Below are positions 1 to 64,000 of a stretch of 64,000 bases of DNA, piece by piece (position 1 is the first letter of the stretch; each line of letters opens with the position of its first letter). The stretch is taken from NCBI GenBank assembly GCA_023544565.1, contig JAMJFS010000001.1, positions 1 through 64,000 on the forward strand, in the 5' to 3' direction. Under the pieces are notes generated by a model, which did no database searches, was not told where the DNA came from, and saw only the letters and a program-made list of their open reading frames with translations. This stretch comes from Methanosarcinaceae archaeon (GTDB taxonomy: Archaea > Halobacteriota > Methanosarcinia > Methanosarcinales > Methanosarcinaceae). The translations under genes and the position numbers were made by a program.

Positions 1-76
1 TGCCTTTGGAAGTGAGTGCGGTAAGAGTTTCACGCTCGTCTTTGGTTAGTGTCACTATATATTTCTTTATATTCAA
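1..76 (-). CDS. IS630-type transposase, N-terminus (cut by window edge)
   Basis: Only the first 25 codons are inside the window. Read on the minus strand from a TTG at 76 the product begins LNIKKYIVTLTKDERETLTA, followed by LTSKG. This resembles the start of IS630-family transposases of Methanosarcinales, which open with an LT-x-EER-x-x-L helix before the HTH. The TTG is preceded in frame by a stop (TGA). A GTG at 55 is an alternative start. The rest of the transposase and the far inverted repeat lie outside the window, so whether the element is intact cannot be seen. Confidence 0.6.
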   Translation of the reverse strand, partial: MNIKKYIVTLTKDERETLTALTSKG

Positions 77-144
77 TCATCCCATATTGAGTGTGTGAGA
101 TATAAGATATATATTTTACGACATTATATCATTGACATGACACT

Positions 145-208
145 AGTATATAATTTATAGAATTATATAGTCTGAGTCAATCTGAGCGTCAGCGAAGATT
201 TTCTCGTT
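145..208 (+). repeat. REP-like element copy 1 (type A)
   Basis: An AT palindrome (TATATAATT-tatag-AATTATATA) is followed by a GC-richer imperfect hairpin running from GAGTCAATCTGAGCG to GATTTTCTCG. It is the same family as the copies at 3848, 24829, 40965 and 58279. It lies between the transposase edge and the V4R operon. The type A core contains AATCTGAGCGTCAGCGAAGATT-like sequence. Confidence 0.85.
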
Positions 209-303
209 AAAACAAACCATTTCAACATCTTTATATTAGTTGTATTACTTATTGTATATACACAGTTAATATAATTGATTTGATATGTTTGAGGTGTTAT
301 TAC

Positions 304-837
304 ATGGGGGAAGAAAATAGTAATAAAAAACCAATTCCTTATGTATGGCTTGATGAGGATGCAGGGCAACCCATGTTAATGGGAGAACCTTGTTTAATTC
401 TTTTTAGCGAATCGTTTGCAGCACTTCGGGATGGCGTACAAAAATTGGTTGGGGCCGGTGCCGGTGCTATTCTAATGGAAGTTGGAAAAAGTATGGGTCT
501 AAAATATGCTGAACTGACTTTCAAGCGTTTTCCGGAATTAAAATTGTTGGATATTGAAACCCAAATACATGAGATGTGTTCCATAATACTTCGTAATAGT
601 GGGTGGGGAAAAATTGACCTTTCATATTCAAGCACTGATTCGAATATGTACAAGGTACACTTATGCGGCCATCCATCCGGCCTCATAACAAAAGAATCAG
701 ATGTGCCAATGTGTCATCTTGAAGCCGGATTAATAAGTGGCGTGCTGGAGATGCTTACAGGTACCAGGAAGAACATAGTTGGTTTGTCATGTAAAAAGGA
801 TGATTCATTTTGTTTGATAGATATAAAATCACCTTAA
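304..837 (+). CDS. V4R-domain protein, first gene of sulfur operon
   Basis: The product is 177 aa. The C-terminal half fits the V4R (4-vinyl reductase) small-molecule-binding fold: conserved C137/H138, then LEAGLISGVLEML, then C163 and C170 in an SCKKDDSFC block. V4R domains act as ligand sensors or metal/hydrocarbon-binding modules. The ligand here is unknown. The ATG at 304 was preferred over an upstream TTG at 280 because GAGGTG at 291-296 sits 7 nt before it. The gene abuts a TusA gene (the stop is directly followed by ATG) and then two YeeE/YedE half-transporters, so a role in sensing or relaying reduced sulfur (or selenium) is inferred from context only. Confidence 0.75.
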   Translation: MGEENSNKKPIPYVWLDEDAGQPMLMGEPCLILFSESFAALRDGVQKLVGAGAGAILMEVGKSMGLKYAELTFKRFPELKLLDIETQIHEMCSIILRNSGWGKIDLSYSSTDSNMYKVHLCGHPSGLITKESDVPMCHLEAGLISGVLEMLTGTRKNIVGLSCKKDDSFCLIDIKSP

Positions 838-1074
838 ATGGGGAAATATAAAGTGAGTTCAGAAATAATTGATACGAGGGGTGACATTTGCCCTATACCT
901 TTATTAAAAACTATGAAGAAACTTGGCAGTATGCATAGTGGCGACATTCTTACAGTTATTAGCGATCATCCCCCAGCCAAACGTTCTATACAAATGGAAC
1001 TTAAAAAAAAGAATATTAATTTCGAATTAACCGAAAAGGGTGCAGAGTTTGAAATTAAAATTACGGTCCCTTGA
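838..1074 (+). CDS. TusA/SirA-family sulfur carrier
   Basis: A 78-aa protein of the TusA family, which carries persulfide sulfur on a conserved cysteine. The signature is visible as RGDICPIP with the sulfur-carrying Cys18 in a CPxP motif, followed by the usual L-x-x-T-x-K-x-L helix. The length is normal for the family. The start codon directly follows the stop of the V4R gene, so translation is probably coupled. Downstream YeeE/YedE genes are the usual partners of TusA-like proteins in thiosulfate or selenium-related uptake. The sulfur acceptor is unknown. Confidence 0.88.
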   Translation: MGKYKVSSEIIDTRGDICPIPLLKTMKKLGSMHSGDILTVISDHPPAKRSIQMELKKKNINFELTEKGAEFEIKITVP

Positions 1075-1102
1075 TCGTCATAAAAGCCATAAAAGATGAG
1101 TT

Positions 1103-1573
1103 ATGAGATATTTTCCACCTTGGTTTTCTGCGTTGTTATTGGCAATCTTGAACACATTTCTTTTCATCCTAATTGGTAAACCATGGGGTATTGGCGGGGG
1201 TGAAACCAAAATAGTTGCATTTATTGAAAACATTTTTTTTCCTGCACATGTATCATCAAATTTGCATTTCCAAATATTTACTCCGGAAATAAACTGGTTT
1301 GTGATGATGATCATCGGTATAATTATTGGTTCATTCATTTCAGCGAAGATCGGAAATGATTTTAAAATACGAATGCCACAGGAGCGAAAGTGGCTTGTGT
1401 ATACTTTTGTTGGAGGTATGTTGATGGGGCTGGGGGAACGTATTGGTAATGGGTGTAATGTTGGGCATATATTATCAGGTGTACCACAATTTTCGATTGG
1501 CAGTATCGTTGGTGGCGTTTTCATAGTTGTGGGAGCATATATTGGCTCAAAAATAATAGTGAGGCTGGTCTGA
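1103..1573 (+). CDS. YeeE/YedE-family transporter, N-terminal half
   Basis: A 156-aa membrane protein with about four hydrophobic segments. The hallmark GxGCNVGHxLSG motif, with Cys118, matches the Sulf_transp (YeeE/YedE) family, members of which import thiosulfate and are thought to pass sulfur between cysteines. In many organisms one polypeptide holds both halves. Here they are two genes: this gene's TGA overlaps the next gene's ATG by one base, indicating translational coupling and a heterodimer. The upstream TusA gene is the likely cytoplasmic partner. Confidence 0.82.
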   Translation: MRYFPPWFSALLLAILNTFLFILIGKPWGIGGGETKIVAFIENIFFPAHVSSNLHFQIFTPEINWFVMMIIGIIIGSFISAKIGNDFKIRMPQERKWLVYTFVGGMLMGLGERIGNGCNVGHILSGVPQFSIGSIVGGVFIVVGAYIGSKIIVRLV

Positions 1574-2094
1574 TGGATCTTACTCTTGTCGGATTATCGT
1601 TTGGAATTGTTTTTGGTGCAGTACTTCAGCGTGGTCGGTTCTGCATAGCAGCTGCAGCACGTGACCTTTTTTTAACAAAGGATACATATCTCGCAAAAGG
1701 TGTTCTCTATGCAATACTCTTTACATCTATTGGTTTTTTCCTTGCACAATCACAAGGCCTCTTGGAATTGCAAATAAAGCCTCTTGGACTTCAGAATATA
1801 ATTGGTGGATTGCTATTTGGAGTAGGAATGGTAATTGCCGGAGGGTGTGCATCAGGAGTGCTTTACCGGGCAGGAGAAGGATATATTACAGCATTTACTG
1901 CGATATTGGGTGTGCTATTTGGAATAGCAGTGTATGCGGAACTCTATGAGTATCTGATAGTTGGTTTTGTAGATTCAACAACAATTGGCACACTGACGGT
2001 ATATGGGGTGCTTGGTGTGAGTCCATGGACTCTAATTGTATTAATGAGTATAATCGCAGTTGTTGTAAAAAGTGTGTTAAAAAAACGTCATTAA
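1573..2094 (+). CDS. YeeE/YedE-family transporter, C-terminal half
   Basis: A 173-aa membrane protein, the second half of a split YeeE/YedE transporter. It has the two family cysteine motifs: QRGRFC (Cys24) near the N-terminus and AGGCASG (Cys92) in a glycine-rich membrane segment, plus about five predicted membrane helices. It overlaps the preceding half by one base. Together with V4R and TusA it forms a four-gene unit that would bring thiosulfate, or another sulfur or selenium species, into the cell and load it on TusA. The substrate is inferred from the family. Confidence 0.84.
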   Translation: MDLTLVGLSFGIVFGAVLQRGRFCIAAAARDLFLTKDTYLAKGVLYAILFTSIGFFLAQSQGLLELQIKPLGLQNIIGGLLFGVGMVIAGGCASGVLYRAGEGYITAFTAILGVLFGIAVYAELYEYLIVGFVDSTTIGTLTVYGVLGVSPWTLIVLMSIIAVVVKSVLKKRH

Positions 2095-2107
2095 CAGAAT
2101 TATTAAT

Positions 2108-2263
2108 TTAATTACTCTCATCGACGAGCCTGCTTAAAACATCATCCGGAAGTTGCTTTGCCAGATCGATCTTTTTGACGCATTGCGTTTTGATCCCTCG
2201 ACTTTTCGCTTCTTCCCTTAATGCTTTTGCACTGATGTTTTTCACAATTTCTTCAAGATCCAT
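2108..2263 (-). CDS. Small SAP-like domain protein (51 aa)
   Basis: A 51-aa protein starting MDLEEIVKNISAKALREEAK. The AKALREEAKSRGIKTQCVKKIDLAKQL stretch (positions 12-38) has the helix-loop-helix pattern of SAP/HeH DNA-binding motifs (L-x-x-x-A-K-x-x-G, then K-x-D-L). The ATG at 2263 was chosen because AAGGAG stands 7 nt upstream; a longer reading frame reaching 2353 lacks this support. It is convergent with the YeeE operon. A role in DNA binding is only an inference. Confidence 0.6.
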   Translation of the reverse strand: MDLEEIVKNISAKALREEAKSRGIKTQCVKKIDLAKQLPDDVLSRLVDESN

Positions 2264-2300
2264 TATATTGCTCCTTGAAATCTGATCGAATTTATCGTTA

Positions 2301-2564
2301 TCATATTCGGCAAAGCGGTGAATTACGATACTGTTCAAGCATGAATTTATCAAATCGCCTTAGGTACCGTGCTTGTATTTTTGAAACATACAGTATGTTA
2401 CAGCCAATCTCGATCTTTATATCGGATTCTTTAGCGGGTTTAAGTTCGATTGGTACTATTACAGGTCCACCGCACGTGGTGCAGACTCTGAAATCTTTCT
2501 TGTGTTCCATTATGTATGATTCAATCTCAGGATCGATTAAAAAACCGTTTTTTGTGCGAATCAT
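2301..2564 (-). CDS. Conserved hypothetical protein with CxxC knuckle
   Basis: An 87-aa protein (MIRTKNGFLIDPEIESYI...). It has a CTTCGG zinc-knuckle-like pair (C28, C31) and two further cysteines (C55, C85) that could complete a metal site. No family was recognised with confidence. The frame stays open upstream into the antisense of SRP19, but that extension is a shadow: the ATG at 2562-2564 sits just after a divergent promoter region shared with SRP19 (TATA-like TATATAAATA near 2590). It is followed by the 51-aa SAP protein on the same strand. Confidence 0.6.
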   Translation of the reverse strand: MIRTKNGFLIDPEIESYIMEHKKDFRVCTTCGGPVIVPIELKPAKESDIKIEIGCNILYVSKIQARYLRRFDKFMLEQYRNSPLCRI

Positions 2565-2589
2565 ATTATTGTATTTAGTCCAAGAAACT

Positions 2590-2600
2590 ATATAAATATG
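2590..2600 (+). promoter_or_regulatory. TATA box of SRP19
   Basis: TATATAAATAT lies about 50-60 nt before the SRP19 start. It is archaeal TATA-like, with an inferred transcription start near 2620. Confidence 0.45.
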
Positions 2601-2649
2601 GCTTTGGACCAACTTTAAATTAAATGAATCCCAATATGTGATTATGTTA

Positions 2650-2937
2650 ATGCGCGAAAGGGGTAAATTAGTGATATGGCCTGCATATCTTGACCTTACA
2701 AATTCAAGAAAGGATGGCAGGATACTATCAAAAAAGAACTCGATCAAAGAGCCTGAACTCGTGGAGATCGAAAAAGCCGCTGCAAAGTTGGGATTGAATC
2801 CTGAGGTAGAGGCTAATAAAGCATATCCAAAATCCTGGTGGGAAGTGAGTGGCAGGGTACTTGTTGATAAAAATGGTCCGAAAACCTTGATCGCAAAGCA
2901 AATAGCAGAAGGCATCAAACAAATACGTGCGAAGTAG
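2650..2937 (+). CDS. srp19: Signal recognition particle subunit SRP19
   Basis: A 95-aa SRP19, which binds the tips of helices 6 and 8 of SRP RNA and prepares the site for SRP54. Recognisable blocks are GKLVIWPAYLD at the start, SRKDGRILSKKNSIKEP, and KAYPKSWWEVSGRVLV, all strongly conserved in archaeal SRP19. The ATG at 2650 aligns best with the family (M-R-E-R-G-K). In-frame GTG 2638 and ATG 2644 are alternatives, and no strong ribosome binding site discriminates between them. The gene is divergent from the hypothetical CxxC protein. Confidence 0.93.
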   Translation: MRERGKLVIWPAYLDLTNSRKDGRILSKKNSIKEPELVEIEKAAAKLGLNPEVEANKAYPKSWWEVSGRVLVDKNGPKTLIAKQIAEGIKQIRAK

Positions 2938-3013
2938 ATTACATCGCTGTTGCCAATTATCTTTTTTTATATGAATTTTACAAACATTTTAACATAATAA
3001 AACGAGGAAAAAT

Positions 3014-3817
3014 ATGGAAAAAAAAGATCATGTAATTATTGTATTAGTCGGAATCACCATTTTTCTCGCAGGCATGGTATTATTTAGTCCCGGAGACAAT
3101 TCCAATAGTACACCAGTGCCACAATCTTCAGCACCATCAACACAGACACAGGTCCAATACAGATCCCTGTCTTCCGTACCATCACCTGTGGTAAACTCAG
3201 AACTTGAAGATTATTTCCCTACTGACCTTAAACTAAATGGACTTTTAGGGATCAGCGCTTTCCCCACATCTATCCATGATGATCTTGGACCGGATGCTGA
3301 CCATTATTTAAGTTCGGTAGTCTCAAGTGATGCTGTTCTCTTTATTAACTCGGATGCATCAACGAACACCTTTGTTCAGTATGAGGTATACAAATTCAAA
3401 GATGCTGCAACTGCAGCGGAATTACTTAATCTCTACAAATCAAACTGGAATGTGCAGAATTTAGTGTATTCAGGATTGAATATTTGGGCATGGAATGGTT
3501 TTATCCAACAGGGCACATCGCCATATCCTGCATCAGTTCCAGTATACTGGGATGAATCTACACAGAAAGCATTTTTACCGGTTTCACAGCAAGGCGAGGT
3601 TATAATTTCACAACTTGGTTCTAGTCTGTATTGTAATCATGGTGAGATGAATGTTGGTGAATATTTCATAATGATCGATGTGCATGCTCCAAAAAGTTCC
3701 ATTGATCAAATATCACGGGAAATATGGGAGGAAGCATTGGCTGATATCAGTGATGCACCAGCAACCGTAAGTAGTGGAGTGGTTCCCTCCGGCATTACTC
3801 CGATGTCATTAAAATAG
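3014..3817 (+). CDS. Membrane-anchored exported hypothetical protein
   Basis: A 267-aa protein with an N-terminal hydrophobic helix (residues 7-25) followed by a Ser/Thr/Pro/Gln-rich linker (about 30-60) typical of archaeal surface proteins. The globular part (about 65-265) has no motif that was recognised. It is preceded by GAGG at a normal distance. The single helix may be an uncleaved anchor or a signal peptide; no lipobox cysteine is present. A two-copy REP-like repeat follows the stop codon. Confidence 0.7.
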   Translation: MEKKDHVIIVLVGITIFLAGMVLFSPGDNSNSTPVPQSSAPSTQTQVQYRSLSSVPSPVVNSELEDYFPTDLKLNGLLGISAFPTSIHDDLGPDADHYLSSVVSSDAVLFINSDASTNTFVQYEVYKFKDAATAAELLNLYKSNWNVQNLVYSGLNIWAWNGFIQQGTSPYPASVPVYWDESTQKAFLPVSQQGEVIISQLGSSLYCNHGEMNVGEYFIMIDVHAPKSSIDQISREIWEEALADISDAPATVSSGVVPSGITPMSLK

Positions 3818-3847
3818 ACAGGATTGACATCTTGTCACTTTTTTCAT

Positions 3848-3911
3848 AGTATATAATTTATAGAATTATATAGTCCGAGTCAATCTGAGCGTCAGCGAAG
3901 ATTTTCTCGTT
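3848..3911 (+). repeat. REP-like element copy 2 (type A), tandem with copy 3
   Basis: Same layout as the copy at 145: AT palindrome, GTCCGAGTCAATCTGAGCG, then CGAAGATTTTCTCGTTG. It directly abuts the type B copy at 3912. Confidence 0.9.
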
Positions 3912-3973
3912 GTATATAATTTATAGAATTATATAGTCCGAGTTAATGCGAACGAAGTGAGCATTTTCTTGTT
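3912..3973 (+). repeat. REP-like element copy 3 (type B)
   Basis: The AT palindrome is the same as in copy 2, but the hairpin core is TTAATGCGAACGAAGTGAGCAT instead of the type A core. This shows two core variants sharing one framework. Confidence 0.9.
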
Positions 3974-3978
3974 CACAA

Positions 3979-4872
3979 CTAAAATGTAAAAATAGTTTGA
4001 AGTTCCTGTTCAAGATATGGCTGCATTGAACCTGTGTATCCGTGTGTGGGGTCTGTAATATTGTACATTGCTTTTGGCTCGCCTGCCTTATCAAAGGTTT
4101 TTTGTGCCATTTCGTATGGAATGATCGTATCATTTAATGAATGAAGCATCACTACCCGGCGCGGCGAAATCTGTCTGATATACATGTCAGGATCAATTGA
4201 TATGTAGAATGTGTATGCTTCCATGTCACCGACCCTTGCCGGATCGATTGAATCTGTGTCATATCCGCTTGTGCTGATACCAATAACACCTTTAATCGCA
4301 GGGTCTAGTGCAGTCGCGATTATAGCAAATCTTCCTCCGTTGCTTGAACCGATTATTGCGATATTGTCAGAATCAATTTCAGATTGCTTGCGCAGCACAT
4401 CTGCTGCCTTAAGTACATCATAGACCATACTGTACTCCACTGGATCCATGCCTTTTTTGAACATCTCAAGGTCGCCCTGTGGGTCGATCCCGCCAAGGTT
4501 TCGCTGGTCAAGTGCAATCGATGCATACCCCATAATTGAAATTATAGATGCGAGCCCCTGTTCATTCTCTTTTGTCACCCCTGCACCTGGCAGGAGCACT
4601 ACTGCAGGAACTTTTGTATCAGATCCCGGGATCCTCAGCAATCCATTTATGACTGTATTTTGACTTTCAAATGAGACCAATTTGAGTGTATCGCTGGTCC
4701 CCGTGTCCTCCATATCCGTGATTGAATAGACAACATCCCCGCGTTGTGGATATGAGATCAACCCCCCATCTGATATTATCCATTCACTGGGATCCGGGGT
4801 TTGCAGGATTCCGTAGACTCCTGCCAGTATTAGGAGTAATACAAAAAAGAATGCTGTTTTAGTCAGGTTCAT
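3979..4872 (-). CDS. Exported alpha/beta hydrolase
   Basis: A 297-aa serine hydrolase of the alpha/beta fold (dienelactone hydrolase/prolyl-oligopeptidase-like esterase group). Residues 7-20 form an N-terminal membrane helix or signal peptide, so the enzyme probably acts outside the cytoplasm. The catalytic triad can be read directly: nucleophile Ser177 in GSSNGG, Asp248 in HSLNDTIIP, and His277 in DPTHGYT. PGAGV (about 95-99) is the usual oxyanion-hole loop. The substrate cannot be told from sequence. It is convergent with the exported protein at 3014, separated by two REP-like repeats. Confidence 0.85.
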   Translation of the reverse strand: MNLTKTAFFFVLLLILAGVYGILQTPDPSEWIISDGGLISYPQRGDVVYSITDMEDTGTSDTLKLVSFESQNTVINGLLRIPGSDTKVPAVVLLPGAGVTKENEQGLASIISIMGYASIALDQRNLGGIDPQGDLEMFKKGMDPVEYSMVYDVLKAADVLRKQSEIDSDNIAIIGSSNGGRFAIIATALDPAIKGVIGISTSGYDTDSIDPARVGDMEAYTFYISIDPDMYIRQISPRRVVMLHSLNDTIIPYEMAQKTFDKAGEPKAMYNITDPTHGYTGSMQPYLEQELQTIFTF

Positions 4873-4922
4873 TGTTTCGGTAATTAATTACCTTAAACAC
4901 AATTCTGACCAAATAAGTTATT

Positions 4923-5093
4923 TTATGGCCAGAGGCCAAAATTTGCATTTAAAACTAATATTGCAATACCCGCAATGAGTCCAAATGCGACTACGGTTTT
5001 TGGCTCTATATGTACTGCTTTTTTATCGGCATCATAGTACCGCATAAGACCTGCGGATGACATGAGTCCATTGCCACTTGATTTTTTTGCCAT
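4923..5093 (-). CDS. secG: Preprotein translocase subunit Sec61-beta (SecG)
   Basis: A 56-aa protein starting MAKKSSGNGLMSSAGLMRYY. It is the archaeal Sec61-beta subunit of the SecYE-beta channel: a basic, glycine-rich cytoplasmic tail with SSAGLMRYYD, an I-x-P-x-x-V-V motif at about 29-35, and one C-terminal membrane helix (36-51). GGGAGG stands a few bases before the ATG. It is shorter than usual gene-calling cutoffs. It lies between the hydrolase and the MtnA-like gene on the same strand. Confidence 0.93.
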   Translation of the reverse strand: MAKKSSGNGLMSSAGLMRYYDADKKAVHIEPKTVVAFGLIAGIAILVLNANFGLWP

Positions 5094-5261
5094 TATTTCC
5101 TCCCTGTGTGATATGTGTAATAATCATTTGTTCAGTTTAATATTTGAAACAATATTGTATCTAAACATTAGTAACTTTATGGTTAATTAATCTCATTCAT
5201 GCATTATAAGGTTTAAAGGTTTGCGCCCATATTATAATTGCCGTTGCATCGATCGAAATAT

Positions 5262-6281
5262 TCACATTTTCACTTCATCGATTAAAAAAGGCGGCTCAAA
5301 AATCCCTCGCTCTGTAATTATTGCACTGATGTTCTCCATTGGTGTCGCATCAAAAGCAGGATTATACACTTCAACATCCAGTGGTGCAATTTGCACTTTT
5401 CCAAAGAACCGCAGTTCATCCGGATCACGCAATTCGATCTCAACACTGTCCTCCCAGCCCTCAAAATCAAAAGTAGATACTGGTGCCGCCACATAGAACG
5501 GAACTTCGTGTTCCTTCGCAATAACAGAATGTGTATACGTACCTATCTTGTTGAACACCGCATCCTCAGTTATTCTGTCAGCACCAACGATAACCTTATC
5601 GACCATTCCCTTACGCATCACGTGTCCTGACATCGAATCCGTGATAAGTTTTACCGGAATGTTATCCTGCATGAGTTCCCATGTCGTAATTCTGCCACCC
5701 TGATTGAGGGGGCGGGTCTCACATGCTATTACATTGATCTGTTTTCCGGCAGCAACAGCCGAGCGTATTACGCCAAGTGCAGTTCCCCAATCAACACATG
5801 CCATCCTGCCCGCATTGCAATGCGTCATCACGGTATCACCATCATCAAGCAATTTTGCGCCGTTCTCGCCCAGTTTTTTATTAATGGCAACATCTTCGTC
5901 AGCGATCTGCATTGATTCTGCAATTGTGACATCACGGATACCATCCACATCATAAGCATCCAAGACGGCGTGCATCACCCTGTTTACACCCCATGCAAGA
6001 TTAACCGCAGTCGGACGCGTGGCTTTTATAGTCGTTGCAGCAATTTCCAGATTTTTTATCAATTCTTCCATTGTATTTGCACTGCTCAAAGTCGCAGCAA
6101 GTGCCATACCAAAACCTCCTGCTGCACCAAGTGCAGGTGCGCCACGGACACGTAGGGATTTTATCGATTCGCACAGGGCACTGAGTGTTTTGCATTCGAT
6201 GATCTTGTATTCATTTGGAAGTAAGGTCTGGTCGACCATAATAACGGTATTGGATTCGTTGTCCCAGTCTATTGTTCTCAT
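5262..6281 (-). CDS. mtnA: aIF-2B-family sugar-phosphate isomerase (MtnA-like)
   Basis: A 339-aa protein of the aIF-2B/MtnA/R15P-isomerase family. The family catalytic pair is present: Cys155 in MTHCNAGRMA and Asp235 in IVGADRI, with the phosphate-binding RGAPALG at 46-52. The likely reaction is isomerisation of 5-methylthioribose 1-phosphate to the ribulose form in methionine salvage; archaeal homologues may act on related ribose phosphates. The start at 6281 (MRTIDWDN) was chosen because family members begin there; a frame extending to 6380 adds 33 unconserved residues. It is divergent from the HD-domain gene. Confidence 0.87.
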   Translation of the reverse strand: MRTIDWDNESNTVIMVDQTLLPNEYKIIECKTLSALCESIKSLRVRGAPALGAAGGFGMALAATLSSANTMEELIKNLEIAATTIKATRPTAVNLAWGVNRVMHAVLDAYDVDGIRDVTIAESMQIADEDVAINKKLGENGAKLLDDGDTVMTHCNAGRMACVDWGTALGVIRSAVAAGKQINVIACETRPLNQGGRITTWELMQDNIPVKLITDSMSGHVMRKGMVDKVIVGADRITEDAVFNKIGTYTHSVIAKEHEVPFYVAAPVSTFDFEGWEDSVEIELRDPDELRFFGKVQIAPLDVEVYNPAFDATPMENISAIITERGIFEPPFLIDEVKM

Positions 6282-6423
6282 GTTGGTCACTATCTGATTT
6301 AAGGGAGAATGTTGCATAAAAATGTATTCAATCGTTTTGTTAGAATGATTGGAACTTTGCCATAAAAGTCCATTGAACATTTCCCACCCTTATATATAAC
6401 TCTTAACTCATTATATTCCAACA

Positions 6424-8241
6424 ATGTCAATACCCATGATAATACATGATCCGGTTCATAAAACGGTCATACTAAGTGAACTGGAACAAATGCTCGTAAA
6501 CACACGCCAGGTCCAGCGATTGCGCAAGATCCAACAACTCGGGCTCGCGGACGTGGTCTATCCTGGCGCCAATCATACACGTTTTGAGCATAGCATTGGT
6601 ACAATGCATACTGCATCAATAATTGCAAATTCACTTGGACTTGAACCGGAAGAAGTGCAAAAGGTCAGGATCGCAGGATTGTTGCATGATGTCGGTCATT
6701 CTGCATTATCGCATGCTGTTGAAGGTGTACTTAAACGGAATACAAAATTTCAGCCAAGGATCGAAGGCAAAAAAGTCGTCAAGCACGAGTCATTCACAAA
6801 GAATATTATAAATAACATATTTTCGAATGAGACGAATATATGCCAGCATGTCGAATCGGAGTTCGGGGTCGATACACACATATTCTTTGATGAGATCGCA
6901 AAGATGGCAACAGGAGATGCGCATTCACTTGACCGTCCATATCTTGGTCACATCATATCAGGCGATATAGATGCAGACAGGATCGATTTCCTTTTGCGTG
7001 ATTCCTACCACACTGGTGTGTCACTCGGACTTATCGATGTTGACCAGATCGTCCAGAGTTTGATGATTAAGGACAATCGTATCGTGCTCGGAGCATCTGA
7101 GGGTTCAAGTTATGGCGAGGACATGGCACTAACCGCAGCCGAATCCATGCTTATCGCACGCGCACATCATTATACAGCGATCATACATCACCCAAAGACA
7201 CAGGCAGCGCGTGTGATGTTGCTATATGCTCTTGAAGATGCGTTGTCAAATGTAGAAGAGAACGGTGGAAAGAATGCAGTGACTGCTGCTATGATTAAGT
7301 TCTTCACAGTGTATAATGACAATGATCTGCTTGGTTTTATAAAGACAAATGGCAGTCCCAATGCTAAAAAGTTCATGACAAACATTCGTGATGGAAAAAT
7401 ATATGATCCATGTGTGAGGTTTACCCAAAAAACATTACCTCCAGTCACAAAAATGGCTCTATCGACAATTGCACGTCATGGGGTCGCAATAAAGATGTTC
7501 GAGACTGAACTTACAAAAGGGTTGGATGATGTTTTGATAGACCTGAGCGTAGCATCAGGAGTTCCAAAGAATACACGAGTTGCAATAAAAGATGATGAGT
7601 GTTTTTTCTATGACGAATCCGTACTTGCAAACGGATTGGTACGTGCAATATCACGGCAGATGTCATTGACAGCATTCGCACATCCAGATGCAGTGGTTGA
7701 TGCTGTTGAAATGGAATCAAAGATGCGGGTGCTTGTTGATGATATTTCTCCAAAACTTATCCGGTTCATTCGTGGTGAACAATATCTCCCTATAGAGGGA
7801 TTGTTACTTCTTATCTATGGCGTCCATAATATTTTTGAGGAAAAAGACAGCATCTACATTTCGATTCCCAAAATCCGCAACATCACATGGTTATATAATA
7901 CTGTGGAATTATTTAGCAAGGACGAGATATTAAAGAACCTGTTCGATTACAGTTTCCACAAAAGATATGGATTTCCTTATAGCGAAAGGTTGTTTGAGGA
8001 CCTGCAGATATTGGTTGCAATGGGTATTGTTGATGAAGATCTGCGGTATTATGAAAGTAATGAACGTTTCAAACAACGGTATGAATATGTCCTTACAAGT
8101 GATGGTGTGGAATATGCGAGTTCGCTCAAGGATTCGTATGGACGTGAGTTTTCGGCGATCATGGAATATCTGGGCATGAATAAGCATTCAATACCACGGG
8201 ATATTGTAAAAATACAAGTCAATAGATATAGCAGAAAATGA
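6424..8241 (+). CDS. HD-domain phosphohydrolase (SAMHD1/dGTPase-like), long form
   Basis: A 605-aa protein. The N-terminal part (about 1-200) is a classic HD hydrolase: H55 in RFEHSIG, H88-D89 in LLHDVGHSALSH, and the distal D in DADRIDFLLRD (183-193). Members of this group hydrolyse dNTPs or related phosphates. The family is usually about 400-450 aa. The extra C-terminal region (about 430-605) was not recognised; it ends in a winged-helix-like stretch (LFEDLQILVAMGIVDED) that could be regulatory or nucleic-acid binding. The gene stands upstream of trmI with a 51-nt gap. Confidence 0.82.
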   Translation: MSIPMIIHDPVHKTVILSELEQMLVNTRQVQRLRKIQQLGLADVVYPGANHTRFEHSIGTMHTASIIANSLGLEPEEVQKVRIAGLLHDVGHSALSHAVEGVLKRNTKFQPRIEGKKVVKHESFTKNIINNIFSNETNICQHVESEFGVDTHIFFDEIAKMATGDAHSLDRPYLGHIISGDIDADRIDFLLRDSYHTGVSLGLIDVDQIVQSLMIKDNRIVLGASEGSSYGEDMALTAAESMLIARAHHYTAIIHHPKTQAARVMLLYALEDALSNVEENGGKNAVTAAMIKFFTVYNDNDLLGFIKTNGSPNAKKFMTNIRDGKIYDPCVRFTQKTLPPVTKMALSTIARHGVAIKMFETELTKGLDDVLIDLSVASGVPKNTRVAIKDDECFFYDESVLANGLVRAISRQMSLTAFAHPDAVVDAVEMESKMRVLVDDISPKLIRFIRGEQYLPIEGLLLLIYGVHNIFEEKDSIYISIPKIRNITWLYNTVELFSKDEILKNLFDYSFHKRYGFPYSERLFEDLQILVAMGIVDEDLRYYESNERFKQRYEYVLTSDGVEYASSLKDSYGREFSAIMEYLGMNKHSIPRDIVKIQVNRYSRK

Positions 8242-8292
8242 TATGATTATAAGTATAATTTTAATTTTAATTCGAGATCAGGTTGGAAATAA

Positions 8293-9045
8293 ATGATATT
8301 GGGTGAAACAGTTCTTTTAAGGGCAGAACAAAAAGGGAAATTACGTGAGTTCATTACTGCTGTATCAGTTGAAAAGTTCCATACTGATTTTGGCATCATT
8401 GATCTGGAAGAGCTGTTACAAAAAGAGATAGGGGATACTATAATATCTCACATGGGACAGGAGTTTATTATTCAGAAACCGCGCATGCCGGATCATTTCA
8501 AATATGCCAAGCGCACGGGTGCGCCAATGATCCCAAAGGATATTGGTTCTGTAATTGCATACACGGGTTTGAACAAAGAAGATTCGGTTCTGGACGCCGG
8601 CACAGGTTCGGGTATTCTTGCGATGTATCTTGGTTCGATCGCAAAACGTGTTTTGAGTTATGAGGTTCGGGATGAGTTCGTAGATATTGCGCGTAAAAAT
8701 ATGGAACGTGCAGGTCTTGATAATGTAGAAGTGCGCTGCGGCAATATCGTGGATGAGATCGCGACCCTTGATGAGAAATTCGATGTTGTGACCCTTGATA
8801 CAATTGATTCGAAGGATGTTATTTCCAATGTCAGGAAAGTGCTACTCCCTGGTGGATTCGTTGTCACTTATTCCCCATTTATTGAACAGACAAAAGAGAT
8901 CCGCGACAGAATGGTAGAGGTTGGTTTTGTAGATGTGCTGACAATTGAATGCATTGAGCGCGAGATAACATTTTCAGATAGGGGCACACGTCCGGCAACA
9001 ACACGGGTGGGTCATACAGGTTATATTACGATCGCAAGAATGTGA
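8293..9045 (+). CDS. trmI: tRNA (adenine-N1)-methyltransferase TrmI
   Basis: A 250-aa SAM-dependent methyltransferase that makes m1A at positions 57/58 of the T-loop of tRNA. The SAM-binding motif I is DAGTGSG at 101-107, preceded by PKDIGSVIAYTGL, typical of TrmI. The C-terminal RPATTRVGHTGYI block is a family signature. The N-terminal small barrel is present, giving full length for archaeal enzymes, which work as tetramers. It probably shares a transcript with the HD-domain gene. Confidence 0.92.
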   Translation: MILGETVLLRAEQKGKLREFITAVSVEKFHTDFGIIDLEELLQKEIGDTIISHMGQEFIIQKPRMPDHFKYAKRTGAPMIPKDIGSVIAYTGLNKEDSVLDAGTGSGILAMYLGSIAKRVLSYEVRDEFVDIARKNMERAGLDNVEVRCGNIVDEIATLDEKFDVVTLDTIDSKDVISNVRKVLLPGGFVVTYSPFIEQTKEIRDRMVEVGFVDVLTIECIEREITFSDRGTRPATTRVGHTGYITIARM

Positions 9046-9070
9046 TGGATTTTTTGGGTTTGTTTAGCTG

Positions 9071-9105
9071 AAACTAAAACTGATATAACAACCGCCACAG
9101 GCGGC
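9071..9105 (+). repeat. 35-40 bp dispersed repeat with CAACCGCC hairpin
   Basis: GAAACTAAAAC and then CAACCGCCACAGGCGGC. A reverse-complement relative with the same two blocks sits at 49938-49975. Confidence 0.6.
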
Positions 9106-9336
9106 GTAATACGATAATACCAAACCCATGACCAAAATATACAATATACAATTCTCAGAACAATAAATACGCCAACACTTGAAAACCATATTGTATTTCA
9201 TCTTTATGGTGCAGGAACGTGCTACATGCGCCGGTTTGTTTCGGCGTTAAAAATATTGAATCAAATACTATTTTTGGATCTCCTCAACATTGAGTGTGTC
9301 GTATCCAAAAACACTAAAGATCAATAATATGTTCAA

Positions 9337-9365
9337 AACGCAAAGCACGCAGAGAACGCAGAGTT
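9337..9365 (+). repeat. CGCAAAGCACGCAGAGAACGCAGAG-type repeat
   Basis: A single arm made of ACGCA/CGCAGAG units, similar in style to the CGCAGAT-type elements at 15334 and 34702. Confidence 0.5.
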
Positions 9366-9414
9366 TGAAATGTTAGCCCTAAGTATTTAATAGTTTAAGG
9401 TAAGATTACGTTGT

Positions 9415-9609
9415 ATGGAAACTCATAATTCATCGAACAAAATCTGGCTTTACAAAGACGAATATGATGACATGCTCGAATACATTGATCGTTTGACAGA
9501 AACAATTAACGTTCTTTCCGAAAAGGGAACTATAACAGCAGTTAAACAGGCCTTTAGCAGAATAGATTCTGGCGAGTACCTCACAAAAGATGACTTGGTG
9601 TTTGATTGA
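9415..9609 (+). CDS. Putative antitoxin of a RelBE-type pair
   Basis: A 64-aa acidic protein (METHNSSNKIWLYKDEYDDM...). Position and size fit a RelB-like antitoxin: its stop codon overlaps by one base (TGATG) the start of a RelE-like toxin frame. The C-terminal half (AFSRIDSGEYLTKDDLVFD) resembles the tail of small archaeal antitoxins that wrap the toxin. No DNA-binding motif is obvious, and no family name is certain. The frame is intact, whereas the partner toxin carries a premature stop. Confidence 0.65.
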   Translation: METHNSSNKIWLYKDEYDDMLEYIDRLTETINVLSEKGTITAVKQAFSRIDSGEYLTKDDLVFD

Positions 9610-9860
9610 TGTATGTTTTGCTATTTGATCGAAAATTTAAAACGGATCTAAAAAAACTCAATAAATCGGTAAGAGACAGAATACTAAAAAAAGTATTTCA
9701 GCTCGAAAAATATCCCGAGCTAGGAAAACATCTGATTGCTATCGATCTCTGGAGCCTGAGAATTGGAAAATATTGAGTACTATACACAATCAAAAAGAAT
9801 AAACTTCAAGTTCTTGTTTTGACAGTAGACTATCGCAGTAAAGTTTACGAAGACATATAG
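9609..9860 (+). pseudogene. RelE-family toxin interrupted by one in-frame TGA
   Basis: The frame from ATG 9609 encodes an 83-residue RelE/ParE-fold protein (MYVLLFDRKFKTDLKKL...), except that codon 56, at 9774-9776, is TGA. The two halves join in the same frame: LRIGKY-stop-VLYTIKKNKLQVLVLTVDYR. Intact family members have Arg at the stop position (GxYRVxYxI), so a CGA to TGA transition would explain it. The truncated 55-aa product lacks the last strands, which hold catalytic residues in RelE proteins. The start overlaps the antitoxin stop by one base. Confidence 0.8.
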
Positions 9861-9887
9861 TTGGAGAATTTTGGTAGTTCTAATTTT

Positions 9888-10571
9888 TTATCTCACGCCA
9901 TTGGCGGTGATGGTGAATTTGCATGTCTCGCCTTCAGGGCGCGAGCGGTGTTTCCACAGTTTTGCGCATCTTTTACCTTCACGATTTTCCGTGCGTTCGA
10001 GTTGGACTATGGTCTTTGATATGTGTTCGAGACCGCTCCCCCCAATAGGTTTGAATGCACCTGAACCGACGTCAGTATAAACCTGGTTGGTAATTACCAC
10101 GATCATGTTATGTTTGCGTGCAAGACTATGCAGCAACCCTATTTGGTTAGAAAGTTCACGACGGGTCCTGATGCTTGAATCCTCGTCGCCCAGTTCAAAC
10201 CTGTAGTATGCGGTCGCAGAGTCTACTATAACTAAACCGATGTTCTCACCGGCAATTTTTTCGATCTCTTTTACGGCAGCATATTGTTCTTCAAAATTAT
10301 GAGGTTCAAAAATAATAATTTGCTGTGCTATCTCTTTTGCATTCTCGCCTGCTATCTGTCTGAACCTGTCAGGTGAGACGCTTTCAGTATCTATAAAAAT
10401 TACTTTCTTGCCGCGTTTAACACATTCAACGGCAAGTTGGATACAGATGTTAGTTTTTCCGCTACCCGCTTCCCCAAATATCTGGGTTACAACTCCTGTT
10501 TCGAATCCGCCCCCAAGGAGTTCATCAAGTGGCTGGCATCCGGATGGTAGTTGTGCGTTTATTTTGTACAC
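9888..10571 (-). CDS. radB: DNA repair and recombination protein RadB
   Basis: A 227-aa RecA-fold ATPase, the euryarchaeal RadA paralogue that helps homologous recombination. It has Walker A GEAGSGKT (33-40) and a Walker B-like IGLVIVDSAT ending at Asp117. It lacks the N-terminal helix-hairpin-helix domain of RadA, as expected for RadB. The DNA-binding loop and C-terminal GGSGLEHISKTIVQLER block are conserved. GAGGTG lies about 6 nt before the ATG. The promoter region contains a palindrome next to the TATA box (10638-10653), suggesting repression. Confidence 0.93.
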   Translation of the reverse strand: MYKINAQLPSGCQPLDELLGGGFETGVVTQIFGEAGSGKTNICIQLAVECVKRGKKVIFIDTESVSPDRFRQIAGENAKEIAQQIIIFEPHNFEEQYAAVKEIEKIAGENIGLVIVDSATAYYRFELGDEDSSIRTRRELSNQIGLLHSLARKHNMIVVITNQVYTDVGSGAFKPIGGSGLEHISKTIVQLERTENREGKRCAKLWKHRSRPEGETCKFTITANGVR

Positions 10572-10637
10572 CTCTTGTTTTGGAGTTATCTGTTATAACG
10601 GAGGTTAAGATATACATCTTTTGGCAATTTTTATATG

Positions 10638-10653
10638 TTACCACATATGGTAA
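10638..10653. promoter_or_regulatory. Palindrome TTACCA-cata-TGGTAA at radB promoter
   Basis: Six-bp arms lie directly upstream of the minus-strand TATA-like box of radB (about 10627-10636), where an operator would overlap the BRE. A sister site is at 10683-10694. Confidence 0.5.
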
Positions 10654-10682
10654 TAATTGTGTGAATTTCATATGTATTTATT

Positions 10683-10694
10683 ACCATATATGGT
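10683..10694. promoter_or_regulatory. Perfect palindrome ACCATATATGGT
   Basis: A 12-bp perfect palindrome in the divergent space between radB and the NrdH gene. It has the same consensus as the sites at 10638 and 15263. Confidence 0.5.
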
Positions 10695-10897
10695 CATACA
10701 TAAAAAAATATGTTATACAAACGTGGAATTGAAAAGCCTTATTAACTCTAATTACGTTGTATAATTTACAATCAGAGGATTATATTCACATTATAATTAA
10801 TGGCGACTGGGTACGTTTTTATCAGACAGTGTCCACTCGCCCCTCCTTTTGTAATTTATTATTTTAAAAAAATTATCTAACTTAAAAGGTGCGAATC

Positions 10898-11149
10898 ATG
10901 TCTGGAATCATAATATACACAACCCAAACTTGCCCTAAATGCGAGTTACTGAAAAAGGTATTGAAATCAAATAATGTGTCTTTTGATGTGGCGGATATGT
11001 CCACTGCAGAGTCATTGACAGAATTGCGGGTAAATGGTGTATTTACGGTAACAGCGCCTGTTTTACAGATCGGTGATAACTTTTTGGAGTATGAGGCTCT
11101 TTTCAATGGAGCTGAAGTGAATCTTGACACACTGAGTGATATCTTATAG
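10898..11149 (+). CDS. NrdH/glutaredoxin-like redoxin for anaerobic RNR
   Basis: An 83-aa thioredoxin-fold protein with the redox pair C12-P-K-C15 near the N-terminus and a TAPVLQIG cis-proline loop. It stands 35 nt upstream of nrdD. In Methanosarcina, class III RNRs of the NrdD2 type draw electrons from such a redoxin rather than from formate; the same use is inferred here. The ATG at 10898 (MSGIIIYTTQT) was chosen over a GTG at 10889, which itself is part of the AAAGGTG ribosome binding site. Confidence 0.87.
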   Translation: MSGIIIYTTQTCPKCELLKKVLKSNNVSFDVADMSTAESLTELRVNGVFTVTAPVLQIGDNFLEYEALFNGAEVNLDTLSDIL

Positions 11150-11184
11150 TATTTTACAATTATAAAAAAAAGGAGCCGGATAAT

Positions 11185-13488
11185 ATGAGCAAAGGGGACA
11201 ATGATCCATTCACAGAGCACCATGCTGTGCAAAAAACATTGGACGGACAATCGATATCGACCATGCCCAAGGTGCGCACAACAGATGGGCACATGGTCGA
11301 CTGGAATAAGAATGTAGTTGTGGAGCAACTTGTAAAAGAAACAGTACTCAGTGAGCAGTTCTATAACAAGCCGGCAATTACACGAGAATATGCCAGAGAA
11401 ATTGCAAAAGAAACAGAAAAACGAATTCGCGGCATGGACTTAAAGTTCCTGTCAGGTCCACTGGTTCGTGAGATCGTTAATATTGTACTCCTTGAGCGCG
11501 GACATGTCGAATGGCGTAACATTTCAACGCGTGTTGGTACTCCTGTGTATGATGCATACAGGATAGATATAGGTACAGGATTTGAGGCAAAGGATAATGC
11601 CAACCTGCAGGAAAATGCAGAAACATCCCACAAGAAGAAAGCGGATAAGATCTCTAAAGAACAGTACTTGCTTCTGTTGCCACCAAAACTTGCCGACCTT
11701 CACCTCAATGGTGATATTCATATTCACGACCTTGAGTATCTCGGAACCCGTGCGTTCTGTCAGGACTGGGATCTTAGGTATTTCTTCTACTACGGACTCA
11801 TGCCTGACGGTTCAGGTACAAAAGCAAGTGTAGCCGGCCCTGCAATGAAGGCAGAGGTTGCTATCCTGCATGCAGTAAAGGCTCTTGGAAGCGCGCAGAC
11901 CAATTTTGCGGGCGGACAGGGGTTCTATAATTTCCTTACGTTTATGGCTCCATACTTTGAGGGGATGGAGTATCCCGAGATCGAACAGCTCATGCAAATG
12001 TTCGTCTACGAGATGACTCAGATGATGGTTGCTAGAGGTGGTCAGCTTGTTTTCTCTTCAGTACAATTGTCCCCGGGTATTCCAAAACTCTGGAAAGACA
12101 AGCCTGTTGTTTACAAGGGGCGTGTATGGAATGGAGAGCAAGCTGAACTCCGAACCTATGATAATTTTGAACGCGAGGTGAGACTCGGGTTCAAGGCTAT
12201 CATGAATGTCATGATGAAGGGTGATTACTGGGGTAAACCATTCAATTTCCCTAAACCGGAGATCTCTATCGAGCCTGACTTTATGCAGGAAGATGAGAAT
12301 TTCAACCGTGCAAATCCTGAACTCCCTACATATGATGAACTTTACACTTTGTCATTCGATCTTGCTGCAAAATATGGTACACCGTATTTCGATAACCAAT
12401 TGCCGGCATACAGGAGCGCAGGCGAAGGGATATCATGTTATCAGTGTTGTGCTTACCAGTTCTCTGCAACTGCCGAGGATGATTCACATTTCGATGATAA
12501 GTTATATTTCAAGGATGGAATGCACTTCTCGATGGGTGCATGGCAGGTTGTTTCACTTAATTGCCCAAGGGCTGCATATCGTGCAAAAGGAGATGACCAG
12601 AAACTGTTCGCAGAACTTAAACACATGATGGACCAGACCATTGACGTGTTCAAGACCAAGCGTTACTGGATGGAGAATATCATGAAAAGCGGCAGGATGC
12701 CGTTTGCGACCCAACAACCAAAGGATCCAATCACAGGTAAGCGCGGTTCAGTTGCTGTGGATCTGGAAGCTCTTGTTTACACTATTGGCATTATTGGTCT
12801 CAACGAACTTGTACAGCACCATACAGGTGCGCAGATGCATGAATCCAAAGATTCGTTCAAACTCGCAGTTCGTGCAATGACCGAAATGGAAATGTATGCG
12901 CGGGAATTGGGGCAGAAGTATAGTATTGAGATTGCTCTTGCAAGAACACCTGCTGAAACAACATGCCAGAGGTTTGCAGTATCTGATCTTCTGCATGATG
13001 AATTTGCTGAGTTTGCTGAAAATGTTGTCAAGGGTGATATTGAGGGTGCAAGAAAGATGGTAAAGGAAACTCGTGATCTTCCGGTCTATTATACCAATGG
13101 AACTCATGCACCACCAGGCGCAAATATCTCCATCATTGACAGGATCAATATTGAACAGACCTTCTTCCCGATCGTGGATGGTGGGAATATCCTCCATATC
13201 TGGATGGGCGAAGGACACCCTGATTCAAAGGGTCTTAAAGAATTTGCGATGAACCTTGCAAGGAATACACAGGTAGGATACTTTGCGTTCACGAAGGATA
13301 TGACTGTGTGTATGAACGATTTCCATGTCGAGTCAGGATTAAAAAGTGAATGTTCAAACTGCGGTTCCGACAATATCGAGCACCTTTCAAGGGTCACAGG
13401 TTATATTCAGGCTGTGGATGGCTGGAATGCCGGAAAGAAACAGGAACTTAAAGACCGCATGCGATATAGTGCGGCTGACATGACCTGA
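11185..13488 (+). CDS. nrdD: Anaerobic ribonucleoside-triphosphate reductase (with ATP cone)
   Basis: A 767-aa class III ribonucleotide reductase that makes dNTPs from NTPs under anoxia. The N-terminal ATP-cone (about 27-120) gives allosteric activity control. The active-site region includes GISCYQCCAYQF. The C-terminus has a zinc-type cysteine pair (ECSNCGSDN) followed by the glycyl-radical loop RVTGY with Gly739. AAGGAG precedes the ATG. It forms an operon with the upstream redoxin and downstream nrdG, matching the redoxin-dependent archaeal type. A second, shorter NrdD is encoded at 28819-30621. Confidence 0.95.
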   Translation: MSKGDNDPFTEHHAVQKTLDGQSISTMPKVRTTDGHMVDWNKNVVVEQLVKETVLSEQFYNKPAITREYAREIAKETEKRIRGMDLKFLSGPLVREIVNIVLLERGHVEWRNISTRVGTPVYDAYRIDIGTGFEAKDNANLQENAETSHKKKADKISKEQYLLLLPPKLADLHLNGDIHIHDLEYLGTRAFCQDWDLRYFFYYGLMPDGSGTKASVAGPAMKAEVAILHAVKALGSAQTNFAGGQGFYNFLTFMAPYFEGMEYPEIEQLMQMFVYEMTQMMVARGGQLVFSSVQLSPGIPKLWKDKPVVYKGRVWNGEQAELRTYDNFEREVRLGFKAIMNVMMKGDYWGKPFNFPKPEISIEPDFMQEDENFNRANPELPTYDELYTLSFDLAAKYGTPYFDNQLPAYRSAGEGISCYQCCAYQFSATAEDDSHFDDKLYFKDGMHFSMGAWQVVSLNCPRAAYRAKGDDQKLFAELKHMMDQTIDVFKTKRYWMENIMKSGRMPFATQQPKDPITGKRGSVAVDLEALVYTIGIIGLNELVQHHTGAQMHESKDSFKLAVRAMTEMEMYARELGQKYSIEIALARTPAETTCQRFAVSDLLHDEFAEFAENVVKGDIEGARKMVKETRDLPVYYTNGTHAPPGANISIIDRINIEQTFFPIVDGGNILHIWMGEGHPDSKGLKEFAMNLARNTQVGYFAFTKDMTVCMNDFHVESGLKSECSNCGSDNIEHLSRVTGYIQAVDGWNAGKKQELKDRMRYSAADMT

Positions 13489-13516
13489 GGTAAATTATTG
13501 TGTTGCAGAGGATTGG

Positions 13517-14299
13517 ATGAAAGTAAATTATGGGCTAACCATTCCAATCTCAACTGTTGATTGGCACGGAAGGGTGTCAATCTCTATTTTTTTCAGGGCC
13601 TGTCCTTTCAGATGTCCGTATTGTCACAATTATAAGTATCTGTCCGATCCTGATATTATTGATACGGCAGAGATCGAGAAGGATATTATTAAGTCAAAGC
13701 CTTTTGTGAGCAGTGTCCTGTTCTCAGGAGGTGAACCACTTATGCAAATAGGTGCATTGAAACATCTTGCTGCGTTTGCGAAAGAGAATGGATTGCTTGT
13801 CGGCATCCATACCAATGGTTTTTATCCTGATCGTGCGGCTGAACTGATCGCGGATGGTTTGGTTGATAAGTTCTTTATTGACGTGAAAGCCTCGCCGGAT
13901 GATGTGGAGATGTATGGCAGGATCGTGGGTTATGGGGAGTATGAAAGCGTTGTTGGTACGCCGGAAGAAATTGTGGATCGGGTGACGAGAACTGTTGATA
14001 TTGTTGCTGCGAGTGATGTTGAACTTGAGATCAGGACTACTGTGATACGTGGGCTTATTGGTAGTGCTGATGAAATTTCCATGATTGCCAGATGGATTGC
14101 CGAACATGTCACTGATGAGGATATTCCTTATGTTATCCAGCAGGGGCTTTTTGAAAATGCTATGCGTGAGAGCCTGCGTGAAACCTTGCCTTTTGACAGG
14201 GATGAGATATTGGAACTTGCAGGACATGCGCATGAATTTTGGGATAATATCTGGATCCGTGTGAAAGATTACGGTAACGAGAAGGTTAAGTTCGAATAG
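13517..14299 (+). CDS. nrdG: Anaerobic RNR activating enzyme (radical SAM)
   Basis: A 260-aa radical SAM protein that installs the glycyl radical on NrdD. The 4Fe-4S motif is C29-x3-C33-x2-C36 in ACPFRCPYCHNY, followed by the FSGGEPL SAM-binding block. It lies 28 nt after nrdD and is preceded by GAGG, so it is in the same operon. The length suits archaeal activases that lack an extra ferredoxin domain. It may also serve the second NrdD, for which no separate activase is seen in the window. Confidence 0.93.
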   Translation: MKVNYGLTIPISTVDWHGRVSISIFFRACPFRCPYCHNYKYLSDPDIIDTAEIEKDIIKSKPFVSSVLFSGGEPLMQIGALKHLAAFAKENGLLVGIHTNGFYPDRAAELIADGLVDKFFIDVKASPDDVEMYGRIVGYGEYESVVGTPEEIVDRVTRTVDIVAASDVELEIRTTVIRGLIGSADEISMIARWIAEHVTDEDIPYVIQQGLFENAMRESLRETLPFDRDEILELAGHAHEFWDNIWIRVKDYGNEKVKFE

Positions 14300-14342
14300 A
14301 TTCGAAGCTTAGAAATGTCTTTTATATGTTTGTTGAGTAGCA

Positions 14343-14368
14343 TTAATTACGGTAATTTACGTAATTAA
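14343..14368. promoter_or_regulatory. Inverted repeat TTAATTACG...CGTAATTAA
   Basis: Nine-bp perfect arms with an 8-bp spacer, 15-20 bp before the DUF4349 lipoprotein gene. It could be an operator or an AT-rich nrdG terminator. Confidence 0.45.
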
Positions 14369-14382
14369 TTAAATACTATTTA

Positions 14383-15264
14383 ATGGAACGTGCTGATATG
14401 AAGCGAATATATAGTGTATTTGTTTTGATATTTTTGGTTTTTGGAATACTGGCATCCGGCTGTGTGAGTCAGGAAACAGGCGTACAGACACGAAATGTTG
14501 AGTATGATAGTGTTGCAGTTGAATATTCTTTAGCAGAGAGCAAAGGTGCATATCCCGCAGAATCTGGTTTTTCGGATAATTCATACGATGAAGCAGTTGA
14601 AGAATCGGTGGAAAGAAAGGTGATATCAACTGCGGATCTGGCTATCAAGGTTGATGATTCTGCAGCTGCGATAGATGAGATCATAAAAATTACACAGGCG
14701 GCTGGAGGTTTTGTTTCAAGTTCATCTGTGTATGATAGTTATTATGAGGGTGACCAAAAGGAAGGCCATGCTACAATAAGAGTGCCAAAGAATGGTTTCA
14801 CTTCGGTTATAGGTGAGATAGAAACGCTTGGTGAGGTTACATCAAAGAGCATAAGCGGCAGGGATGTTACAGAGGAGTATATTGATCTTAGTGCCCGTCT
14901 TGGAAATCTTGAGAAGCAGGAAGAACGTCTTGTTGAGATATTGGAAATGGCTACAACTGTGGAAGAAGTCCTGGATGTTGAAAGGGAACTTGGGCGCATT
15001 CGTGGAGAGATCGAGAGTCTGACTGGCAGGTTGAAGTATTTGAATGATAAGGTTGATCTTTCAACGATCACTGTGCGTGTGAGTGAACCAAGACCGATCA
15101 CTCAGTCATGGGGTATTCGGGATGCATTGTCGGAATCTGTTTCTGGTTTCATTTCCAGTGTGGCTGCACTGATCGTGTTTGTTGGATATGCACTTCCAAT
15201 AGTGATATTTATAATTGTGATCGCCGGTGGAATTTTATTAATTAGGAATAGGATACGTGGATAA
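14383..15264 (+). CDS. DUF4349 lipoprotein with C-terminal membrane helix
   Basis: A 293-aa surface protein of the DUF4349 family. A signal peptide ends in the lipobox LASGC (Cys27, counted from ATG 14383), so lipid attachment is likely. The region of about 85-200 is the DUF4349 core (RKVISTADLAIKV, GGFVSSSSVYD), followed by a predicted coiled coil (about 165-215, EKQEERLVEILEMATTVEEV) and a C-terminal membrane helix (about 262-285). Start ATG 14398 (MKRIYSVF) is an alternative. The function of the family is unknown. The stop is fused to an AACCATATATGGTT palindrome. Confidence 0.85.
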   Translation: MERADMKRIYSVFVLIFLVFGILASGCVSQETGVQTRNVEYDSVAVEYSLAESKGAYPAESGFSDNSYDEAVEESVERKVISTADLAIKVDDSAAAIDEIIKITQAAGGFVSSSSVYDSYYEGDQKEGHATIRVPKNGFTSVIGEIETLGEVTSKSISGRDVTEEYIDLSARLGNLEKQEERLVEILEMATTVEEVLDVERELGRIRGEIESLTGRLKYLNDKVDLSTITVRVSEPRPITQSWGIRDALSESVSGFISSVAALIVFVGYALPIVIFIIVIAGGILLIRNRIRG

Positions 15265-15276
15265 CCATATATGGTT
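15263..15276. promoter_or_regulatory. Perfect palindrome AACCATATATGGTT
   Basis: A 14-bp perfect palindrome overlapping the TAA of the lipoprotein gene. It shares the ACCATATATGGT core with the two sites near radB. Confidence 0.45.
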
Positions 15277-15333
15277 TTTAAGGGAATCGTTAATAATATT
15301 TAGAAATTTAAAATAAACATGGACAATACCGAA

Positions 15334-15495
15334 TTAACCGCAGATACACGCAAATGAACGCAGATGCGCTCCGCGTTATTTTATGTTTGATGCACTTTCT
15401 GTTGCAACAAAATCTGCGTTACCTGCTACGCTGTAAGCGTGGCAGGCACTCAACTGCGATAGCAGATGAGTGTATCTGCGTTCATTTGCGGTTAA
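15334..15495. repeat. 162-bp CGCAGAT-type inverted repeat with nested double hairpin
   Basis: The outer arms are TTAACCG...GCAAATGAACGCAGAT at 15334-15365 and the matching ATCTGCGTTCATTTGCGGTTAA at 15474-15495, the left arm carrying an extra 8-10 bp. The interior contains TTACCTGC, an ACGC-loop-GCGT hairpin, GCAGGCACTCAACT and GAGTGTA. The same interior module is nested in the MITE-like element at 34702. It lies between the lipoprotein gene and thiL. No coding potential. Confidence 0.85.
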
Positions 15496-15535
15496 AAAAA
15501 AATATAATGATAATTGAATGATATAAATAATAAAT

Positions 15536-16534
15536 ATGACTAAAGCATCCCCTGTATCTACAATCGGCGAGCGTCCCCTGATCGCGCGCCTGTCGAAAAT
15601 ATTCAACTCCACCAGCAGTCCCGAAATAATTCTTGGTGCTGGCGCGGATGATTGCGCTGTCATTGACATCTCGGATAACTATTGCCTTGTTGTTACGACT
15701 GATATGCTCCACCGGACTACGGATTTCCCGCAGCAGATGACCCCATGGCAGATCGGCTGGATGTCTGCGGCTGTGAACCTGAGTGATGTTGCATCTATGG
15801 GCGCGCGTCCTGTTGGTTTCCTTTCGGCGCTTGGTTTTCCTGCGGATACGGATGTCGGATTTGTTGAACAGATCGCACGCGGGATGGCTGATTGCGCAAA
15901 GGCGTGCGGTACAACCGTTATTGGCGGTGATATCGATACCCACGATGAGTTGACTATTACAGGAACTGCAATCGGGCGAGTGAAAAAGTGTGATCTTTTG
16001 ATAAGAAGCGGCGCGCGGGTCGGGGACAAGGTGTGCGTGACCGGATATGTGGGTTCTGCTGGCGCAGCACTTCGTGCGCTTGAGACTGGTGCAAAGGTAA
16101 GTGATTCTATTTTACGCGCGCTGTTTGAGCCAATGCCACAAACGGATGAGGCACAGGGACTTGCAGGTTTGGATGGGGGCGCGGTTACTTCGATGATGGA
16201 TATTAGCGATGGACTTGCAATGTCGCTGCATGATCTTGCAGATGCCGGCGGAGTTGGTTTCAAGATTTATGAAAACGCGCTGCCGATTATGGATGAGGTG
16301 CGTGCGTTTGCCGAAAATGCGGACGGTGCGCTGGAACTTGCGCTTTATACAGGTGGGGATTTTGGGTTGTTGTTCACGGTGAGTTCGGATATGATGGAGG
16401 CGGCGCGCGGTGTGTGTGATCTTAGTGTTGTCGGGGAAGTTGTTGAGAATGGCAAGGGTGTTATGGTGGAATTGGTGAGCGGTTCGGTTGAGTGTGTTAA
16501 TCGAAAAGGATATGAACAGTTAGCGAGTAAGTAA
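15536..16534 (+). CDS. thiL: Thiamine-monophosphate kinase
   Basis: A 332-aa member of the PurM/ThiL ATP-grasp-like fold that phosphorylates thiamine monophosphate to the active cofactor TPP. ThiL hallmarks are the GAGADDCAVID metal/ATP loop (about 34-44), VTTDMLHRTTDFP, the AAVNLSDVASMGARP block and the C-terminal TGGDFGLLFTV. The length is normal. A thiC gene is present elsewhere in the window (50951-52234). It is monocistronic, between a palindromic repeat and the S-layer gene. Confidence 0.93.
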   Translation: MTKASPVSTIGERPLIARLSKIFNSTSSPEIILGAGADDCAVIDISDNYCLVVTTDMLHRTTDFPQQMTPWQIGWMSAAVNLSDVASMGARPVGFLSALGFPADTDVGFVEQIARGMADCAKACGTTVIGGDIDTHDELTITGTAIGRVKKCDLLIRSGARVGDKVCVTGYVGSAGAALRALETGAKVSDSILRALFEPMPQTDEAQGLAGLDGGAVTSMMDISDGLAMSLHDLADAGGVGFKIYENALPIMDEVRAFAENADGALELALYTGGDFGLLFTVSSDMMEAARGVCDLSVVGEVVENGKGVMVELVSGSVECVNRKGYEQLASK

Positions 16535-16576
16535 TTGTAAGAATTTTTTGATGAAAAATATTGGAAGGTAATGTTA

Positions 16577-19500
16577 ATGATTATGAGAAAATATGCAAGA
16601 TTTGCTTTTATTGGATTGTTAGTTTTAGGATTGTTTTGTGGTGGGGCGATGGGTGCACCAAATATTAACTTATCTTCACCAAGCACCCCCCTATCAACAG
16701 ATACAGGAGTTGGACAGTCATTTGATGTAACTGTAAATGAAACATGTAACATCACATGGTACATGAACGGCTCGAATATACAGGCAGTGGTAAATCAAAC
16801 AAATGACACATATTCAAATACTACTGCACCGGCTGGTGTTTATAATGTTACGGCTGTTGCTGAAAATATAAATGGTACTGATCAGAAAGAATGGATTTGG
16901 ACAGTTGCAAATCCTATTCCAGTAGTGTCATTAACATCACCTTCTGCATCTGTTTCTGATTTTACGGGCGCATCAAGAACTTTCACAGCAACCGTGAATC
17001 AGGTTGCTAATATTACTTGGATACTTGATGGAACTACGCTTTTTACCAACAATAGCACTCAAACGGCATCATATTACAACAGTTCTGCACAACTAGGCAC
17101 TCATAATCTCACAGTATTTGCCGAAAATATAAATGGGACTGATCAGGAGAAATGGGACTGGACAGTAACAAATGAGTCTCTAAGTATAGATGTCCATAAT
17201 CCAACTGACAACCCAGAAACCACAGTTGGTGATACTCAAAATTTTAACGCGACTACGAATCAGAACTGCACAATTATATGGAAAATTAATGGTTTACCTG
17301 TTCAAACCGATTCAAATATAAAATATTCTTCATATGGAAATTCTAATGCGTCTGTAGGATCATATAATGTGACTGCAATTGCTACTAATGCTAATGGAAC
17401 TACTCAAAAAACATGGACATGGAATGTACGGTCAAAAACCTTCTACACCGGCGACCGAATATGGGATGCGCTTACATCTCCATCGCTTGAATACAAATGG
17501 ACAGCAGAGAGTTACTCTGGATTTTACTATGATCTTGATTCAGGATTTAGTTCAGAAACAATGACAATTAAACTCGATGGTTATTCTGATAGATCGATAA
17601 GTTCTGGTGATTTGGAATACACTACAGAACCAATAACAACTGATTTTGAACATTCTGGCGCTGGCTGGAATTCATATGAAGTCATTGGATTTATGGCAGA
17701 AAATTATTTTGCAGGGTATCCTTCAGGAACGTTTGGTTTAACCAGTGATGTAAGCCTCATCTCAAGTGGACAGATGTCCAAAGTATTGATAAATGAGGAT
17801 AAATCACGTTCATTATACGCAGGTTCAGCATTGATCCTTGAAGATGGATACACACTCAATATTGTTGAAGTTGACAAGAACGGAGACAAGGTTTTTGTAA
17901 CACTTACAAAAGACGGTTCTGAATTGGACAGTACAATTAAGTCTTCAGGCCAGAATTACATTTACAGTAATGATCTTGGTTCAGCAGACGATGTGCCTAT
18001 AATTGTAGTCCACTTTGATGAAATATTTCAGGGAACTGAAACAAGTGCAATATTCGTGAAGGGAATATTCCAGATATCGGATGAATATATCGCAGTCAAG
18101 GTTGGTGACAGCTACGGAAAGATGGAAGTGGATGATATCAACGCCAATGAAATAAAAATGTCAAACGACAACACCATCACACTTAGTGAAGGAAAAACAA
18201 TTGACATTATGGGCAAGATTAAATTCCTTGTTGCAGATTCCAGTGATATTCGTTTTGCACCATTTGTGGATATGACAAAACCTGGCACCTATGAATTGCG
18301 TGGAACTGTAACAGAAGATACAACATTTGAATGGACACCCCTTAACTTTGAAGGTTTTTACTACAATATGGACGAGGGTATTGCTACAGAATCTCTAAAA
18401 GTAACATCTTCAGGAACTACAATAGGTGAAAATAAACTGGTTTACACCGCCACACCATCCAAAGTGAATTTTGAATACACAAGTTCCCCAGGATGGACTA
18501 CTGTTACTGGATATAATGTAGTAGGTTTCATGGCAAAGAATTACTTTGCAGGTTATCCGCCAGGTGCATTCGATACAACCCGCAGTGCCGTTAGCTTAAT
18601 TTCAGATGGCCAGTTGTCCAAAGTTCTGATAAACGAAGACAAATCCCGTGCTATTCATTCTGGTGCAGGACTCATTTTGGATGAAGGCTATGTGCTCAAC
18701 ATAATCGAAGTTGACAAGAACGGAGACAAGGTCGCAGTATCACTTTCAAAAGATGGATCCGAAATCGGGGATATGAGTATTGTCACGGCCGGTAAAACGT
18801 ATGTTTATGAGAAAGACCTTGGCTCGTCCGATGATGTCCCGATAATTGCTGTTTATTTTGGGGAGATATTCCAGGGTAGAGAATCCAGCGCAGTGTTTGT
18901 AGATGCTATATTCCAGATATCGGATCAGTATATCACTGTCAAGGATGGTGACACATACGGAAAGATGAAAGTCACTTCAACATCCGGCAGTATTGTGATG
19001 ATGAACGATAATTCCATCTCACTCACAAAAGGCAAGAGTATCCCGATCATGGGCGACATCCAGTTCAAGGTTGCAGATTCGAGCACTGTCAGATACTATC
19101 CATACGTAGAGATCAAGACTGCGCCCCAGGATTCACTTGATATTAGCATGCCTTCATCTGTAAAACAGGGAGATTACGTATCCATCATTGTAACCTCACG
19201 CGGTGCAACAGTAAGGGATGTCGCGGTCAAGTTCGATGATGATAACGTTGGTAAGACATCAGTAGATGGAACTCTAACATACAAGCCTGCACTGGCTGGA
19301 ACATATACAGTCACAGCCGAAAAGGAAGGTTATGTATCTGCAAGTGGTAAGGTAGAGGTCATATCCCCAATGGATGAAACAAAGAAAATGAGCATTGAAG
19401 TCTCTCCTGACACTGTTTACGAAGGCAACCAGTTAATGATCTCAACCATCAAGGCAATTAGCGGCGAGGCGATAGATGGTGTGGATGTGTCCTTTGATGG

Positions 19501-20047
19501 AAAATCACTTGGCACAACATCACTTGATGGCACCATTTTCTACACTGTGAAGGAACCGGGCATGCACAAGTTAACTGCAACCAAGACTGGTCTTCTGGAT
19601 GCGGAACTCAATATTGAGGTTCTTGCACTTGAAGCAAAGTTCGAGTTCTCAAACCTTGTAATATCACCTCTTGAAGTTAAGAAGGGCAAGGATGTCACAA
19701 TAACATTTGATGCAATAAACACCGGAACAGCAGCAGGTAACTACAATGTTGACCTAATGATAAATGGGAATCTCACAGAATCCCAGCAGATCACACTTGA
19801 TATAGGTAATTCAACAACCATTGAATTCGAGATATCCAAAGACGAGCCAGGCACATATCTGGTAGAAGTCAATGGCCTTTCAGGCACCTTTGAAGTGCTT
19901 GAAAAAGCAGGAGGTACAGCCATCTATGTTCTTGGAATACTCGGAGTATTCGCAGCAGTAGCAGTTGGATACATGTTCACAGCCGGTGGATGGACAGTGG
20001 AAATGGTCACTGCAAAAGTAGCTGAGTTTATCGAATCAGTTCGATAG
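16577..20047 (+). CDS. S-layer protein with two Methanosarcinales S-layer domains
   Basis: About 1156 aa and the probable main or minor envelope protein. A signal peptide (about 1-27) is followed by three roughly 85-aa Ig-like repeats, each ending in an NGT-x-Q-x-x-W-x-W-x-V motif (about 30-290). Two roughly 270-aa Methanosarcina-type S-layer domains (formerly DUF1608) come next, each with SLISxGQxSKVLINEDKSR and VDKNGDKV blocks. Then come two PEGA/Ig-like segments, a CARDB-like domain (about 1030-1115) and a membrane helix (about 1115-1135) with a short amphipathic tail. The ATG at 16577 has GGAAGGT 7 nt upstream. The N-terminal Ig repeats are an addition to the usual layout. Confidence 0.92.
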   Translation: MIMRKYARFAFIGLLVLGLFCGGAMGAPNINLSSPSTPLSTDTGVGQSFDVTVNETCNITWYMNGSNIQAVVNQTNDTYSNTTAPAGVYNVTAVAENINGTDQKEWIWTVANPIPVVSLTSPSASVSDFTGASRTFTATVNQVANITWILDGTTLFTNNSTQTASYYNSSAQLGTHNLTVFAENINGTDQEKWDWTVTNESLSIDVHNPTDNPETTVGDTQNFNATTNQNCTIIWKINGLPVQTDSNIKYSSYGNSNASVGSYNVTAIATNANGTTQKTWTWNVRSKTFYTGDRIWDALTSPSLEYKWTAESYSGFYYDLDSGFSSETMTIKLDGYSDRSISSGDLEYTTEPITTDFEHSGAGWNSYEVIGFMAENYFAGYPSGTFGLTSDVSLISSGQMSKVLINEDKSRSLYAGSALILEDGYTLNIVEVDKNGDKVFVTLTKDGSELDSTIKSSGQNYIYSNDLGSADDVPIIVVHFDEIFQGTETSAIFVKGIFQISDEYIAVKVGDSYGKMEVDDINANEIKMSNDNTITLSEGKTIDIMGKIKFLVADSSDIRFAPFVDMTKPGTYELRGTVTEDTTFEWTPLNFEGFYYNMDEGIATESLKVTSSGTTIGENKLVYTATPSKVNFEYTSSPGWTTVTGYNVVGFMAKNYFAGYPPGAFDTTRSAVSLISDGQLSKVLINEDKSRAIHSGAGLILDEGYVLNIIEVDKNGDKVAVSLSKDGSEIGDMSIVTAGKTYVYEKDLGSSDDVPIIAVYFGEIFQGRESSAVFVDAIFQISDQYITVKDGDTYGKMKVTSTSGSIVMMNDNSISLTKGKSIPIMGDIQFKVADSSTVRYYPYVEIKTAPQDSLDISMPSSVKQGDYVSIIVTSRGATVRDVAVKFDDDNVGKTSVDGTLTYKPALAGTYTVTAEKEGYVSASGKVEVISPMDETKKMSIEVSPDTVYEGNQLMISTIKAISGEAIDGVDVSFDGKSLGTTSLDGTIFYTVKEPGMHKLTATKTGLLDAELNIEVLALEAKFEFSNLVISPLEVKKGKDVTITFDAINTGTAAGNYNVDLMINGNLTESQQITLDIGNSTTIEFEISKDEPGTYLVEVNGLSGTFEVLEKAGGTAIYVLGILGVFAAVAVGYMFTAGGWTVEMVTAKVAEFIESVR

Positions 20048-20079
20048 ACTCATTTTTCAACACTTCTTAACATTTAAAA

Positions 20080-20129
20080 AACCACATGGGGATACAGAGA
20101 AAAATACAAATACTCTGTTCTCTGTGGTT
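20080..20129 (+). terminator. Hairpin after S-layer gene (AACCAC...GTGGTT)
   Basis: AACCAC and ACAGAGAA on the left pair with TTCTCTGTGGTT on the right, followed by CATTTTTAATTTT. It resembles the CGCAGAG-type dispersed palindromes and probably ends the S-layer transcript. Confidence 0.55.
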
Positions 20130-20208
20130 CATTTTTAATTTTGATTAAGATTCTACTACTATTTTGATTGTTAATGCAAAGCTGCGCATGTCAAAAATAA
20201 TTTAATGT

Positions 20209-20469
20209 ATGCATTCCATACTTTTAAACATAGAACAATTGCAAAAATTCTCTGCCGTAGTGCACAAAGAAAATGACTGGTATGTATCGTGGTGTCCTGA
20301 TGTAGATATCGCAAGTCAGGGGAAAACAGTTGAAGAAGCCGTTGCAAACTTAAAAGAAGCCGTGGAACTATATTTGGAAGATGAAGATGTATTGATACCA
20401 CAAACAACTTCTTTTTTAACTACATTTGAGGTTTCCAATGTCAAAACTTCCCATTCTGTCAGCGCATGA
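20209..20469 (+). CDS. HicB-family antitoxin
   Basis: An 86-aa protein with the degenerate RNase H-like HicB fold: VVHKENDWYVSWCPDVDIASQGKTVEEAVANLKEAVELYLED is the family core (about 16-58). The C-terminal 25 residues lack an obvious ribbon-helix-helix, so self-regulation by DNA binding is uncertain. Its end overlaps by 32 nt the start of a HicA toxin frame, in the gene order hicB-hicA. The antitoxin is intact, while the toxin has a premature stop. Confidence 0.85.
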   Translation: MHSILLNIEQLQKFSAVVHKENDWYVSWCPDVDIASQGKTVEEAVANLKEAVELYLEDEDVLIPQTTSFLTTFEVSNVKTSHSVSA

Positions 20470-20665
20470 TATAATAAAAGCTCTGATCAGCATTAGCTTT
20501 CAAGTTGTTTCACAAAAGGGAAGTCACATAAAAATGAAGGGATAAATATTCCACAAAACATTCATTGTTATAATTCCAAATTATAAAGAAATACCAATCG
20601 GAACTCTAAAGTCCATAATAAGACAATCAGGACTTTCACCAGATGAGTTCATAAAGTTGCTTTAA
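20438..20665 (+). pseudogene. HicA-family toxin interrupted by one in-frame TAA
   Basis: The frame from ATG 20438 (MSKLPILSAHDIIKALISIS...) encodes a typical HicA mRNA interferase: the double-stranded RNA-binding-like fold with catalytic His in KGSHIKMKG at about 28-36, then VIIPNYKEIPIGTLKSIIRQ and SGLSPDEFIKLL. Codon 36 (20543-20545) is TAA. Downstream sequence continues in the same frame for 39 more family-like residues. The truncated product keeps the His but loses half the fold. It overlaps hicB by 32 nt. Confidence 0.8.
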
Positions 20666-20714
20666 ACTTGAAGATTAAAACTGGATCTCCCCAAAATTGA
20701 ATGGGTAAATATTT

Positions 20715-20773
20715 GACAGGATTTACAGGATGGGGCAGACCACTCATATCCTGTAAATCCGGTTCATCCTGTC
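20715..20773. repeat. GACAGGATTTACAGGAT inverted repeat
   Basis: The left arm GACAGGATTTACAGGAT pairs with ATCCTGTAAATCC plus CCTGTC on the right, with a GGTTCAT insertion. It lies between the broken hicA and the regulator gene. Confidence 0.7.
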
Positions 20774-20872
20774 TATTAATTAAGGCAATGTGATTTCCAT
20801 GTTTGAAAACATATTATGAATAGTGATGTTACCCACACAATGTTAAAGAGAAACTTAAAACTTCATGTTTTT

Positions 20873-21394
20873 TCAAGCAATCTTCCGCGCCGCAAGTTCG
20901 ATCGCTTCTATCATACTGTTCTTTGGCATAATAGTAGCAACCGGTATCCGTAAAATCTTCTCGACAGTTGTACTGACAATAGGTGCACAAACAAGTGCTT
21001 TCGCACCCTCACGCTCGGCACGGACTGCTGCAATGATCGCTTCCTCAATAGAAGTGGCGGAATATTCCCGTATGGTTAAAAGCGTGCCGCCGATCTTTCT
21101 TTTTGTTTCGCTAATACTATCCAGCACAGGACGGGCAGCGATCACCGCAATAAAATCACCATGCTCAGACCCTTCCAGTTTTCGTACTGTCTTTACGATC
21201 TGGCGGAGCGTCTTTATATTAGGCTCCCGATTCCCCGACAGTATTTTGTACATAGTACTTGGAGGGATTTTTGCCTGCTCGGAAAAATCAAGAACTGTCA
21301 TATCCAGATCCTCTTTGATGGATTTTGAAAGAGTTTTTTGGAACGCATTATCCGATTCAAACACAGAAACAATTATTTTATCAACAACACTCAT
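20873..21394 (-). CDS. HTH transcriptional regulator with PrpR_N-like sensor domain
   Basis: A 173-aa protein. Residues about 30-70 form an Xre-type helix-turn-helix (TVLDFSEQAKIPPSTMYKILSGNREPNIKTLRQIV). Residues about 80-173 (DFIAVIAARPVLDSI, REYSATSIEEAIIAAVRAEREGAKALVCAPI) resemble the N-terminal sensory domain of PrpR-like regulators. It is transcribed divergently from the taurine/nitrate-type ABC transporter genes starting at 21580, so control of that transporter is a reasonable inference. The ligand is unknown. Confidence 0.75.
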   Translation of the reverse strand: MSVVDKIIVSVFESDNAFQKTLSKSIKEDLDMTVLDFSEQAKIPPSTMYKILSGNREPNIKTLRQIVKTVRKLEGSEHGDFIAVIAARPVLDSISETKRKIGGTLLTIREYSATSIEEAIIAAVRAEREGAKALVCAPIVSTTVEKILRIPVATIMPKNSMIEAIELAARKIA

Positions 21395-21579
21395 TTTTTA
21401 ATATCTCCATCAATAATCATTTTACTAATACGTCCCTATCCAATACAGGACATATATTCAAACATATTAATACTTTTAGGATATAATCATTTACTTTTAG
21501 GCAACTTATATATACAATAATCTAACGATAATATAATAGTCTAATTTATTATTCACCATACAACTGAGGTAGCAATTTT

Positions 21580-22566
21580 ATGAAAATAAAAGGAATATTA
21601 TTTGTAACGATCATATTATTGGCAGCAGCATTCGTATCTGGATGCACTGCTCCTAAAGAAGAACAGATGACAGAACTAAACATTGGATATCAGCCAAGCA
21701 CGCACCAGATCGCACACATGACCGCGATGGAAAAAGGCTGGTGGGCTGAAGATCTCGCATCTTTTGGCATAGAAAACATAAATGAATATGAATTCCCAAC
21801 AGGTGCACCTGAAATGCAGGCAATGCTTGCGGGTGACCTTGATATCGCTTACGTAGGTGCTGCTCCTGTAATATCCGCTCTTAGCAGTGGACTGGATGCA
21901 AAGATCGTTGCGGGCGTGCAAACCCAGGGTTCCAACCTTGTGCTTCGCCCTGAGATAAATTACACAGGTCCACAAGACCTTAAAGGTCTGAAGATCGCAA
22001 CATTTCCCGCAGGTACTATTCAGGATACACTTTTAAGAGATTGGTTAAAAGATAACAATATCGACCCGGAAACCGATGTTGAAATTGTTGGCATGGGGCC
22101 CGGCGATGCAATAAATGCCATATCTGCAAGTAAGGTTGACGGTGTATTCCTGCCACATCCGGCACCTGCAATTATTGAGAGCGAAGGTAACGGAGTTTCT
22201 GTAATGGCATCAGGCGACATGTCTAAAGACCATGCATGCTGTGTTTTGGTTGTCAGCGGGAAACTTATAAGAGAAAATCCTGCTCTGGTCGAGCAGATCG
22301 TAAGCACTCACATAAAAGCAACAGAATACAACAAAAACAACGTTGATGAAGCAGGTGCGATATTTTCAAATAAGACCGGATGGGAGATTGAAAAAGTAGA
22401 CAAGTCTCTTGAAGATTGGGACGGTGCATGGATATCCGATCCGAACCTTATCGTAGATTCCACAGTTGGTTATACCACAGTACAATACGATCTTGGATAC
22501 ATCCAAAAACCGCTTACAAAAGAAGACATATTCGATCTGAGTTTCTTTGAAGCCGTGAAAATGTAA
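21580..22566 (+). CDS. ABC transporter substrate-binding lipoprotein (SsuA/TauA-like)
   Basis: A 328-aa exported solute-binding protein of the nitrate/sulfonate/taurine (NMT1) type. The signal peptide ends in the lipobox VSGC (Cys22). The fold signatures are LNIGYQPSTHQIAHMTAMEKGWW, then GDLDIAYVGAAPVISALSSG and LKGLKIATFPAGTIQD. The substrate may be a sulfonate, thiamine precursor or oxyanion; it cannot be assigned. The permease and ATPase genes follow. A CCGAGTTA...TAACTCGG hairpin directly after the stop and a leader hairpin before the permease probably set different expression levels. Confidence 0.88.
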   Translation: MKIKGILFVTIILLAAAFVSGCTAPKEEQMTELNIGYQPSTHQIAHMTAMEKGWWAEDLASFGIENINEYEFPTGAPEMQAMLAGDLDIAYVGAAPVISALSSGLDAKIVAGVQTQGSNLVLRPEINYTGPQDLKGLKIATFPAGTIQDTLLRDWLKDNNIDPETDVEIVGMGPGDAINAISASKVDGVFLPHPAPAIIESEGNGVSVMASGDMSKDHACCVLVVSGKLIRENPALVEQIVSTHIKATEYNKNNVDEAGAIFSNKTGWEIEKVDKSLEDWDGAWISDPNLIVDSTVGYTTVQYDLGYIQKPLTKEDIFDLSFFEAVKM

Positions 22567-22577
22567 GTCCACAGCAA

Positions 22578-22613
22578 CCGAGTTAGATTTCTTTTTTGAT
22601 CGATTTAACTCGG
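22578..22613 (+). terminator. Stem-loop CCGAGTTA...TAACTCGG
   Basis: Eight-bp perfect arms enclose an AT-rich loop with TTTCTTTTTT, immediately after the binding-protein gene. It is a likely 3' processing or attenuation hairpin within the ABC operon. Confidence 0.55.
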
Positions 22614-22689
22614 AAGCTATACTTAAAACACACACTATCAAAAATGGTAACATACATTAACAAACCGCGCGTAATTAGTTCCGGAGAAA

Positions 22690-22707
22690 GGAGGGCACCT
22701 GCCCCCC
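22690..22707 (+). promoter_or_regulatory. Leader hairpin GGAGGGCA-cc-TGCCCCCC before permease gene
   Basis: A seven-of-eight-bp stem ties up a decoy GGAGG. The real GGAGGA lies at 22715-22720, just before ATG 22724. It may modulate translation of the permease. Confidence 0.4.
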
Positions 22708-22723
22708 ACATTCCGGAGGATAC

Positions 22724-23512
22724 ATGGACAACAATATCAAGGAGGCAATACACAAAAGAGGACTTGAAGCACTTTCGCTTTTAACTGTGGTTGTATTGTG
22801 GCAACTTGTTGCAGACTTGCTTGTAAAGAACAAATTGTTCTTACCAAGTTTTGTTGATGTTGTGTTATCTTTTTTTAAAGTAATAGAAAGCGGTGCAATA
22901 TACACGGACATATCCGTAAGTTTGCTTCACTTTGGAATTGGACTATTTTTTGCATTGATTATTGGAATACCTATCGGTATCCTAATGGGGTGGTTCAAAA
23001 CTATAAACCGTATCTTTGACCCAATAATCGAGATCATACGCCCCATCCCGCCGCTTGCATGGATCCCTTTTGCAATTATATGGTTTGGCCTAACTCATCA
23101 ATCAGCCGGTTTTGTAGTATTTATTGGTGCCGTGTTCCCAGTTATCATAAACACCTATACTGGATTTAAGAACGTTTCTATCATATATGTGGAAGCAGCA
23201 AATGTTTTGGGTTGCACGCGCGATCTCTCTCTTATACGCTATGTCGCACTTCCATCTGCACTCCCTTCCATCGCGGCAGGGATACGGATCGCTATGGGAG
23301 TCGGCTGGATGTGTCTTGTTGCCGCAGAAATGTTCGGGGTCAGCACGAATGGCCTTGGATACAAGATATGGTGGCACTATTACTTGCACCAGATGGATTT
23401 CGTGCTTGTTTATATGCTGCTACTCGGTTTCATTGGACTTGTTATTGATAGGGCATTTAGGTACTACGTGGATGAACGCTTGCTTAAATGGCGCGAGGGA
23501 GTCGTGATGTAA
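22724..23512 (+). CDS. ABC transporter permease (SsuC/TauC-like)
   Basis: A 262-aa binding-protein-dependent permease with about six membrane helices. The EAA loop that contacts the ATPase is visible as EAANVLGCTRDLSLIRYVALPSALPSIAAGIRIAMGVGW (about 155-195). The length and IEIIRPIPPLAWIPFAIIWFG block are typical of the SsuC family. GGAGGA precedes the ATG. The ATPase gene begins one base after this gene's stop. Confidence 0.9.
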   Translation: MDNNIKEAIHKRGLEALSLLTVVVLWQLVADLLVKNKLFLPSFVDVVLSFFKVIESGAIYTDISVSLLHFGIGLFFALIIGIPIGILMGWFKTINRIFDPIIEIIRPIPPLAWIPFAIIWFGLTHQSAGFVVFIGAVFPVIINTYTGFKNVSIIYVEAANVLGCTRDLSLIRYVALPSALPSIAAGIRIAMGVGWMCLVAAEMFGVSTNGLGYKIWWHYYLHQMDFVLVYMLLLGFIGLVIDRAFRYYVDERLLKWREGVVM

Positions 23513-24271
23513 ATGGGCAGACTAACAGTGACCAACGTTTCGCGGATATTTGGTAAAAAAGGCAGCGCACCAACAAAGGCACTTAACAATGTGAATCTTG
23601 AGATAAAAGATAAAGAATTCGTCTGTTTCATCGGTCCATCAGGTTGCGGTAAAACCACACTCCTGCGTATCATTGCCGGACTTGACACTCCCACAACCGG
23701 CGAGATACTGCTCGATGGTACGAAAATTACTATTCCAGACCCAAAACGAGGTATGGTATTTCAGGAATATTCTCTTTTTCCGTGGAGAACTGTAATAGAC
23801 AATGTTGCGTTTGGACCGCAGATGCAAGGTTTAAAAAAGAAAAAAGCACGCGAGATCGCAGAAAAATATGTGGAATTCGTAGGTCTTGAATTATTCAAGA
23901 ATAGTTATCCTTACGAACTCTCAGGTGGGATGCGACAAAGAGTCGCAATTGCCCGTGCACTTGCAACAGAGCCGCAGGTATTGATCATGGATGAGCCTTT
24001 CGGGGCACTTGATGCCCAGACTAGGAACATGCTACAGTATGAACTTCTGGAAATATGGGATAAAAAAAATGTAACCATCTTATTTGTGACCCACAGTGTG
24101 GATGAAGCGGTGTTCCTTGCGGACAGAATCGTAATCATGAGTGCACGTCCAGCCAAGATCCGAGAGATCATTAATGTTGATCTTCTGCGACCACGTGATA
24201 GGACTGGCCCAGAAGCAAATATACTTCGAAACAGGATATTAAAACTGCTGGCAGAGGAAAGGGAAAAATAA
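23513..24271 (+). CDS. ABC transporter ATP-binding protein (SsuB/TauB-like)
   Basis: A 252-aa ATPase that drives the preceding permease. It has Walker A GPSGCGKT (41-48), Q-loop VFQEYSLFPW, signature LSGGMRQR, Walker B VLIMDEPFGALD and the switch His in FVTHSVDEA. All catalytic residues are present. It starts directly after the permease stop. It is the third gene of the transporter operon, after a binding protein and a permease of the same class. Confidence 0.92.
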   Translation: MGRLTVTNVSRIFGKKGSAPTKALNNVNLEIKDKEFVCFIGPSGCGKTTLLRIIAGLDTPTTGEILLDGTKITIPDPKRGMVFQEYSLFPWRTVIDNVAFGPQMQGLKKKKAREIAEKYVEFVGLELFKNSYPYELSGGMRQRVAIARALATEPQVLIMDEPFGALDAQTRNMLQYELLEIWDKKNVTILFVTHSVDEAVFLADRIVIMSARPAKIREIINVDLLRPRDRTGPEANILRNRILKLLAEEREK

Positions 24272-24371
24272 AAATAAACATTCATGACCCGTCGGGACAC
24301 CCACGGGCAATAAAATAAGGGTATTTTCATACCAAAGAGAATAATATGTGGAATAAGGAAAATAACCTGTG

Positions 24372-24803
24372 TTATTCCGACCGCACGATCACTTTTGTAC
24401 CTGTTTCGATCTCTTTTACATCAACTTTTCCGATGAGTTCAAGAGTTTTTTCAGCCTTTGCAAACGCCATTGAACACCCCGGGCGCACGAGCATTTCTCC
24501 CCCACAAGTCGCAGATCCTGCAATTGCAACTTCATCGAGCAGCGTCAGGTCATTTTCAACTTCAACGTTACCAGTGATCTCTGTACGTGATCCGATGATA
24601 GCACTATCTGCTTTAACATGACCTTTTACATACGAGCCTTTTCCAAGTTCAAGTGAACCGCTGACTGTCAGCCTTTTCCAAAAATTAGCACCTGCTCCAA
24701 CCATTGCGTTACCATCAATTGCCACAGCATCCTCAAAATATGCTTTCTTTTCGATAATATACGTATCGGAACTTGCATGGTATTTGATGAATTCATTGTT
24801 CAT
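24372..24803 (-). CDS. Bactofilin-like beta-helical protein
   Basis: A 143-aa protein. The stretch of about 20-115 shows short repeating turns (DAVAIDGNAMVGAGANF, LTVSGSLELGKGSYVKGHVKADSAIIGSRTEITGNVEVE) with hydrophobic spacing typical of a right-handed beta-helix, as in bactofilins (polymer-forming cytoskeletal family). Two cysteines (CGG, GCS) lie near the end of the helix. The ATG at 24803 follows GTGATC. The role in archaea is unknown; scaffold formation is only suggested by the fold. A REP-like repeat follows in the direction of the aldolase gene. Confidence 0.6.
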   Translation of the reverse strand: MNNEFIKYHASSDTYIIEKKAYFEDAVAIDGNAMVGAGANFWKRLTVSGSLELGKGSYVKGHVKADSAIIGSRTEITGNVEVENDLTLLDEVAIAGSATCGGEMLVRPGCSMAFAKAEKTLELIGKVDVKEIETGTKVIVRSE

Positions 24804-24828
24804 TTTGATCACTTATCACGTTTTTAAT

Positions 24829-24888
24829 AGTATATATTTTATAAATATATAGTGCAAGTTAATCTGAGCATAGCGAAGATTTACTCGT
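24829..24888 (+). repeat. REP-like element copy 4 (type A variant)
   Basis: A TATATATTTTATAAATATATA palindrome, then GTGCAAGTTAATCTGAGCA and CGAAGATTTACTCGT. Divergent copy between the bactofilin-like gene start and the end of fba. Confidence 0.75.
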
Positions 24889-24894
24889 ATTACT

Positions 24895-25803
<909 letters not shown>

Positions 25804-25833
25804 TTATAAAGACTACTCTTTCGTCCTTTGGTG

Positions 25834-25906
25834 GCAGTTTGGGGTTGTAGTTTGAGGTTGCAGTTTGAGGTTGCAGTTTGAGGTTGCAGTTTGAGGTTGC
25901 AGTTTA
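25834..25906 (+). repeat. Tandem 13-bp repeat (GCAGTTTGAGGTT)n
   Basis: Five full units plus a partial one. The first two units differ by one or two bases and the others are identical. The array ends exactly at the stop codon of the neighbouring ATPase gene, a recent slippage or expansion tract. Confidence 0.9.
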
Positions 25907-27241
25907 ACTGGTAATGATATCATCAAGTCGCTGCTTTGGCCCATGATTTATATCGTTTTCATCGTTCGACCATTCATAGATCGGTTTTATTGTGATGGTT
26001 TTATTATCCATTATCAGAGTCTCTTTTTCATTTTCAGTTATTATGAGTCCTGTATCAAGATTATGAGTGTTCATCGCTTCTATCAATCCTCTGATTTCAC
26101 GTTTTCGTGTGCTTTCATCTTTCAGGGTCAATGTTACCTGAATGGCAGTTGTGATGCCTGATCCCTCTTTGATTATAAAATCACATTCATAGTGATCTTT
26201 GTGATAATATATGTCCATGTTCTGTCGTTTCAGGTTCATGTGCACAAGATTTTCAAGCAGTCTGCCTCGATTTTCTGAAAATCTGAATGATATTGAATTT
26301 ACCAGTCCTGTATCAAGGCAGTAGATTTTCTTGGGGTTTATGATCTGTTTTTTCACTGAGCGATCGAATTTAGTTAATGTATATGTAAGATATGAATCCT
26401 CAGAAAAATTCAGATATTCTTTTACTGTTTCAGAGGATATTTCCAGTGTTTTTGCTATGTTTGAATAAGAGAATGGTTTTGCTATGTTCGATATAATGAA
26501 ATAAAGAAGGTCAAATACATCCTTGTTGTTCCTGAGATTGTTTGGATAGATGATATCTTTTAGGTAGATAGTCTGGAAATAATTTTTAAGGATTTCCTGT
26601 TTAAGTTCACTGTCGTTTTCCAGCACAACCCTTGGATAAGCACCGAACTCAAGATAGTTATTGAAATGCTGGAGTTTTTCAATGGTTGTTGGTTTGTGGA
26701 CATCGTTAAAGTCCAGATACTCTATAAACGACAGGGGATGAACTGTTATTGAAAAGTACCTGCCTGAGAGTCTGGTGCTGATCTCTTTGTTTATAAGGGA
26801 TGATGTTGAACCTATGAGTATTATCTTTATGTTCTTTGTAGTATCATGTAGGGTTTTGATAGTCTGCACCCAGTAATCGTAATTCTGTATCTCATCTATG
26901 AAAAGATACAGTTTTGAAGGTTTCTTCAGTGCCAGATGTTGCTCTATTATCTCGGTAAGATATGTGGGGTCCTTAGATTTGCTCTGGAACAGAGGTTCAT
27001 CAAGGTTGATGAATAGTATGGATTCAGGCGGCACATTGTTGTCCAGCAGATCTTTTATCACCTGATAAACAAGTGTTGATTTTCCGGTGCGTCTTGCACC
27101 TATCAGGAGGAGGATTTCTTCTGTCTTGAGGTATTTCATGACCTTCGGATACCATCGCAACCTGTCAATTCCGGTCTCAAACGGTTTTTCGAACCACCAT
27201 GGGTTCTGCCGTTCAAGGGCAATTTTCGCAAGTTCATCCAT
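25904..27241 (-). CDS. AAA_14/DUF4143-type ATPase
   Basis: A 445-aa protein of the archaeal/bacterial AAA_14 plus DUF4143 family. Walker A is GARRTGKS at 48-55. Walker B-like LYLFIDEIQNYDYW and sensor ILIGSTSSL follow. The C-terminal DUF4143 part has a nuclease-like core (ENLVHMNLKRQ, YECDFIIKEG, AIQVTLTL) similar to restriction-type PD-(D/E)xK folds. The family's function is unknown, often linked to mobile or defence DNA. The start MDELAKIALE (27241) fits the family; an upstream start at 27268 is possible. Palindromes at the promoter suggest autoregulation. Confidence 0.85.
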   Translation of the reverse strand: MDELAKIALERQNPWWFEKPFETGIDRLRWYPKVMKYLKTEEILLLIGARRTGKSTLVYQVIKDLLDNNVPPESILFINLDEPLFQSKSKDPTYLTEIIEQHLALKKPSKLYLFIDEIQNYDYWVQTIKTLHDTTKNIKIILIGSTSSLINKEISTRLSGRYFSITVHPLSFIEYLDFNDVHKPTTIEKLQHFNNYLEFGAYPRVVLENDSELKQEILKNYFQTIYLKDIIYPNNLRNNKDVFDLLYFIISNIAKPFSYSNIAKTLEISSETVKEYLNFSEDSYLTYTLTKFDRSVKKQIINPKKIYCLDTGLVNSISFRFSENRGRLLENLVHMNLKRQNMDIYYHKDHYECDFIIKEGSGITTAIQVTLTLKDESTRKREIRGLIEAMNTHNLDTGLIITENEKETLIMDNKTITIKPIYEWSNDENDINHGPKQRLDDIITS

Positions 27242-27276
27242 ATTGTAGAGTATAATCGCTGAAAACATATTAAGTT

Positions 27277-27292
27277 ATCGATTATAATCGAT
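27277..27292. promoter_or_regulatory. Perfect 16-bp palindrome ATCGATTATAATCGAT
   Basis: It lies between a minus-strand TATA-like box (about 27296-27304) and the ATPase start. Half-sites resembling GATTATA(A/C) lie at about 27250-27259 and 27310-27319. It is a likely repressor operator. Confidence 0.55.
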
Positions 27293-27395
27293 GATTTTAT
27301 ATTAAATCGTCGGTTATAATTGATAAATTCCATCATGCCTGCACATTTCGCCTGTTCCTTTATGAACTGCAACATTGATATCTGTGTTTCCACTA

Positions 27396-27610
27396 ACCCA
27401 TTTACCAACCATTTACCAACCATTTACCAACCCACTTACCAACCCACTTATCAACCCACTTATCAACCCACTTACCAACCCACTTACCAACCCACTTACC
27501 AACCCACTTGCCAACCCACTTGCCAACCCACTTGCCAACCCACTTGCCAACCCATCTACCAACCCATCTACCAACCCATCTACCAACCCATCTACCAACC
27601 GACTTACTAA
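27396..27610 (+). repeat. 12-bp minisatellite (CCCACTTACCAA)n
   Basis: It begins as 11-12-bp CCATTTACCAA units and continues as about fifteen 12-bp units. Variants are blocked: two TATCAA, three TACCAA, four TGCCAA, then four CATCTACCAA units. Because 12 is divisible by 3, frames stay open on both strands (YQPT, TNPL or VDGL repeats). No start signal supports translation. Confidence 0.93.
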
Positions 27611-27647
27611 TTTTGTCAATTAGGGGGTAAACTTGGAGAACATAGTA

Positions 27648-28355
27648 TCAACTGCCCGCCCACATCCCAACCGTAATCAACCCCAGTGCCGTAGCAATAA
27701 CATCCCCGTCTTCCTTGCCCCACGCACCATCATCATTCATCTCCCCGAGCAGCCACTGAACCGATGCATCAAGTTCATCCTTGAATCCCACAAGCATCAG
27801 CGCCTGCATAACAATATTGCTCGTTGATATGAACTCCCAGCCGCCAGCCGCCCCGCGCTGCGAAAGTATCCACTCCGCGCGCTCATTGATAAGATCGCGA
27901 TAAACTGCACTGCCCGAGAGTGCATCCTGCTTCCATAGAGCAGTGATAATAAGAGCCGTAGTTCCGACATGCTCCCAATCCGCGCCATAATTGTCAACAA
28001 GCCATAGGCACCCATCTTTATTCGATTCACCCATATCGGCAAGAGCCGCCAGTGCGTATGTCGTGTCGTACACATTCCCGTTCCATGAACCTTCATGCTG
28101 CTGGCTCAAAAGCCATCGTTTTGAATCGTTAAAAATAATTCCAATATCCGCAAAAGCAGAACACGCTCTTGCAGTTTCCCGCACCGAATCGTCCCATGCA
28201 CCTCCTTGTTTCATACGTATCAAGCACGCTGCATTATCAGTGTTTGGTATGTTCCACAGGGCACAGGCGGAGATAATGCGAGAAAGTTCCTTGACAGACT
28301 CCGGCTGCCTGTTTTTTATCCACTCGAATGATTTGTGTACAGCGTCAATATTCAT
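27648..28355 (-). CDS. Prenyltransferase/squalene-cyclase-fold repeat protein
   Basis: A 235-aa alpha/alpha-toroid protein. Repeated motifs GGAWDDSVRETARACSA, GSWNGNVYDTTYALAAL, AGGWEFISTSNIVMQALM and DGAWGKEDGDVIATALGL match the prenyltransferase and squalene oxidase repeats (QW-like). It is much shorter than real terpene cyclases (about 600 aa), and no DXDD motif is seen, so cyclase activity is not supported. Such short proteins may bind lipids or act as scaffolds. It lies next to a minisatellite and the DUF4143 ATPase. Confidence 0.75.
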   Translation of the reverse strand: MNIDAVHKSFEWIKNRQPESVKELSRIISACALWNIPNTDNAACLIRMKQGGAWDDSVRETARACSAFADIGIIFNDSKRWLLSQQHEGSWNGNVYDTTYALAALADMGESNKDGCLWLVDNYGADWEHVGTTALIITALWKQDALSGSAVYRDLINERAEWILSQRGAAGGWEFISTSNIVMQALMLVGFKDELDASVQWLLGEMNDDGAWGKEDGDVIATALGLITVGMWAGS

Positions 28356-28546
28356 AAGATATATGATGCAGCAATCGGTATTTAGTGTTTCTTTTTTTGA
28401 ATTTGTTCAACCATTGCATTAATATGATTATTGATTTTAAAATCGGCGCGGTTCAAAAAAGCATTCAAAATACTGACACTACAACCGCACGAAGTGCGCA
28501 CGTTCCCAAATACACGAGAAATAAATGGATGATGACTAGAGTTGAT

Positions 28547-28580
28547 GTTGAAAAAATAACTGGATTTTGGAATTGTGCCA
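28547..28580 (+). mobile_element. Solo right end of MITE-like element
   Basis: TTGAAAAAATAACTGGATTTTGGAATTGTGCC-like sequence matches the right ends at 34859-34887 and 41112-41140. No matching left end or target duplication was found. Confidence 0.55.
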
Positions 28581-28582
28581 TT

Positions 28583-28644
28583 ACGAGAAAACGCTCACTT
28601 TGTTCGCGTTAACTCGGAGTACATAATCCTATAGATTATATACA
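28583..28644 (-). repeat. REP-like element copy 5 (type B)
   Basis: Minus orientation: ACGAGAAAACGCTCACTTTG, GTTAACTCGGAGTAC, then the ATAATCCTATAGATTATA palindrome. It directly follows the solo MITE end. Confidence 0.8.
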
Positions 28645-28665
28645 ACAAGAAAGCACATTGGTGTG

Positions 28666-28690
28666 GTATGCGTATTATGTGTACGCATAC
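28666..28690. repeat. Hairpin GTATGCGTA...TACGCATAC
   Basis: Nine-bp perfect arms with a 7-nt loop. No partner was seen elsewhere in the window. Confidence 0.5.
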
Positions 28691-28782
28691 ATTAAAAACA
28701 CAAATAATGCTAGTGCATACAGATTATATACAAACAGACATGACAAATCACAATCAATTGCAAAGCATTCTTATGGGGCCGT

Positions 28783-28795
28783 GCCGCCTAGCGGC
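28783..28795 (-). terminator. Compact hairpin after second nrdD
   Basis: GCCGC-cta-GCGGC lies about 24 nt beyond the stop of the minus-strand nrdD. Confidence 0.45.
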
Positions 28796-28818
28796 GTTCA
28801 CTGCGTTTTGTTTTATAT

Positions 28819-30621
28819 CTAAAACTCAAGCCGATACCTGTGTCGCTCCTGATATTCTCTCTGTTTACCCGGATTCCACTGGCTCGAATGCCCGAAGTAC
28901 CCCGTAACCCTCGATATATGGTCAACAATTTTCTCGCTGCACAAAGGACAACTTTCACTCATACCGCGCGAAGTATGTCCGTTCTCGCATATTGAAAAAT
29001 CCGGTGAGAAACAGAAGTATGCGAGTTTTGTTTTCGACAACTTCTGCACCAGTTCATTCAACCCATCGGGGTCAGGAGAACTTTCGCCCATCCAGATATG
29101 ACTAATGGTGCCGCCTGTGAAATATGGGTGGAACTCGGCTTCGATATTGATCCTATCTATAAGCGATACATCAGCATTGTACGGCACATGGGTGGAGTTC
29201 GTATAATACACCGAATCTCCGCATCCCTGCTCATGCGCCTGTTCCTTGAAACGCTGACAATCGAGTCTGGCAAGACGGTGCGCCGTGCTTTCAGCAGGCG
29301 TCTGTTCAAGTGTATATCCGATACCGTCCTCTTTTGAATAATCATTAATGCGGGACAGCATGTGCCGAATTATCTTAAGACCAAGTTCCTGCTGCTGGAT
29401 CAGGGATTCGTTGGTAAGATTTAGCAGACACTCGTTAAGCCCGACCACACCAAATGTGAGGCGACGTGTCTTGAAGTCATAATATGGCACACCGTCTTTT
29501 GTCGTATTGCGAAGCCAGGGTAAGAGGTTCCACTCATACAGGGAACGACTGATGATCTCATTTCCCTCAAGCAGTGCCTGGCGCGCAGTATCCATAACAT
29601 TGTCAAGTTCCACAAAGAAATCTTTTACGCTCCAACCTTCAAGTGCGGCTCTTGGAAGATTGATGGTGACTATCTTGTTCGAGCCTGTTCCCATGCCGCC
29701 CGCAGTCCAGACTCCACCAGCATGTTTCACAAGCAAGCGGCAGCACATCGCCTGTACGAAATCCTCTTCCAGATAATCTGCTGCAAGGTTCAAAAAATAC
29801 GGCGCGCCCGTGGATGCCGTGGCTTTCATTGTATCAAGCCACAGGGGATCGTTGAAATCATGGTCCTTTGTGATCGCGGTCGTAACCAGGGGAAATGTGA
29901 ACGGCGTGCCATCTGCATCACCGCTTTCGGCAACATTCATCACAGCGCTGTATATTATTCGCGCCTCGTCCTCGAAATCAGCATATGTCTCATCCAACAG
30001 TTTGCCGGCATAGACTGCACGCTCGTTTGCAAGCGACGGTGGGCAGCGTATGCGAAGACCAATGTTAGTGAAAGCACTCTGCGCACCTATGCGGTTAGAC
30101 TGGTTCATCTGAAACATAAATCCCTGAATTGTTTGCCGAACCCTATCAAAATCTAGTGTATCATAATGCAAATGCGGCGCAAGCAGCCAGTTGAACATAT
30201 CCACAGCCTGCGCACCAGCAAAGAACTGCTGAGAATGCATCATGAATGACATTGTATGATACACTGCGGCATCGAAACGTTTTGCAGGATCACTTCTGGA
30301 ATCAGGAAAACGCAGCCCGTCCATCAGGAAAATGCGACCATCAATGCCGTTGCAGTATGGCTTGAACGGACTGTGAAGGTCATGTATGTGTATCCTGCCC
30401 TCAAGGTGTGTGCGCGCGACATCGGGCGAGTACAGTTTTTCAAGAGCGTACCGCTTCTTTATCTGGGATGAAATATGCATGTCTATGACTGACGGACTTG
30501 TGCGCGTGTTCGAGTTCTCTTTCAAAAGCCAGTTTTTGTTAAGCAGAACATCATCTACAAGTTCGATAGGATCACTAAAGTCGAGTCTATCAACACTCTG
30601 GTCCCCAATTCCCACACTCAT
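28819..30621 (-). CDS. Second anaerobic ribonucleotide reductase, no ATP cone
   Basis: A 600-aa class III RNR or RNR-like glycyl-radical protein. It starts at VDRLDFSDPIELVDDVL without the N-terminal ATP-cone seen in the nrdD at 11185. It has HIHDLHSPFKPYCNGIDGR, active-site-like cysteines in QAMCCRLL, a zinc-type pair in ESCPLCSEK and the glycyl-radical loop RVTGY with Gly574. No activase or redoxin gene is adjacent, so it may use NrdG from 13517. The start ATG 30621 was chosen; a TTG at 30630 is in frame. The subgroup is uncertain. Confidence 0.88.
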   Translation of the reverse strand: MSVGIGDQSVDRLDFSDPIELVDDVLLNKNWLLKENSNTRTSPSVIDMHISSQIKKRYALEKLYSPDVARTHLEGRIHIHDLHSPFKPYCNGIDGRIFLMDGLRFPDSRSDPAKRFDAAVYHTMSFMMHSQQFFAGAQAVDMFNWLLAPHLHYDTLDFDRVRQTIQGFMFQMNQSNRIGAQSAFTNIGLRIRCPPSLANERAVYAGKLLDETYADFEDEARIIYSAVMNVAESGDADGTPFTFPLVTTAITKDHDFNDPLWLDTMKATASTGAPYFLNLAADYLEEDFVQAMCCRLLVKHAGGVWTAGGMGTGSNKIVTINLPRAALEGWSVKDFFVELDNVMDTARQALLEGNEIISRSLYEWNLLPWLRNTTKDGVPYYDFKTRRLTFGVVGLNECLLNLTNESLIQQQELGLKIIRHMLSRINDYSKEDGIGYTLEQTPAESTAHRLARLDCQRFKEQAHEQGCGDSVYYTNSTHVPYNADVSLIDRINIEAEFHPYFTGGTISHIWMGESSPDPDGLNELVQKLSKTKLAYFCFSPDFSICENGHTSRGMSESCPLCSEKIVDHISRVTGYFGHSSQWNPGKQREYQERHRYRLEF

Positions 30622-30713
30622 ATATGACAATATATCTCAGATTGTATTTATCTGACACGCCAATATAAGAAAAGCCGAACATGGTCTTGTTGCCACACTG
30701 GAATCACTGTTGT

Positions 30714-31082
30714 TCAGTGGTATCCACCCTTGCAAACATGCTCGATGTTCACAAGGCTGAGTGACCCTTTTATAAACTCATTCAATGTATCTTCAATTGT
30801 TCCTGTTGCACCTGAATACACATCGATCTTGAGTTGATTGAATCCCATAAGTGGACCGCGTCCAATTCCACCTACTATCATGCAATCTACACCTTCTTCA
30901 ATGATCCTCTGGACAGGGATTTTACAGTTGTGTCCGCCTTCCTGCTCGTTGGAAAGAGGCCATGCCGCTACAATTTTATCGTCTTCAATATCGGCTACGG
31001 TGAATACTTCACAATGGCCGAAATGTTCAGAAACAGAGGCATCAAGGCCACCGGGAGATAAACTTGGTATACATACCCTCAT
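30714..31082 (-). CDS. NifX/NifB-like metal-cluster-binding domain protein
   Basis: A 122-aa protein of the dinitrogenase iron-molybdenum-cofactor family (NifX, or the C-terminal domain of NifB). Family features are MRVCIPSLSPGGLDASVSEHFGHCEVFTV and GVDCMIVGGIGRGPL. In organisms without nearby nif genes these proteins are thought to bind or traffic Fe-S or other metal clusters. AAGGTGAT lies just before the ATG. No nif gene is present in the window, so nitrogen fixation is not implied. Confidence 0.82.
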   Translation of the reverse strand: MRVCIPSLSPGGLDASVSEHFGHCEVFTVADIEDDKIVAAWPLSNEQEGGHNCKIPVQRIIEEGVDCMIVGGIGRGPLMGFNQLKIDVYSGATGTIEDTLNEFIKGSLSLVNIEHVCKGGYH

Positions 31083-31232
31083 ATTTTATCACCTTTTATG
31101 TAATTTTGAACTATTTAATATATCCACTTATAAATATTTTAAATATCCCAAAACAATAAACAAATTATATGTTGAGATATATCTATAAGCAATAGCATGT
31201 TTTATCAATTTAAAATTGTTTGGGGATAGTAG

Positions 31233-31973
31233 ATGAACACCTTAATTGCAATAATTATATCTGTGCTCCTTATAAGTTTAATATCATTGATAGGTGTCCT
31301 GTTCCTTGCCATTCAGGCAAAAACACTTGATAAATTCTTGTTATTCATAGTAGCATTTGCATCCGGCAGTTTACTGGGCGGAGCGTTTTTGCACCTGCTG
31401 CCCGAAGCGCTCGAAAGCACTAGTCCTGCTAAAGTGTTCATGTATGTCCTTTGTGGTATCCTCGTATTTTTTGTCACAGAAAAATTCCTACACTGGAGGC
31501 ACTGTCACCACACAGGTTGTGAGGTCCATTCATTTGCTTACATGAACCTTGTGGGTGATTCGATACACAACTTCATTGATGGATTGATCATTGCTTCAAG
31601 TTATCTTGTGGATATGCAAGTTGGAATTGTCGCAACCACTGCGCTGATATTTCACGAGATCCCGCAGGAAATTGGTGATTTTGGTGTGTTGTTGCATGGC
31701 GGTTTTAGCAAAAAAAAAGCGATTTTATTAAATGTCCTGACAGCAATGACCGCTCTTGTCGGTGCCCTGGTAGGTTATTATGCAGGTTCGAATATCGGGG
31801 GATTCAACAGTTTCTTGTTGCCATTTGCTGCTGGTGGTTTCATTTATGTGGCAAACACAGACCTTTTCCCTGAACTTCACAAGAAGAATGAATTTAACCA
31901 TTCAATTGTTCAGTTAATTGCACTTTTTATGGGCATTTTACTCATGTGGTTGTTGAAAAATCTTAACCTATAA
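31233..31973 (+). CDS. ZIP-family divalent metal transporter
   Basis: A 246-aa membrane protein with about eight helices. ZIP signatures are in helices IV and V: HNFIDGLIIASSY and HEIPQEIGDFGVLLHGG, which hold the metal-binding histidines and glutamates. A short His-rich loop (WRHCHHTGCEVHS, about 88-100) lies between helices III and IV. It likely imports zinc or iron. It is divergent from the NifX-like gene. Confidence 0.9.
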   Translation: MNTLIAIIISVLLISLISLIGVLFLAIQAKTLDKFLLFIVAFASGSLLGGAFLHLLPEALESTSPAKVFMYVLCGILVFFVTEKFLHWRHCHHTGCEVHSFAYMNLVGDSIHNFIDGLIIASSYLVDMQVGIVATTALIFHEIPQEIGDFGVLLHGGFSKKKAILLNVLTAMTALVGALVGYYAGSNIGGFNSFLLPFAAGGFIYVANTDLFPELHKKNEFNHSIVQLIALFMGILLMWLLKNLNL

Positions 31974-32075
31974 GTTCAAATGTAGTCAAAAAAAGGGATT
32001 CAGAAAAGGTAAACAAGTGGTTTTGGTCCACTTGCGCATTTTAACTTGAATTTTAATTTAAACTAAAACTTATAT

Positions 32076-32759
32076 CTATGTAAACATCACTTTTGCAGCC
32101 TCTACCATATCATGCAGACGCTCGACAGGGATGCTAATTATCATTTCATCATCCTCGATATTTGCATTCTTACGACTGCCACTGCATCCTACAGTAACTC
32201 CTACCTGTCCAGTCTTATATGGCTGCGCAACACCATCTGCGCACAGGCTCTGTTTTCCTGCAAAATTCGCCTCAACGCGTCCACCGAGTCTATGCAGAAG
32301 CACCTGGGAAAGTTGCATTACCTGTTTAGGATTACAAACGATCATAACAACATCCGGCATGAATTTTGCATCAGCGACCGGTGCATAAAGGATTGCCTTT
32401 GTATATCCCGCAGGAAGCATTGGGATCTTTTGCATTGTACGTCGTGCTGCATTAATTGTGCTGAAACTGTTCAATTTAAAGTAAACATCCCCATTTGCAA
32501 GATTTGGTTCCATTTCATAAAATCCCATGACAGCAGCTCCGCCTTTGCACGCATGGTCTTCTGCGAGTGTATAGTATTGCGAACCATTGCGTCTAACATC
32601 ATCTATCATCTGGCAGTGTCTTGTTGGCTGCTCACGCCTCTTGATACCTTCCGGCACTTCATGTGTATTCGGTATCAGCGATACTGCAACAGGTGAAGTT
32701 TTAAGTTTAAGAATATCGGTCAGTTCAATCCCAAGTTTGTTAATATCTTTAATTTCCAT
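32076..32759 (-). CDS. DUF169-family protein
   Basis: A 227-aa cytoplasmic protein of the DUF169 family, found widely in anaerobes and methanogens with no assigned function. Typical blocks are LKTSPVAVSLI, the HCQMIDDVRRNG and HACKGGAAVMGFYE cysteines, and SLCADGVAQPYKTGQVGVTVGCSGSR. Conserved Cys residues suggest a cofactor or metal. The start at 32759 (MEIKDINK) has GGGAG at normal distance; the ATG at 32768 is too close to it. An inverted repeat near the inferred transcription start suggests regulation. Confidence 0.85.
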   Translation of the reverse strand: MEIKDINKLGIELTDILKLKTSPVAVSLIPNTHEVPEGIKRREQPTRHCQMIDDVRRNGSQYYTLAEDHACKGGAAVMGFYEMEPNLANGDVYFKLNSFSTINAARRTMQKIPMLPAGYTKAILYAPVADAKFMPDVVMIVCNPKQVMQLSQVLLHRLGGRVEANFAGKQSLCADGVAQPYKTGQVGVTVGCSGSRKNANIEDDEMIISIPVERLHDMVEAAKVMFT

Positions 32760-32817
32760 ACAAATCATCTCCCAATTTACTTATGTTTCAACGTGTAAAT
32801 AATATTGCGGTGCAAAG

Positions 32818-32846
32818 GCACAACAACGTGTCGTGCAAGGTTGTGC
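32818..32846. promoter_or_regulatory. Inverted repeat GCACAAC...GTTGTGC at DUF169 promoter
   Basis: Seven-bp arms with a 15-bp spacer. A minus-strand TATA-like TTTATACC lies at about 32867-32875, placing the repeat at or just after the transcription start. Candidate operator. Confidence 0.45.
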
Positions 32847-32930
32847 ACATACCATACACAACATGGCGGTATAAATAGGTTTTGAGTAATTTTACAAGGA
32901 TGTGTAATTAAAATTAAAATTGTATTGCCG

Positions 32931-34385
32931 TTATGGTTCAAAATCCTCGTGCGCTTCTTGTGGATTTGTCACCGGGCCATAGGGTCCTTCACTGTATCCA
33001 AGTATTTCATTTGGATTAAAGTGGAGATACTGCTTGTCCTTTATCAGCGGAATCTTTACATTCACATTGGTGGAGCGCACATAATCACCATGCCTGTCTA
33101 TAATATTCACACATAGTTTGAACTTGCCCTTTGTGCCATAGAACTCGTCCATAGTATCCACAAGATCATTATAACGTTCCTCTGTCATATCAAGCAATTC
33201 CTGATATTTCACAAAGGTATCATCCCAAGTCCTCATAATATGGATGGGTAAATAGGATTTACTGTCTTCAAATGCAAAGCGCTCTTGGGCATAGCCACTG
33301 GGGGTAAGAAGCACTTTCCCACCACCACCATCCATATTGACCACATAATTAGGGATGGCAGGCCCTGAGATATGCCCTCTTAGATAATTTGTAAGAATTC
33401 TCATCTTCTGTATCGGAACAATATATTCACCAACTCTTGCAGTCTTGTGACACTGAAGCAGGTAGTATGGTTTGACCCCCAACCAGTAAAGCTTTGAGAA
33501 AGTGGTTGCAAGAACCTTGAAATCATCGTTCACTCCATTTAGAGCAACCATCTGGTTAAAGATCGTGAAACCTGCATTTTTTAGTTTATCTATGGCAATC
33601 CTGAACTCATCTGTAATCTCATTTTGATGATTGCAATGTATGGAGATGAACATGGGCCTATACTTTTTAAGTACATCCACAATCTCATCTGTTACTGCCT
33701 GAGGCAATACCACAGGAACTCTGGTGCCAAGGCGAATTATCTTGACATGGGGTATAGAATAGATTCTGTCAAGAATGTTATCAAGTATATCGAGGGGGAG
33801 GGTGAGGGGGTCTCCGCCTGTTAGAATAACTTCATTGATATTTGTGTTCTTACTTAAGTACTCAATTCCCTTTTCGTAATCAGGGGCCATTTCAGAAGTT
33901 GTTTTGCCTATGTCCTTTTTTCTCTGGCAGTGATTGCAATATGTATAGCATGTCTTTGTTACCTTAAATGCAACCCTGTTGGGATAGCGCTGGTACACAC
34001 ACCCGTATGAGCGATCCTTTTCTGACATTGGATCATCCAGCCCGACCTTAAAAAGATATGCTGCAGGAGTAGGAACAGATTGTCTGAATATTGGATCAAC
34101 CCTGTCTGGGATGGAATTTCCTGTTTTGTCCGTGATATTGAATGAGTCCTGTGGCATCAGGGATGCGTAATATGGGGTAATTCTCATTGGGCTTGAGGTC
34201 ATGATTGCCTTATCTATACATTTTTTCTGAAAATCATTTAGTGAAATAACCTTTTCAAGCTGGGCCAAAGTTGTGATGGAGTTAGAGATCTGCCAGTTTG
34301 GATCATTCCATTCATCCTTAGAAATGTCTTTATATAATTCAATATTCTTAAAATTCCGGCCTTTGAATAGTTTGACTTTACTCAT
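32931..34385 (-). CDS. Radical SAM 2,3-aminomutase, probably not acting on lysine
   Basis: A 484-aa PLP- and SAM-dependent aminomutase of the KamA family. The cluster motif is C146-x3-C150-x2-C153 (TCYTYCNHC), the SAM motif is GGDPLTL, and the PLP lysine is K357 in GGGGK. In lysine 2,3-aminomutase two Asp residues (QCD and VVDAPGGGGK contexts) hold the substrate side-chain amine. Here they are His313 (followed by Lys314) and Asn350. The Asn matches what is described for glutamate 2,3-aminomutase, so beta-glutamate synthesis is plausible. No beta-lysine acetyltransferase gene is adjacent. AblA remains an alternative. Confidence 0.82.
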   Translation of the reverse strand: MSKVKLFKGRNFKNIELYKDISKDEWNDPNWQISNSITTLAQLEKVISLNDFQKKCIDKAIMTSSPMRITPYYASLMPQDSFNITDKTGNSIPDRVDPIFRQSVPTPAAYLFKVGLDDPMSEKDRSYGCVYQRYPNRVAFKVTKTCYTYCNHCQRKKDIGKTTSEMAPDYEKGIEYLSKNTNINEVILTGGDPLTLPLDILDNILDRIYSIPHVKIIRLGTRVPVVLPQAVTDEIVDVLKKYRPMFISIHCNHQNEITDEFRIAIDKLKNAGFTIFNQMVALNGVNDDFKVLATTFSKLYWLGVKPYYLLQCHKTARVGEYIVPIQKMRILTNYLRGHISGPAIPNYVVNMDGGGGKVLLTPSGYAQERFAFEDSKSYLPIHIMRTWDDTFVKYQELLDMTEERYNDLVDTMDEFYGTKGKFKLCVNIIDRHGDYVRSTNVNVKIPLIKDKQYLHFNPNEILGYSEGPYGPVTNPQEAHEDFEP

Positions 34386-34573
34386 TTATGCTCACCCCGC
34401 ATGATTTTATAATATGATTTTATCGCATATATCACTTTTTTTGCAATGGTTTGTGCTGAAACCGGCCAAATGTAAAAACATCCATAAAGATCATAACCAA
34501 TGCAAAATAAATTAGATCAGTTTATCTGAATAAAGCGGAACACATCGAAAAAGAAAGTTTCTGTTTCATTTAA

Positions 34574-34634
34574 ACGAGAAAATTCTCCCTTCGGTCGAAT
34601 TGACTCGGACTATATAATTCTATAAATTATATAC
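34574..34634 (-). repeat. REP-like element copy 6
   Basis: ACGAGAAAATTCTCCCTTCG, CGAATTGACTCGGAC, then the TATATAATTCTATAAATTATATA palindrome. A third core variant (ATTCTCCCTTCGGTCGAAT). Confidence 0.85.
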
Positions 34635-34695
34635 AACAAGAAAATGCTCACTTCGTTCGCATTAACTAGAACTATATGTTTATAAAACATATACT
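34635..34695 (-). repeat. REP-like element copy 7 (type B), MITE target
   Basis: AACAAGAAAATGCTCACTTCG, GCATTAACTAGAACTATATG, then TTTATAAAACATATAC. The MITE-like element is inserted at its end. Confidence 0.85.
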
Positions 34696-34701
34696 ATTAA
34701 A

Positions 34702-34887
34702 AACACTGTCCCATTTTACAGTTATTTTCAAGACTCTGATTCACACAGATTTACGCTGATTTAAGGTTGCATCCGCGTAAATCAGCGTTACCTGCACGCC
34801 CTTCAGGCGTAGCAGGCACTCAACTCCGCAAGGAGTGTATCTGCGTCTAATAAAATCGTTGAAATAACTGGATTTTGGAACTGTGTC
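34702..34887 (+). mobile_element. MITE-like element, 186 bp, with 9-bp target duplication
   Basis: Left end AACACTGTCCCATTTTACAG and right end, read in reverse, GACACAGTTCCAAAATCCAG form imperfect terminal inverted repeats ending in GTTATTTTCAA/TTGAAATAAC. ACTATTAAA occurs on both flanks (34693-34701 and 34888-34896). The interior is a CAGATTTACGCTGATTTAA/CGCGTAAATCAGCG palindrome into which a roughly 48-bp double-hairpin module (TACCTGC...GCAGGCACTCAACT...GAGTGTA) is nested. No coding capacity. Confidence 0.8.
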
Positions 34888-34905
34888 ACTATTAAAAAAA
34901 GAGAA

Positions 34906-35574
34906 CTACTCCTCAAGTATCTCTTTAACTTTCTCAAGAACCTCAATTGCATCATTGCGTTTAACGTCGACTTCTTGCTCTTTGCAGTATTTAATAAGCA
35001 CATCACCTGCATCGGATGATAGCACACCGTTCTTGACAGCTTTTTTCGCTATCCCGAAATATGTCCTTTCGGTATAATGCGTCCCTTTCGCTATACCCAT
35101 CAACAAATCTAGTGTTTTACTATCGATAATCCCGCTATCACATGCTGCATTAAAAGTTTCCCGGATATTAACCATCGGGTTTGACACAGGTTCAAAAGTG
35201 TCTGGATTGGTAGCCACAGCCACCTCATCATCAGCTTCGATGACACCGTCGCGGTACCATTCGTACACCTTACCGACACCTATCATTCCGTAAGTATCGA
35301 GTTCAGATGCGCGGAGTGCTCCCATACTGCAACCGCCGACAACGATAACTCCGCTTTTTAGTGCCTTGATTATCTCTTTGTGGGCAACTGCGGTCTTGTC
35401 AAAGAATATGCCATCAATGATCCCTATGACATTGTATCCATTTTTAACAGCCTTTTGAATATCACATCGAAAAACCGGTCGGCTATATTTAACATTGGCG
35501 TCAAGTATTTTTTTTGCATCTTCATGGCTGATACTTGTGCCTGCAAATACTATTGGGCGAAGTACTTTGTTCAT
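34906..35574 (-). CDS. tfuA: TfuA-like protein, partner of YcaO
   Basis: A 222-aa protein of the TfuA family. In methanogens TfuA works with YcaO to convert a glycine of methyl-coenzyme M reductase subunit alpha into thioglycine, probably by delivering sulfur. Family features are IVFAGTSISHEDAKKIL, GYNVIGIIDGIFFDKTAVAHKEII, GCSMGALRASEL and GMIGVGKVYEWYRDG. The start at 35574 shares the ATGA overlap with the YcaO stop, indicating coupled translation; an earlier start at 35598 is possible. A cysteine desulfurase gene is nearby. Confidence 0.9.
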   Translation of the reverse strand: MNKVLRPIVFAGTSISHEDAKKILDANVKYSRPVFRCDIQKAVKNGYNVIGIIDGIFFDKTAVAHKEIIKALKSGVIVVGGCSMGALRASELDTYGMIGVGKVYEWYRDGVIEADDEVAVATNPDTFEPVSNPMVNIRETFNAACDSGIIDSKTLDLLMGIAKGTHYTERTYFGIAKKAVKNGVLSSDAGDVLIKYCKEQEVDVKRNDAIEVLEKVKEILEE

Positions 35575-36851
35575 CTTGGCTTTCTTCCCCTTCTCCATGG
35601 CCTGTCTTCTTTTGCAAGACTTTGTCTTTTAACCAATTTCATCCTACTTCCGACACGTTCACGATCAAGAGTATATAATTCAAATGTTGGAATGATTACA
35701 CGTACAACAGGTATGTTTACACCCTCTCTTGATAGATTAACCACAATAACATTATCAACGATATTCTTGAGTTGGTTAAGTACAACTCTAATATTTTCTG
35801 CCGGGGTTGGTGTTGAGACATCTTTTATCTCTGCAAGCGATATCGTCTCTTTATCACCATACCAGAACTTGTTCATACGTTTTATTTGGTCGTATCCGAT
35901 GTTACGGACAAATTTTTCACGGTCTGTATCCTCGCGTGCCCCATGAATTTGCACAAGTCTGGATTGGGCGGCTTCAGTAATTGCCCGGCTGACTGCAATT
36001 TCAGGTTTTAGGTGTGAACCTGCACCCATTACCAGCATTGCTGGATCCTTTGATTTAATATCATCAGTTGCAGCAACGACTGTCGTGACATTGGTATCAT
36101 GATTAAGCACCCACAGCCTGATCTCCACGCCTGTATCATTGAACTTTTGAACAAGTTCATAGTTAATCCCATCGTCTTGTGTCAAAATGAGTTCTTTTCC
36201 CGTATTCCTGTTGAACTCAGCACTGCTCAATGCATCTCGCTCAATAACTTCCAGCAATCCGTGGAATATTGCTTCTTCCATCACATTTCCTGCTGCAAGA
36301 CCATTAGTATTGCTTCGAAAGAGTTTCACACATTGTCCGGGTTCTATGTATGGGTGATAAACGGCATTTGAAGGAACGAATATCACTTCGTTTTTCAGCA
36401 GGTCCCATCCTTCCGTCCAGTCAACCAGTTTGTCGGGTAGAAGTGGTTCCGGTAGAAGAAGCAATGCCGGATCAAGTATGTTGTGATCTGCAACTGCTTC
36501 TTCATGCGTTTTTATAATCGTTTGTGCCGAAATATCAGTATCAATGTTATCATTTGTCCCCGCTCTTTCAGCAAGACATCTCTCAAAACCTTCCATCATT
36601 GCAGAGATGCGTGCCTGGTCTGCGGTTGCTCCTTTTCCAGAATAAATGGATATTCCGCCCTTTGCAGCACTTGGGCGAATGGATGAAAATACCGGAATCC
36701 CGATCCTGTCAAGGTCGGTTATGTCTGCGATACGGGTCACACCTATTGTCTTAAGTTGACTCTTTGCATTTTTGAGGGTCGTTTCTCCATCGTGTACTCT
36801 TTGAGTGCCATCTAAATAGAACAGCGACTCATCAATAATTATCTCGGTCAT
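35571..36851 (-). CDS. ycaO: YcaO-domain ATP-dependent cyclodehydratase/thioamidation enzyme
   Basis: A 426-aa YcaO protein. The YcaO ATP-binding site is recognisable in the SxGKGATADQARISAMMEGFERCLAE block (about 70-95), the ITEAAQSRL helix and EAIFHGLLEVIERDA. With TfuA it activates the backbone amide of a glycine in McrA for sulfur insertion. The C-terminus (DRPWRRGRKPR) lacks the PxPxP of azoline-forming YcaOs, as in methanogen enzymes. ATG 36851 was chosen; ATG 36872 is also in frame. McrA itself is not in the window. Confidence 0.92.
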   Translation of the reverse strand: MTEIIIDESLFYLDGTQRVHDGETTLKNAKSQLKTIGVTRIADITDLDRIGIPVFSSIRPSAAKGGISIYSGKGATADQARISAMMEGFERCLAERAGTNDNIDTDISAQTIIKTHEEAVADHNILDPALLLLPEPLLPDKLVDWTEGWDLLKNEVIFVPSNAVYHPYIEPGQCVKLFRSNTNGLAAGNVMEEAIFHGLLEVIERDALSSAEFNRNTGKELILTQDDGINYELVQKFNDTGVEIRLWVLNHDTNVTTVVAATDDIKSKDPAMLVMGAGSHLKPEIAVSRAITEAAQSRLVQIHGAREDTDREKFVRNIGYDQIKRMNKFWYGDKETISLAEIKDVSTPTPAENIRVVLNQLKNIVDNVIVVNLSREGVNIPVVRVIIPTFELYTLDRERVGSRMKLVKRQSLAKEDRPWRRGRKPR

Positions 36852-37062
36852 GGTTAGCAAACGCTCTTGCATATATTATATATCTTGCGACAAGTAAGAA
36901 AGAGGCATCTCAACCGCCACAACGGTTAATTATATATAATATGGAGTTATTATTAACAATTCAGCAACAATAACATTACAAAGATGTTGATTTTGCTATA
37001 TATTAAGTTAACTGATGTCGTTTTTTAAATAATACGATTGAAGAGACCGGAGGAAATGTAGT

Positions 37063-37230
37063 ATGAGAACTATAATGAAAAATAATGATAAACTTAAATT
37101 TAAACTTAGAAACCACGAAAAAGCAGGTAATGTTTCCCACATAGTGATCAGTGGGCACACTGCAGATAAACTGGATTCCGAAGAGTTGGATCTTTATCGT
37201 TTTATGATCGGCGGTTTGCAGGCTAAGTAG
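37063..37230 (+). CDS. Unrecognised small protein (55 aa)
   Basis: MRTIMKNNDKLKFKLRNHEK continues to a 55-aa basic and then acidic protein ending in FMIGGLQAK. It is preceded by GGAGG (GACCGGAGGAAATGTAGTATG) and by a TATA-like stretch near 36993-37006. It lies 56 nt before the cysteine desulfurase gene in the same direction, so it is probably its operon leader gene. No family was recognised. It is below usual length cutoffs. Confidence 0.6.
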   Translation: MRTIMKNNDKLKFKLRNHEKAGNVSHIVISGHTADKLDSEELDLYRFMIGGLQAK

Positions 37231-37285
37231 CCTGCAAGATCTGTCTGCAAAATCTATTTCTAATTTAGCACCATTACAGATTTGC

Positions 37286-38467
37286 ATGTATGATGTCTAT
37301 TCCATTCGTGAAGATTTTCCGGTTCTAAAGGAAGTTGTCTATTTAGATAGTGCTGCAACTACCCAGACACCCGTACAGGTAGTTTTGGCTATGGAAGATT
37401 ATTTTTATAAATACGCAGGCAACCACGGAAGAGGCGCACACAGGCTTGCACGCCAGACCACAAATCATTACGAGGATGCACGTGAAAGTGTGGCTTCATT
37501 TTTGAACATCGATTACAAAAAGACGATATTCACAAAGAACACTACTGAAAGCATCAACATGGTTGCGCATGGAATTGAATGGAAATCCGGTGACCATATA
37601 ATCACAACACTGATTGAACATCATTCCAATTTACTTCCATGGATGCGTTTGCGTGAGCAGGGTGTTGAAGTTACGATTATAAGCCCAAATGAATACGGCA
37701 TAATAAATCCAAATGATGTCGAAGATGCCATAATCGACAAAACTCGCCTTGTTGCAATCACCCATGTTTCTAATGTGTTTGGCTCGATCCAGGACGTTGC
37801 AAGAATAGTGAAAATTGCACACAAAGGCGGCGCGCAAGTACTTATTGACGGCGCGCAGTCCGCAGGTCACATGCCACTTGACGTGGCCGCGCTCGACTGT
37901 GATTTTTTTGCTACTTCAGGCCACAAGGGTTTGCTTGGTCCACAGGGTACCGGTGTTCTGTATGTTAAGGAGCCGGATATGCTCGCCCCGACCTATGTTG
38001 GGGGCGGTACAGTACACGCGGTCACATCAATGGGTTTTGAACTTGAACCATCTCCTGCTAAGTTTGAAGCGGGAACACCAAACATTCCAGGTGTTATCGG
38101 ACTTGGGCGCGCAGTAGAATATGTGCAGGAACTCGGCACGGTTAATATCGAGCGCCATGAGACTGCCCTTGCAAAAGATGCAGCACGGAGGCTTGCAGAA
38201 ATGGATCTGGTTGAAGTATATGGACCACAGGATCGTGCAGGTGTTGTACCATTCAATGTAGTGGGACTCAATGCACACGATGTTGCCATGATACTGGATG
38301 AGACAAAAAAGATATGTGTGCGAAGCGGACATCACTGCGCTATGCCAAGTATCCAGTTCCTTAAGGTAGAGGGTGCTGCCAGAGCATCGTTTGGATTGTA
38401 CAATACACAGGAAGAAGTGGATCTGTTCGTTGATTCAGTGTCCCAGATAACCACTCTTGTGACGTAA
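37286..38467 (+). CDS. sufS: Cysteine desulfurase (SufS type)
   Basis: A 393-aa PLP enzyme that takes sulfur from cysteine. The PLP lysine is K214 in SGHKGLLGPQG and the catalytic Cys is C351 in RSGHHCAMP, the group II (SufS/CsdA) layout. HHSNLLPW and DGAQSAGHMP hold cofactor and substrate contacts. Methanogens often lack or limit such enzymes. Here it is followed by fdhD, whose product receives sulfur from a desulfurase, and lies divergent from the TfuA/YcaO pair. Donor roles are inferred from this context. Confidence 0.92.
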   Translation: MYDVYSIREDFPVLKEVVYLDSAATTQTPVQVVLAMEDYFYKYAGNHGRGAHRLARQTTNHYEDARESVASFLNIDYKKTIFTKNTTESINMVAHGIEWKSGDHIITTLIEHHSNLLPWMRLREQGVEVTIISPNEYGIINPNDVEDAIIDKTRLVAITHVSNVFGSIQDVARIVKIAHKGGAQVLIDGAQSAGHMPLDVAALDCDFFATSGHKGLLGPQGTGVLYVKEPDMLAPTYVGGGTVHAVTSMGFELEPSPAKFEAGTPNIPGVIGLGRAVEYVQELGTVNIERHETALAKDAARRLAEMDLVEVYGPQDRAGVVPFNVVGLNAHDVAMILDETKKICVRSGHHCAMPSIQFLKVEGAARASFGLYNTQEEVDLFVDSVSQITTLVT

Positions 38468-38526
38468 CTTGCTTTTTTGGATCCTTATAAAATGTCCTAT
38501 ATATCATAACGTTAAATATGTCATGA

Positions 38527-39279
38527 ATGCCCCAAAGATACACAAAAAGCTATTCTGTGACTACTATTCAAAAAGACGGCGAGACGTTTTCATCTGAGCG
38601 CACTGTTGCAAAAGAGGTTTCGATCGAATTGTCTGTGAATGGCACCCGTGCAGCATCCATCCTTGCATCCCCCATATGTGCAAGGGAACTTGCAGTCGGA
38701 TATGCAATATGTGAGGGGATCGTTGGTCCTGATGAGATCGTGGATGTTCAAGCCGACGGCATGAAAGTTAATATCGATATTAAATGTACTGATGATTTTA
38801 CACTCTGGCACGAACTACGCTCATCTGGCTGTATCGGTATCAAATGGCAGACCAATGAAGATGTTAGTGTAAGTCCAGATGCCGTATTTCCGGCAAGTTC
38901 TGTATTTTCCGGTATAAAGTTCCTTGAATCAGATGTGTATCGCCTGACAAGAGGCACTCATCTTGCGGCATTGGTTTCAATGAAAGGTGAACTGGTTACA
39001 AAAGCAGTTGATATCGGGCGCCACAATGCCATCGATAAGGTTGTAGGTTATGCAGCACTTAACAATATTGATGTATCACAACTTTACCTTCTCTCAACTG
39101 GCAGGCAGTCAGCCGGGATGGTATTAAAGGCTGCACGTGCCGGCATACCTTTGATCGTAACTAAAAGTGCTCCATTTGATAGCGGAATCGATGCTGCAGA
39201 GAAGTCTGGTATGGGGTTAGTTGGTTTTGTATCAAATGCCGAAATGACCGTGTTTGCAAACAAATGGCGAATTGATTAG
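38527..39279 (+). CDS. fdhD: FdhD-family sulfurtransferase for molybdoenzyme cofactor
   Basis: A 250-aa FdhD homologue. FdhD passes sulfur from a cysteine desulfurase to the molybdenum or tungsten cofactor of formate dehydrogenase. Visible motifs are SPICARELAVGYAICEGIV, SSGCIG (Cys102), DIGRHNAIDKVVGYA, STGRQSAGMVLKAARAGIP and TKSAP. The bacterial CxxC is replaced by a single Cys. It lies 59 nt after sufS, a natural donor-acceptor pair. No fdh gene is present in the window, so the client could be formylmethanofuran dehydrogenase or a formate dehydrogenase elsewhere. Confidence 0.9.
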   Translation: MPQRYTKSYSVTTIQKDGETFSSERTVAKEVSIELSVNGTRAASILASPICARELAVGYAICEGIVGPDEIVDVQADGMKVNIDIKCTDDFTLWHELRSSGCIGIKWQTNEDVSVSPDAVFPASSVFSGIKFLESDVYRLTRGTHLAALVSMKGELVTKAVDIGRHNAIDKVVGYAALNNIDVSQLYLLSTGRQSAGMVLKAARAGIPLIVTKSAPFDSGIDAAEKSGMGLVGFVSNAEMTVFANKWRID

Positions 39280-39361
39280 TTGTTAATTTTAGATATGTGA
39301 AAAATAAAAATAAAGATAAAAATAAAAATAAAAATAAAGAAAGTTTTGTAAACAAACTTTC

Positions 39362-39574
39362 TTAAAATGTAAATTTACCGCTATGTGCGTCAAGTAAAAG
39401 TGCAAGTACAAGAAGAAACATGCTGAACAGCACAACTCCTACACCCGATATCATCATCATTAATGTTGCAACTGATTTGAACGGAATGAAGATAATACAC
39501 ATTACAAATCCTACCGCACCAACAATAAATGCAAGATAATATAACAAATAATCTGATTTTAATATGTTATCCAT
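39362..39574 (-). CDS. Small membrane protein (2-3 TM helices)
   Basis: A 70-aa very hydrophobic protein (MDNILKSDYLLYYLAFIVGA...) with two or three membrane helices. AAGGTGAT at normal distance supports the ATG at 39574. It lies divergent from orc1 and convergent with fdhD, with an A/AATAAA-rich stretch in between. No family was recognised. Confidence 0.6.
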   Translation of the reverse strand: MDNILKSDYLLYYLAFIVGAVGFVMCIIFIPFKSVATLMMMISGVGVVLFSMFLLVLALLLDAHSGKFTF

Positions 39575-39727
39575 AATTATCACCTTTTTTTTATATCATA
39601 TAATAGGTTAAGTATTCATATAATTTTCTATTTAACCCTGATGTATTGCAGTGTATCAAAGCAAAAGACTATTATGTGTATATATAAGTTAATGTGTAAG
39701 TTTGAGTGAAATCAAGGAGATACGTTA

Positions 39728-40840
39728 GTGAACAAGGATATGCTTCTTTGGGATGAGACCATTTTTAAAAACGGAGAGGTGCTCGAACTTGACTATCTAC
39801 CCGATTATTTTGCACATCGTGATAATCAATTACAAGCGTTGAAATACAGCCTGCGCCCGGCCATGCGCGGAATGCGCCCCGTAAATTGTCTATTGACTGG
39901 ACCGCCAGGTACTGGAAAAACCACTGCTGTCCTGAAAGTGTTTGAGGAGATGAGGGAGCACACAGATAATATAATCTTTGTGAAGGTCAACTGTCAGATG
40001 GATTCGACACGTTTTGCCGTAATCGCCAGAATATACAAAAAACTGTTCAACGTTTCCCCGCCATCATCCGGTGTATCGTTTCGCAAAATATTTGAGAAAG
40101 TCGCAGAACATCTTGCTGAAACCGAAAAGGTCTTGGTTGTTGCACTGGACGATATCAATTACCTGTTTTATGAAGGTCATGCAGATGAAGTGATGTATTC
40201 ACTCCTTCGTGCACACGAGGAGTATCCCGGGGCAAAAGTGGGAATTATTACCATTGTTAGTGATACCGGGAAACTTTACAATTTTGACCAGAAAGTCAAT
40301 TCCGTGTTCCTGCCGGAGGAGATCGATTTCCAGAGGTATGACTATGGTGAATTGCAGGATATTGTTTCAAACAGGTCTAAACATGCATTTTTCCCGAATG
40401 TTGTTTCTGATGAAGTCCGAGACAGGATTGTTGATTACGTTGACCGGACAGGAGATCTGCGTGTTGGTGTGAATCTGCTCAAGCGTTCAGGATTGAATGC
40501 CGAGCGCCGTGCAAGCCGGACAATCACCATAGAAGATGTTGAGAAGGCTTACGAAGCATCCAGATTGATGCATCTCTGCCGGAGTATCCAGTCACTTACA
40601 CCTGATGAAAAAACACTGCTCAAATTGATCGCAAAAGGTGAGGATGCCCAGACAGGAGAATTGTACAAGTCTTTCCACGAGATAACAAAACTTGGTTATA
40701 CCAGGTTTTATGATATGGTGAATAAACTCAATACAGTCCAGTTCGTGGATGCTAATTTCTCAGGCAAGGGTACGCGCGGACGCACAAGGATCATCAAACC
40801 CAGATATGAACCAAAAGACATACTGAAGTGTCTTGATTGA
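39728..40840 (+). CDS. cdc6: Orc1/Cdc6 replication initiator
   Basis: A 370-aa AAA+ protein that recognises archaeal replication origins and loads MCM. It has the conserved start DETIFKNGEVLELDYLP-YFAHRDNQL, Walker A GPPGTGKT (58-65), Walker B VVALDDIN (D141-D142), sensor regions and a C-terminal winged helix (about 290-365, KLGYTRFYDMVNKLN). Start GTG 39728 follows AAGGAG by 8 nt. A TATA-like GTATATATAAG lies about 50 nt upstream. Its neighbours are a repeat/MITE cluster and dnaG. Origins in archaea are often next to this gene. Confidence 0.93.
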   Translation: MNKDMLLWDETIFKNGEVLELDYLPDYFAHRDNQLQALKYSLRPAMRGMRPVNCLLTGPPGTGKTTAVLKVFEEMREHTDNIIFVKVNCQMDSTRFAVIARIYKKLFNVSPPSSGVSFRKIFEKVAEHLAETEKVLVVALDDINYLFYEGHADEVMYSLLRAHEEYPGAKVGIITIVSDTGKLYNFDQKVNSVFLPEEIDFQRYDYGELQDIVSNRSKHAFFPNVVSDEVRDRIVDYVDRTGDLRVGVNLLKRSGLNAERRASRTITIEDVEKAYEASRLMHLCRSIQSLTPDEKTLLKLIAKGEDAQTGELYKSFHEITKLGYTRFYDMVNKLNTVQFVDANFSGKGTRGRTRIIKPRYEPKDILKCLD

Positions 40841-40903
40841 TTGTTTCATGCTGACAATTTGTCAGAATTGCAATAAATGCAATACAATTTTAAAAAAAAG
40901 ATA

Positions 40904-40963
40904 CAAGAAAATGCTCACTTCGTTCGCATTAACTTGGAGTACATAATCCTATAGATTATATAC
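40904..40963 (-). repeat. REP-like element copy 8 (type B)
   Basis: ACAAGAAAATGCTCACTTCG, GCATTAACTTGGAGTAC, then the ATAATCCTATAGATTATA palindrome. In tandem with copy 9. Confidence 0.85.
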
Positions 40964-40964
40964 A

Positions 40965-41174
40965 ACGAGAAAATCTTCGCTGACGCTCAGATTGACTCGA
41001 ACGACACTGTCCCATTTTCCAGTTATTTTCAAGACGCAGATTCACACAGATTTACGCTGATTTAAAGTTGCATCCGCGTAAATCAGCGTAAATCTGCGTC
41101 TAATGAAATTGTTGAAATAACTGGATTTTGGAATTGTGCCGACTCGAACTATATGTTTATAAAACATATACAAT
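40965..41174 (-). repeat. REP-like element copy 9 (type A), interrupted by MITE
   Basis: ACGAGAAAATCTTCGCTGAC and CAGATTGACTCGAAC at 40965-41002 continue after the insertion as GACTCGAAC at 41141 and TATATGTTTATAAAACATATA to about 41171. Removing 41003-41140 and one GACTCGAAC restores a normal copy. Confidence 0.85.
41003..41140 (+). mobile_element. MITE-like element, 138 bp, target duplication GACTCGAAC
   Basis: Left end GACACTGTCCCATTTTCCAG and right end, read in reverse, GGCACAATTCCAAAATCCAG. The interior palindrome CAGATTTACGCTGATTTAA...CGCGTAAATCAGCG matches the copy at 34702, but the nested double-hairpin module is absent. An exact 9-bp duplication flanks it (40994-41002, 41141-41149). 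Inserted inside a REP-like repeat. Confidence 0.85.
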
Positions 41175-41188
41175 AAAAAAGAAGTTGC

Positions 41189-41236
41189 CAGGAAATGATA
41201 TAATACGGCCCAAAGACCGTTTTCGCACATTTCCTG
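41189..41236 (-). terminator. Nested stem-loop after dnaG
   Basis: CAGGAAATG (41189-41197) pairs with CATTTCCTG (41228-41236), and the inner ACGG pairs with CCGT (41205-41208, 41217-41220). It lies 10 nt beyond the dnaG stop. Confidence 0.5.
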
Positions 41237-41246
41237 ACTTAAAGTA

Positions 41247-42608
41247 TTACAATCCCTGTGCTGTAAATACTTTCACTGATGCAGGGCTTTTTGAAATGTC
41301 CCCTATCTTAACACCAACAAGAGTCTCGATCCCTTTATCTACTGCAATATCAAGTATCCTTTGAGTTATCACGCCATCAAATACAACACTTTTAATATTT
41401 TCACTGCTCTTTAGTGTGTGCACAAGATCGCGAACTGCAGTCTCCACAACTACATTATCATCTGATCCTAACAAGCGCGCCCCAAGTGTACCCAACAATT
41501 CATCTGCATGGATTTTGAATCTGCTGCCCTCCATTGCTTCTTTTGCAGATACTGTAACTTTTGACTTTGATTCTACTTTTCTTGCAGGTTCCCCGCGGCG
41601 TTGTTGTGACGGTTCTGACACTGTTCGATTATGTCGTTTTGTAGGAGTCTTTTCAATCCGTTCAATCCTTTTAGTCCTTTCAACCTTTTCAGCCACAGGT
41701 TCCTTAACTTCTGCATCTCTTCGTTCATTTCTGTTTGACACCCTTGTGACCCTTTGGGCCTTGGAAGGCTCGGACTGCTTTATAGAATATTTCTCCATAA
41801 CCTGTTCAACAGGTATCTTCTGGCGCAGCGCCCGCACGATCTCCCTCTGGACAAGATCTTCAACGCTTTTTCCATCAGGTGCCCTGGCAATATAGTCAAT
41901 ATCTGCAACCTGAAGAAGTTCCTTGATGATAAGTTCCCCTCCACGGTCACCATCTGTGAATGCAGTAACTGATCTTGTTTTAGTAAGTTCTGCAACTTCA
42001 GGTGGAACATTTGTACCGCCGACACAAACTGTGTTCTTGATACCATATCGCAAAAGGTTGAGAACATCAGCACGCCCTTCGACAACCACAATAGCATCCG
42101 AGTCAAGCATGTTAGGACCACATGGGATTTTGTTCTTACCGTAATACTGCATCTCCTCAATGCGCACGGACTGACGTACCTCGTCAGCGATCTCCTGTGA
42201 TTCAGGTAGATTAACATCGAACATCTCGGTGAGAATGAACTTAGCCCTGTCAACGATATGTTTCCTCTTTGTCGCGCGCACATCCTCAATGTTTGTTATC
42301 TCGATCTGTGCACTGCAAGGACCAACTCTGTCAATCGTTTCAAGTGAAGCCGCAAGGATCGATGTCTCAACCTTATCAAGGCTTGAAGGGATCAGGATGT
42401 TTCCTTTTGCTTTCCCGCCTTTTGTATTTACAAGAACCTCTATCCTGCCTATACGACCTGTTTTTTGAAGGTCGCGCAGGTCAAGGTCTGAGCCAAGCAA
42501 CCCTTCGGTCTGTCCGAAAATTGCACCGACTATATCGGGGCGCTCAATGACCCCATCCGCACTGATCTTGGAATGAATGATGTATTTTGTAGTATCTGTA
42601 TTTTGCAT
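41247..42608 (-). CDS. dnaG: Archaeal DnaG (TOPRIM primase-like protein)
   Basis: A 453-aa archaeal DnaG. The TOPRIM catalytic glutamate is E177 in VVVEGRADV and the metal Asp pair lies in FTDGDRGG (D219, D221). In archaea the protein is associated with the exosome in RNA processing and can also show primase activity. A charged, low-complexity linker (about 285-350, [13 protein letters not shown]) precedes the conserved C-terminal domain, which contacts the exosome cap in known systems. GGAGG lies 8 nt upstream of ATG 42608; an upstream ATG at 42623 is weaker. Confidence 0.93.
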
Positions 42609-42649
42609 ATTTATATCCTCCACAATTAAATTTTCTTATTGTGCGTTTT

Positions 42650-42713
42650 TCATAGCATATATTTTACAAATATATAGTGAGAGTTAATGCAAACGAAGTG
42701 AGCATTTTCTCGT
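42650..42713 (+). repeat. REP-like element copy 10 (type B)
   Basis: ATAGCATATATTTTACAAATATATA, then GTGAGAGTTAATGCAAACG and AAGTGAGCATTTTCTCGT. Upstream of dnaG, in tandem with copy 11. Confidence 0.8.
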
Positions 42714-42774
42714 AGTATATGTTTTATAAACATATAGTGCAAGTTAATCTAAGCGTTAGCGAAAATTTTCTTGT
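42714..42774 (+). repeat. REP-like element copy 11 (type A, decayed)
   Basis: AGTATATGTTTTATAAACATATA, then GTGCAAGTTAATCTAAGCG and TTAGCGAAAATTTTCTTGTT. Confidence 0.8.
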
Positions 42775-44145
42775 TTGAAGCCCATGCAAGGCTTGTTTTA
42801 CATTATCGAGTAAATCCTTCTATGCAATTGAATTAACTCAGATGCCTTGTATTTTATACAAGGGATCCGACAAAGTCGGATTGACATAATTTTACATTAT
42901 GTCATACATACAAAAATAGCAGAATAAAAATAATTTACAACATTGATTGATCAGGAAAATAGTTTCTGGCATATCCATACCAGTCAGAACTGATTTTCCC
43001 TCAAATAATAATACTGTGTTTGTACAATGTCCTGTACAAGTTGTTGTTCGTGTTTTTATATGTCGAACTTTTTACACAATGCCACAATAGAAACAGTGAG
43101 TGTAAATGTTTTTGCATCATGCTGTTTGCATATTAGATCCGATATGAACACAACTCATTTATTGTTGAATTGCCAATAATCCGAAACAAAACCATCCTTT
43201 TTGTAATTGCAGTCAAGTAGACTGTTATGAATGCCTATGCTCCTAGAATATTAAGAGTTTTGATTTAAAATTTTTGTGGAAATCTTGACAAATATTTTGT
43301 CAATGCCCATTATCGTATCTTTTTTTATCTGCTAAAACCTCATACTGTAAATATGCTCTCTTGTGTATATGAAATTTGAATTTTATTATGATGTTGTAAA
43401 TTAAATATTACTAATGATTCTAACTATTATTGTAAATGTGATCATACCAATGAAATGTTTAAGCGTTTAGTTACGCTGTTCATTGATTTTTAATCACGAA
43501 TGTAATCTGCATTGAGTGATTACAAATTGTAATAAGTGGTTGAAGGTTAATAAACTTGTGGTTTTTTATCCCAAGTTTGACGCTTATATTTCTTGCTGAT
43601 TGTATCCTTTATTTATCAGTTCCATAATTCGTTTTTTAAGACTTTTTTTCTCCATCTAATTTGACAGATAGATTGTAGTCTGTTGAATTCGATTTTTATG
43701 ATTTTTAGCTTATTTTTAAACTTGCAATTTGACAGTTAAAACAGGTAAAATCAAAACACATTTTTTATTCCCATGCTTATTGAAACTCAATTAGTTGCTC
43801 AGTGATCAGTACAACAAAATCATCAAAAAATCCAACAATGAATTTGACAGTTACGGTAGATTACGTGAAAAATGAGATAAAATTTCATTTATGCGAATTT
43901 TGACCCAATGAATACACTGATTTTGAGGAGAAAAACAGGAAATTACGTAGATTCTAAGTAGATAATTTTTCAACTGTCAAATAGGTTTTCCTGACAATAT
44001 ATGAGAATTATAGGGCAAAAGAGCAGACATTCTCTTCAAGAAAGAGTGATAACTGTCAAACTTGGGTTATAGAGGATTTCGGTAAAAATATGTGGTAACA
44101 AAAATTCGAAAACATTATATAACAGTGTGAATATATGTTTAATTG
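42775..44145. other. AT-rich gene-free region with TTTGACAGTT iterons; candidate origin
   Basis: About 1.4 kb between dnaG and the flavoprotein gene with no plausible gene in any frame. It contains TTTGACAG(TT) at 43660, 43728 and 43843 on the plus strand and AACTGTCAAA at 43972 and 44051 on the other, plus an eight-bp-arm palindrome TTGACAAA-tat-TTTGTCAA near 43285. The adjacent cdc6 and dnaG make a replication origin plausible, but no standard ORB was recognised. Confidence 0.5.
44114..44122 (+). promoter_or_regulatory. TATA box for candidate small RNA
   Basis: TTATATAAC centred about 27 nt before 44145, where a long terminal stem begins. The spacing is right for an archaeal promoter. Confidence 0.5.
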
Positions 44146-44211
44146 GAACGAGCGGGATTTTTTTCAAGCATTTTTTGCTACAATAACCCCCACTCCCCAA
44201 CTCGCTCGTTC
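44146..44211 (+). ncRNA. Candidate small structured RNA
   Basis: GAACGAGCG (44146-44154) pairs exactly with CGCTCGTTC (44203-44211), closing a roughly 48-nt interior with a small AGCA-TGCT hairpin and a C-rich strand (CCCCCACTCCCC). A TATA box lies at the correct distance upstream and CTATTTTTTATT follows at about 44233, like a terminator. It contains no tRNA T-loop and no C/D or H/ACA boxes. No known family was recognised. Confidence 0.5.
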
Positions 44212-44375
44212 GCAATAATCTACTGCTTCAATCTATTTTTTATTATAATTACAATTATAATTATAATTATAATTTATTGATTATTTCCACCCCTACATTT
44301 ATTTCTACTTTTTATTGTAGATCGATTATCATATGAATCCAAACTCTAATATCCCATATTGATATTCTTTAACAC

Positions 44376-45731
44376 ATGTATGAAAAAACAAACTCACGTC
44401 AAAAACTTGTGATAATCGGTGGCGGTGCTGCTGGAATGGCAGTTGCAACACACACACAGCGCCATGGGAACTATTCTATTACAGTCATATCAAAAGACGC
44501 ACACACTGCATATAGTCAGTGCGGGATCCCGTTCGTACTTGGTGGCGAGATCGAAGATTTTGAGGACCTGATTGTAAAAAAACCTGAATTCTTCGAACAA
44601 ATGGGAATAAACATTAGACTGAACACCACAGTCAATGCAATTGACATAGATTCTAAAACGATCCATTTAGGCGATGAGGTACTTTCCTTTGACAAACTTG
44701 TGATCGCAACCGGAAGTCGCACACAAATACCTGACAACATCAAACCTAATATCGAACTTGATAATATATTTACACTTCGCACCCTATCAGATGGCATGAA
44801 GATCCAAAATGCACTGAAAAACACTGATAACCTGACCATCATAGGTGGCGGTTCGATCGGTGTTGAAGTTGCAGCATCTGCGGCAAAACGTGGAATTAAC
44901 ACAACACTTGTTAACCGCAACTACTCACTCCTCTCACATAACATTGACCCGGACATGTCCGAGATCGTGCGGTCGCATCTTGTGTCAATGGGGGTAGAGG
45001 TCATAACCGACACTGTGCCCGAATCCATCAACGGCACCGCAACAGTTGAATCAGTCACCATTGATGGCACCGATATACCGACTGATACTGTAATAATCTC
45101 TGCAGGTGTATTACCTGATACTTCACTTACACGGAATACCCAAATTGAGATCGGCAAAAGCGGTGGTATTGTAGTGGATGAACAACTGCGGGTAAAGATT
45201 GGAGATGCATTCCATACAGATGTGTTTTCAGGAGGTGAATGTGCAGAGATTTATAATCTTATTACCAGAGAACCTTTTGTAAGCCAACTTGGAAGCACTG
45301 CACGAAGAATGGCTGCCGTGATCGCAGATAACATGTGCGGTACGCCTTCCACCTTTGGTCCAATAATAAATCCATGGGTCTGCGTTGCCGGAGACTTTCA
45401 GATAGGGGCTGTGGGTCTTACGAGCCGGATCGCTGAAAAAAATGGCGAAAATATCATAACAGGTATGTCAAAAGGCCTGACACGTGCTTCATATTACCCG
45501 GAAGGCAGCCAGATATTCATCAAACTCATATTCAGTGACAGGTATCTGATAGGTGCACAGGTGATCGCTGGAGAGGGAGTCAAGGAGCGCATCGACGGGC
45601 TCGCATTCGCAATTAGAAAGAGAGCGACCATTGATGAGATGCTGGAGATGGAAACATGCTACGCGCCCCCGGTGTCTATGTTGATCGACCCGATCATGTA
45701 TGCGATAAAAGACGCTTACAAAAAAATGTAG
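44376..45731 (+). CDS. FAD/NAD(P)-dependent disulfide reductase (CoADR/Nox-like)
   Basis: A 451-aa pyridine nucleotide-disulfide oxidoreductase. It has the FAD motif IIGGGAAGMAVA (13-24), a single redox Cys49 in YSQCGIPF as in CoA-disulfide reductase and NADH oxidase, a second NAD(P) motif TIIGGGSIGVEVAASA and the FAD-binding GGECAEIYN. In methanogens such proteins may reduce disulfides or O2. The substrate is not certain. It is followed by rtcA, whose reading frame overlaps the end of this gene. Confidence 0.87.
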   Translation: MYEKTNSRQKLVIIGGGAAGMAVATHTQRHGNYSITVISKDAHTAYSQCGIPFVLGGEIEDFEDLIVKKPEFFEQMGINIRLNTTVNAIDIDSKTIHLGDEVLSFDKLVIATGSRTQIPDNIKPNIELDNIFTLRTLSDGMKIQNALKNTDNLTIIGGGSIGVEVAASAAKRGINTTLVNRNYSLLSHNIDPDMSEIVRSHLVSMGVEVITDTVPESINGTATVESVTIDGTDIPTDTVIISAGVLPDTSLTRNTQIEIGKSGGIVVDEQLRVKIGDAFHTDVFSGGECAEIYNLITREPFVSQLGSTARRMAAVIADNMCGTPSTFGPIINPWVCVAGDFQIGAVGLTSRIAEKNGENIITGMSKGLTRASYYPEGSQIFIKLIFSDRYLIGAQVIAGEGVKERIDGLAFAIRKRATIDEMLEMETCYAPPVSMLIDPIMYAIKDAYKKM

Positions 45732-46822
45732 GAGATGGGAATATCATTGAGATCGACGGTTCATACGGAGAAGGAGGTGGACAGATCATCAGAACAGCCG
45801 TGGCCCTGTCTGCAGTGACCGGAAAAAAAATCAGGGTCACCAATATCCGAAAGAACCGACCAAAGCCAGGGCTTAAGCCACAGCACGTGAAATCGATAGA
45901 GACAGCGGCCCTGCTATGCGATGCTGATGTAACAGGACTGTCAATAGGCTCGACCGATGTCATGTTCGCTCCAATGGAACTGAAGGGGGATAACGTTAAA
46001 CTTGATATTGATATCGGAACTGCAGGAAGTATCTCACTTCTCCTCCAGTGCATCATGCCTGCTGCAGCCTGCACGCCTGATGGTGTTGAACTGACCATTA
46101 CAGGAGGTACTGATGTCGCATGGTCTCCAACTATTGATTATCTGAAACACGTAACCTTCAGTGCACTGTCAAAGATGGGATACGATTGTGAGATTGAACT
46201 TCTTGCACGCGGTTATTATCCAAAAGGTGGTGGACGAGTGCGCGCACATCTCAAACCTGCCAGATTCAAAGGTTTTGATCTTACGACAGAGATCGGAAAG
46301 GGAAAGATATACGGCATATCCCATTGCGCGAACCTGCCCGAACACGTGGCAAAGCGACAGGCGGATTCGGCTGCATCATTGATCAGGGATGCGGGATATG
46401 ATTGCGAAATTGAGACCGTTTGCGTAACCTGCCGCTCAACTGGCAGCGGGATAAGTTTATGGCACGGCATGGTTGGAGGGAGTGCACTTGGAAAACGAGG
46501 TCTACCTGCCGAAAAAGTTGGTGAAAATGCCGCAAAAGAAATACTCACAGAAATTTGTAGCGGTGCATCCGTGGATGTGCATCTTGCTGACCAGTTGATC
46601 CCATATATGGGTTTGGGTTTGGGTTTGGGTTTGGGTTTGGGTCTGGAACTTTGCGGACCAGAGGTTGGATTTGGTTCTTTTACTGTGCGGGAACTGACAC
46701 AGCATACGCTGACGAACATCTGGGTAACTGAACAATTCCTTGATGTGAAGTTCAAGGTGCAAAAAATAGATGGACTTGAGGATGACCAGAAGGTCAAACT
46801 CGTAAAGGTATCTGTCAGGTAA
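45656..46822 (+). CDS. rtcA: RNA 3'-terminal phosphate cyclase, with Gly-Leu repeat and unclear start
   Basis: RtcA makes 2',3'-cyclic phosphate ends on RNA using ATP. The family core starts at about residue 30 (IIEIDGSYGEGGGQIIRTA). The nucleophile His309 is in VDVHLADQLIPYM. Immediately after it comes (Gly-Leu)x6, encoded by a GGGTTT hexamer tract at 46609-46641, where family members have a short ALAGGG-like loop. No ATG/GTG/TTG lies in frame near the conserved start: ATG 45656 (GGAG upstream) would overlap the previous gene by 76 nt, and an ATC/ATT at 45743-45748 lies after GGAG 45731. A one-base frameshift near ATG 45735 is another possibility. Confidence 0.87.
   Translation: MLRAPGVYVDRPDHVCDKRRLQKNVGDGNIIEIDGSYGEGGGQIIRTAVALSAVTGKKIRVTNIRKNRPKPGLKPQHVKSIETAALLCDADVTGLSIGSTDVMFAPMELKGDNVKLDIDIGTAGSISLLLQCIMPAAACTPDGVELTITGGTDVAWSPTIDYLKHVTFSALSKMGYDCEIELLARGYYPKGGGRVRAHLKPARFKGFDLTTEIGKGKIYGISHCANLPEHVAKRQADSAASLIRDAGYDCEIETVCVTCRSTGSGISLWHGMVGGSALGKRGLPAEKVGENAAKEILTEICSGASVDVHLADQLIPYMGLGLGLGLGLGLELCGPEVGFGSFTVRELTQHTLTNIWVTEQFLDVKFKVQKIDGLEDDQKVKLVKVSVR
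46609..46641 (+). repeat. GGGTTT hexamer tract inside rtcA
   Basis: Five perfect GGGTTT units plus GGG. It keeps the reading frame and encodes the Gly-Leu run. Confidence 0.95.
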
Positions 46823-46832
46823 GAGGAAAATA

Positions 46833-47462
46833 TCACTCTTTTGCGGCCACAATACTCAGATATTCTGGTGGCACTTCATCTGTCAGGACAATATCATCAT
46901 TCACATTCATGAAAAAAAGACCATCCTGCTGTGCAGATTCTGCATCAACCTCGATCACAACTGGATTTTCAGTGTGAACCGATGCGGCTTCATGCGCTTT
47001 CCTATATGAAGTACTGAGATGCACATAGCGCTGGCGCAGTGGTGTTATGCCATTCTCCAAAAGCATGTCAACCTCTTCTAAACTAACACCGTAATAAAGA
47101 TACGTAAGTTCATTTTCCGGATAATCCAGATCAACATTAACGGAATGTCCATATCTTGCCCTTATTCGAGAGCCTTCTGCTTCATATCTTCTTTTTACAT
47201 CAGATTCAATAAGTGCTATAAGGCGTTCTTCTGTTGCCCACCTGTATCGATTTTCCATAATGTCACACAGAAGATCCAGGTCAACCCAACCCTGTGTGTC
47301 CATTTCAAGACCTATATCATAAGGGAAATGCCTGAGAGCACCGGAAATAAACCTTCCAAGCCGTTCCTCTCGCTCATCATCCAGTACATACCTGCCACTA
47401 TCTCCACATTCAGGACATTCGTGGCCCCTGAAATATCCATCCTCATTACATTTGCGAATCAT
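46833..47462 (-). CDS. kptA: tRNA 2'-phosphotransferase KptA/Tpt1
   Basis: A 209-aa KptA, which moves an internal RNA 2'-phosphate to NAD+, as needed after some ligation reactions. Motifs are RARYGHSV, PLRQRYVHLSTSYRKA and the C-terminal PPEYLS. A short N-terminal zinc-like segment (C5, C16-x2-C19) is typical of archaeal members. The ATG at 47462 was preferred over an extended frame to 47534 that overlaps the MFS gene's end. The gene is convergent with rtcA, only 10 bp away, placing two RNA-end enzymes side by side. Confidence 0.9.
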   Translation of the reverse strand: MIRKCNEDGYFRGHECPECGDSGRYVLDDEREERLGRFISGALRHFPYDIGLEMDTQGWVDLDLLCDIMENRYRWATEERLIALIESDVKRRYEAEGSRIRARYGHSVNVDLDYPENELTYLYYGVSLEEVDMLLENGITPLRQRYVHLSTSYRKAHEAASVHTENPVVIEVDAESAQQDGLFFMNVNDDIVLTDEVPPEYLSIVAAKE

Positions 47463-47490
47463 GATATCTAAATCCAGTTGTATTTTATAA

Positions 47491-48582
47491 TTAATATATC
47501 TTCTTAACTGATTGTCTGTTTTTTTGACTGTCAAACATTCTGAAAATTATCAATCCTATCAACGAGAAGATGGATGCACATAACAATACTGCCTCAAATC
47601 CATATATCTGTGACAATCCCCCTCCAATAAGTGCCCCCGTAATCCCTGAAGCTCCGATCATGGAGTTTAAAAGTCCTGCAGCAGTTGCCTTGTCGATGTT
47701 ACGCTCAACAAGCAATTGGTTCGAGCCGACATATAGAAAAGACCACGAACATGCTACTACAATCATTCCGGGTATGACAAAAAGGTAATTCGGGATCATA
47801 ATATAACTTGCAAATGCAACCACAGAAAGTAAATATCCCCAGACGATGAGCCGTTCATTCCTATATCTATCCAGTCGGCGCATCACCAAAAATTGTACCG
47901 CCGGATTGATCGCATAGAGTGTCCCCATCCAAAACGTATTAGCACCAAGTGATGCAAGATAGAGCGGGAATATCGTCCACACAGCCACCGCACCGCTATG
48001 GCGTATAAAAAATGACAGGTATGTGCCGATGTTACCTGTAAATGTATCAATGGAAAAATATGTTGCATAGATCACTGGCGTTTCGATATCTTCCATACGC
48101 ATGGCACCGATCAGTGCAAAACAGTAGAAAATGGAGGATAAAGCAAACAGGTAGATGATATTCCCAATAAGTCCCGCCAGCAGGTATCCTGCCATCCAGC
48201 CGAGCGCCCCGAATGAACTGAACTTGCCTATACTGCGCTTTTGGTAATGCACATAAGCGATAAGAGCAGCAGGATACATCCCTACACTAAACCCTGCAAG
48301 TCCCCTTGTGACCGCAAGTGAGAATGGATCGTATGCGAATATCTGCAAAAAGAATGTGATCGCAGATACTACAAAACCTAAAATAATGACCTTTTTCAAA
48401 CGATGGATGTCTGCTGCTTTGCCAAATATGAACGATGAAAGAAAAGATGTTGCACCAAAGACCGCACTGATCACCCCGATCTCAAAATACGTTGCCCCAA
48501 GAGACTCTGCGAACAGGGGTATGAAGATCATGCTCAGCATGTAAGATGTATTTGTCAAGAACTGGATCGTATTAAGTCTCAC
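47491..48582 (-). CDS. MFS transporter
   Basis: A 363-aa major facilitator superfamily protein with about 11-12 membrane helices. The loop-2/3 signature FIFGKAADIHRLKKVIILG is typical of drug/metabolite MFS. The start codon is GTG at 48582. The substrate is unknown. The length is at the lower end for MFS proteins (usually about 400 aa). It lies between kptA and a divergent radical SAM gene. Confidence 0.85.
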   Translation of the reverse strand: MRLNTIQFLTNTSYMLSMIFIPLFAESLGATYFEIGVISAVFGATSFLSSFIFGKAADIHRLKKVIILGFVVSAITFFLQIFAYDPFSLAVTRGLAGFSVGMYPAALIAYVHYQKRSIGKFSSFGALGWMAGYLLAGLIGNIIYLFALSSIFYCFALIGAMRMEDIETPVIYATYFSIDTFTGNIGTYLSFFIRHSGAVAVWTIFPLYLASLGANTFWMGTLYAINPAVQFLVMRRLDRYRNERLIVWGYLLSVVAFASYIMIPNYLFVIPGMIVVACSWSFLYVGSNQLLVERNIDKATAAGLLNSMIGASGITGALIGGGLSQIYGFEAVLLCASIFSLIGLIIFRMFDSQKNRQSVKKIY

Positions 48583-48690
48583 TGCCCCAACAAGTGATTA
48601 TCCTTATTTCAAATTGTTGGGACGGACGTGTTTGTTATATCTTAGATCGTAAGCCAATCTTTATCTATACATCTAACTAAAATACATCCC

Positions 48691-49665
48691 ATGTCCACTT
48701 TCTCTCCCACACTTACAGCAAAAGCCCTGTGGCAGTTACGTGTAAAAAAAAGACCATTTGTAATGTCTCATGCCATCAATTCAAAATGTAACATGAGCTG
48801 CAAGTTCTGTGAATACTGGAAAGCCGGGGGCGACGAGATGAGCACCAAAGAAATATTCAGCATGCTTGACGATGCAAAATCGTTTGGTATCATGTACTAC
48901 AATGCATGGACTACGGAACCGTTGCTTCGGGAAGACCTGCCTGATATTCTTGAACACGCGCATAATATCGGGATGATAACATCACTCATTACCAATGGGA
49001 AACTCCTTGAAAAGAGGGCTGATGAGCTAAAAGACCTTGATTACCTGTCCGTATCCGTTGACGGCATTGAGAGTTACAGGGAAATTCGGGGAATCGATAT
49101 TGATGAGATCATGCCAGGGATCAAAAAAGCGAAGGAAGGGCGGAAGAATCCATTGCTAATGAACTGTGTGATAAGCGGCAAGAACCTTGATGATATCGAA
49201 CCTCTCATCCATCTTGCAAAGGAGATGGATGTCAGGATCTCGTTTGAACCGCTCTATGAATTCGGAGGCATTGACAGGGATGTTTGGGATGAGATCGGGA
49301 TAAAGGATATGGAAAAATACCACAATACTGTCCAGCGCATAATCGAGATGAAAGAACAGGGCTATCCGATCATCAATTCAATTTCATATCTTACCATGGT
49401 CAAGAACCTCACGGCCGATTACAGGTGCCATGCAAGCGACATTATCCTGAATGTGACTGTGGATGGCACTTTGGAGAACTGTCGTGTTCACAGAGATTCA
49501 CTTGGTAATGTAAAAAACGGTATTGAGAATGTGTGGAACTCGTCAAAGGATATGAGAAAAACAATTTCAACTCAATGTGAGGGTTGTCTATTTTTCGGGT
49601 ATGTTGAGAACAGTCTCCTGTATGACTTCAACACAGAAGTTATGCGGCATTATGAATGGATGTAA
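48691..49665 (+). CDS. Radical SAM protein (SPASM-like C-terminus)
   Basis: A 324-aa radical SAM enzyme. The cluster motif is C33-x3-C37-x2-C40 (SKCNMSCKFCEYW). The usual GGEP is changed to WTTEPLLREDL. The C-terminus has cysteines in YRCHAS, ENCRVHR and TQCEGCLFFGY, suggesting an auxiliary cluster. It is broadly like archaeal SPASM proteins that modify peptides, cofactors or lipids; the substrate is unknown. It is divergent from the MFS gene. Confidence 0.83.
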   Translation: MSTFSPTLTAKALWQLRVKKRPFVMSHAINSKCNMSCKFCEYWKAGGDEMSTKEIFSMLDDAKSFGIMYYNAWTTEPLLREDLPDILEHAHNIGMITSLITNGKLLEKRADELKDLDYLSVSVDGIESYREIRGIDIDEIMPGIKKAKEGRKNPLLMNCVISGKNLDDIEPLIHLAKEMDVRISFEPLYEFGGIDRDVWDEIGIKDMEKYHNTVQRIIEMKEQGYPIINSISYLTMVKNLTADYRCHASDIILNVTVDGTLENCRVHRDSLGNVKNGIENVWNSSKDMRKTISTQCEGCLFFGYVENSLLYDFNTEVMRHYEWM

Positions 49666-49989
49666 GGTAAAGGCAAAGGTAAGAATGCGGTTTTTTACTG
49701 GTGTTTGTTTACTTGTTTTGGCATACCGATTTTTGTTTAGCGGTTTTTAATGCCGAGTCAATCCGCCGCAGGCGGCGCATCCCCCATCATCGATAAAATT
49801 ATCATCTTTTCATATTCAATAGACAAAGTGAATTGTCTTATAGATATCAGGTGCTATTTTTGCAGGACATAATATTTTCAAATTACAGTTAATCCGACTG
49901 ATACGAAGAATAATATAAGATCATTTTTGTGGAGATATGTCGCCTGCGGCGGTTGTATTGGTTTTAGTTTTACACCCATACAAATACGT
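49666..49989. other. Intergenic region, 324 bp, with palindromes
   Basis: No gene was seen. It holds a CCGCC-gca-GGCGG hairpin (49763-49775) and a minus-strand relative (49938-49975) of the CAACCGCC repeat at 9071. Confidence 0.55.
49938..49975 (-). repeat. Dispersed repeat, relative of 9071-9105
   Basis: On the minus strand: AAACTAAAACCAATACAACC, then GCCGCAGGCGACATAT. It shares the AAACTAAAAC and CAACCGCC blocks with the copy at 9071. Confidence 0.6.
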
Positions 49990-50844
49990 TCACTTAATAA
50001 CGCACTCAAGTAATTTCACATCGATCTTATCCCCGTTCTTGATCTTGAATATCTTTGCCGCATTACCGCAATTTATTGATATTTCCAAAAACTCGTGGCT
50101 TCCTATAAGGACAAGGGCATCTCCGTCTTCGACCATGCCATAGGTCTGTAAAAAAGGGATCTCGATCCCAAACATGAGAAGTTCTGCCCCAAAATCTGTT
50201 TTATCAAGAATAATATCCCCGGGGATGTTGGTGACAATGTTCCCAAAATCATCGATAAAGATAACCTCACCTGAGATCCCACCTTCGCTCACCTCGATCT
50301 TTTTAAGGTCAAGGTCAACAAAGTCATCGATCCTTTTACCAACATCTTCGATTTGGACAATCTCTTTGGGACTTGTGCCGGATAATAGATTCGATAAACG
50401 GTTCAATATATTGTTTCTTTTCTGGTTCGCTTTGAGCAGATACGCGCCCACTGGTGCGAATATATCCCTGCCATGAAAAGTGGATGAAACGTTGTAAAAT
50501 AGTTTCGTGTTTGTGATCTCATAAACCTCAATATCCCCGACCTTGCGTGCCGCAGGGATTAAAAGTCCATTATCGGGTCCCACAAAATACTGCCCTCCCG
50601 CGCGTATTGCGATCGCACGCCGATCTGTCCCGACACCCGGGTCCACCACAGCCACATGCACCGTTCCTGCGGAGAAATGATCCACAACACTGTACAATGC
50701 AAATGCACCTGCGCGTATGTCTGCATGATGGATGGAGTGGGTTATGTCAATGATTTTTGCAGTTTCGTTGATATTCAGGATAGCGGCTTTGAGGGATGCG
50801 GGATAGAGTGAACCGAAATCGGTTGTGAGAGTTATCACTGGCAT
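49990..50844 (-). CDS. SAM hydroxide adenosyltransferase (DUF62)
   Basis: A 284-aa protein of the SAM hydroxide adenosyltransferase/fluorinase-related family, which splits SAM to adenosine and methionine using hydroxide. The conserved start VITLTTDFG, then VVDPGVGTDR, GPDNGLL, TFHGRDIFAPVGAYL and FGNIVTNIP follow the family. The start MPVITLTT at 50844 fits the family better than the ATG at 50901. It lies in opposite orientation to the radical SAM gene. The biological role in archaea is not settled. Confidence 0.9.
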   Translation of the reverse strand: MPVITLTTDFGSLYPASLKAAILNINETAKIIDITHSIHHADIRAGAFALYSVVDHFSAGTVHVAVVDPGVGTDRRAIAIRAGGQYFVGPDNGLLIPAARKVGDIEVYEITNTKLFYNVSSTFHGRDIFAPVGAYLLKANQKRNNILNRLSNLLSGTSPKEIVQIEDVGKRIDDFVDLDLKKIEVSEGGISGEVIFIDDFGNIVTNIPGDIILDKTDFGAELLMFGIEIPFLQTYGMVEDGDALVLIGSHEFLEISINCGNAAKIFKIKNGDKIDVKLLECVIK

Positions 50845-50950
50845 ACAAAAGAATTGGGGTTGATGGTATAAAAAAGAAGGGACTGATGAAAATAGTACCA
50901 AAAAAAAAGAAAAAATAGAATAGAAAATAAGAAAAGTAATGCAAATTGCA

Positions 50951-52234
50951 TTACTTTGCCAGATTGTAATTCGCGTTCACGATCTTAAGTGCGCAGAAGT
51001 TACCGCACATTGTGCATGCATCCTCATCTTCAGGTGAACGGCTGTTGCGTATGGATCTTGCATATTCAGGGTCCAGAGCATTAGCGTACATTCCTTCCCA
51101 GTCAAGGTCACGGCGTGCACGTGCCATAGCAAGGTCCTGGTCACGCTTGCCCAATTTGACCATGTCGCCGATATGTGCAGCGATCTTGGATGTCCTGATT
51201 CCTTCGATGACATCTGCTTTGTTTGGCAATGCCAGATGCTCGGCAGGGGTCACGTAGCAAAGGAAGTCACAGCCTGCTGCTGCTGCTGTGGATGCACCGA
51301 TCGCGGTCACGATGTGGTCGCGTCCAGGGGATACATCAGTTACCAGTGGTCCGAGCATGTAGAATGGTTTGTGACCGCTCATGGCTTTCATGAGTTTGAC
51401 ATTCATCTCGACTTCGTCCAGTGGAACATGGCCTGGGCCTTCAACAATGACCTGCAGGTCATATTTGTCGTGTGCGATCTGTGCACATTCAGAGTTGATG
51501 ATAAGTTCCTGCACCTGTGCCCTGTCGGTAGCATCATGGATAGCTCCTGCGCGCATTCCATTGCCTGTGGACAAAACGACCTCGTGCTCCTTGAGGATCT
51601 CACAGAGGTAATCAAATTCGCTGTACAGTGGATTTTCCTTCTCGTTGTGCAACATCCATGTAGTCATGAATGCGCCACCACGGGAGCAGAGTCCGCCATA
51701 GCGGCCATGTTTTTTAAGTCTGTCAATAACAATATTATTGATGCCGGTGTGGATAGCCATGAAGTTGGTACCCAGTTTTGCCTGGTCTGCGGTTGCCTTG
51801 AAAAGTTCATCCTCTGTCATGTGGACGATGGAACCGTATTTGTCTGCAGCTTCAATGAATGCCTGGTACAGTGGGACTGATCCAACAGATAGTGATACCG
51901 AATCAATTACCCTTTTTCGCATCTCTAAGAAGTCGCCTCCGGTACTCAGCTCCATCAGGGTGTCTGCACCTGCGGCTTCGGCTGCCTGTGCCTTCTCGAT
52001 CTCCATTTCAACACTGGCGATGTCTGTTGATGAACCAATGGATGCGTTGATCTTTGTTGTAAGTCCTTCTCCAATACCACATAGTTTAACGTCTCTATAT
52101 GGTGATACCGGAATAACGATTCTACCTGCTGCTATGCCCCGTCTGATGAACTCCGGTTCAAGCCCTTCTGAAACAGCGACTGCTTTCATCTCTTCTGTAA
52201 TCTTACCATTCTTTGCATCAGTTACTAAACTCAT
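50951..52234 (-). CDS. thiC: Phosphomethylpyrimidine synthase ThiC
   Basis: A 427-aa radical SAM-like enzyme that makes the thiamine pyrimidine (HMP-P) from AIR. It has LMELSTGGDF, EGPGHVPLDEVEMNV and the C-terminal cluster motif CTMCGNFC. ATG 52234 lies about 7 nt after GAGG; ATG 52240 is too close. It is the short archaeal form without the N-terminal extension seen in many bacteria. A 24-bp palindrome upstream may be a thiamine-responsive operator. thiL is elsewhere in the window. Confidence 0.94.
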   Translation of the reverse strand: MSLVTDAKNGKITEEMKAVAVSEGLEPEFIRRGIAAGRIVIPVSPYRDVKLCGIGEGLTTKINASIGSSTDIASVEMEIEKAQAAEAAGADTLMELSTGGDFLEMRKRVIDSVSLSVGSVPLYQAFIEAADKYGSIVHMTEDELFKATADQAKLGTNFMAIHTGINNIVIDRLKKHGRYGGLCSRGGAFMTTWMLHNEKENPLYSEFDYLCEILKEHEVVLSTGNGMRAGAIHDATDRAQVQELIINSECAQIAHDKYDLQVIVEGPGHVPLDEVEMNVKLMKAMSGHKPFYMLGPLVTDVSPGRDHIVTAIGASTAAAAGCDFLCYVTPAEHLALPNKADVIEGIRTSKIAAHIGDMVKLGKRDQDLAMARARRDLDWEGMYANALDPEYARSIRNSRSPEDEDACTMCGNFCALKIVNANYNLAK

Positions 52235-52308
52235 ATTCATACCTCAATAATAATAAATAATCAAACAGATGTATTTTATATAACACTTCCTATAAAATTG
52301 TATTGAGT

Positions 52309-52332
52309 TTAAATCAAGTAAACTTGATTTAA
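52309..52332. promoter_or_regulatory. 24-bp palindrome TTAAATCAAGT-aa-ACTTGATTTAA
   Basis: Eleven-bp perfect arms about 25-30 bp upstream of the inferred thiC TATA box (about 52275-52284, minus strand). Candidate operator for thiC or the divergent roadblock operon. Confidence 0.5.
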
Positions 52333-52454
52333 TTTTCAGCAACCATTTGCATCTTGAATACCCGCCATATTTATTGTCACTTAAATATAATTTATCCAAA
52401 AGATTTATTTAAATTTGAATACATTATATATAAAAATATAGATGGTGGTTTTAA

Positions 52455-52790
52455 ATGACTGCAAAATTGGTAGATAAGATCGAAAGGATAGAGGGAGTCA
52501 TAGGATCTGCGATTGTATCTAAAGATGGTACTATTATAGAATCATCCGATATATCTGAATCCGATGCTTCGCTTATTGCTTTTGCTGGTCGCACAGCAGA
52601 ACAGGTCACCGGCATGTTTGTGCTGGGTGAACCCAAGATAACTCTGATACAGGGATCGAATTACAGGTTGATGGTTTCAAAGTATAACGATGGGCACATT
52701 GGTGCATTTATAAAACCAGATGCTAATATTAAATCTGTGAAATCAGAGATAGATTCTGTTGTGTTCGAGGTGTTTCTATGGGAATATTAG
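52455..52790 (+). CDS. Roadblock/LC7-domain protein (first of pair)
   Basis: A 111-aa protein with a complete roadblock fold: IEGVIGSAIVSKDGTIIESSD, FAGRTAEQVTGMF, ITLIQGSNYRLMVSKYNDGHIGAFIKPDANIKSVKSEI. Roadblock proteins usually act as partners or regulators of small GTPases (e.g. MglB). No GTPase gene is nearby. GGTGG precedes the ATG. It overlaps the next roadblock gene by 13 nt. Confidence 0.85.
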   Translation: MTAKLVDKIERIEGVIGSAIVSKDGTIIESSDISESDASLIAFAGRTAEQVTGMFVLGEPKITLIQGSNYRLMVSKYNDGHIGAFIKPDANIKSVKSEIDSVVFEVFLWEY

Positions 52791-53419
52791 AAGAAATAAG
52801 ATCAAGCACAGACGGAATAATAGGATCATTTATCGCGACTGATTCGGGTAAAATTGTAGAATCAGATGTCCCGGCTTTATTTAAGAAGGAACTTAATAAT
52901 GCTTCAGAAAGCCTTTCATATCTTGCAGAGATCGCAAAGGAATCCAGGGATTTTGAATCGCTGTTGATCGAAGCACAGGATGGTTATGTCTCTTTTACAA
53001 AAAGTGATGAGGACGCGTATCTTGGTGTTATTGCATCAAGCAATGCAAACCTGCAAGTTCTGAATATCATCACCAAAAAAGCATCAGCAAATCTTGAAAT
53101 ACCAAAGCAAGCAATATCAACTAAACCAGAACCTTTTAATAAAACTAATAATATTGAAATGTTGAATGGTATCGATGAAAGGGATAGGGATGCTATCTTC
53201 TATGAAATAATTGGAAAGATCCAAATCCTTTATGGGCCAAAGGTCGCAACAATGCATCTTGATGAAGCATTGGCTTCTGTTAATGCGACAAGGGATACGA
53301 CCAACCCTGATCAGATCGCACAAGCATTGAACGTACTTGAAAACGGTGTGCTGAAAAAAATGATGGGGGACAATGCAAAATTGTTCATTGAGAAGACCAT
53401 AAGTAATCATATGCATTGA
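52778..53419 (+). CDS. Roadblock-domain protein with C-terminal helical domain
   Basis: A 213-aa protein. Residues 1-105 form a second roadblock domain (STDGIIGSFIATDSGKIVESD, SLLIEAQDGYVSFTK, AYLGVIASSNANLQVL). A linker (about 108-125) precedes a helical C-terminal domain (about 128-213, FYEIIGKIQILYGPKVATMHLDEAL) of unknown function. It overlaps the first roadblock gene by 13 nt, so the two are probably made together and may form a heterodimer. Confidence 0.8.
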   Translation: MGILEEIRSSTDGIIGSFIATDSGKIVESDVPALFKKELNNASESLSYLAEIAKESRDFESLLIEAQDGYVSFTKSDEDAYLGVIASSNANLQVLNIITKKASANLEIPKQAISTKPEPFNKTNNIEMLNGIDERDRDAIFYEIIGKIQILYGPKVATMHLDEALASVNATRDTTNPDQIAQALNVLENGVLKKMMGDNAKLFIEKTISNHMH

Positions 53420-53488
53420 ATCGCCTTCATCGGATTCGAGCAACATAATTATAATTGATTATATCAAAAATCAGATTGGAGGGAAAAT

Positions 53489-53926
53489 ATGGTATCGATC
53501 GCAAAGCATGCAAAAGAGATGTTTTTTGGTGGAACAATTGTTACAATACTATTCTTTTTGGTAATTGGGTTTATGTATCCTGCTACCAATGTTGATTTTT
53601 CTAATGGGAACACTATACCGTTCTATACTGATGGACAAAATATTATGGGACAATGGACGCACTGGTTCGCAAATTTATTTTTTACTTTTGCTGTGCTGTT
53701 GCTTGGCAAAGCATTATATTCGACATTCCTGAAAATGGATATGACCGAATGGAACTGGTTTGCATTTGGGTCATTTTTGTTGTTCATGTATGGTTTATCT
53801 TCGGTCGCAAGTGGTTTGTTTGACTATAATCTATTCATGATTGTTGGGGACTTATTGCTCCCAATCGGGCTTTTACTAATATCCTATTCCGTCTACAAGA
53901 TATACGAACCGTTCGAGGAGGCGTGA
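53489..53926 (+). CDS. Membrane protein, roadblock operon (4 TM)
   Basis: A 145-aa hydrophobic protein with about four membrane helices and an acidic C-terminus (YEPFEEA). GGAGGG precedes the ATG. It lies 69 nt after the second roadblock gene and 3 nt before the next membrane protein. No family was recognised. It may be a membrane anchor or receptor for the roadblock pair. Confidence 0.7.
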   Translation: MVSIAKHAKEMFFGGTIVTILFFLVIGFMYPATNVDFSNGNTIPFYTDGQNIMGQWTHWFANLFFTFAVLLLGKALYSTFLKMDMTEWNWFAFGSFLLFMYGLSSVASGLFDYNLFMIVGDLLLPIGLLLISYSVYKIYEPFEEA

Positions 53927-53929
53927 ATA

Positions 53930-54259
53930 ATGGATTTCATACTCATAAAAGAAGCATACATTGATCCCATATATCCAATAATTGCATTTATTGGATTTGC
54001 AGCATCGGGATGGGCTGCATATAATGGTTACAAACTATACAATGTGACCAAAGGCGCATCCGACTTTTGGATGTTCCTCTCTGCATTTATGGGAAGCATA
54101 ACTGTGTATTCAGGCTTACTGTTCGCAAGAACAACATTCCTGATAGGATTAGAGGTACCAATAAAAGCCCTGCAGGATCTAACGATCATTGCTGCTGCAG
54201 TTTATGCAGCACTGGCTGCAATTTATATAAAAAGGATGTTTGACGCACTTTCTAAATAA
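53930..54259 (+). CDS. Membrane protein, roadblock operon (3 TM)
   Basis: A 109-aa protein with about three membrane helices. GAGG lies just before the ATG, and it follows the previous gene by 3 nt, so the four genes form one operon. No family was recognised. It ends at a strong convergent terminator shared with metG. Confidence 0.7.
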   Translation: MDFILIKEAYIDPIYPIIAFIGFAASGWAAYNGYKLYNVTKGASDFWMFLSAFMGSITVYSGLLFARTTFLIGLEVPIKALQDLTIIAAAVYAALAAIYIKRMFDALSK

Positions 54260-54288
54260 AAAGACGACCCGTTGAAGGGTCTTCTTTT
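54258..54288. terminator. Bidirectional terminator AAAAGAC-g-ACCC...GGGTCTTCTTTT
   Basis: A hairpin with GTTGAA loop, A-rich on one side and T-rich on the other, located between convergent operons. Confidence 0.75.
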
Positions 54289-54355
54289 CATTATTTTTAG
54301 ATTCTTATTCTGACTCAATTCTTATATTCGAAACACCGTCGAGCGCAGCAGCCAC

Positions 54356-56422
54356 TCACCGCACCCGCGTCCCTGGAGCCACTTCCGCTTCAGGCATAAG
54401 CAGCACCGCACCATCAGTATCACCCGCAAGCACCATGCCCCTTGACTCAACACCGCAAAGTTTTGCAGGCTTGAGGTTTGCAAGAACAACGACCTGCCGC
54501 CCAATGATCTGCTCAGGATCGTGTGTTTCCTTGATGCCGGCAACCAGTTGTCTGGGTGTCTCTTCGCCTATGTCAACCTCAAGACGCATCAATTTGTTGG
54601 ATTTCTTAACAGGTTCTGCTGTAACAATCGTTCCAATCCTGATATCAATTTTTGAAAAATCATCAAAAGTGATATCTTCTTTAGTTTCAATATTCGTTTT
54701 TTCTTCCATTTCCTTCACTTTCCCTGATCTTTCTTTTGTACCAGATTCCTTTGCGATAGCCCCTGCCACTCTTTTGCTTGCGATCTTTGCCATATCTTCT
54801 GTCTTGTCATCCTCGATCTTCTCGAACAGGATCACAGGCATTGGAAGTGGTGTTCCACTATTGACCAATACTGTAGCATCACTATATGTCGCAGCATGAA
54901 CATCGTCACTCATTCCGATCTGCGCCCATGCCTCCTCCATTTTTTGAGGCAGCACAGGTTCGAACAAAAGAATTAGTGCCTTTGCGATCTGAATACAGTT
55001 CGCAACCACTTTTCCACAGGCGGCCTTGTCTTCCTTGATAAGTTTCCATGGTTCATTTGACTGGAAATACGCATTACCATAAGATGCCAGAGCCATCGCA
55101 GAATCTACTGCCTTCTTGAACTCATATTCTTCCATAGGTGCATTGACATTTGCAATCGTGCTTTCGATATTGTCCAGCACATCCCTGTCGATCTCACCCG
55201 GTGGTATCTCGCCAAAGTTCTTGTGAGTGAACAGTAATGTCCGATATAGGAAATTGCCAAACACGGCAACAAGTTCAGTGTTGATCTTTTCCTGAAACAC
55301 TTTCCATGAAAAGTTCAGTTCCTTTGTGTGTGATGTGTAACTTATGAGATAGTAACGCAAAAGGTCAGGATGGAATCCATGGTCAAGATAATCCTCTCCA
55401 ACCCAGACAACATATCCGCGGCTCTTTGAAAACGTCTTATCCTCGATCTTCACCATTCCAGAAGCCACAACAGCCCACGGCTGGCTATAACCTGCACCTT
55501 TGAGCATTGCAGGCCAGAAAACACAGTGGTGGTATGTGATGTCACCACCAATGAAATGAATAATCCTTCCATCGCCTTTCCAGAACTTTTCCCAATCCTC
55601 ATTATTTGCATTTGCCCATTCTTCTGTAAATGCGATATATCCGATCGGTGCATCCACCCAGACATAGACAACAAGGTCGTCGTATCCCGGAAACTTTACA
55701 CCCCATTCAAGATTTCGTGTTATGCACCAATCCGTAAGTTCCTGCTTTACCCAGCCGATAGCATAGTTCCTTGCGTTCAAGGTGCCACCCATGCCTTCAA
55801 GATATTCCAAAAGGAAATCCTTGAATTCGGATAATTTAAAGAAGAAATGTTCCTGTTTGCGATATTCTGCAGCGCCGCCGCAGATGGTACATTTTGGCTC
55901 TTTCAGTTCACCGGGTTCGAGATGTTTCTCGCAGCCCTGATCGCATTCATCCCCGCGCGCGTTCTCACCGCAATATGGGCAGGTCCCCTCTACATACCTG
56001 TCAGGCAAGGATCTGTCACATTTAGGGCAATATGCTATCTCGATCGTTTTTGGGTATGTGTAACCGTTCTCGATAAGCTTGTTCACAATCTCGGTTGTAC
56101 GGTTATGATTTTCAGGGTCATCCGTAGTTCCGAACGCATCAAAATGTATGTTCATATCCTTGAACGTCTCATCGAAATGCTTGTGGTATTTCTGAACAAG
56201 TTCTGTTGGTGTGATATTCAATTGTTCTGCATTGACCACGACCGGCGTGCCGTGTGTGTCTGAACCGCATACAAATGTCACTTCTTGCCCTTGTTTTTTT
56301 AAAGACCTGACGAAAATGTCGGCAGGTACGTATGTGCGCAGGTGCCCTACATGGGCTTTCCCGTTTGCATAAGGAAGTCCACAGGTCACGAGCACAGGTT
56401 TATCAGATGGAAATTTGGACAT
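54356..56422 (-). CDS. metG: Methionyl-tRNA synthetase
   Basis: A 688-aa class I synthetase. The HIGH motif is HVGH (24-27) and the KMSKS motif is TFSKS. A four-knuckle zinc region lies at about 138-182 (CPKC, CPYC, CDQGCEK, CTIC). The C-terminal part (about 580-688) carries a tRNA-binding EMAP/Arc1p-like domain ([31 protein letters not shown]). All catalytic elements are present. Its promoter has a 20-bp tandem duplication (56443-56482). Confidence 0.95.
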
Positions 56423-56442
56423 TTTATTTCTCCATGTATTAT

Positions 56443-56482
56443 TTTAAATTATAAATTATAACTTTAAATTATAAATTATAAC
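56443..56482. repeat. Tandem duplication of TTTAAATTATAAATTATAAC
   Basis: Two perfect 20-bp copies just upstream of metG. Each contains a TATA-like stretch, so the promoter may be duplicated. Confidence 0.8.
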
Positions 56483-56615
56483 GTGTTGGATGTGTGCAAT
56501 AATAAAATATATTTCGCTTGCTACAATTAAAGTTAAATGATTGTGGAGGGAAAGCTTTTGAATATATAGGTTCATCATATAAAGATAGTGAGATACAAAA
56601 TTATAGAGGCACCAG

Positions 56616-57617
56616 ATGAGTTCAAATTACACACCTTATCACTATTATAGCAAACAGGATAAACCAATTCCACAGGAACAGCCTGATTCAGTTCCTGATA
56701 AAAGAAAAGGACGAAAAAAACAGTACATCGCTGTGATTGTAATTCTATTATTCATCATTGGTGCAAGTTTTGCTGCAATATTCTATGGTGCGGGCGGGGA
56801 ATTATACCCCAAAGATGACAGGGTGGCAGTAATCTATGTGCAGGGTACGATGCTTTCCGGCAGCGTTCCAGGTGGTTTTGGGTATGTAACTTCAGAGGAG
56901 ATCTCTGATTATATTCAGGATGCCGTTGAGGATGATTCGGTTCAGGCAATTGTTCTTCGTATCAATAGCCCGGGCGGTTCACCGGCTGCGGCTGAAGAGA
57001 TCGTCACAGAGATCAAGAAAGCGCAAAAAGAAGGGATACCGATCGTTGTTTCCATGGGTGATGTGGCTGCAAGTGCCGCATATTATATTTCTGCACCAAC
57101 AGACATGATCTATGCGAATCCATCTACAATGACGGGAAGTATTGGTGTCATCTGGACATTCCAGAACATGTCGGGATTTTATGAAGAAGAAGGAGTTGAG
57201 TTCCATATCGCCAAATCCGGCGAATTCAAGGATATGGGTGGTTCATGGAGAGGGCTTTCTGACGATGAGAAGGAATATGCTGATACGGTTATCATCGAAG
57301 TCTATAACAATTTTGTGGATGAAGTGGCAATCGGTCGCAATATGAGCCGGAGCGATGTGAAGGACCTCGCAGATGGACGTATATACACCGGAACAAAGGC
57401 TAAGAGTCTTGGTCTTGTTGATAATTTTGGAAACATGTATGATGCAATCGAAAAGGCAGGCGAACTTGGTGGGATAGAAGGTGAGCCCACTGTTATTTAT
57501 ATGAACCGGCCAACTTTTTCCAGATTGCTTTTTGGTTCTGAAACAGATTCATCACAAACCGTGAAGCAGTTTGCTGCTTATTTTGAAGACAATCCTTTTG
57601 GGAAAATAACGGCTTAA
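56616..57617 (+). CDS. sppA: Signal peptide peptidase SppA (membrane serine protease)
   Basis: A 333-aa ClpP-fold protease that cleaves signal peptides in the membrane. The N-terminal cytoplasmic tail is Pro-rich, followed by a membrane helix (about 37-57). The catalytic dyad is Ser153 in DVAASAAYY and Lys205 in KSGEFKDMG; the 52-residue spacing matches archaeal SppA. NSPGGSPAAAEEI is the substrate-binding strand. The single-domain length is typical of archaea. It is divergent from metG. Confidence 0.92.
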   Translation: MSSNYTPYHYYSKQDKPIPQEQPDSVPDKRKGRKKQYIAVIVILLFIIGASFAAIFYGAGGELYPKDDRVAVIYVQGTMLSGSVPGGFGYVTSEEISDYIQDAVEDDSVQAIVLRINSPGGSPAAAEEIVTEIKKAQKEGIPIVVSMGDVAASAAYYISAPTDMIYANPSTMTGSIGVIWTFQNMSGFYEEEGVEFHIAKSGEFKDMGGSWRGLSDDEKEYADTVIIEVYNNFVDEVAIGRNMSRSDVKDLADGRIYTGTKAKSLGLVDNFGNMYDAIEKAGELGGIEGEPTVIYMNRPTFSRLLFGSETDSSQTVKQFAAYFEDNPFGKITA

Positions 57618-57622
57618 GTCAT

Positions 57623-57691
57623 TTGACCATAGTATGAGATATTTACGCCATAAAATTTGGTTACTTGACCATTGTAGGAGACATTTACTCC
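57623..57691 (+). promoter_or_regulatory. Two degenerate 27-bp direct repeats upstream of roadblock gene
   Basis: TTGACCATAGTATGAGATATTTACGCC at 57623 in blocks and a copy with five changes at 57665. They lie 42 bp apart and upstream of a TATA-like box (about 57708-57716) of the gene at 57770. Candidate activator or repressor sites. Confidence 0.5.
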
Positions 57692-57769
57692 ACATCGATA
57701 TAGAAAAGGTTTATATATAATTCAGATATATCTATAAAATACATTATATCATAAGTCTGAGGGGATTTA

Positions 57770-58135
57770 ATGAATAAAATAGATATCTTACAAAGATGTC
57801 TGCACACGCTTACGAATGACAGTAATGTCATTGGCAGTGCAGTATCAAGCAAAAATGGACTTGTTATGGCAACTGATTTGCCAGACGGTATAGATAAGAA
57901 CTCTTTTTGTGCAATGGCAGGGTCGTTATTTGATGGAATACAGACCGCTGCATCTGCGATTGGAAGACATGGTGTCCAACATGCAATAACACATATAGGA
58001 GACGAGGTTTTCATTGCCCAACTTTGTGGCAATTCTGCTATTTTGCTGGTAAATGCCCAGTCAGGTATAAAAATGGATAGTTTTATGCATGAGATGACAT
58101 CTACCGCAAATACGATCGGAACTGTAGTTGGATAA
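57770..58135 (+). CDS. Roadblock/LC7-domain protein (solo)
   Basis: A 121-aa roadblock protein: SNVIGSAVSSKNGLVMATDLPDGI, FCAMAGSLFDGIQTAASAI, VFIAQLCGNSAILLVNAQSGIKMDSF. It is a third roadblock gene in the window and is preceded by two direct repeats. It has no GTPase neighbour. A structured, T-tailed element lies 30 nt downstream. The partner is unknown. Confidence 0.82.
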   Translation: MNKIDILQRCLHTLTNDSNVIGSAVSSKNGLVMATDLPDGIDKNSFCAMAGSLFDGIQTAASAIGRHGVQHAITHIGDEVFIAQLCGNSAILLVNAQSGIKMDSFMHEMTSTANTIGTVVG

Positions 58136-58161
58136 ACTGCGATCTTTGGTTAGATGACGAT

Positions 58162-58280
58162 ATGGTATGGGTTACGACCCATCAACCATTCCGGTCGGTT
58201 TCGATCTCATACATAACCTAACGAGAGTATGTATAATGCTCTCTCGCTATCTGGCAGGTTGAGCATCGGCCCTATTTTTT
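58162..58280 (+). ncRNA. Candidate structured RNA downstream of roadblock gene
   Basis: Three nested helices can be drawn. ATGGT-ATGGGT (58162-58172) pairs with ACCCAT-ca-ACCAT (58177-58189) around a UACG loop. AACCT (58215-58219) with AGGTT (58256-58260) encloses CGAGAG-CTCTCG (58222-58227, 58241-58246). The element ends in CCCTATTTTTT. It could be an independent small RNA or a structured 3' end. No known family was recognised. Confidence 0.45.
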
Positions 58281-58345
58281 CATAGTATATATTTTATAAA
58301 CATGTAGTCCGAGTCAATCTGAGCGTCAGCGAAGATTTTCTCGTC
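58279..58345 (+). repeat. REP-like element copy 12 (type A)
   Basis: ATAGTATATATTTTATAAACATGTA, then GTCCGAGTCAATCTGAGCG and CGAAGATTTTCTCGTCGGG. Confidence 0.85.
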
Positions 58346-58365
58346 GGGCAATAATCAATAACAAC

Positions 58366-58686
58366 CTAAAGATTCTCACCAGAGATTATCTCAACTTCCT
58401 GCAACGTCATAAGTTCCCTTGGTGCAATCTCACGAAGTTTTGGCAGCAATGGCCTTATCTTTTCATCTGTGTCCACTGCTTCCACGATCAGCGGCAGGTC
58501 AACCCCGAGCCGCAGTATGCTTGCAGTATGAATATTACTGTGAACCCCATATCCCTCAATGCCGTGAATAACTGTGGCTCCTGCAACAAAGGAATCTTTC
58601 AGGTACTCAATAATGACATGATGCGCTGACCTGCCTTTGTAGGTATCATTTTCGCTAAGATATATCCGAAGAAGTACGGCTTTCAT
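58366..58686 (-). CDS. DUF190 protein of fluoride-export operon
   Basis: A 106-aa small cytoplasmic protein of the DUF190 family (PII-like fold): LRIYLSENDTYKGRSAHHVIIEYLKDSFVAGATVIHGIEGYG. It often accompanies CrcB/Fluc genes, and its role may be regulatory. GGGAGG precedes the ATG. It is the last gene of the moaD-moeA-crcB-crcB unit. Confidence 0.87.
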   Translation of the reverse strand: MKAVLLRIYLSENDTYKGRSAHHVIIEYLKDSFVAGATVIHGIEGYGVHSNIHTASILRLGVDLPLIVEAVDTDEKIRPLLPKLREIAPRELMTLQEVEIISGENL

Positions 58687-58743
58687 AATTTTCCTCCCTA
58701 AATATTATTTGTTCTGATCTTAGATTGAGCCAATTGTATTGGC

Positions 58744-59112
58744 TCAGATAAAGTTAACTACAAAATATCCCGCAAAAACTCCCGTTAAACACAACAGTAC
58801 ATTTAATGAGATGTTCAGGATGAAATACATATTCTCCCCTTCCTCCAGTAGTTTAAATGTCTCATAAGCAAATGTGGAGAATGTGGTGAACGAGCTAAAT
58901 AACCCTATGTTCACAAGATACATAATCGAATCCGGAACTGATGAAAAGGTGATAATGGAAAGTGCTGTGCTTCCAATAACGTTCACAATTAGTGTTCCTG
59001 TCGGGAGTTCTGAAATTCTCGCAACCATTCCTGAAACCAGATATCGCAATATCGCGCCAAAGAAACCCCCAAGACCGACAAGTATGACAGGCACGAATGC
59101 GTCCGGCACCAT
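58744..59112 (-). CDS. crcB: Fluoride channel subunit CrcB/Fluc (second)
   Basis: A 122-aa membrane protein with four helices: GGFFGAILRYLVS, GTLIVNVIGSTALS and the Phe-box GLFSSFTTFSTFAYE. It exports F-. It overlaps the other crcB by one base (TAATG), implying a heterodimer made of two unlike subunits in opposite membrane orientations, as seen in two-gene Fluc systems. Confidence 0.92.
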   Translation of the reverse strand: MVPDAFVPVILVGLGGFFGAILRYLVSGMVARISELPTGTLIVNVIGSTALSIITFSSVPDSIMYLVNIGLFSSFTTFSTFAYETFKLLEEGENMYFILNISLNVLLCLTGVFAGYFVVNFI

Positions 59113-59507
59113 TATTTTGCCACCCCACTCTCTTTTCTTTTTGATAGGATTATGATGACACCGCGTCCCATAAGTACTGCAATGAGCGTGAGAATAACGT
59201 TTGCTGCGATGTTTATGATCGCAAATGTGGGTGCCATCTGGTAGGATTGGATTGCGAAAGTGGAAAAGGTTGTGAATGAACCCAGAAAACCGATCCCGAA
59301 TCCCATTCGTGTGCGCTGGCTGACATATCCCAGGAAACCTGATTTATACATCAGCATCCCGAGTGCGAAACTGCCGAGTACGTTGACAATAAGCGTGTTA
59401 AAAGGTGTGGCAACTGCGCTCGATAATAAAAACCTTGAGATCGCCCCGAAAAAGCCACCTATTCCGATGATCAACAAGTTGCTGAGATCTGTTCTCATAG
59501 GAGTCAT
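59112..59507 (-). CDS. crcB: Fluoride channel subunit CrcB/Fluc (first)
   Basis: A 131-aa membrane protein with four helices: GGFFGAISRFLLS, NTLIVNVLGSFALG, GFLGSFTTFSTFAIQ. It pairs with the downstream crcB, with which it overlaps by one base. The start lies one base after moeA's stop; ATG 59498 is an alternative. Confidence 0.92.
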   Translation of the reverse strand: MTPMRTDLSNLLIIGIGGFFGAISRFLLSSAVATPFNTLIVNVLGSFALGMLMYKSGFLGYVSQRTRMGFGIGFLGSFTTFSTFAIQSYQMAPTFAIINIAANVILTLIAVLMGRGVIIILSKRKESGVAK

Positions 59508-59508
59508 G

Positions 59509-60699
59509 TTACTCTATCAGGACAACATCCACGTCCTGTCCTTCTTCATATCCTTCCACGTTTTCAGGAATAATTACAAAACCGCTGGCTTTTGCCACCG
59601 AACTCAGAACACCTGAACCAGATGTCATAAGAGGATGTGCAATACCATCATCAAGCACCACTCTTGAGTATGTCAGGTACCCTTCCTTTGAGTTGATCTT
59701 TCCACCCATACGCGCCCTGATGATAGTATCAGGTATGTAGGGAATGTTTCCTACTTTCCTGAGCACCGGACGTGCGAACGCAAACAACCCGACAAGTCCT
59801 GCAACAGGATAACCTGGCATACATACAACAGGCACGTTCCCGATGATCCCCAGGGCAGTGGGTTTTCCAGGACTCAATCCAACGCCGTGGACGAGTATCT
59901 CTCCCAGTGAATCTACAACCGCAGGTACATGATCACGTTCTCCAACCGATGTACCGCCGCATAGTATTATCATGTCGGCATCAAGGCTCGATCGTATGGC
60001 GTTTTCGATAAGTTCGGGTATGTCTGGTACGATATCGCAATATCGTGCTTTTCCACCCCATTTTTTAACATACAACCCAACCATGAGACCATTCGTTTCA
60101 AGAACTTTCCCTGGTGGTGGGATTTCCGCAGTTGTGCGGGGGACGACCTCATCGCCTGTCGGGATAACTGCCACTACCGGTTTTCGGTATACTTTTACTT
60201 CGTTGAGTCCAAGGGATGCTATAACTGCAATGTCACATGGGCGAAGCAGGTGACCTCTCTCAAATATGAGTTCGCCTCCCTGCATATCCTCACCGATACG
60301 TCCCACATGCCTGTTCGGGTGTACCTGTGTACGTATCTCCACCATGTCACCTATCATTGCAGTGTCCTCTATCATGACAACGGCATCTGCGCTTTCAGGT
60401 ATGTTCGAGCCGGTATGTACGCGGGTGCATGTGCCCTGTTCTGCATTCTCTGATACGCCAAACATTATCGGATTTGTCACCGATGCGCCGATGGTGTCGG
60501 ATGACAGTACTGCGTAACCGTCCATTGCAGCGCGACGGTAGTGAGGAACATTTCTTGTAGCTGTGATGGATGATGCGAGCACTCTGTCGGAGCAATCAAT
60601 GAGCGCAATCGTCTCTGTCGACACCATTGGATCGATCGCATTTAGAATGAGTCTTTTCGCATCCTCTACTTTTGTGAGTTCTTTGATGATCGTCCCCAT
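59509..60699 (-). CDS. moeA: Molybdopterin molybdenumtransferase MoeA
   Basis: A 396-aa MoeA that inserts molybdate into MPT-AMP to form molybdenum cofactor. Signatures are RAAMDGYAV, VHTGSNIPESADAVVMIED, VIPTGDEVV, LCGGTSVGERDHV, GVGLSPGKPT and MPGYPVAGL. ATG 60699 (MGTIIKEL) was chosen over a longer frame to 60756. It follows a MoaD-like gene. The cofactor would serve formylmethanofuran or formate dehydrogenases, linking it with fdhD. Confidence 0.94.
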   Translation of the reverse strand: MGTIIKELTKVEDAKRLILNAIDPMVSTETIALIDCSDRVLASSITATRNVPHYRRAAMDGYAVLSSDTIGASVTNPIMFGVSENAEQGTCTRVHTGSNIPESADAVVMIEDTAMIGDMVEIRTQVHPNRHVGRIGEDMQGGELIFERGHLLRPCDIAVIASLGLNEVKVYRKPVVAVIPTGDEVVPRTTAEIPPPGKVLETNGLMVGLYVKKWGGKARYCDIVPDIPELIENAIRSSLDADMIILCGGTSVGERDHVPAVVDSLGEILVHGVGLSPGKPTALGIIGNVPVVCMPGYPVAGLVGLFAFARPVLRKVGNIPYIPDTIIRARMGGKINSKEGYLTYSRVVLDDGIAHPLMTSGSGVLSSVAKASGFVIIPENVEGYEEGQDVDVVLIE

Positions 60700-60752
60700 C
60701 TGCCCAACCTGCTTAAAAATGTAAAATGTAAAGTGTAAAATCGTAATTGTTT

Positions 60753-61037
60753 TCATCCACCTGAAACAGGGGGGAAAATAGCAATTTCGTCACCCTGTGC
60801 AAGTGTGGTTGAAAAACCGTCAAGATGATGGATACTGTTGCCGTTTACAAACACATTTATGTACCCGCGAAGTTGTGGTTCTTCAGTATTGTCTTCAAAT
60901 ATTATTTCTTTTAACGAAGGATACTGCTGTGTGAGACTGTTAAGTATATCCAATACAGTGTCGCCATCAAACATTACTTCGGATTTGCCTGCATGCTCAC
61001 GAAGATTTGCAAATAGTTTCATTTTAATGCTTACCAT
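60753..61037 (-). CDS. moaD: MoaD/ThiS-family sulfur carrier
   Basis: A 94-aa ubiquitin-fold protein ending in the PPVSGG tail whose C-terminal glycine carries thiocarboxylate sulfur. MKLFANLREHAGKSEV and INVFVNGNSIHHLDG are typical of archaeal MoaD. The ATG at 61037 was chosen; 61022 is in frame. The following gene is moeA, so molybdopterin synthesis is the likely pathway, although archaeal SAMPs also serve as protein modifiers. Confidence 0.9.
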   Translation of the reverse strand: MVSIKMKLFANLREHAGKSEVMFDGDTVLDILNSLTQQYPSLKEIIFEDNTEEPQLRGYINVFVNGNSIHHLDGFSTTLAQGDEIAIFPPVSGG

Positions 61038-61116
61038 GAAGACACTATTTTGACGCATACCTTTAATAAAGTTCTGCTATTCTATTACTGGATTAATTGT
61101 ATATGAGGCTGCAAAA

Positions 61117-61392
61117 ATGAATGTAAACCTATTATCCACTAATTATGCATCTATTTATTTTGCATTTAATGTTATTTCGTTCTTATTTTATGGATTTGAC
61201 AAGGCTAAGGCTCAATCTAAACGAAAATGGCGAAGAATTCCTGAAAAAAATCTATTATTGATGGCATTGATGGCACCTTTTGGTGCACTGGCCGGAATGC
61301 AGGTCTTCAAGCACAAGATACGGAAGGATAAATTCAAGTATCTAGTACCAACTTTTGTTGCGGTTCACCTGATTGTTTTTGCAATATTGTGA
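61117..61392 (+). CDS. DUF1294 membrane protein
   Basis: A 91-aa protein of the DUF1294 family: FNVISFLFYGFDKAKAQSKRKWRRIPEKNLLLMALMAPFGALAGMQVFKHKIRKDKF. It has about three membrane helices. The function is unknown. It is divergent from moaD. Confidence 0.82.
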   Translation: MNVNLLSTNYASIYFAFNVISFLFYGFDKAKAQSKRKWRRIPEKNLLLMALMAPFGALAGMQVFKHKIRKDKFKYLVPTFVAVHLIVFAIL

Positions 61393-61472
61393 TGTTAGAA
61401 AATGTTATAACTCGTCACCAAAAACAACTTGTAAACAAAAAAAGAAAATGGAATACTTTAGCATTCCATTTT

Positions 61473-61955
61473 TTAAATTAATCCAAAAAGACTTAAGATT
61501 GACTGAACTGCTTTTGCAACTCCAATCACGATCTTATTTTTAATTCCAACACCCTCGTAAGTGATATCCTTATTTTTGAGAGCATCCATAGTTACAGTTG
61601 CTGGGTCAGTAGAACCCAAAATGTTGTCTACTGTTTCCTCATTTGACGTAACCAGAAGTGTTGGATTTTCTGGTTCACCACTTTCTATTCCAGTGATATA
61701 TGCATCTGAATTTGTGACCGCTGCAAGTTCAATATCCCCACCTGTCTTTATGATAATGATATGGATCACCTGATCACCAAATATTGATTTGACAAATGAA
61801 GGTAAATCCGGGTTTGAACTAATGAAATTATTGTAATCAACGAGCAAATAAGATTCAATTTCATCTTGTGTTATCGCTGAGACGGGTAATGCAAAACAAC
61901 TGAATACTACAAGTGTTAGTAGTACCAAAATCGAAAGCCTCTTGATGTTCATCAT
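61473..61955 (-). CDS. Secreted hypothetical protein
   Basis: A 160-aa exported protein. The signal peptide is about 1-27 (ending PVSA-I). The mature region (about 30-160) is of mixed alpha/beta type, with HIIIIKTGGDIELAAVTNSDAYI and PTLLVTSNEETVDNIL as the best-ordered stretches. GAGGT precedes the ATG. No family was named with certainty. Confidence 0.65.
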   Translation of the reverse strand: MMNIKRLSILVLLTLVVFSCFALPVSAITQDEIESYLLVDYNNFISSNPDLPSFVKSIFGDQVIHIIIIKTGGDIELAAVTNSDAYITGIESGEPENPTLLVTSNEETVDNILGSTDPATVTMDALKNKDITYEGVGIKNKIVIGVAKAVQSILSLFGLI

Positions 61956-62161
61956 GTTTTTAACCTCTAATATAATGTACTTAAAGTGAACATTTTATTG
62001 TATAAATAATTATTGAGAACCCAATATTTCATTAGTCTTCGGTTCCATTAACTTTTTATATTCACTCCTCAGTAAAACAATAATTGCTTATATCAATGGT
62101 TTACTAATGATTGGCATACAAATATTTGTCAGCATATAGTGGGATATCGCGGAGTTTGCAG

Positions 62162-64000
62162 ATGGATTATGACAAATCGAACATCAATGATGTGTTCATG
62201 GCTTTAGATGCCTCTAAAAAGGGACTTACATCCGAAAATGCAAAGAATAGGCTTGAAAAATACGGCACCAACGAGCTTGAGGAAAAACAAAAGATCACGC
62301 CTCTTAAAGTATTGCTGAGCCAGTTCGTAAACTTCATCGTCTGGGTCTTGTTTGCAGCAGCCATTATATCACTTGTAATTGGGGAAACCATCAACTTTTG
62401 GGTTATCTCATCCATCATCACATTTGTCATAGTTTTGGGCTTTGTGCAGGAATACAAAGCAGAAAAAGCAATGGAAGCACTAAAAAGAATTGTTGAACCA
62501 ACAACCAGAGTGCTCAGAAATGGACGGCGAAAAGAGATACTAACAAAAGACGTCGTTCCAGGTGACGTTCTGTTGCTTGAAACCGGGGACAGTATCCCTG
62601 CGGATGCAAAGGCATTTGACATAACCAGCCTGAAGGTCGATGAAGCTGCCCTAACAGGTGAGAGCGGTGCAGTTGAGAAAAAAGAAGGCGACATGGTCTT
62701 TACAGGAACACAGATCGTTCACGGGAAATGCAAGGCTGTTGTCACATCAACAGGCATGCAAACGAAATTGGGGCAGATTGCAGGAATGATACAGGAAGTT
62801 GAGGAAAAAACACCTTTGCAGATCAAGATCACAGATCTTTCAAAAAGCCTTGCAATGATCGCACTGATGGCATGTACCATCACATTCGCGCTCGGAATAT
62901 TGAAAGGAGCCCCTTTTGGTGAAATGTTGATAATTGCCATGGCACTAGCTGTTGCCGCCGTTCCCGAAGGACTGCCTTTCACTCTGACACTTACACTTGC
63001 GTATGGAATGCGCAAGATGGCAAAACAAAATGCCCTCATACGAAAAATGCTCGGTGTTGAAACACTGGGATCTACAACTGTTATCTGTACAGATAAGACA
63101 GGCACGTTGACAAAGAACGAGATGACCGTCGAAAAGATCTATGTGGACGAGACGTTCTTTGACATAACAGGTGTCGGCTATGAGCCAAATGGGGATTATT
63201 CGATTGATGGTACAAAGATCGATGTGACAAAACATGAAAATCTGGGTCGGTTGTTAAAAGCTGCTGCCCTTTGCAACAATGCGGTCTTTGAAGAAAACGT
63301 GGGGAATTTGGAAAAGCAGGAAAAACGGAAACTCATCGGAGACCCAACAGAGATATCCCTTGTCGTTGCAGCCGCAAAGGCAGACATCTGGCAGGACGAT
63401 CTGGAAAATGATTACCAGATAATTCAAGAGATACTTTTTACATCAGAAAGGAAATTAATGTCCACCGTACACGAAAAAAAAGAGGAGACTTATAAAACGG
63501 TATTCTCCAAAGGCGCACCCGAATTTTTGTTAAATAAATGTAGTTTCATCAGGAAAAGGAACTCGATTGAAGAACTCAGTAAGGATGAGGTTGCGAAGAT
63601 ACTTAAGACGAACCACAACCTTGCAAGTTCTGCTTACCGTGTGCTTGGTGTTGCTTATAAGGAGATGACTGGAGAACTTACTCCTGAAAACATTGAGAAG
63701 GACCTGGTTTTTTTGGGTTTGGTCGCAATGATCGATCCTGCGCGGGAAGAAGCAAAAAAGGCGATCGTGACATGTAAAAAAGCCGGAATCAAGGTTGTGA
63801 TGATCACAGGCGATAACGATGCGACTGCAAAAGCAATAGCGCAAAACATTGGTTTATTTGATGAGATCGGGGATTTTGGATACCTCAGGGATGAAAAACT
63901 AAAAAGGATCGTTGCGGATGGTGTGATAACAGGAAGTGAACTGGAGTCATTGGACGAAGAAGAGTTTGAGAGTGTTGTTGAGGGTATTCGTATATATGCA
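62162..64000 (+). CDS. P-type Ca2+-transporting ATPase (partial, runs off edge)
   Basis: The first 613 residues are inside the window. An N-terminal cation-ATPase domain is followed by helices M1-M4 with the PEGLP of type IIA Ca2+ pumps (268-272, within AVAAVPEGLPFTL), TGES (165-168), and the phosphorylated Asp311 in DKTGTLT. The cytoplasmic nucleotide-binding domain includes FTSERKLMSTV, FSKGAPEFLL and DPAREEAK. GCGGAG lies 7 nt before the ATG. The remaining helices and hinge motif are outside the window. Confidence 0.93.
   Translation, partial: MDYDKSNINDVFMALDASKKGLTSENAKNRLEKYGTNELEEKQKITPLKVLLSQFVNFIVWVLFAAAIISLVIGETINFWVISSIITFVIVLGFVQEYKAEKAMEALKRIVEPTTRVLRNGRRKEILTKDVVPGDVLLLETGDSIPADAKAFDITSLKVDEAALTGESGAVEKKEGDMVFTGTQIVHGKCKAVVTSTGMQTKLGQIAGMIQEVEEKTPLQIKITDLSKSLAMIALMACTITFALGILKGAPFGEMLIIAMALAVAAVPEGLPFTLTLTLAYGMRKMAKQNALIRKMLGVETLGSTTVICTDKTGTLTKNEMTVEKIYVDETFFDITGVGYEPNGDYSIDGTKIDVTKHENLGRLLKAAALCNNAVFEENVGNLEKQEKRKLIGDPTEISLVVAAAKADIWQDDLENDYQIIQEILFTSERKLMSTVHEKKEETYKTVFSKGAPEFLLNKCSFIRKRNSIEELSKDEVAKILKTNHNLASSAYRVLGVAYKEMTGELTPENIEKDLVFLGLVAMIDPAREEAKKAIVTCKKAGIKVVMITGDNDATAKAIAQNIGLFDEIGDFGYLRDEKLKRIVADGVITGSELESLDEEEFESVVEGIRIYA

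Follow-up and report, generated by a model that had tools for sequence, protein, structure and literature searches.

Two short intergenic copies in an archaeal contig share imperfect inverted ends and differ by about 48 bp. This raises the questions of whether they are mobile elements, which transposase would have moved them, and whether one copy represents the state before, and the other the state after, a nested insertion. The analysed stretch of DNA (the window) comprises positions 1-64000 of contig C11 in a 1.78-Mb, 72-contig genome assembly, the genus of which is probably Candidatus Methanovorans of the methane-oxidising ANME-3 archaea. It is very likely that the two copies, A and B, constitute a MITE in which IS ends surround a captured GCAGAT palindrome, that the parent is an IS of about 1.6 kb, and that a separate module of about 52 nt is nested in A.

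Results

Copies A and B in the window

The following features were determined for the two copies.

34693-34701, no strand: left target duplication of A, ACTATTAAA
34702-34887, plus strand: MITE copy A, 186 bp, with the nested module
34702-34731, plus strand: left terminal inverted repeat of A
34791-34838, minus strand: double-hairpin module of 48 bp, nested in A's right arm; minus-strand sequence ACACTCCTTGCGGAGTTGAGTGCCTGCTACGCCTGAAGGGCGTGCAGG
34859-34887, minus strand: right terminal inverted repeat of A
34888-34896, no strand: right target duplication of A, ACTATTAAA
40994-41002, no strand: left target duplication of B, GACTCGAAC
41003-41140, plus strand: MITE copy B, 138 bp, module-free (ancestral form)
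41003-41032, plus strand: left terminal inverted repeat of B
41033-41100, plus strand: interior palindrome of B, GCAGAT/ACGCTGAT units
between 41091 and 41092: empty module site in the interior palindrome of B
41112-41140, minus strand: right terminal inverted repeat of B
41141-41149, no strand: right target duplication of B, GACTCGAAC
28554-28579, plus strand: lone right end of the same element family, adjoining an R2 repeat

The coordinates of A and B in a preliminary description of the window were exact, and the perfect 9-bp duplications that it claimed were located in the register of the ends in both copies, ACTATTAAA with A and GACTCGAAC with B. The probability of a random exact 9-bp match in a fixed register is 1/262,144 per site. 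The shared inverted ends were also present in both copies; the letters quoted in the description are those of B, and the termini of A are AACACTGTCCCATTTTACAG / GACACAGTTCCAAAATCCAG. In B, an inverted repeat of about 30 bp on each side flanks the palindrome of GCAGAT/ACGCTGAT units. The 48-bp excess of A over B is a single contiguous block, accompanied by one adjoining T-to-A change. This block, 34791-34838 on the minus strand, corresponds to the extra double hairpin of about 48 bp described for the first copy and is absent from B.

No ORF of at least 80 aa was found inside the 138-186-bp elements. Every copy in the window is intergenic: A is situated between the genes of a radical-SAM protein and a TfuA-like protein, and B between those of a Cdc6 protein and a Toprim protein. 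The fold of A was much more stable than those of shuffled sequences (z = -6.4, 0/200). Elsewhere in the window, tandem arrays were observed at 27384-27635 and 25830-25918; their periods are 12 bp and 13 bp, and they are intergenic or border on genes.

Spread of the MITE, target duplications and empty sites

With B as the query, all seven ANME-3 (Methanovorans) genomes (7/7) proved to contain copies, as did four genomes of family f2, which belongs to the same order. Perfect target duplications were determined at thirteen distinct MITE sites, with a length of 9 bp at ten sites and of 8 bp at three, and all their sequences differ (e.g. GGTTGTAAC, GTCCGTTGC, GTGTTTAGC, ACTAAAATA, CTATAATAT, AACGGCAAT, GATCTAAAG and TTTAAATCC). 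Further copies with matching ends and varied target duplications, proposed earlier as a check, were thus found. The perfect and different duplications at many sites exclude a chance origin of the flanking repeats, which the preliminary description had named as a possible refutation.

The proposed comparison with empty sites was likewise productive, and the empty sites hold the duplicated word once. For the insertion L106, the empty site is represented by other copies of the repeat that it entered; for L140 of genome G004, by the orthologous place in G003; for L104, less exactly, by G001 and G004; and for B, by intact R2 repeats (paralogues) in the window. The copies on contigs C29, C44 and C55 of the genome under study are without target duplication, so some of its copies are rearranged or old. 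Judged by these sequence features, A and B are a real MITE, non-coding and multicopy, with ends common to an IS. The literature search, mostly outside subscription journals, gave no paper naming the MITE or the module.

Two tandem arrangements were recorded in other genomes. Nine degenerate MITE-like ends with an exact spacing of 645 bp form a large tandem array at G005:C223, 262-5481 (L131). A contig end at G000:C52:1-113 (L014) consists of 20-bp tandem repeats, GATTTACGCAGATTTACACT, whose units are also those of the MITE interior.

The parent IS and its transposase

The transposase was reached through an ORF situated behind a matching end at C26:12902. IS with the ends of the MITE were represented by L042, L043, L044/L072, two copies probably from Methanosarcina and one decayed copy in the genome under study. 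The full-length IS of the relatives are 1610-1652 bp long with ends such as GGCACTATCCCAAAATCCAGTTAT, and the IS ends deviate from the MITE-derived pattern by at most 2 mismatches. Relatives in ANME-3 and Methanosarcina have the transposase of about 435 aa in intact form. The decayed copy retains 259 of about 435 codons before the break, together with both ends and the 9-bp duplication GTATGATAT. The longer, disrupted ANME-3 copy L044/L072 is flanked by CTCCTACAG, and the two copies of G016, a genome suggested to be Methanosarcina, by the 8-bp duplications TTCAGCAC and CTGGGTCC; two further ANME-3 copies have no duplication. Hence the full-length IS with the same ends, for which a search had been recommended, exists and carries duplications of 8 or 9 bp. 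The earlier statement that no transposase is visible holds for the window, but neither for the genome, with its decayed copy, nor for the relatives, with their intact copies. No intact transposase of the parent type was detected in the own assembly, which is 92.5% complete in 72 contigs.

The transposase contains CxxC...CxxC pairs and the motifs HYDEQ, TDFYSSY and ATNN..EN. Its matches to Pfam DDE_Tnp_IS240 and MULE were weak and sub-threshold, and its structure model, which is poor (pLDDT 49), has a local RNase H-like strand order around the first two acidic motifs. On the grounds of the motifs, these DDE matches and the strand order of the weak model, the parent was called a putative DDE-type IS. 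With the profiles of IS1, ISL3, IS6, IS66 and IS256, the best scores were 14-27 bits against cut-offs of 100-180. Searches for a name in NCBIfam, Pfam, PDB and annotated plasmids resulted in weak or unnamed relatives only. The parent thus appears to be a DDE-type IS below the cut-off of every curated family.

The MITE very probably consists of two ends of this IS enclosing a captured GCAGAT-type palindrome. It would be moved in trans by the transposase of the parent and joined to target DNA at cuts staggered by 9 bp.

Target preference for the R2 repeat

R2, a palindromic repeat that is abundant between genes, has at least 49 genomic copies, frequently arranged as tandem pairs, and its middle segments are interchangeable (TCTTCGCTGACGCTCAGA or GCTCACTTCGTTCGCAT). 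Its positions in the window are as follows.

144-208, 3847-3974, 24819-24892, 28582-28652, 34573-34705, 40902-40972, 42644-42777 and 58274-58347: R2 repeats
34635-34701, plus strand: R2 repeat, in the end of which A is situated
40964-41002, plus strand: left part of the R2 repeat cut by B, the right part being at about 41150-41181

R2 adjoins 7 of the 12 MITE or IS ends in the genome, and four of these 7 ends lie at R2 positions 31-39, GACTCGAAC or variants. With R2 making up about 0.3% of the genome, this association is far beyond chance; the probability is about 1e-11 by a crude estimate and about 2e-7 if just one fifth of the genome is available. Insertions in this genome favour R2. In the relatives, the sites that were read by eye were mostly not R2.

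Capture by a second MITE

At about 15 loci of G002, G001 and G005, the MITE was found at one place inside a second MITE, which indicates that the composite of about 224 bp was amplified as a unit. The second MITE, which may be of the IS630/Tc1-mariner type, has the ends TAGTGTCG(A/T)GTCAAC, mostly in a C|TA...TA|G context.

L110-L122, L127 and L133-L134 (G002, G005, G001): composite loci
C10:33860-34048: composite locus in the genome under study

An end of the second MITE family, CTAGTGTCATGTCAATGATATAATGTCG, was also observed in the window at 119-146 on the minus strand, directly adjoining an R2 repeat.

The double-hairpin module

Units of 48-52 nt, ACACTCACCTCCTACGGAGTTGAGTGCCTGCTACGCCCGnAAGGCGTGCAGG, form the family of which the module is a member; the length is 48 nt in A and typically about 52 nt. 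Each unit is composed of two adjacent imperfect hairpins without a spacer. In 36 copies, 95.5% of the stem cells pair, and seven pairs are changed on both sides compared with 1.4 in shuffles; divergent versions keep the stems while the letters differ. The module occurs in about 60 distinct contexts across Methanosarcinales. It is common in ANME-3 and in some family-f2 genomes, with 37 copies in G166, and rare in the remainder of the order, the sampled Methanosarcina-like genomes having none. Outside the order, 52 genomes sampled from families f6 and f7 of the class gave no copy. No Rfam family scored above its gathering score. One copy in the window lies outside the MITE.

15422-15473, minus strand: module copy, CTGC/GCAG version, between GCAGAT units

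The module sits inside GCAGAT- or GCAGAG-type repeats, never with a target duplication, and its orientation is fixed relative to the target. Of 35 scorable cases, 32 have two flanks of matched type (GAT/GAT or GAG/GAG; Fisher p = 4e-7), and removal of the module restores the period of the host repeat. At the junctions, a GCAGA-like word precedes the module on its left, and GCAGG stands at its right end. Head-to-tail stacks with a period of 52 were detected on G001:C93, G004:C61 and G005:C207.

Entry of the module into the MITE

Other genomes hold the MITE in its module-free 138-bp form, so B represents the ancestral state. The module is located in the right arm of A and C44 and in the left arm of C29, which implies at least two entries into MITEs. 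The proposal that one copy shows the state before and the other the state after a nested insertion was therefore supported by the widespread 138-bp form and by C29 with the module in the other arm; B shows the earlier state and A the later one. The perfect duplication and the module of A are consistent either with movement of a module-bearing MITE or with later arrival of the module. As the mechanism, we infer a later, precise and duplication-free insertion into A between GCAGA(T/G) units. It would have been carried out by an IS200/IS605-like single-stranded DNA transposase acting on the hairpins, or by conversion from module-carrying GCAGAT repeats.

According to the first of these explanations, the module is a passenger of the IS200/IS605 or REP/RAYT type, mobilised by a Y1 (HUH) transposase that cuts a GCAG-like tetranucleotide beside hairpins. 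Features of such passengers, namely hairpins near the ends, a short junction word and no duplication, are present in the module. The two imperfect hairpins, the lack of duplication, the GCAG-like junction words, the fixed orientation, the tandem arrays and the one Y1 transposase gene of the genome all agree with this explanation, but that gene, at C3:21604, is ordinary and TnpA-like, with no module copy at its ends. The Y1 passenger is possible, yet we consider it doubtful. The own-genome enzyme was rejected as the partner of the module, as the ends of the sole Y1 gene are unlike the module.

Gene conversion, in which short-homology recombination would have swapped the GCAGAT arm of the MITE for a genomic GCAGAT repeat already containing the module, was judged unlikely. 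It would fit the MITE interior, itself a GCAGAT repeat of the same unit type as the hosts of the module elsewhere. It would also fit the T-to-A change next to the module in A and the further changes beside the module in C44. Copy A has TAACGC there, which often follows GAT-type modules on the right, and B has TTACGC. However, no flanking sequence was imported in C29, because the flanks of its module, CACACAGAT / TTACGCTGATTTAA, are identical on both sides to module-free B. Moreover, the module also occurs in GCAGAG-type repeats, which share little with the GCAGAT repeats.

A structural role for these intergenic repeats, as terminators, regulatory RNA or attachment sites, with their shared ends and flanking repeats being incidental, is highly improbable: the intergenic position of all window copies, the strong fold of A and the covarying stems of the module, as in functional RNA, are in its favour, but the differing perfect 9-bp duplications at many sites, the empty sites, the full IS with the same ends and the lack of Rfam matches refute it for the MITE as a whole, and an RNA role may apply to the module.

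Discussion

MITEs derived from IS are known in archaea, e.g. SM1-SM4 of Sulfolobus solfataricus (reviewed in PMC10969869). The present MITE is similarly short, non-coding and multicopy, with IS inverted ends, target duplications and presumed movement in trans. It differs in its Methanosarcinales/ANME host, in a parent IS below the curated cut-offs and in a GCAGAT interior that receives a second module. The preference for an abundant extragenic palindromic repeat, here R2, is shared with bacterial IS families that strongly prefer REP sequences (Tobes and Pareja 2006, PMC1525189). Those cases concern bacterial hosts and other IS families, whereas here the MITE prefers R2 too and most sites of the relatives are not R2.

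The module is the more interesting part of the finding. A precise insertion inside another repeat, HIP1, is described for SDR5 of cyanobacteria (Elhai et al. 2008, as cited in PMC4390886). By that description, SDR5 and the module are alike as tiny modules placed precisely inside another repeat. As far as the cited account goes, the 52-nt double hairpin, the archaeal GCAGAT/GCAGAG repeats and the 52-bp tandem arrays set the module apart. With the REP/REPIN elements and their RAYT transposases (PMC3733652, PMC3116915) the module has in common short palindromes, often paired, and a conserved short word at the foot. It differs from them by the absence of a GTAG tag, by its fixed repeat context and by no dedicated RAYT gene being found alongside. 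In its hairpins, its lack of duplication and a GCAG-like word at each junction, the module resembles IS200/IS605 or REP chemistry.

We tentatively suggest, as a plausible reading held at slightly below even confidence, that Methanosarcinales harbour, in the 52-nt double hairpin, a site-specific mobile unit that is independent and among the smallest known. It would enter GCAGA iterons without duplication, stack head-to-tail and hitch-hike on a MITE that in turn lies in a further repeat, by means of an unrecognised enzyme.

The genomes of ANME archaea are repeat-rich and hard to assemble, and the MITE, its parent IS and the target repeat together provide a readable insertion record for these uncultured organisms. 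For a tiny repeat moving without target duplication, B, A and C29 offer a clean natural before-and-after comparison, which bears on how such repeats, like SDR5 and many REP-like families, spread.
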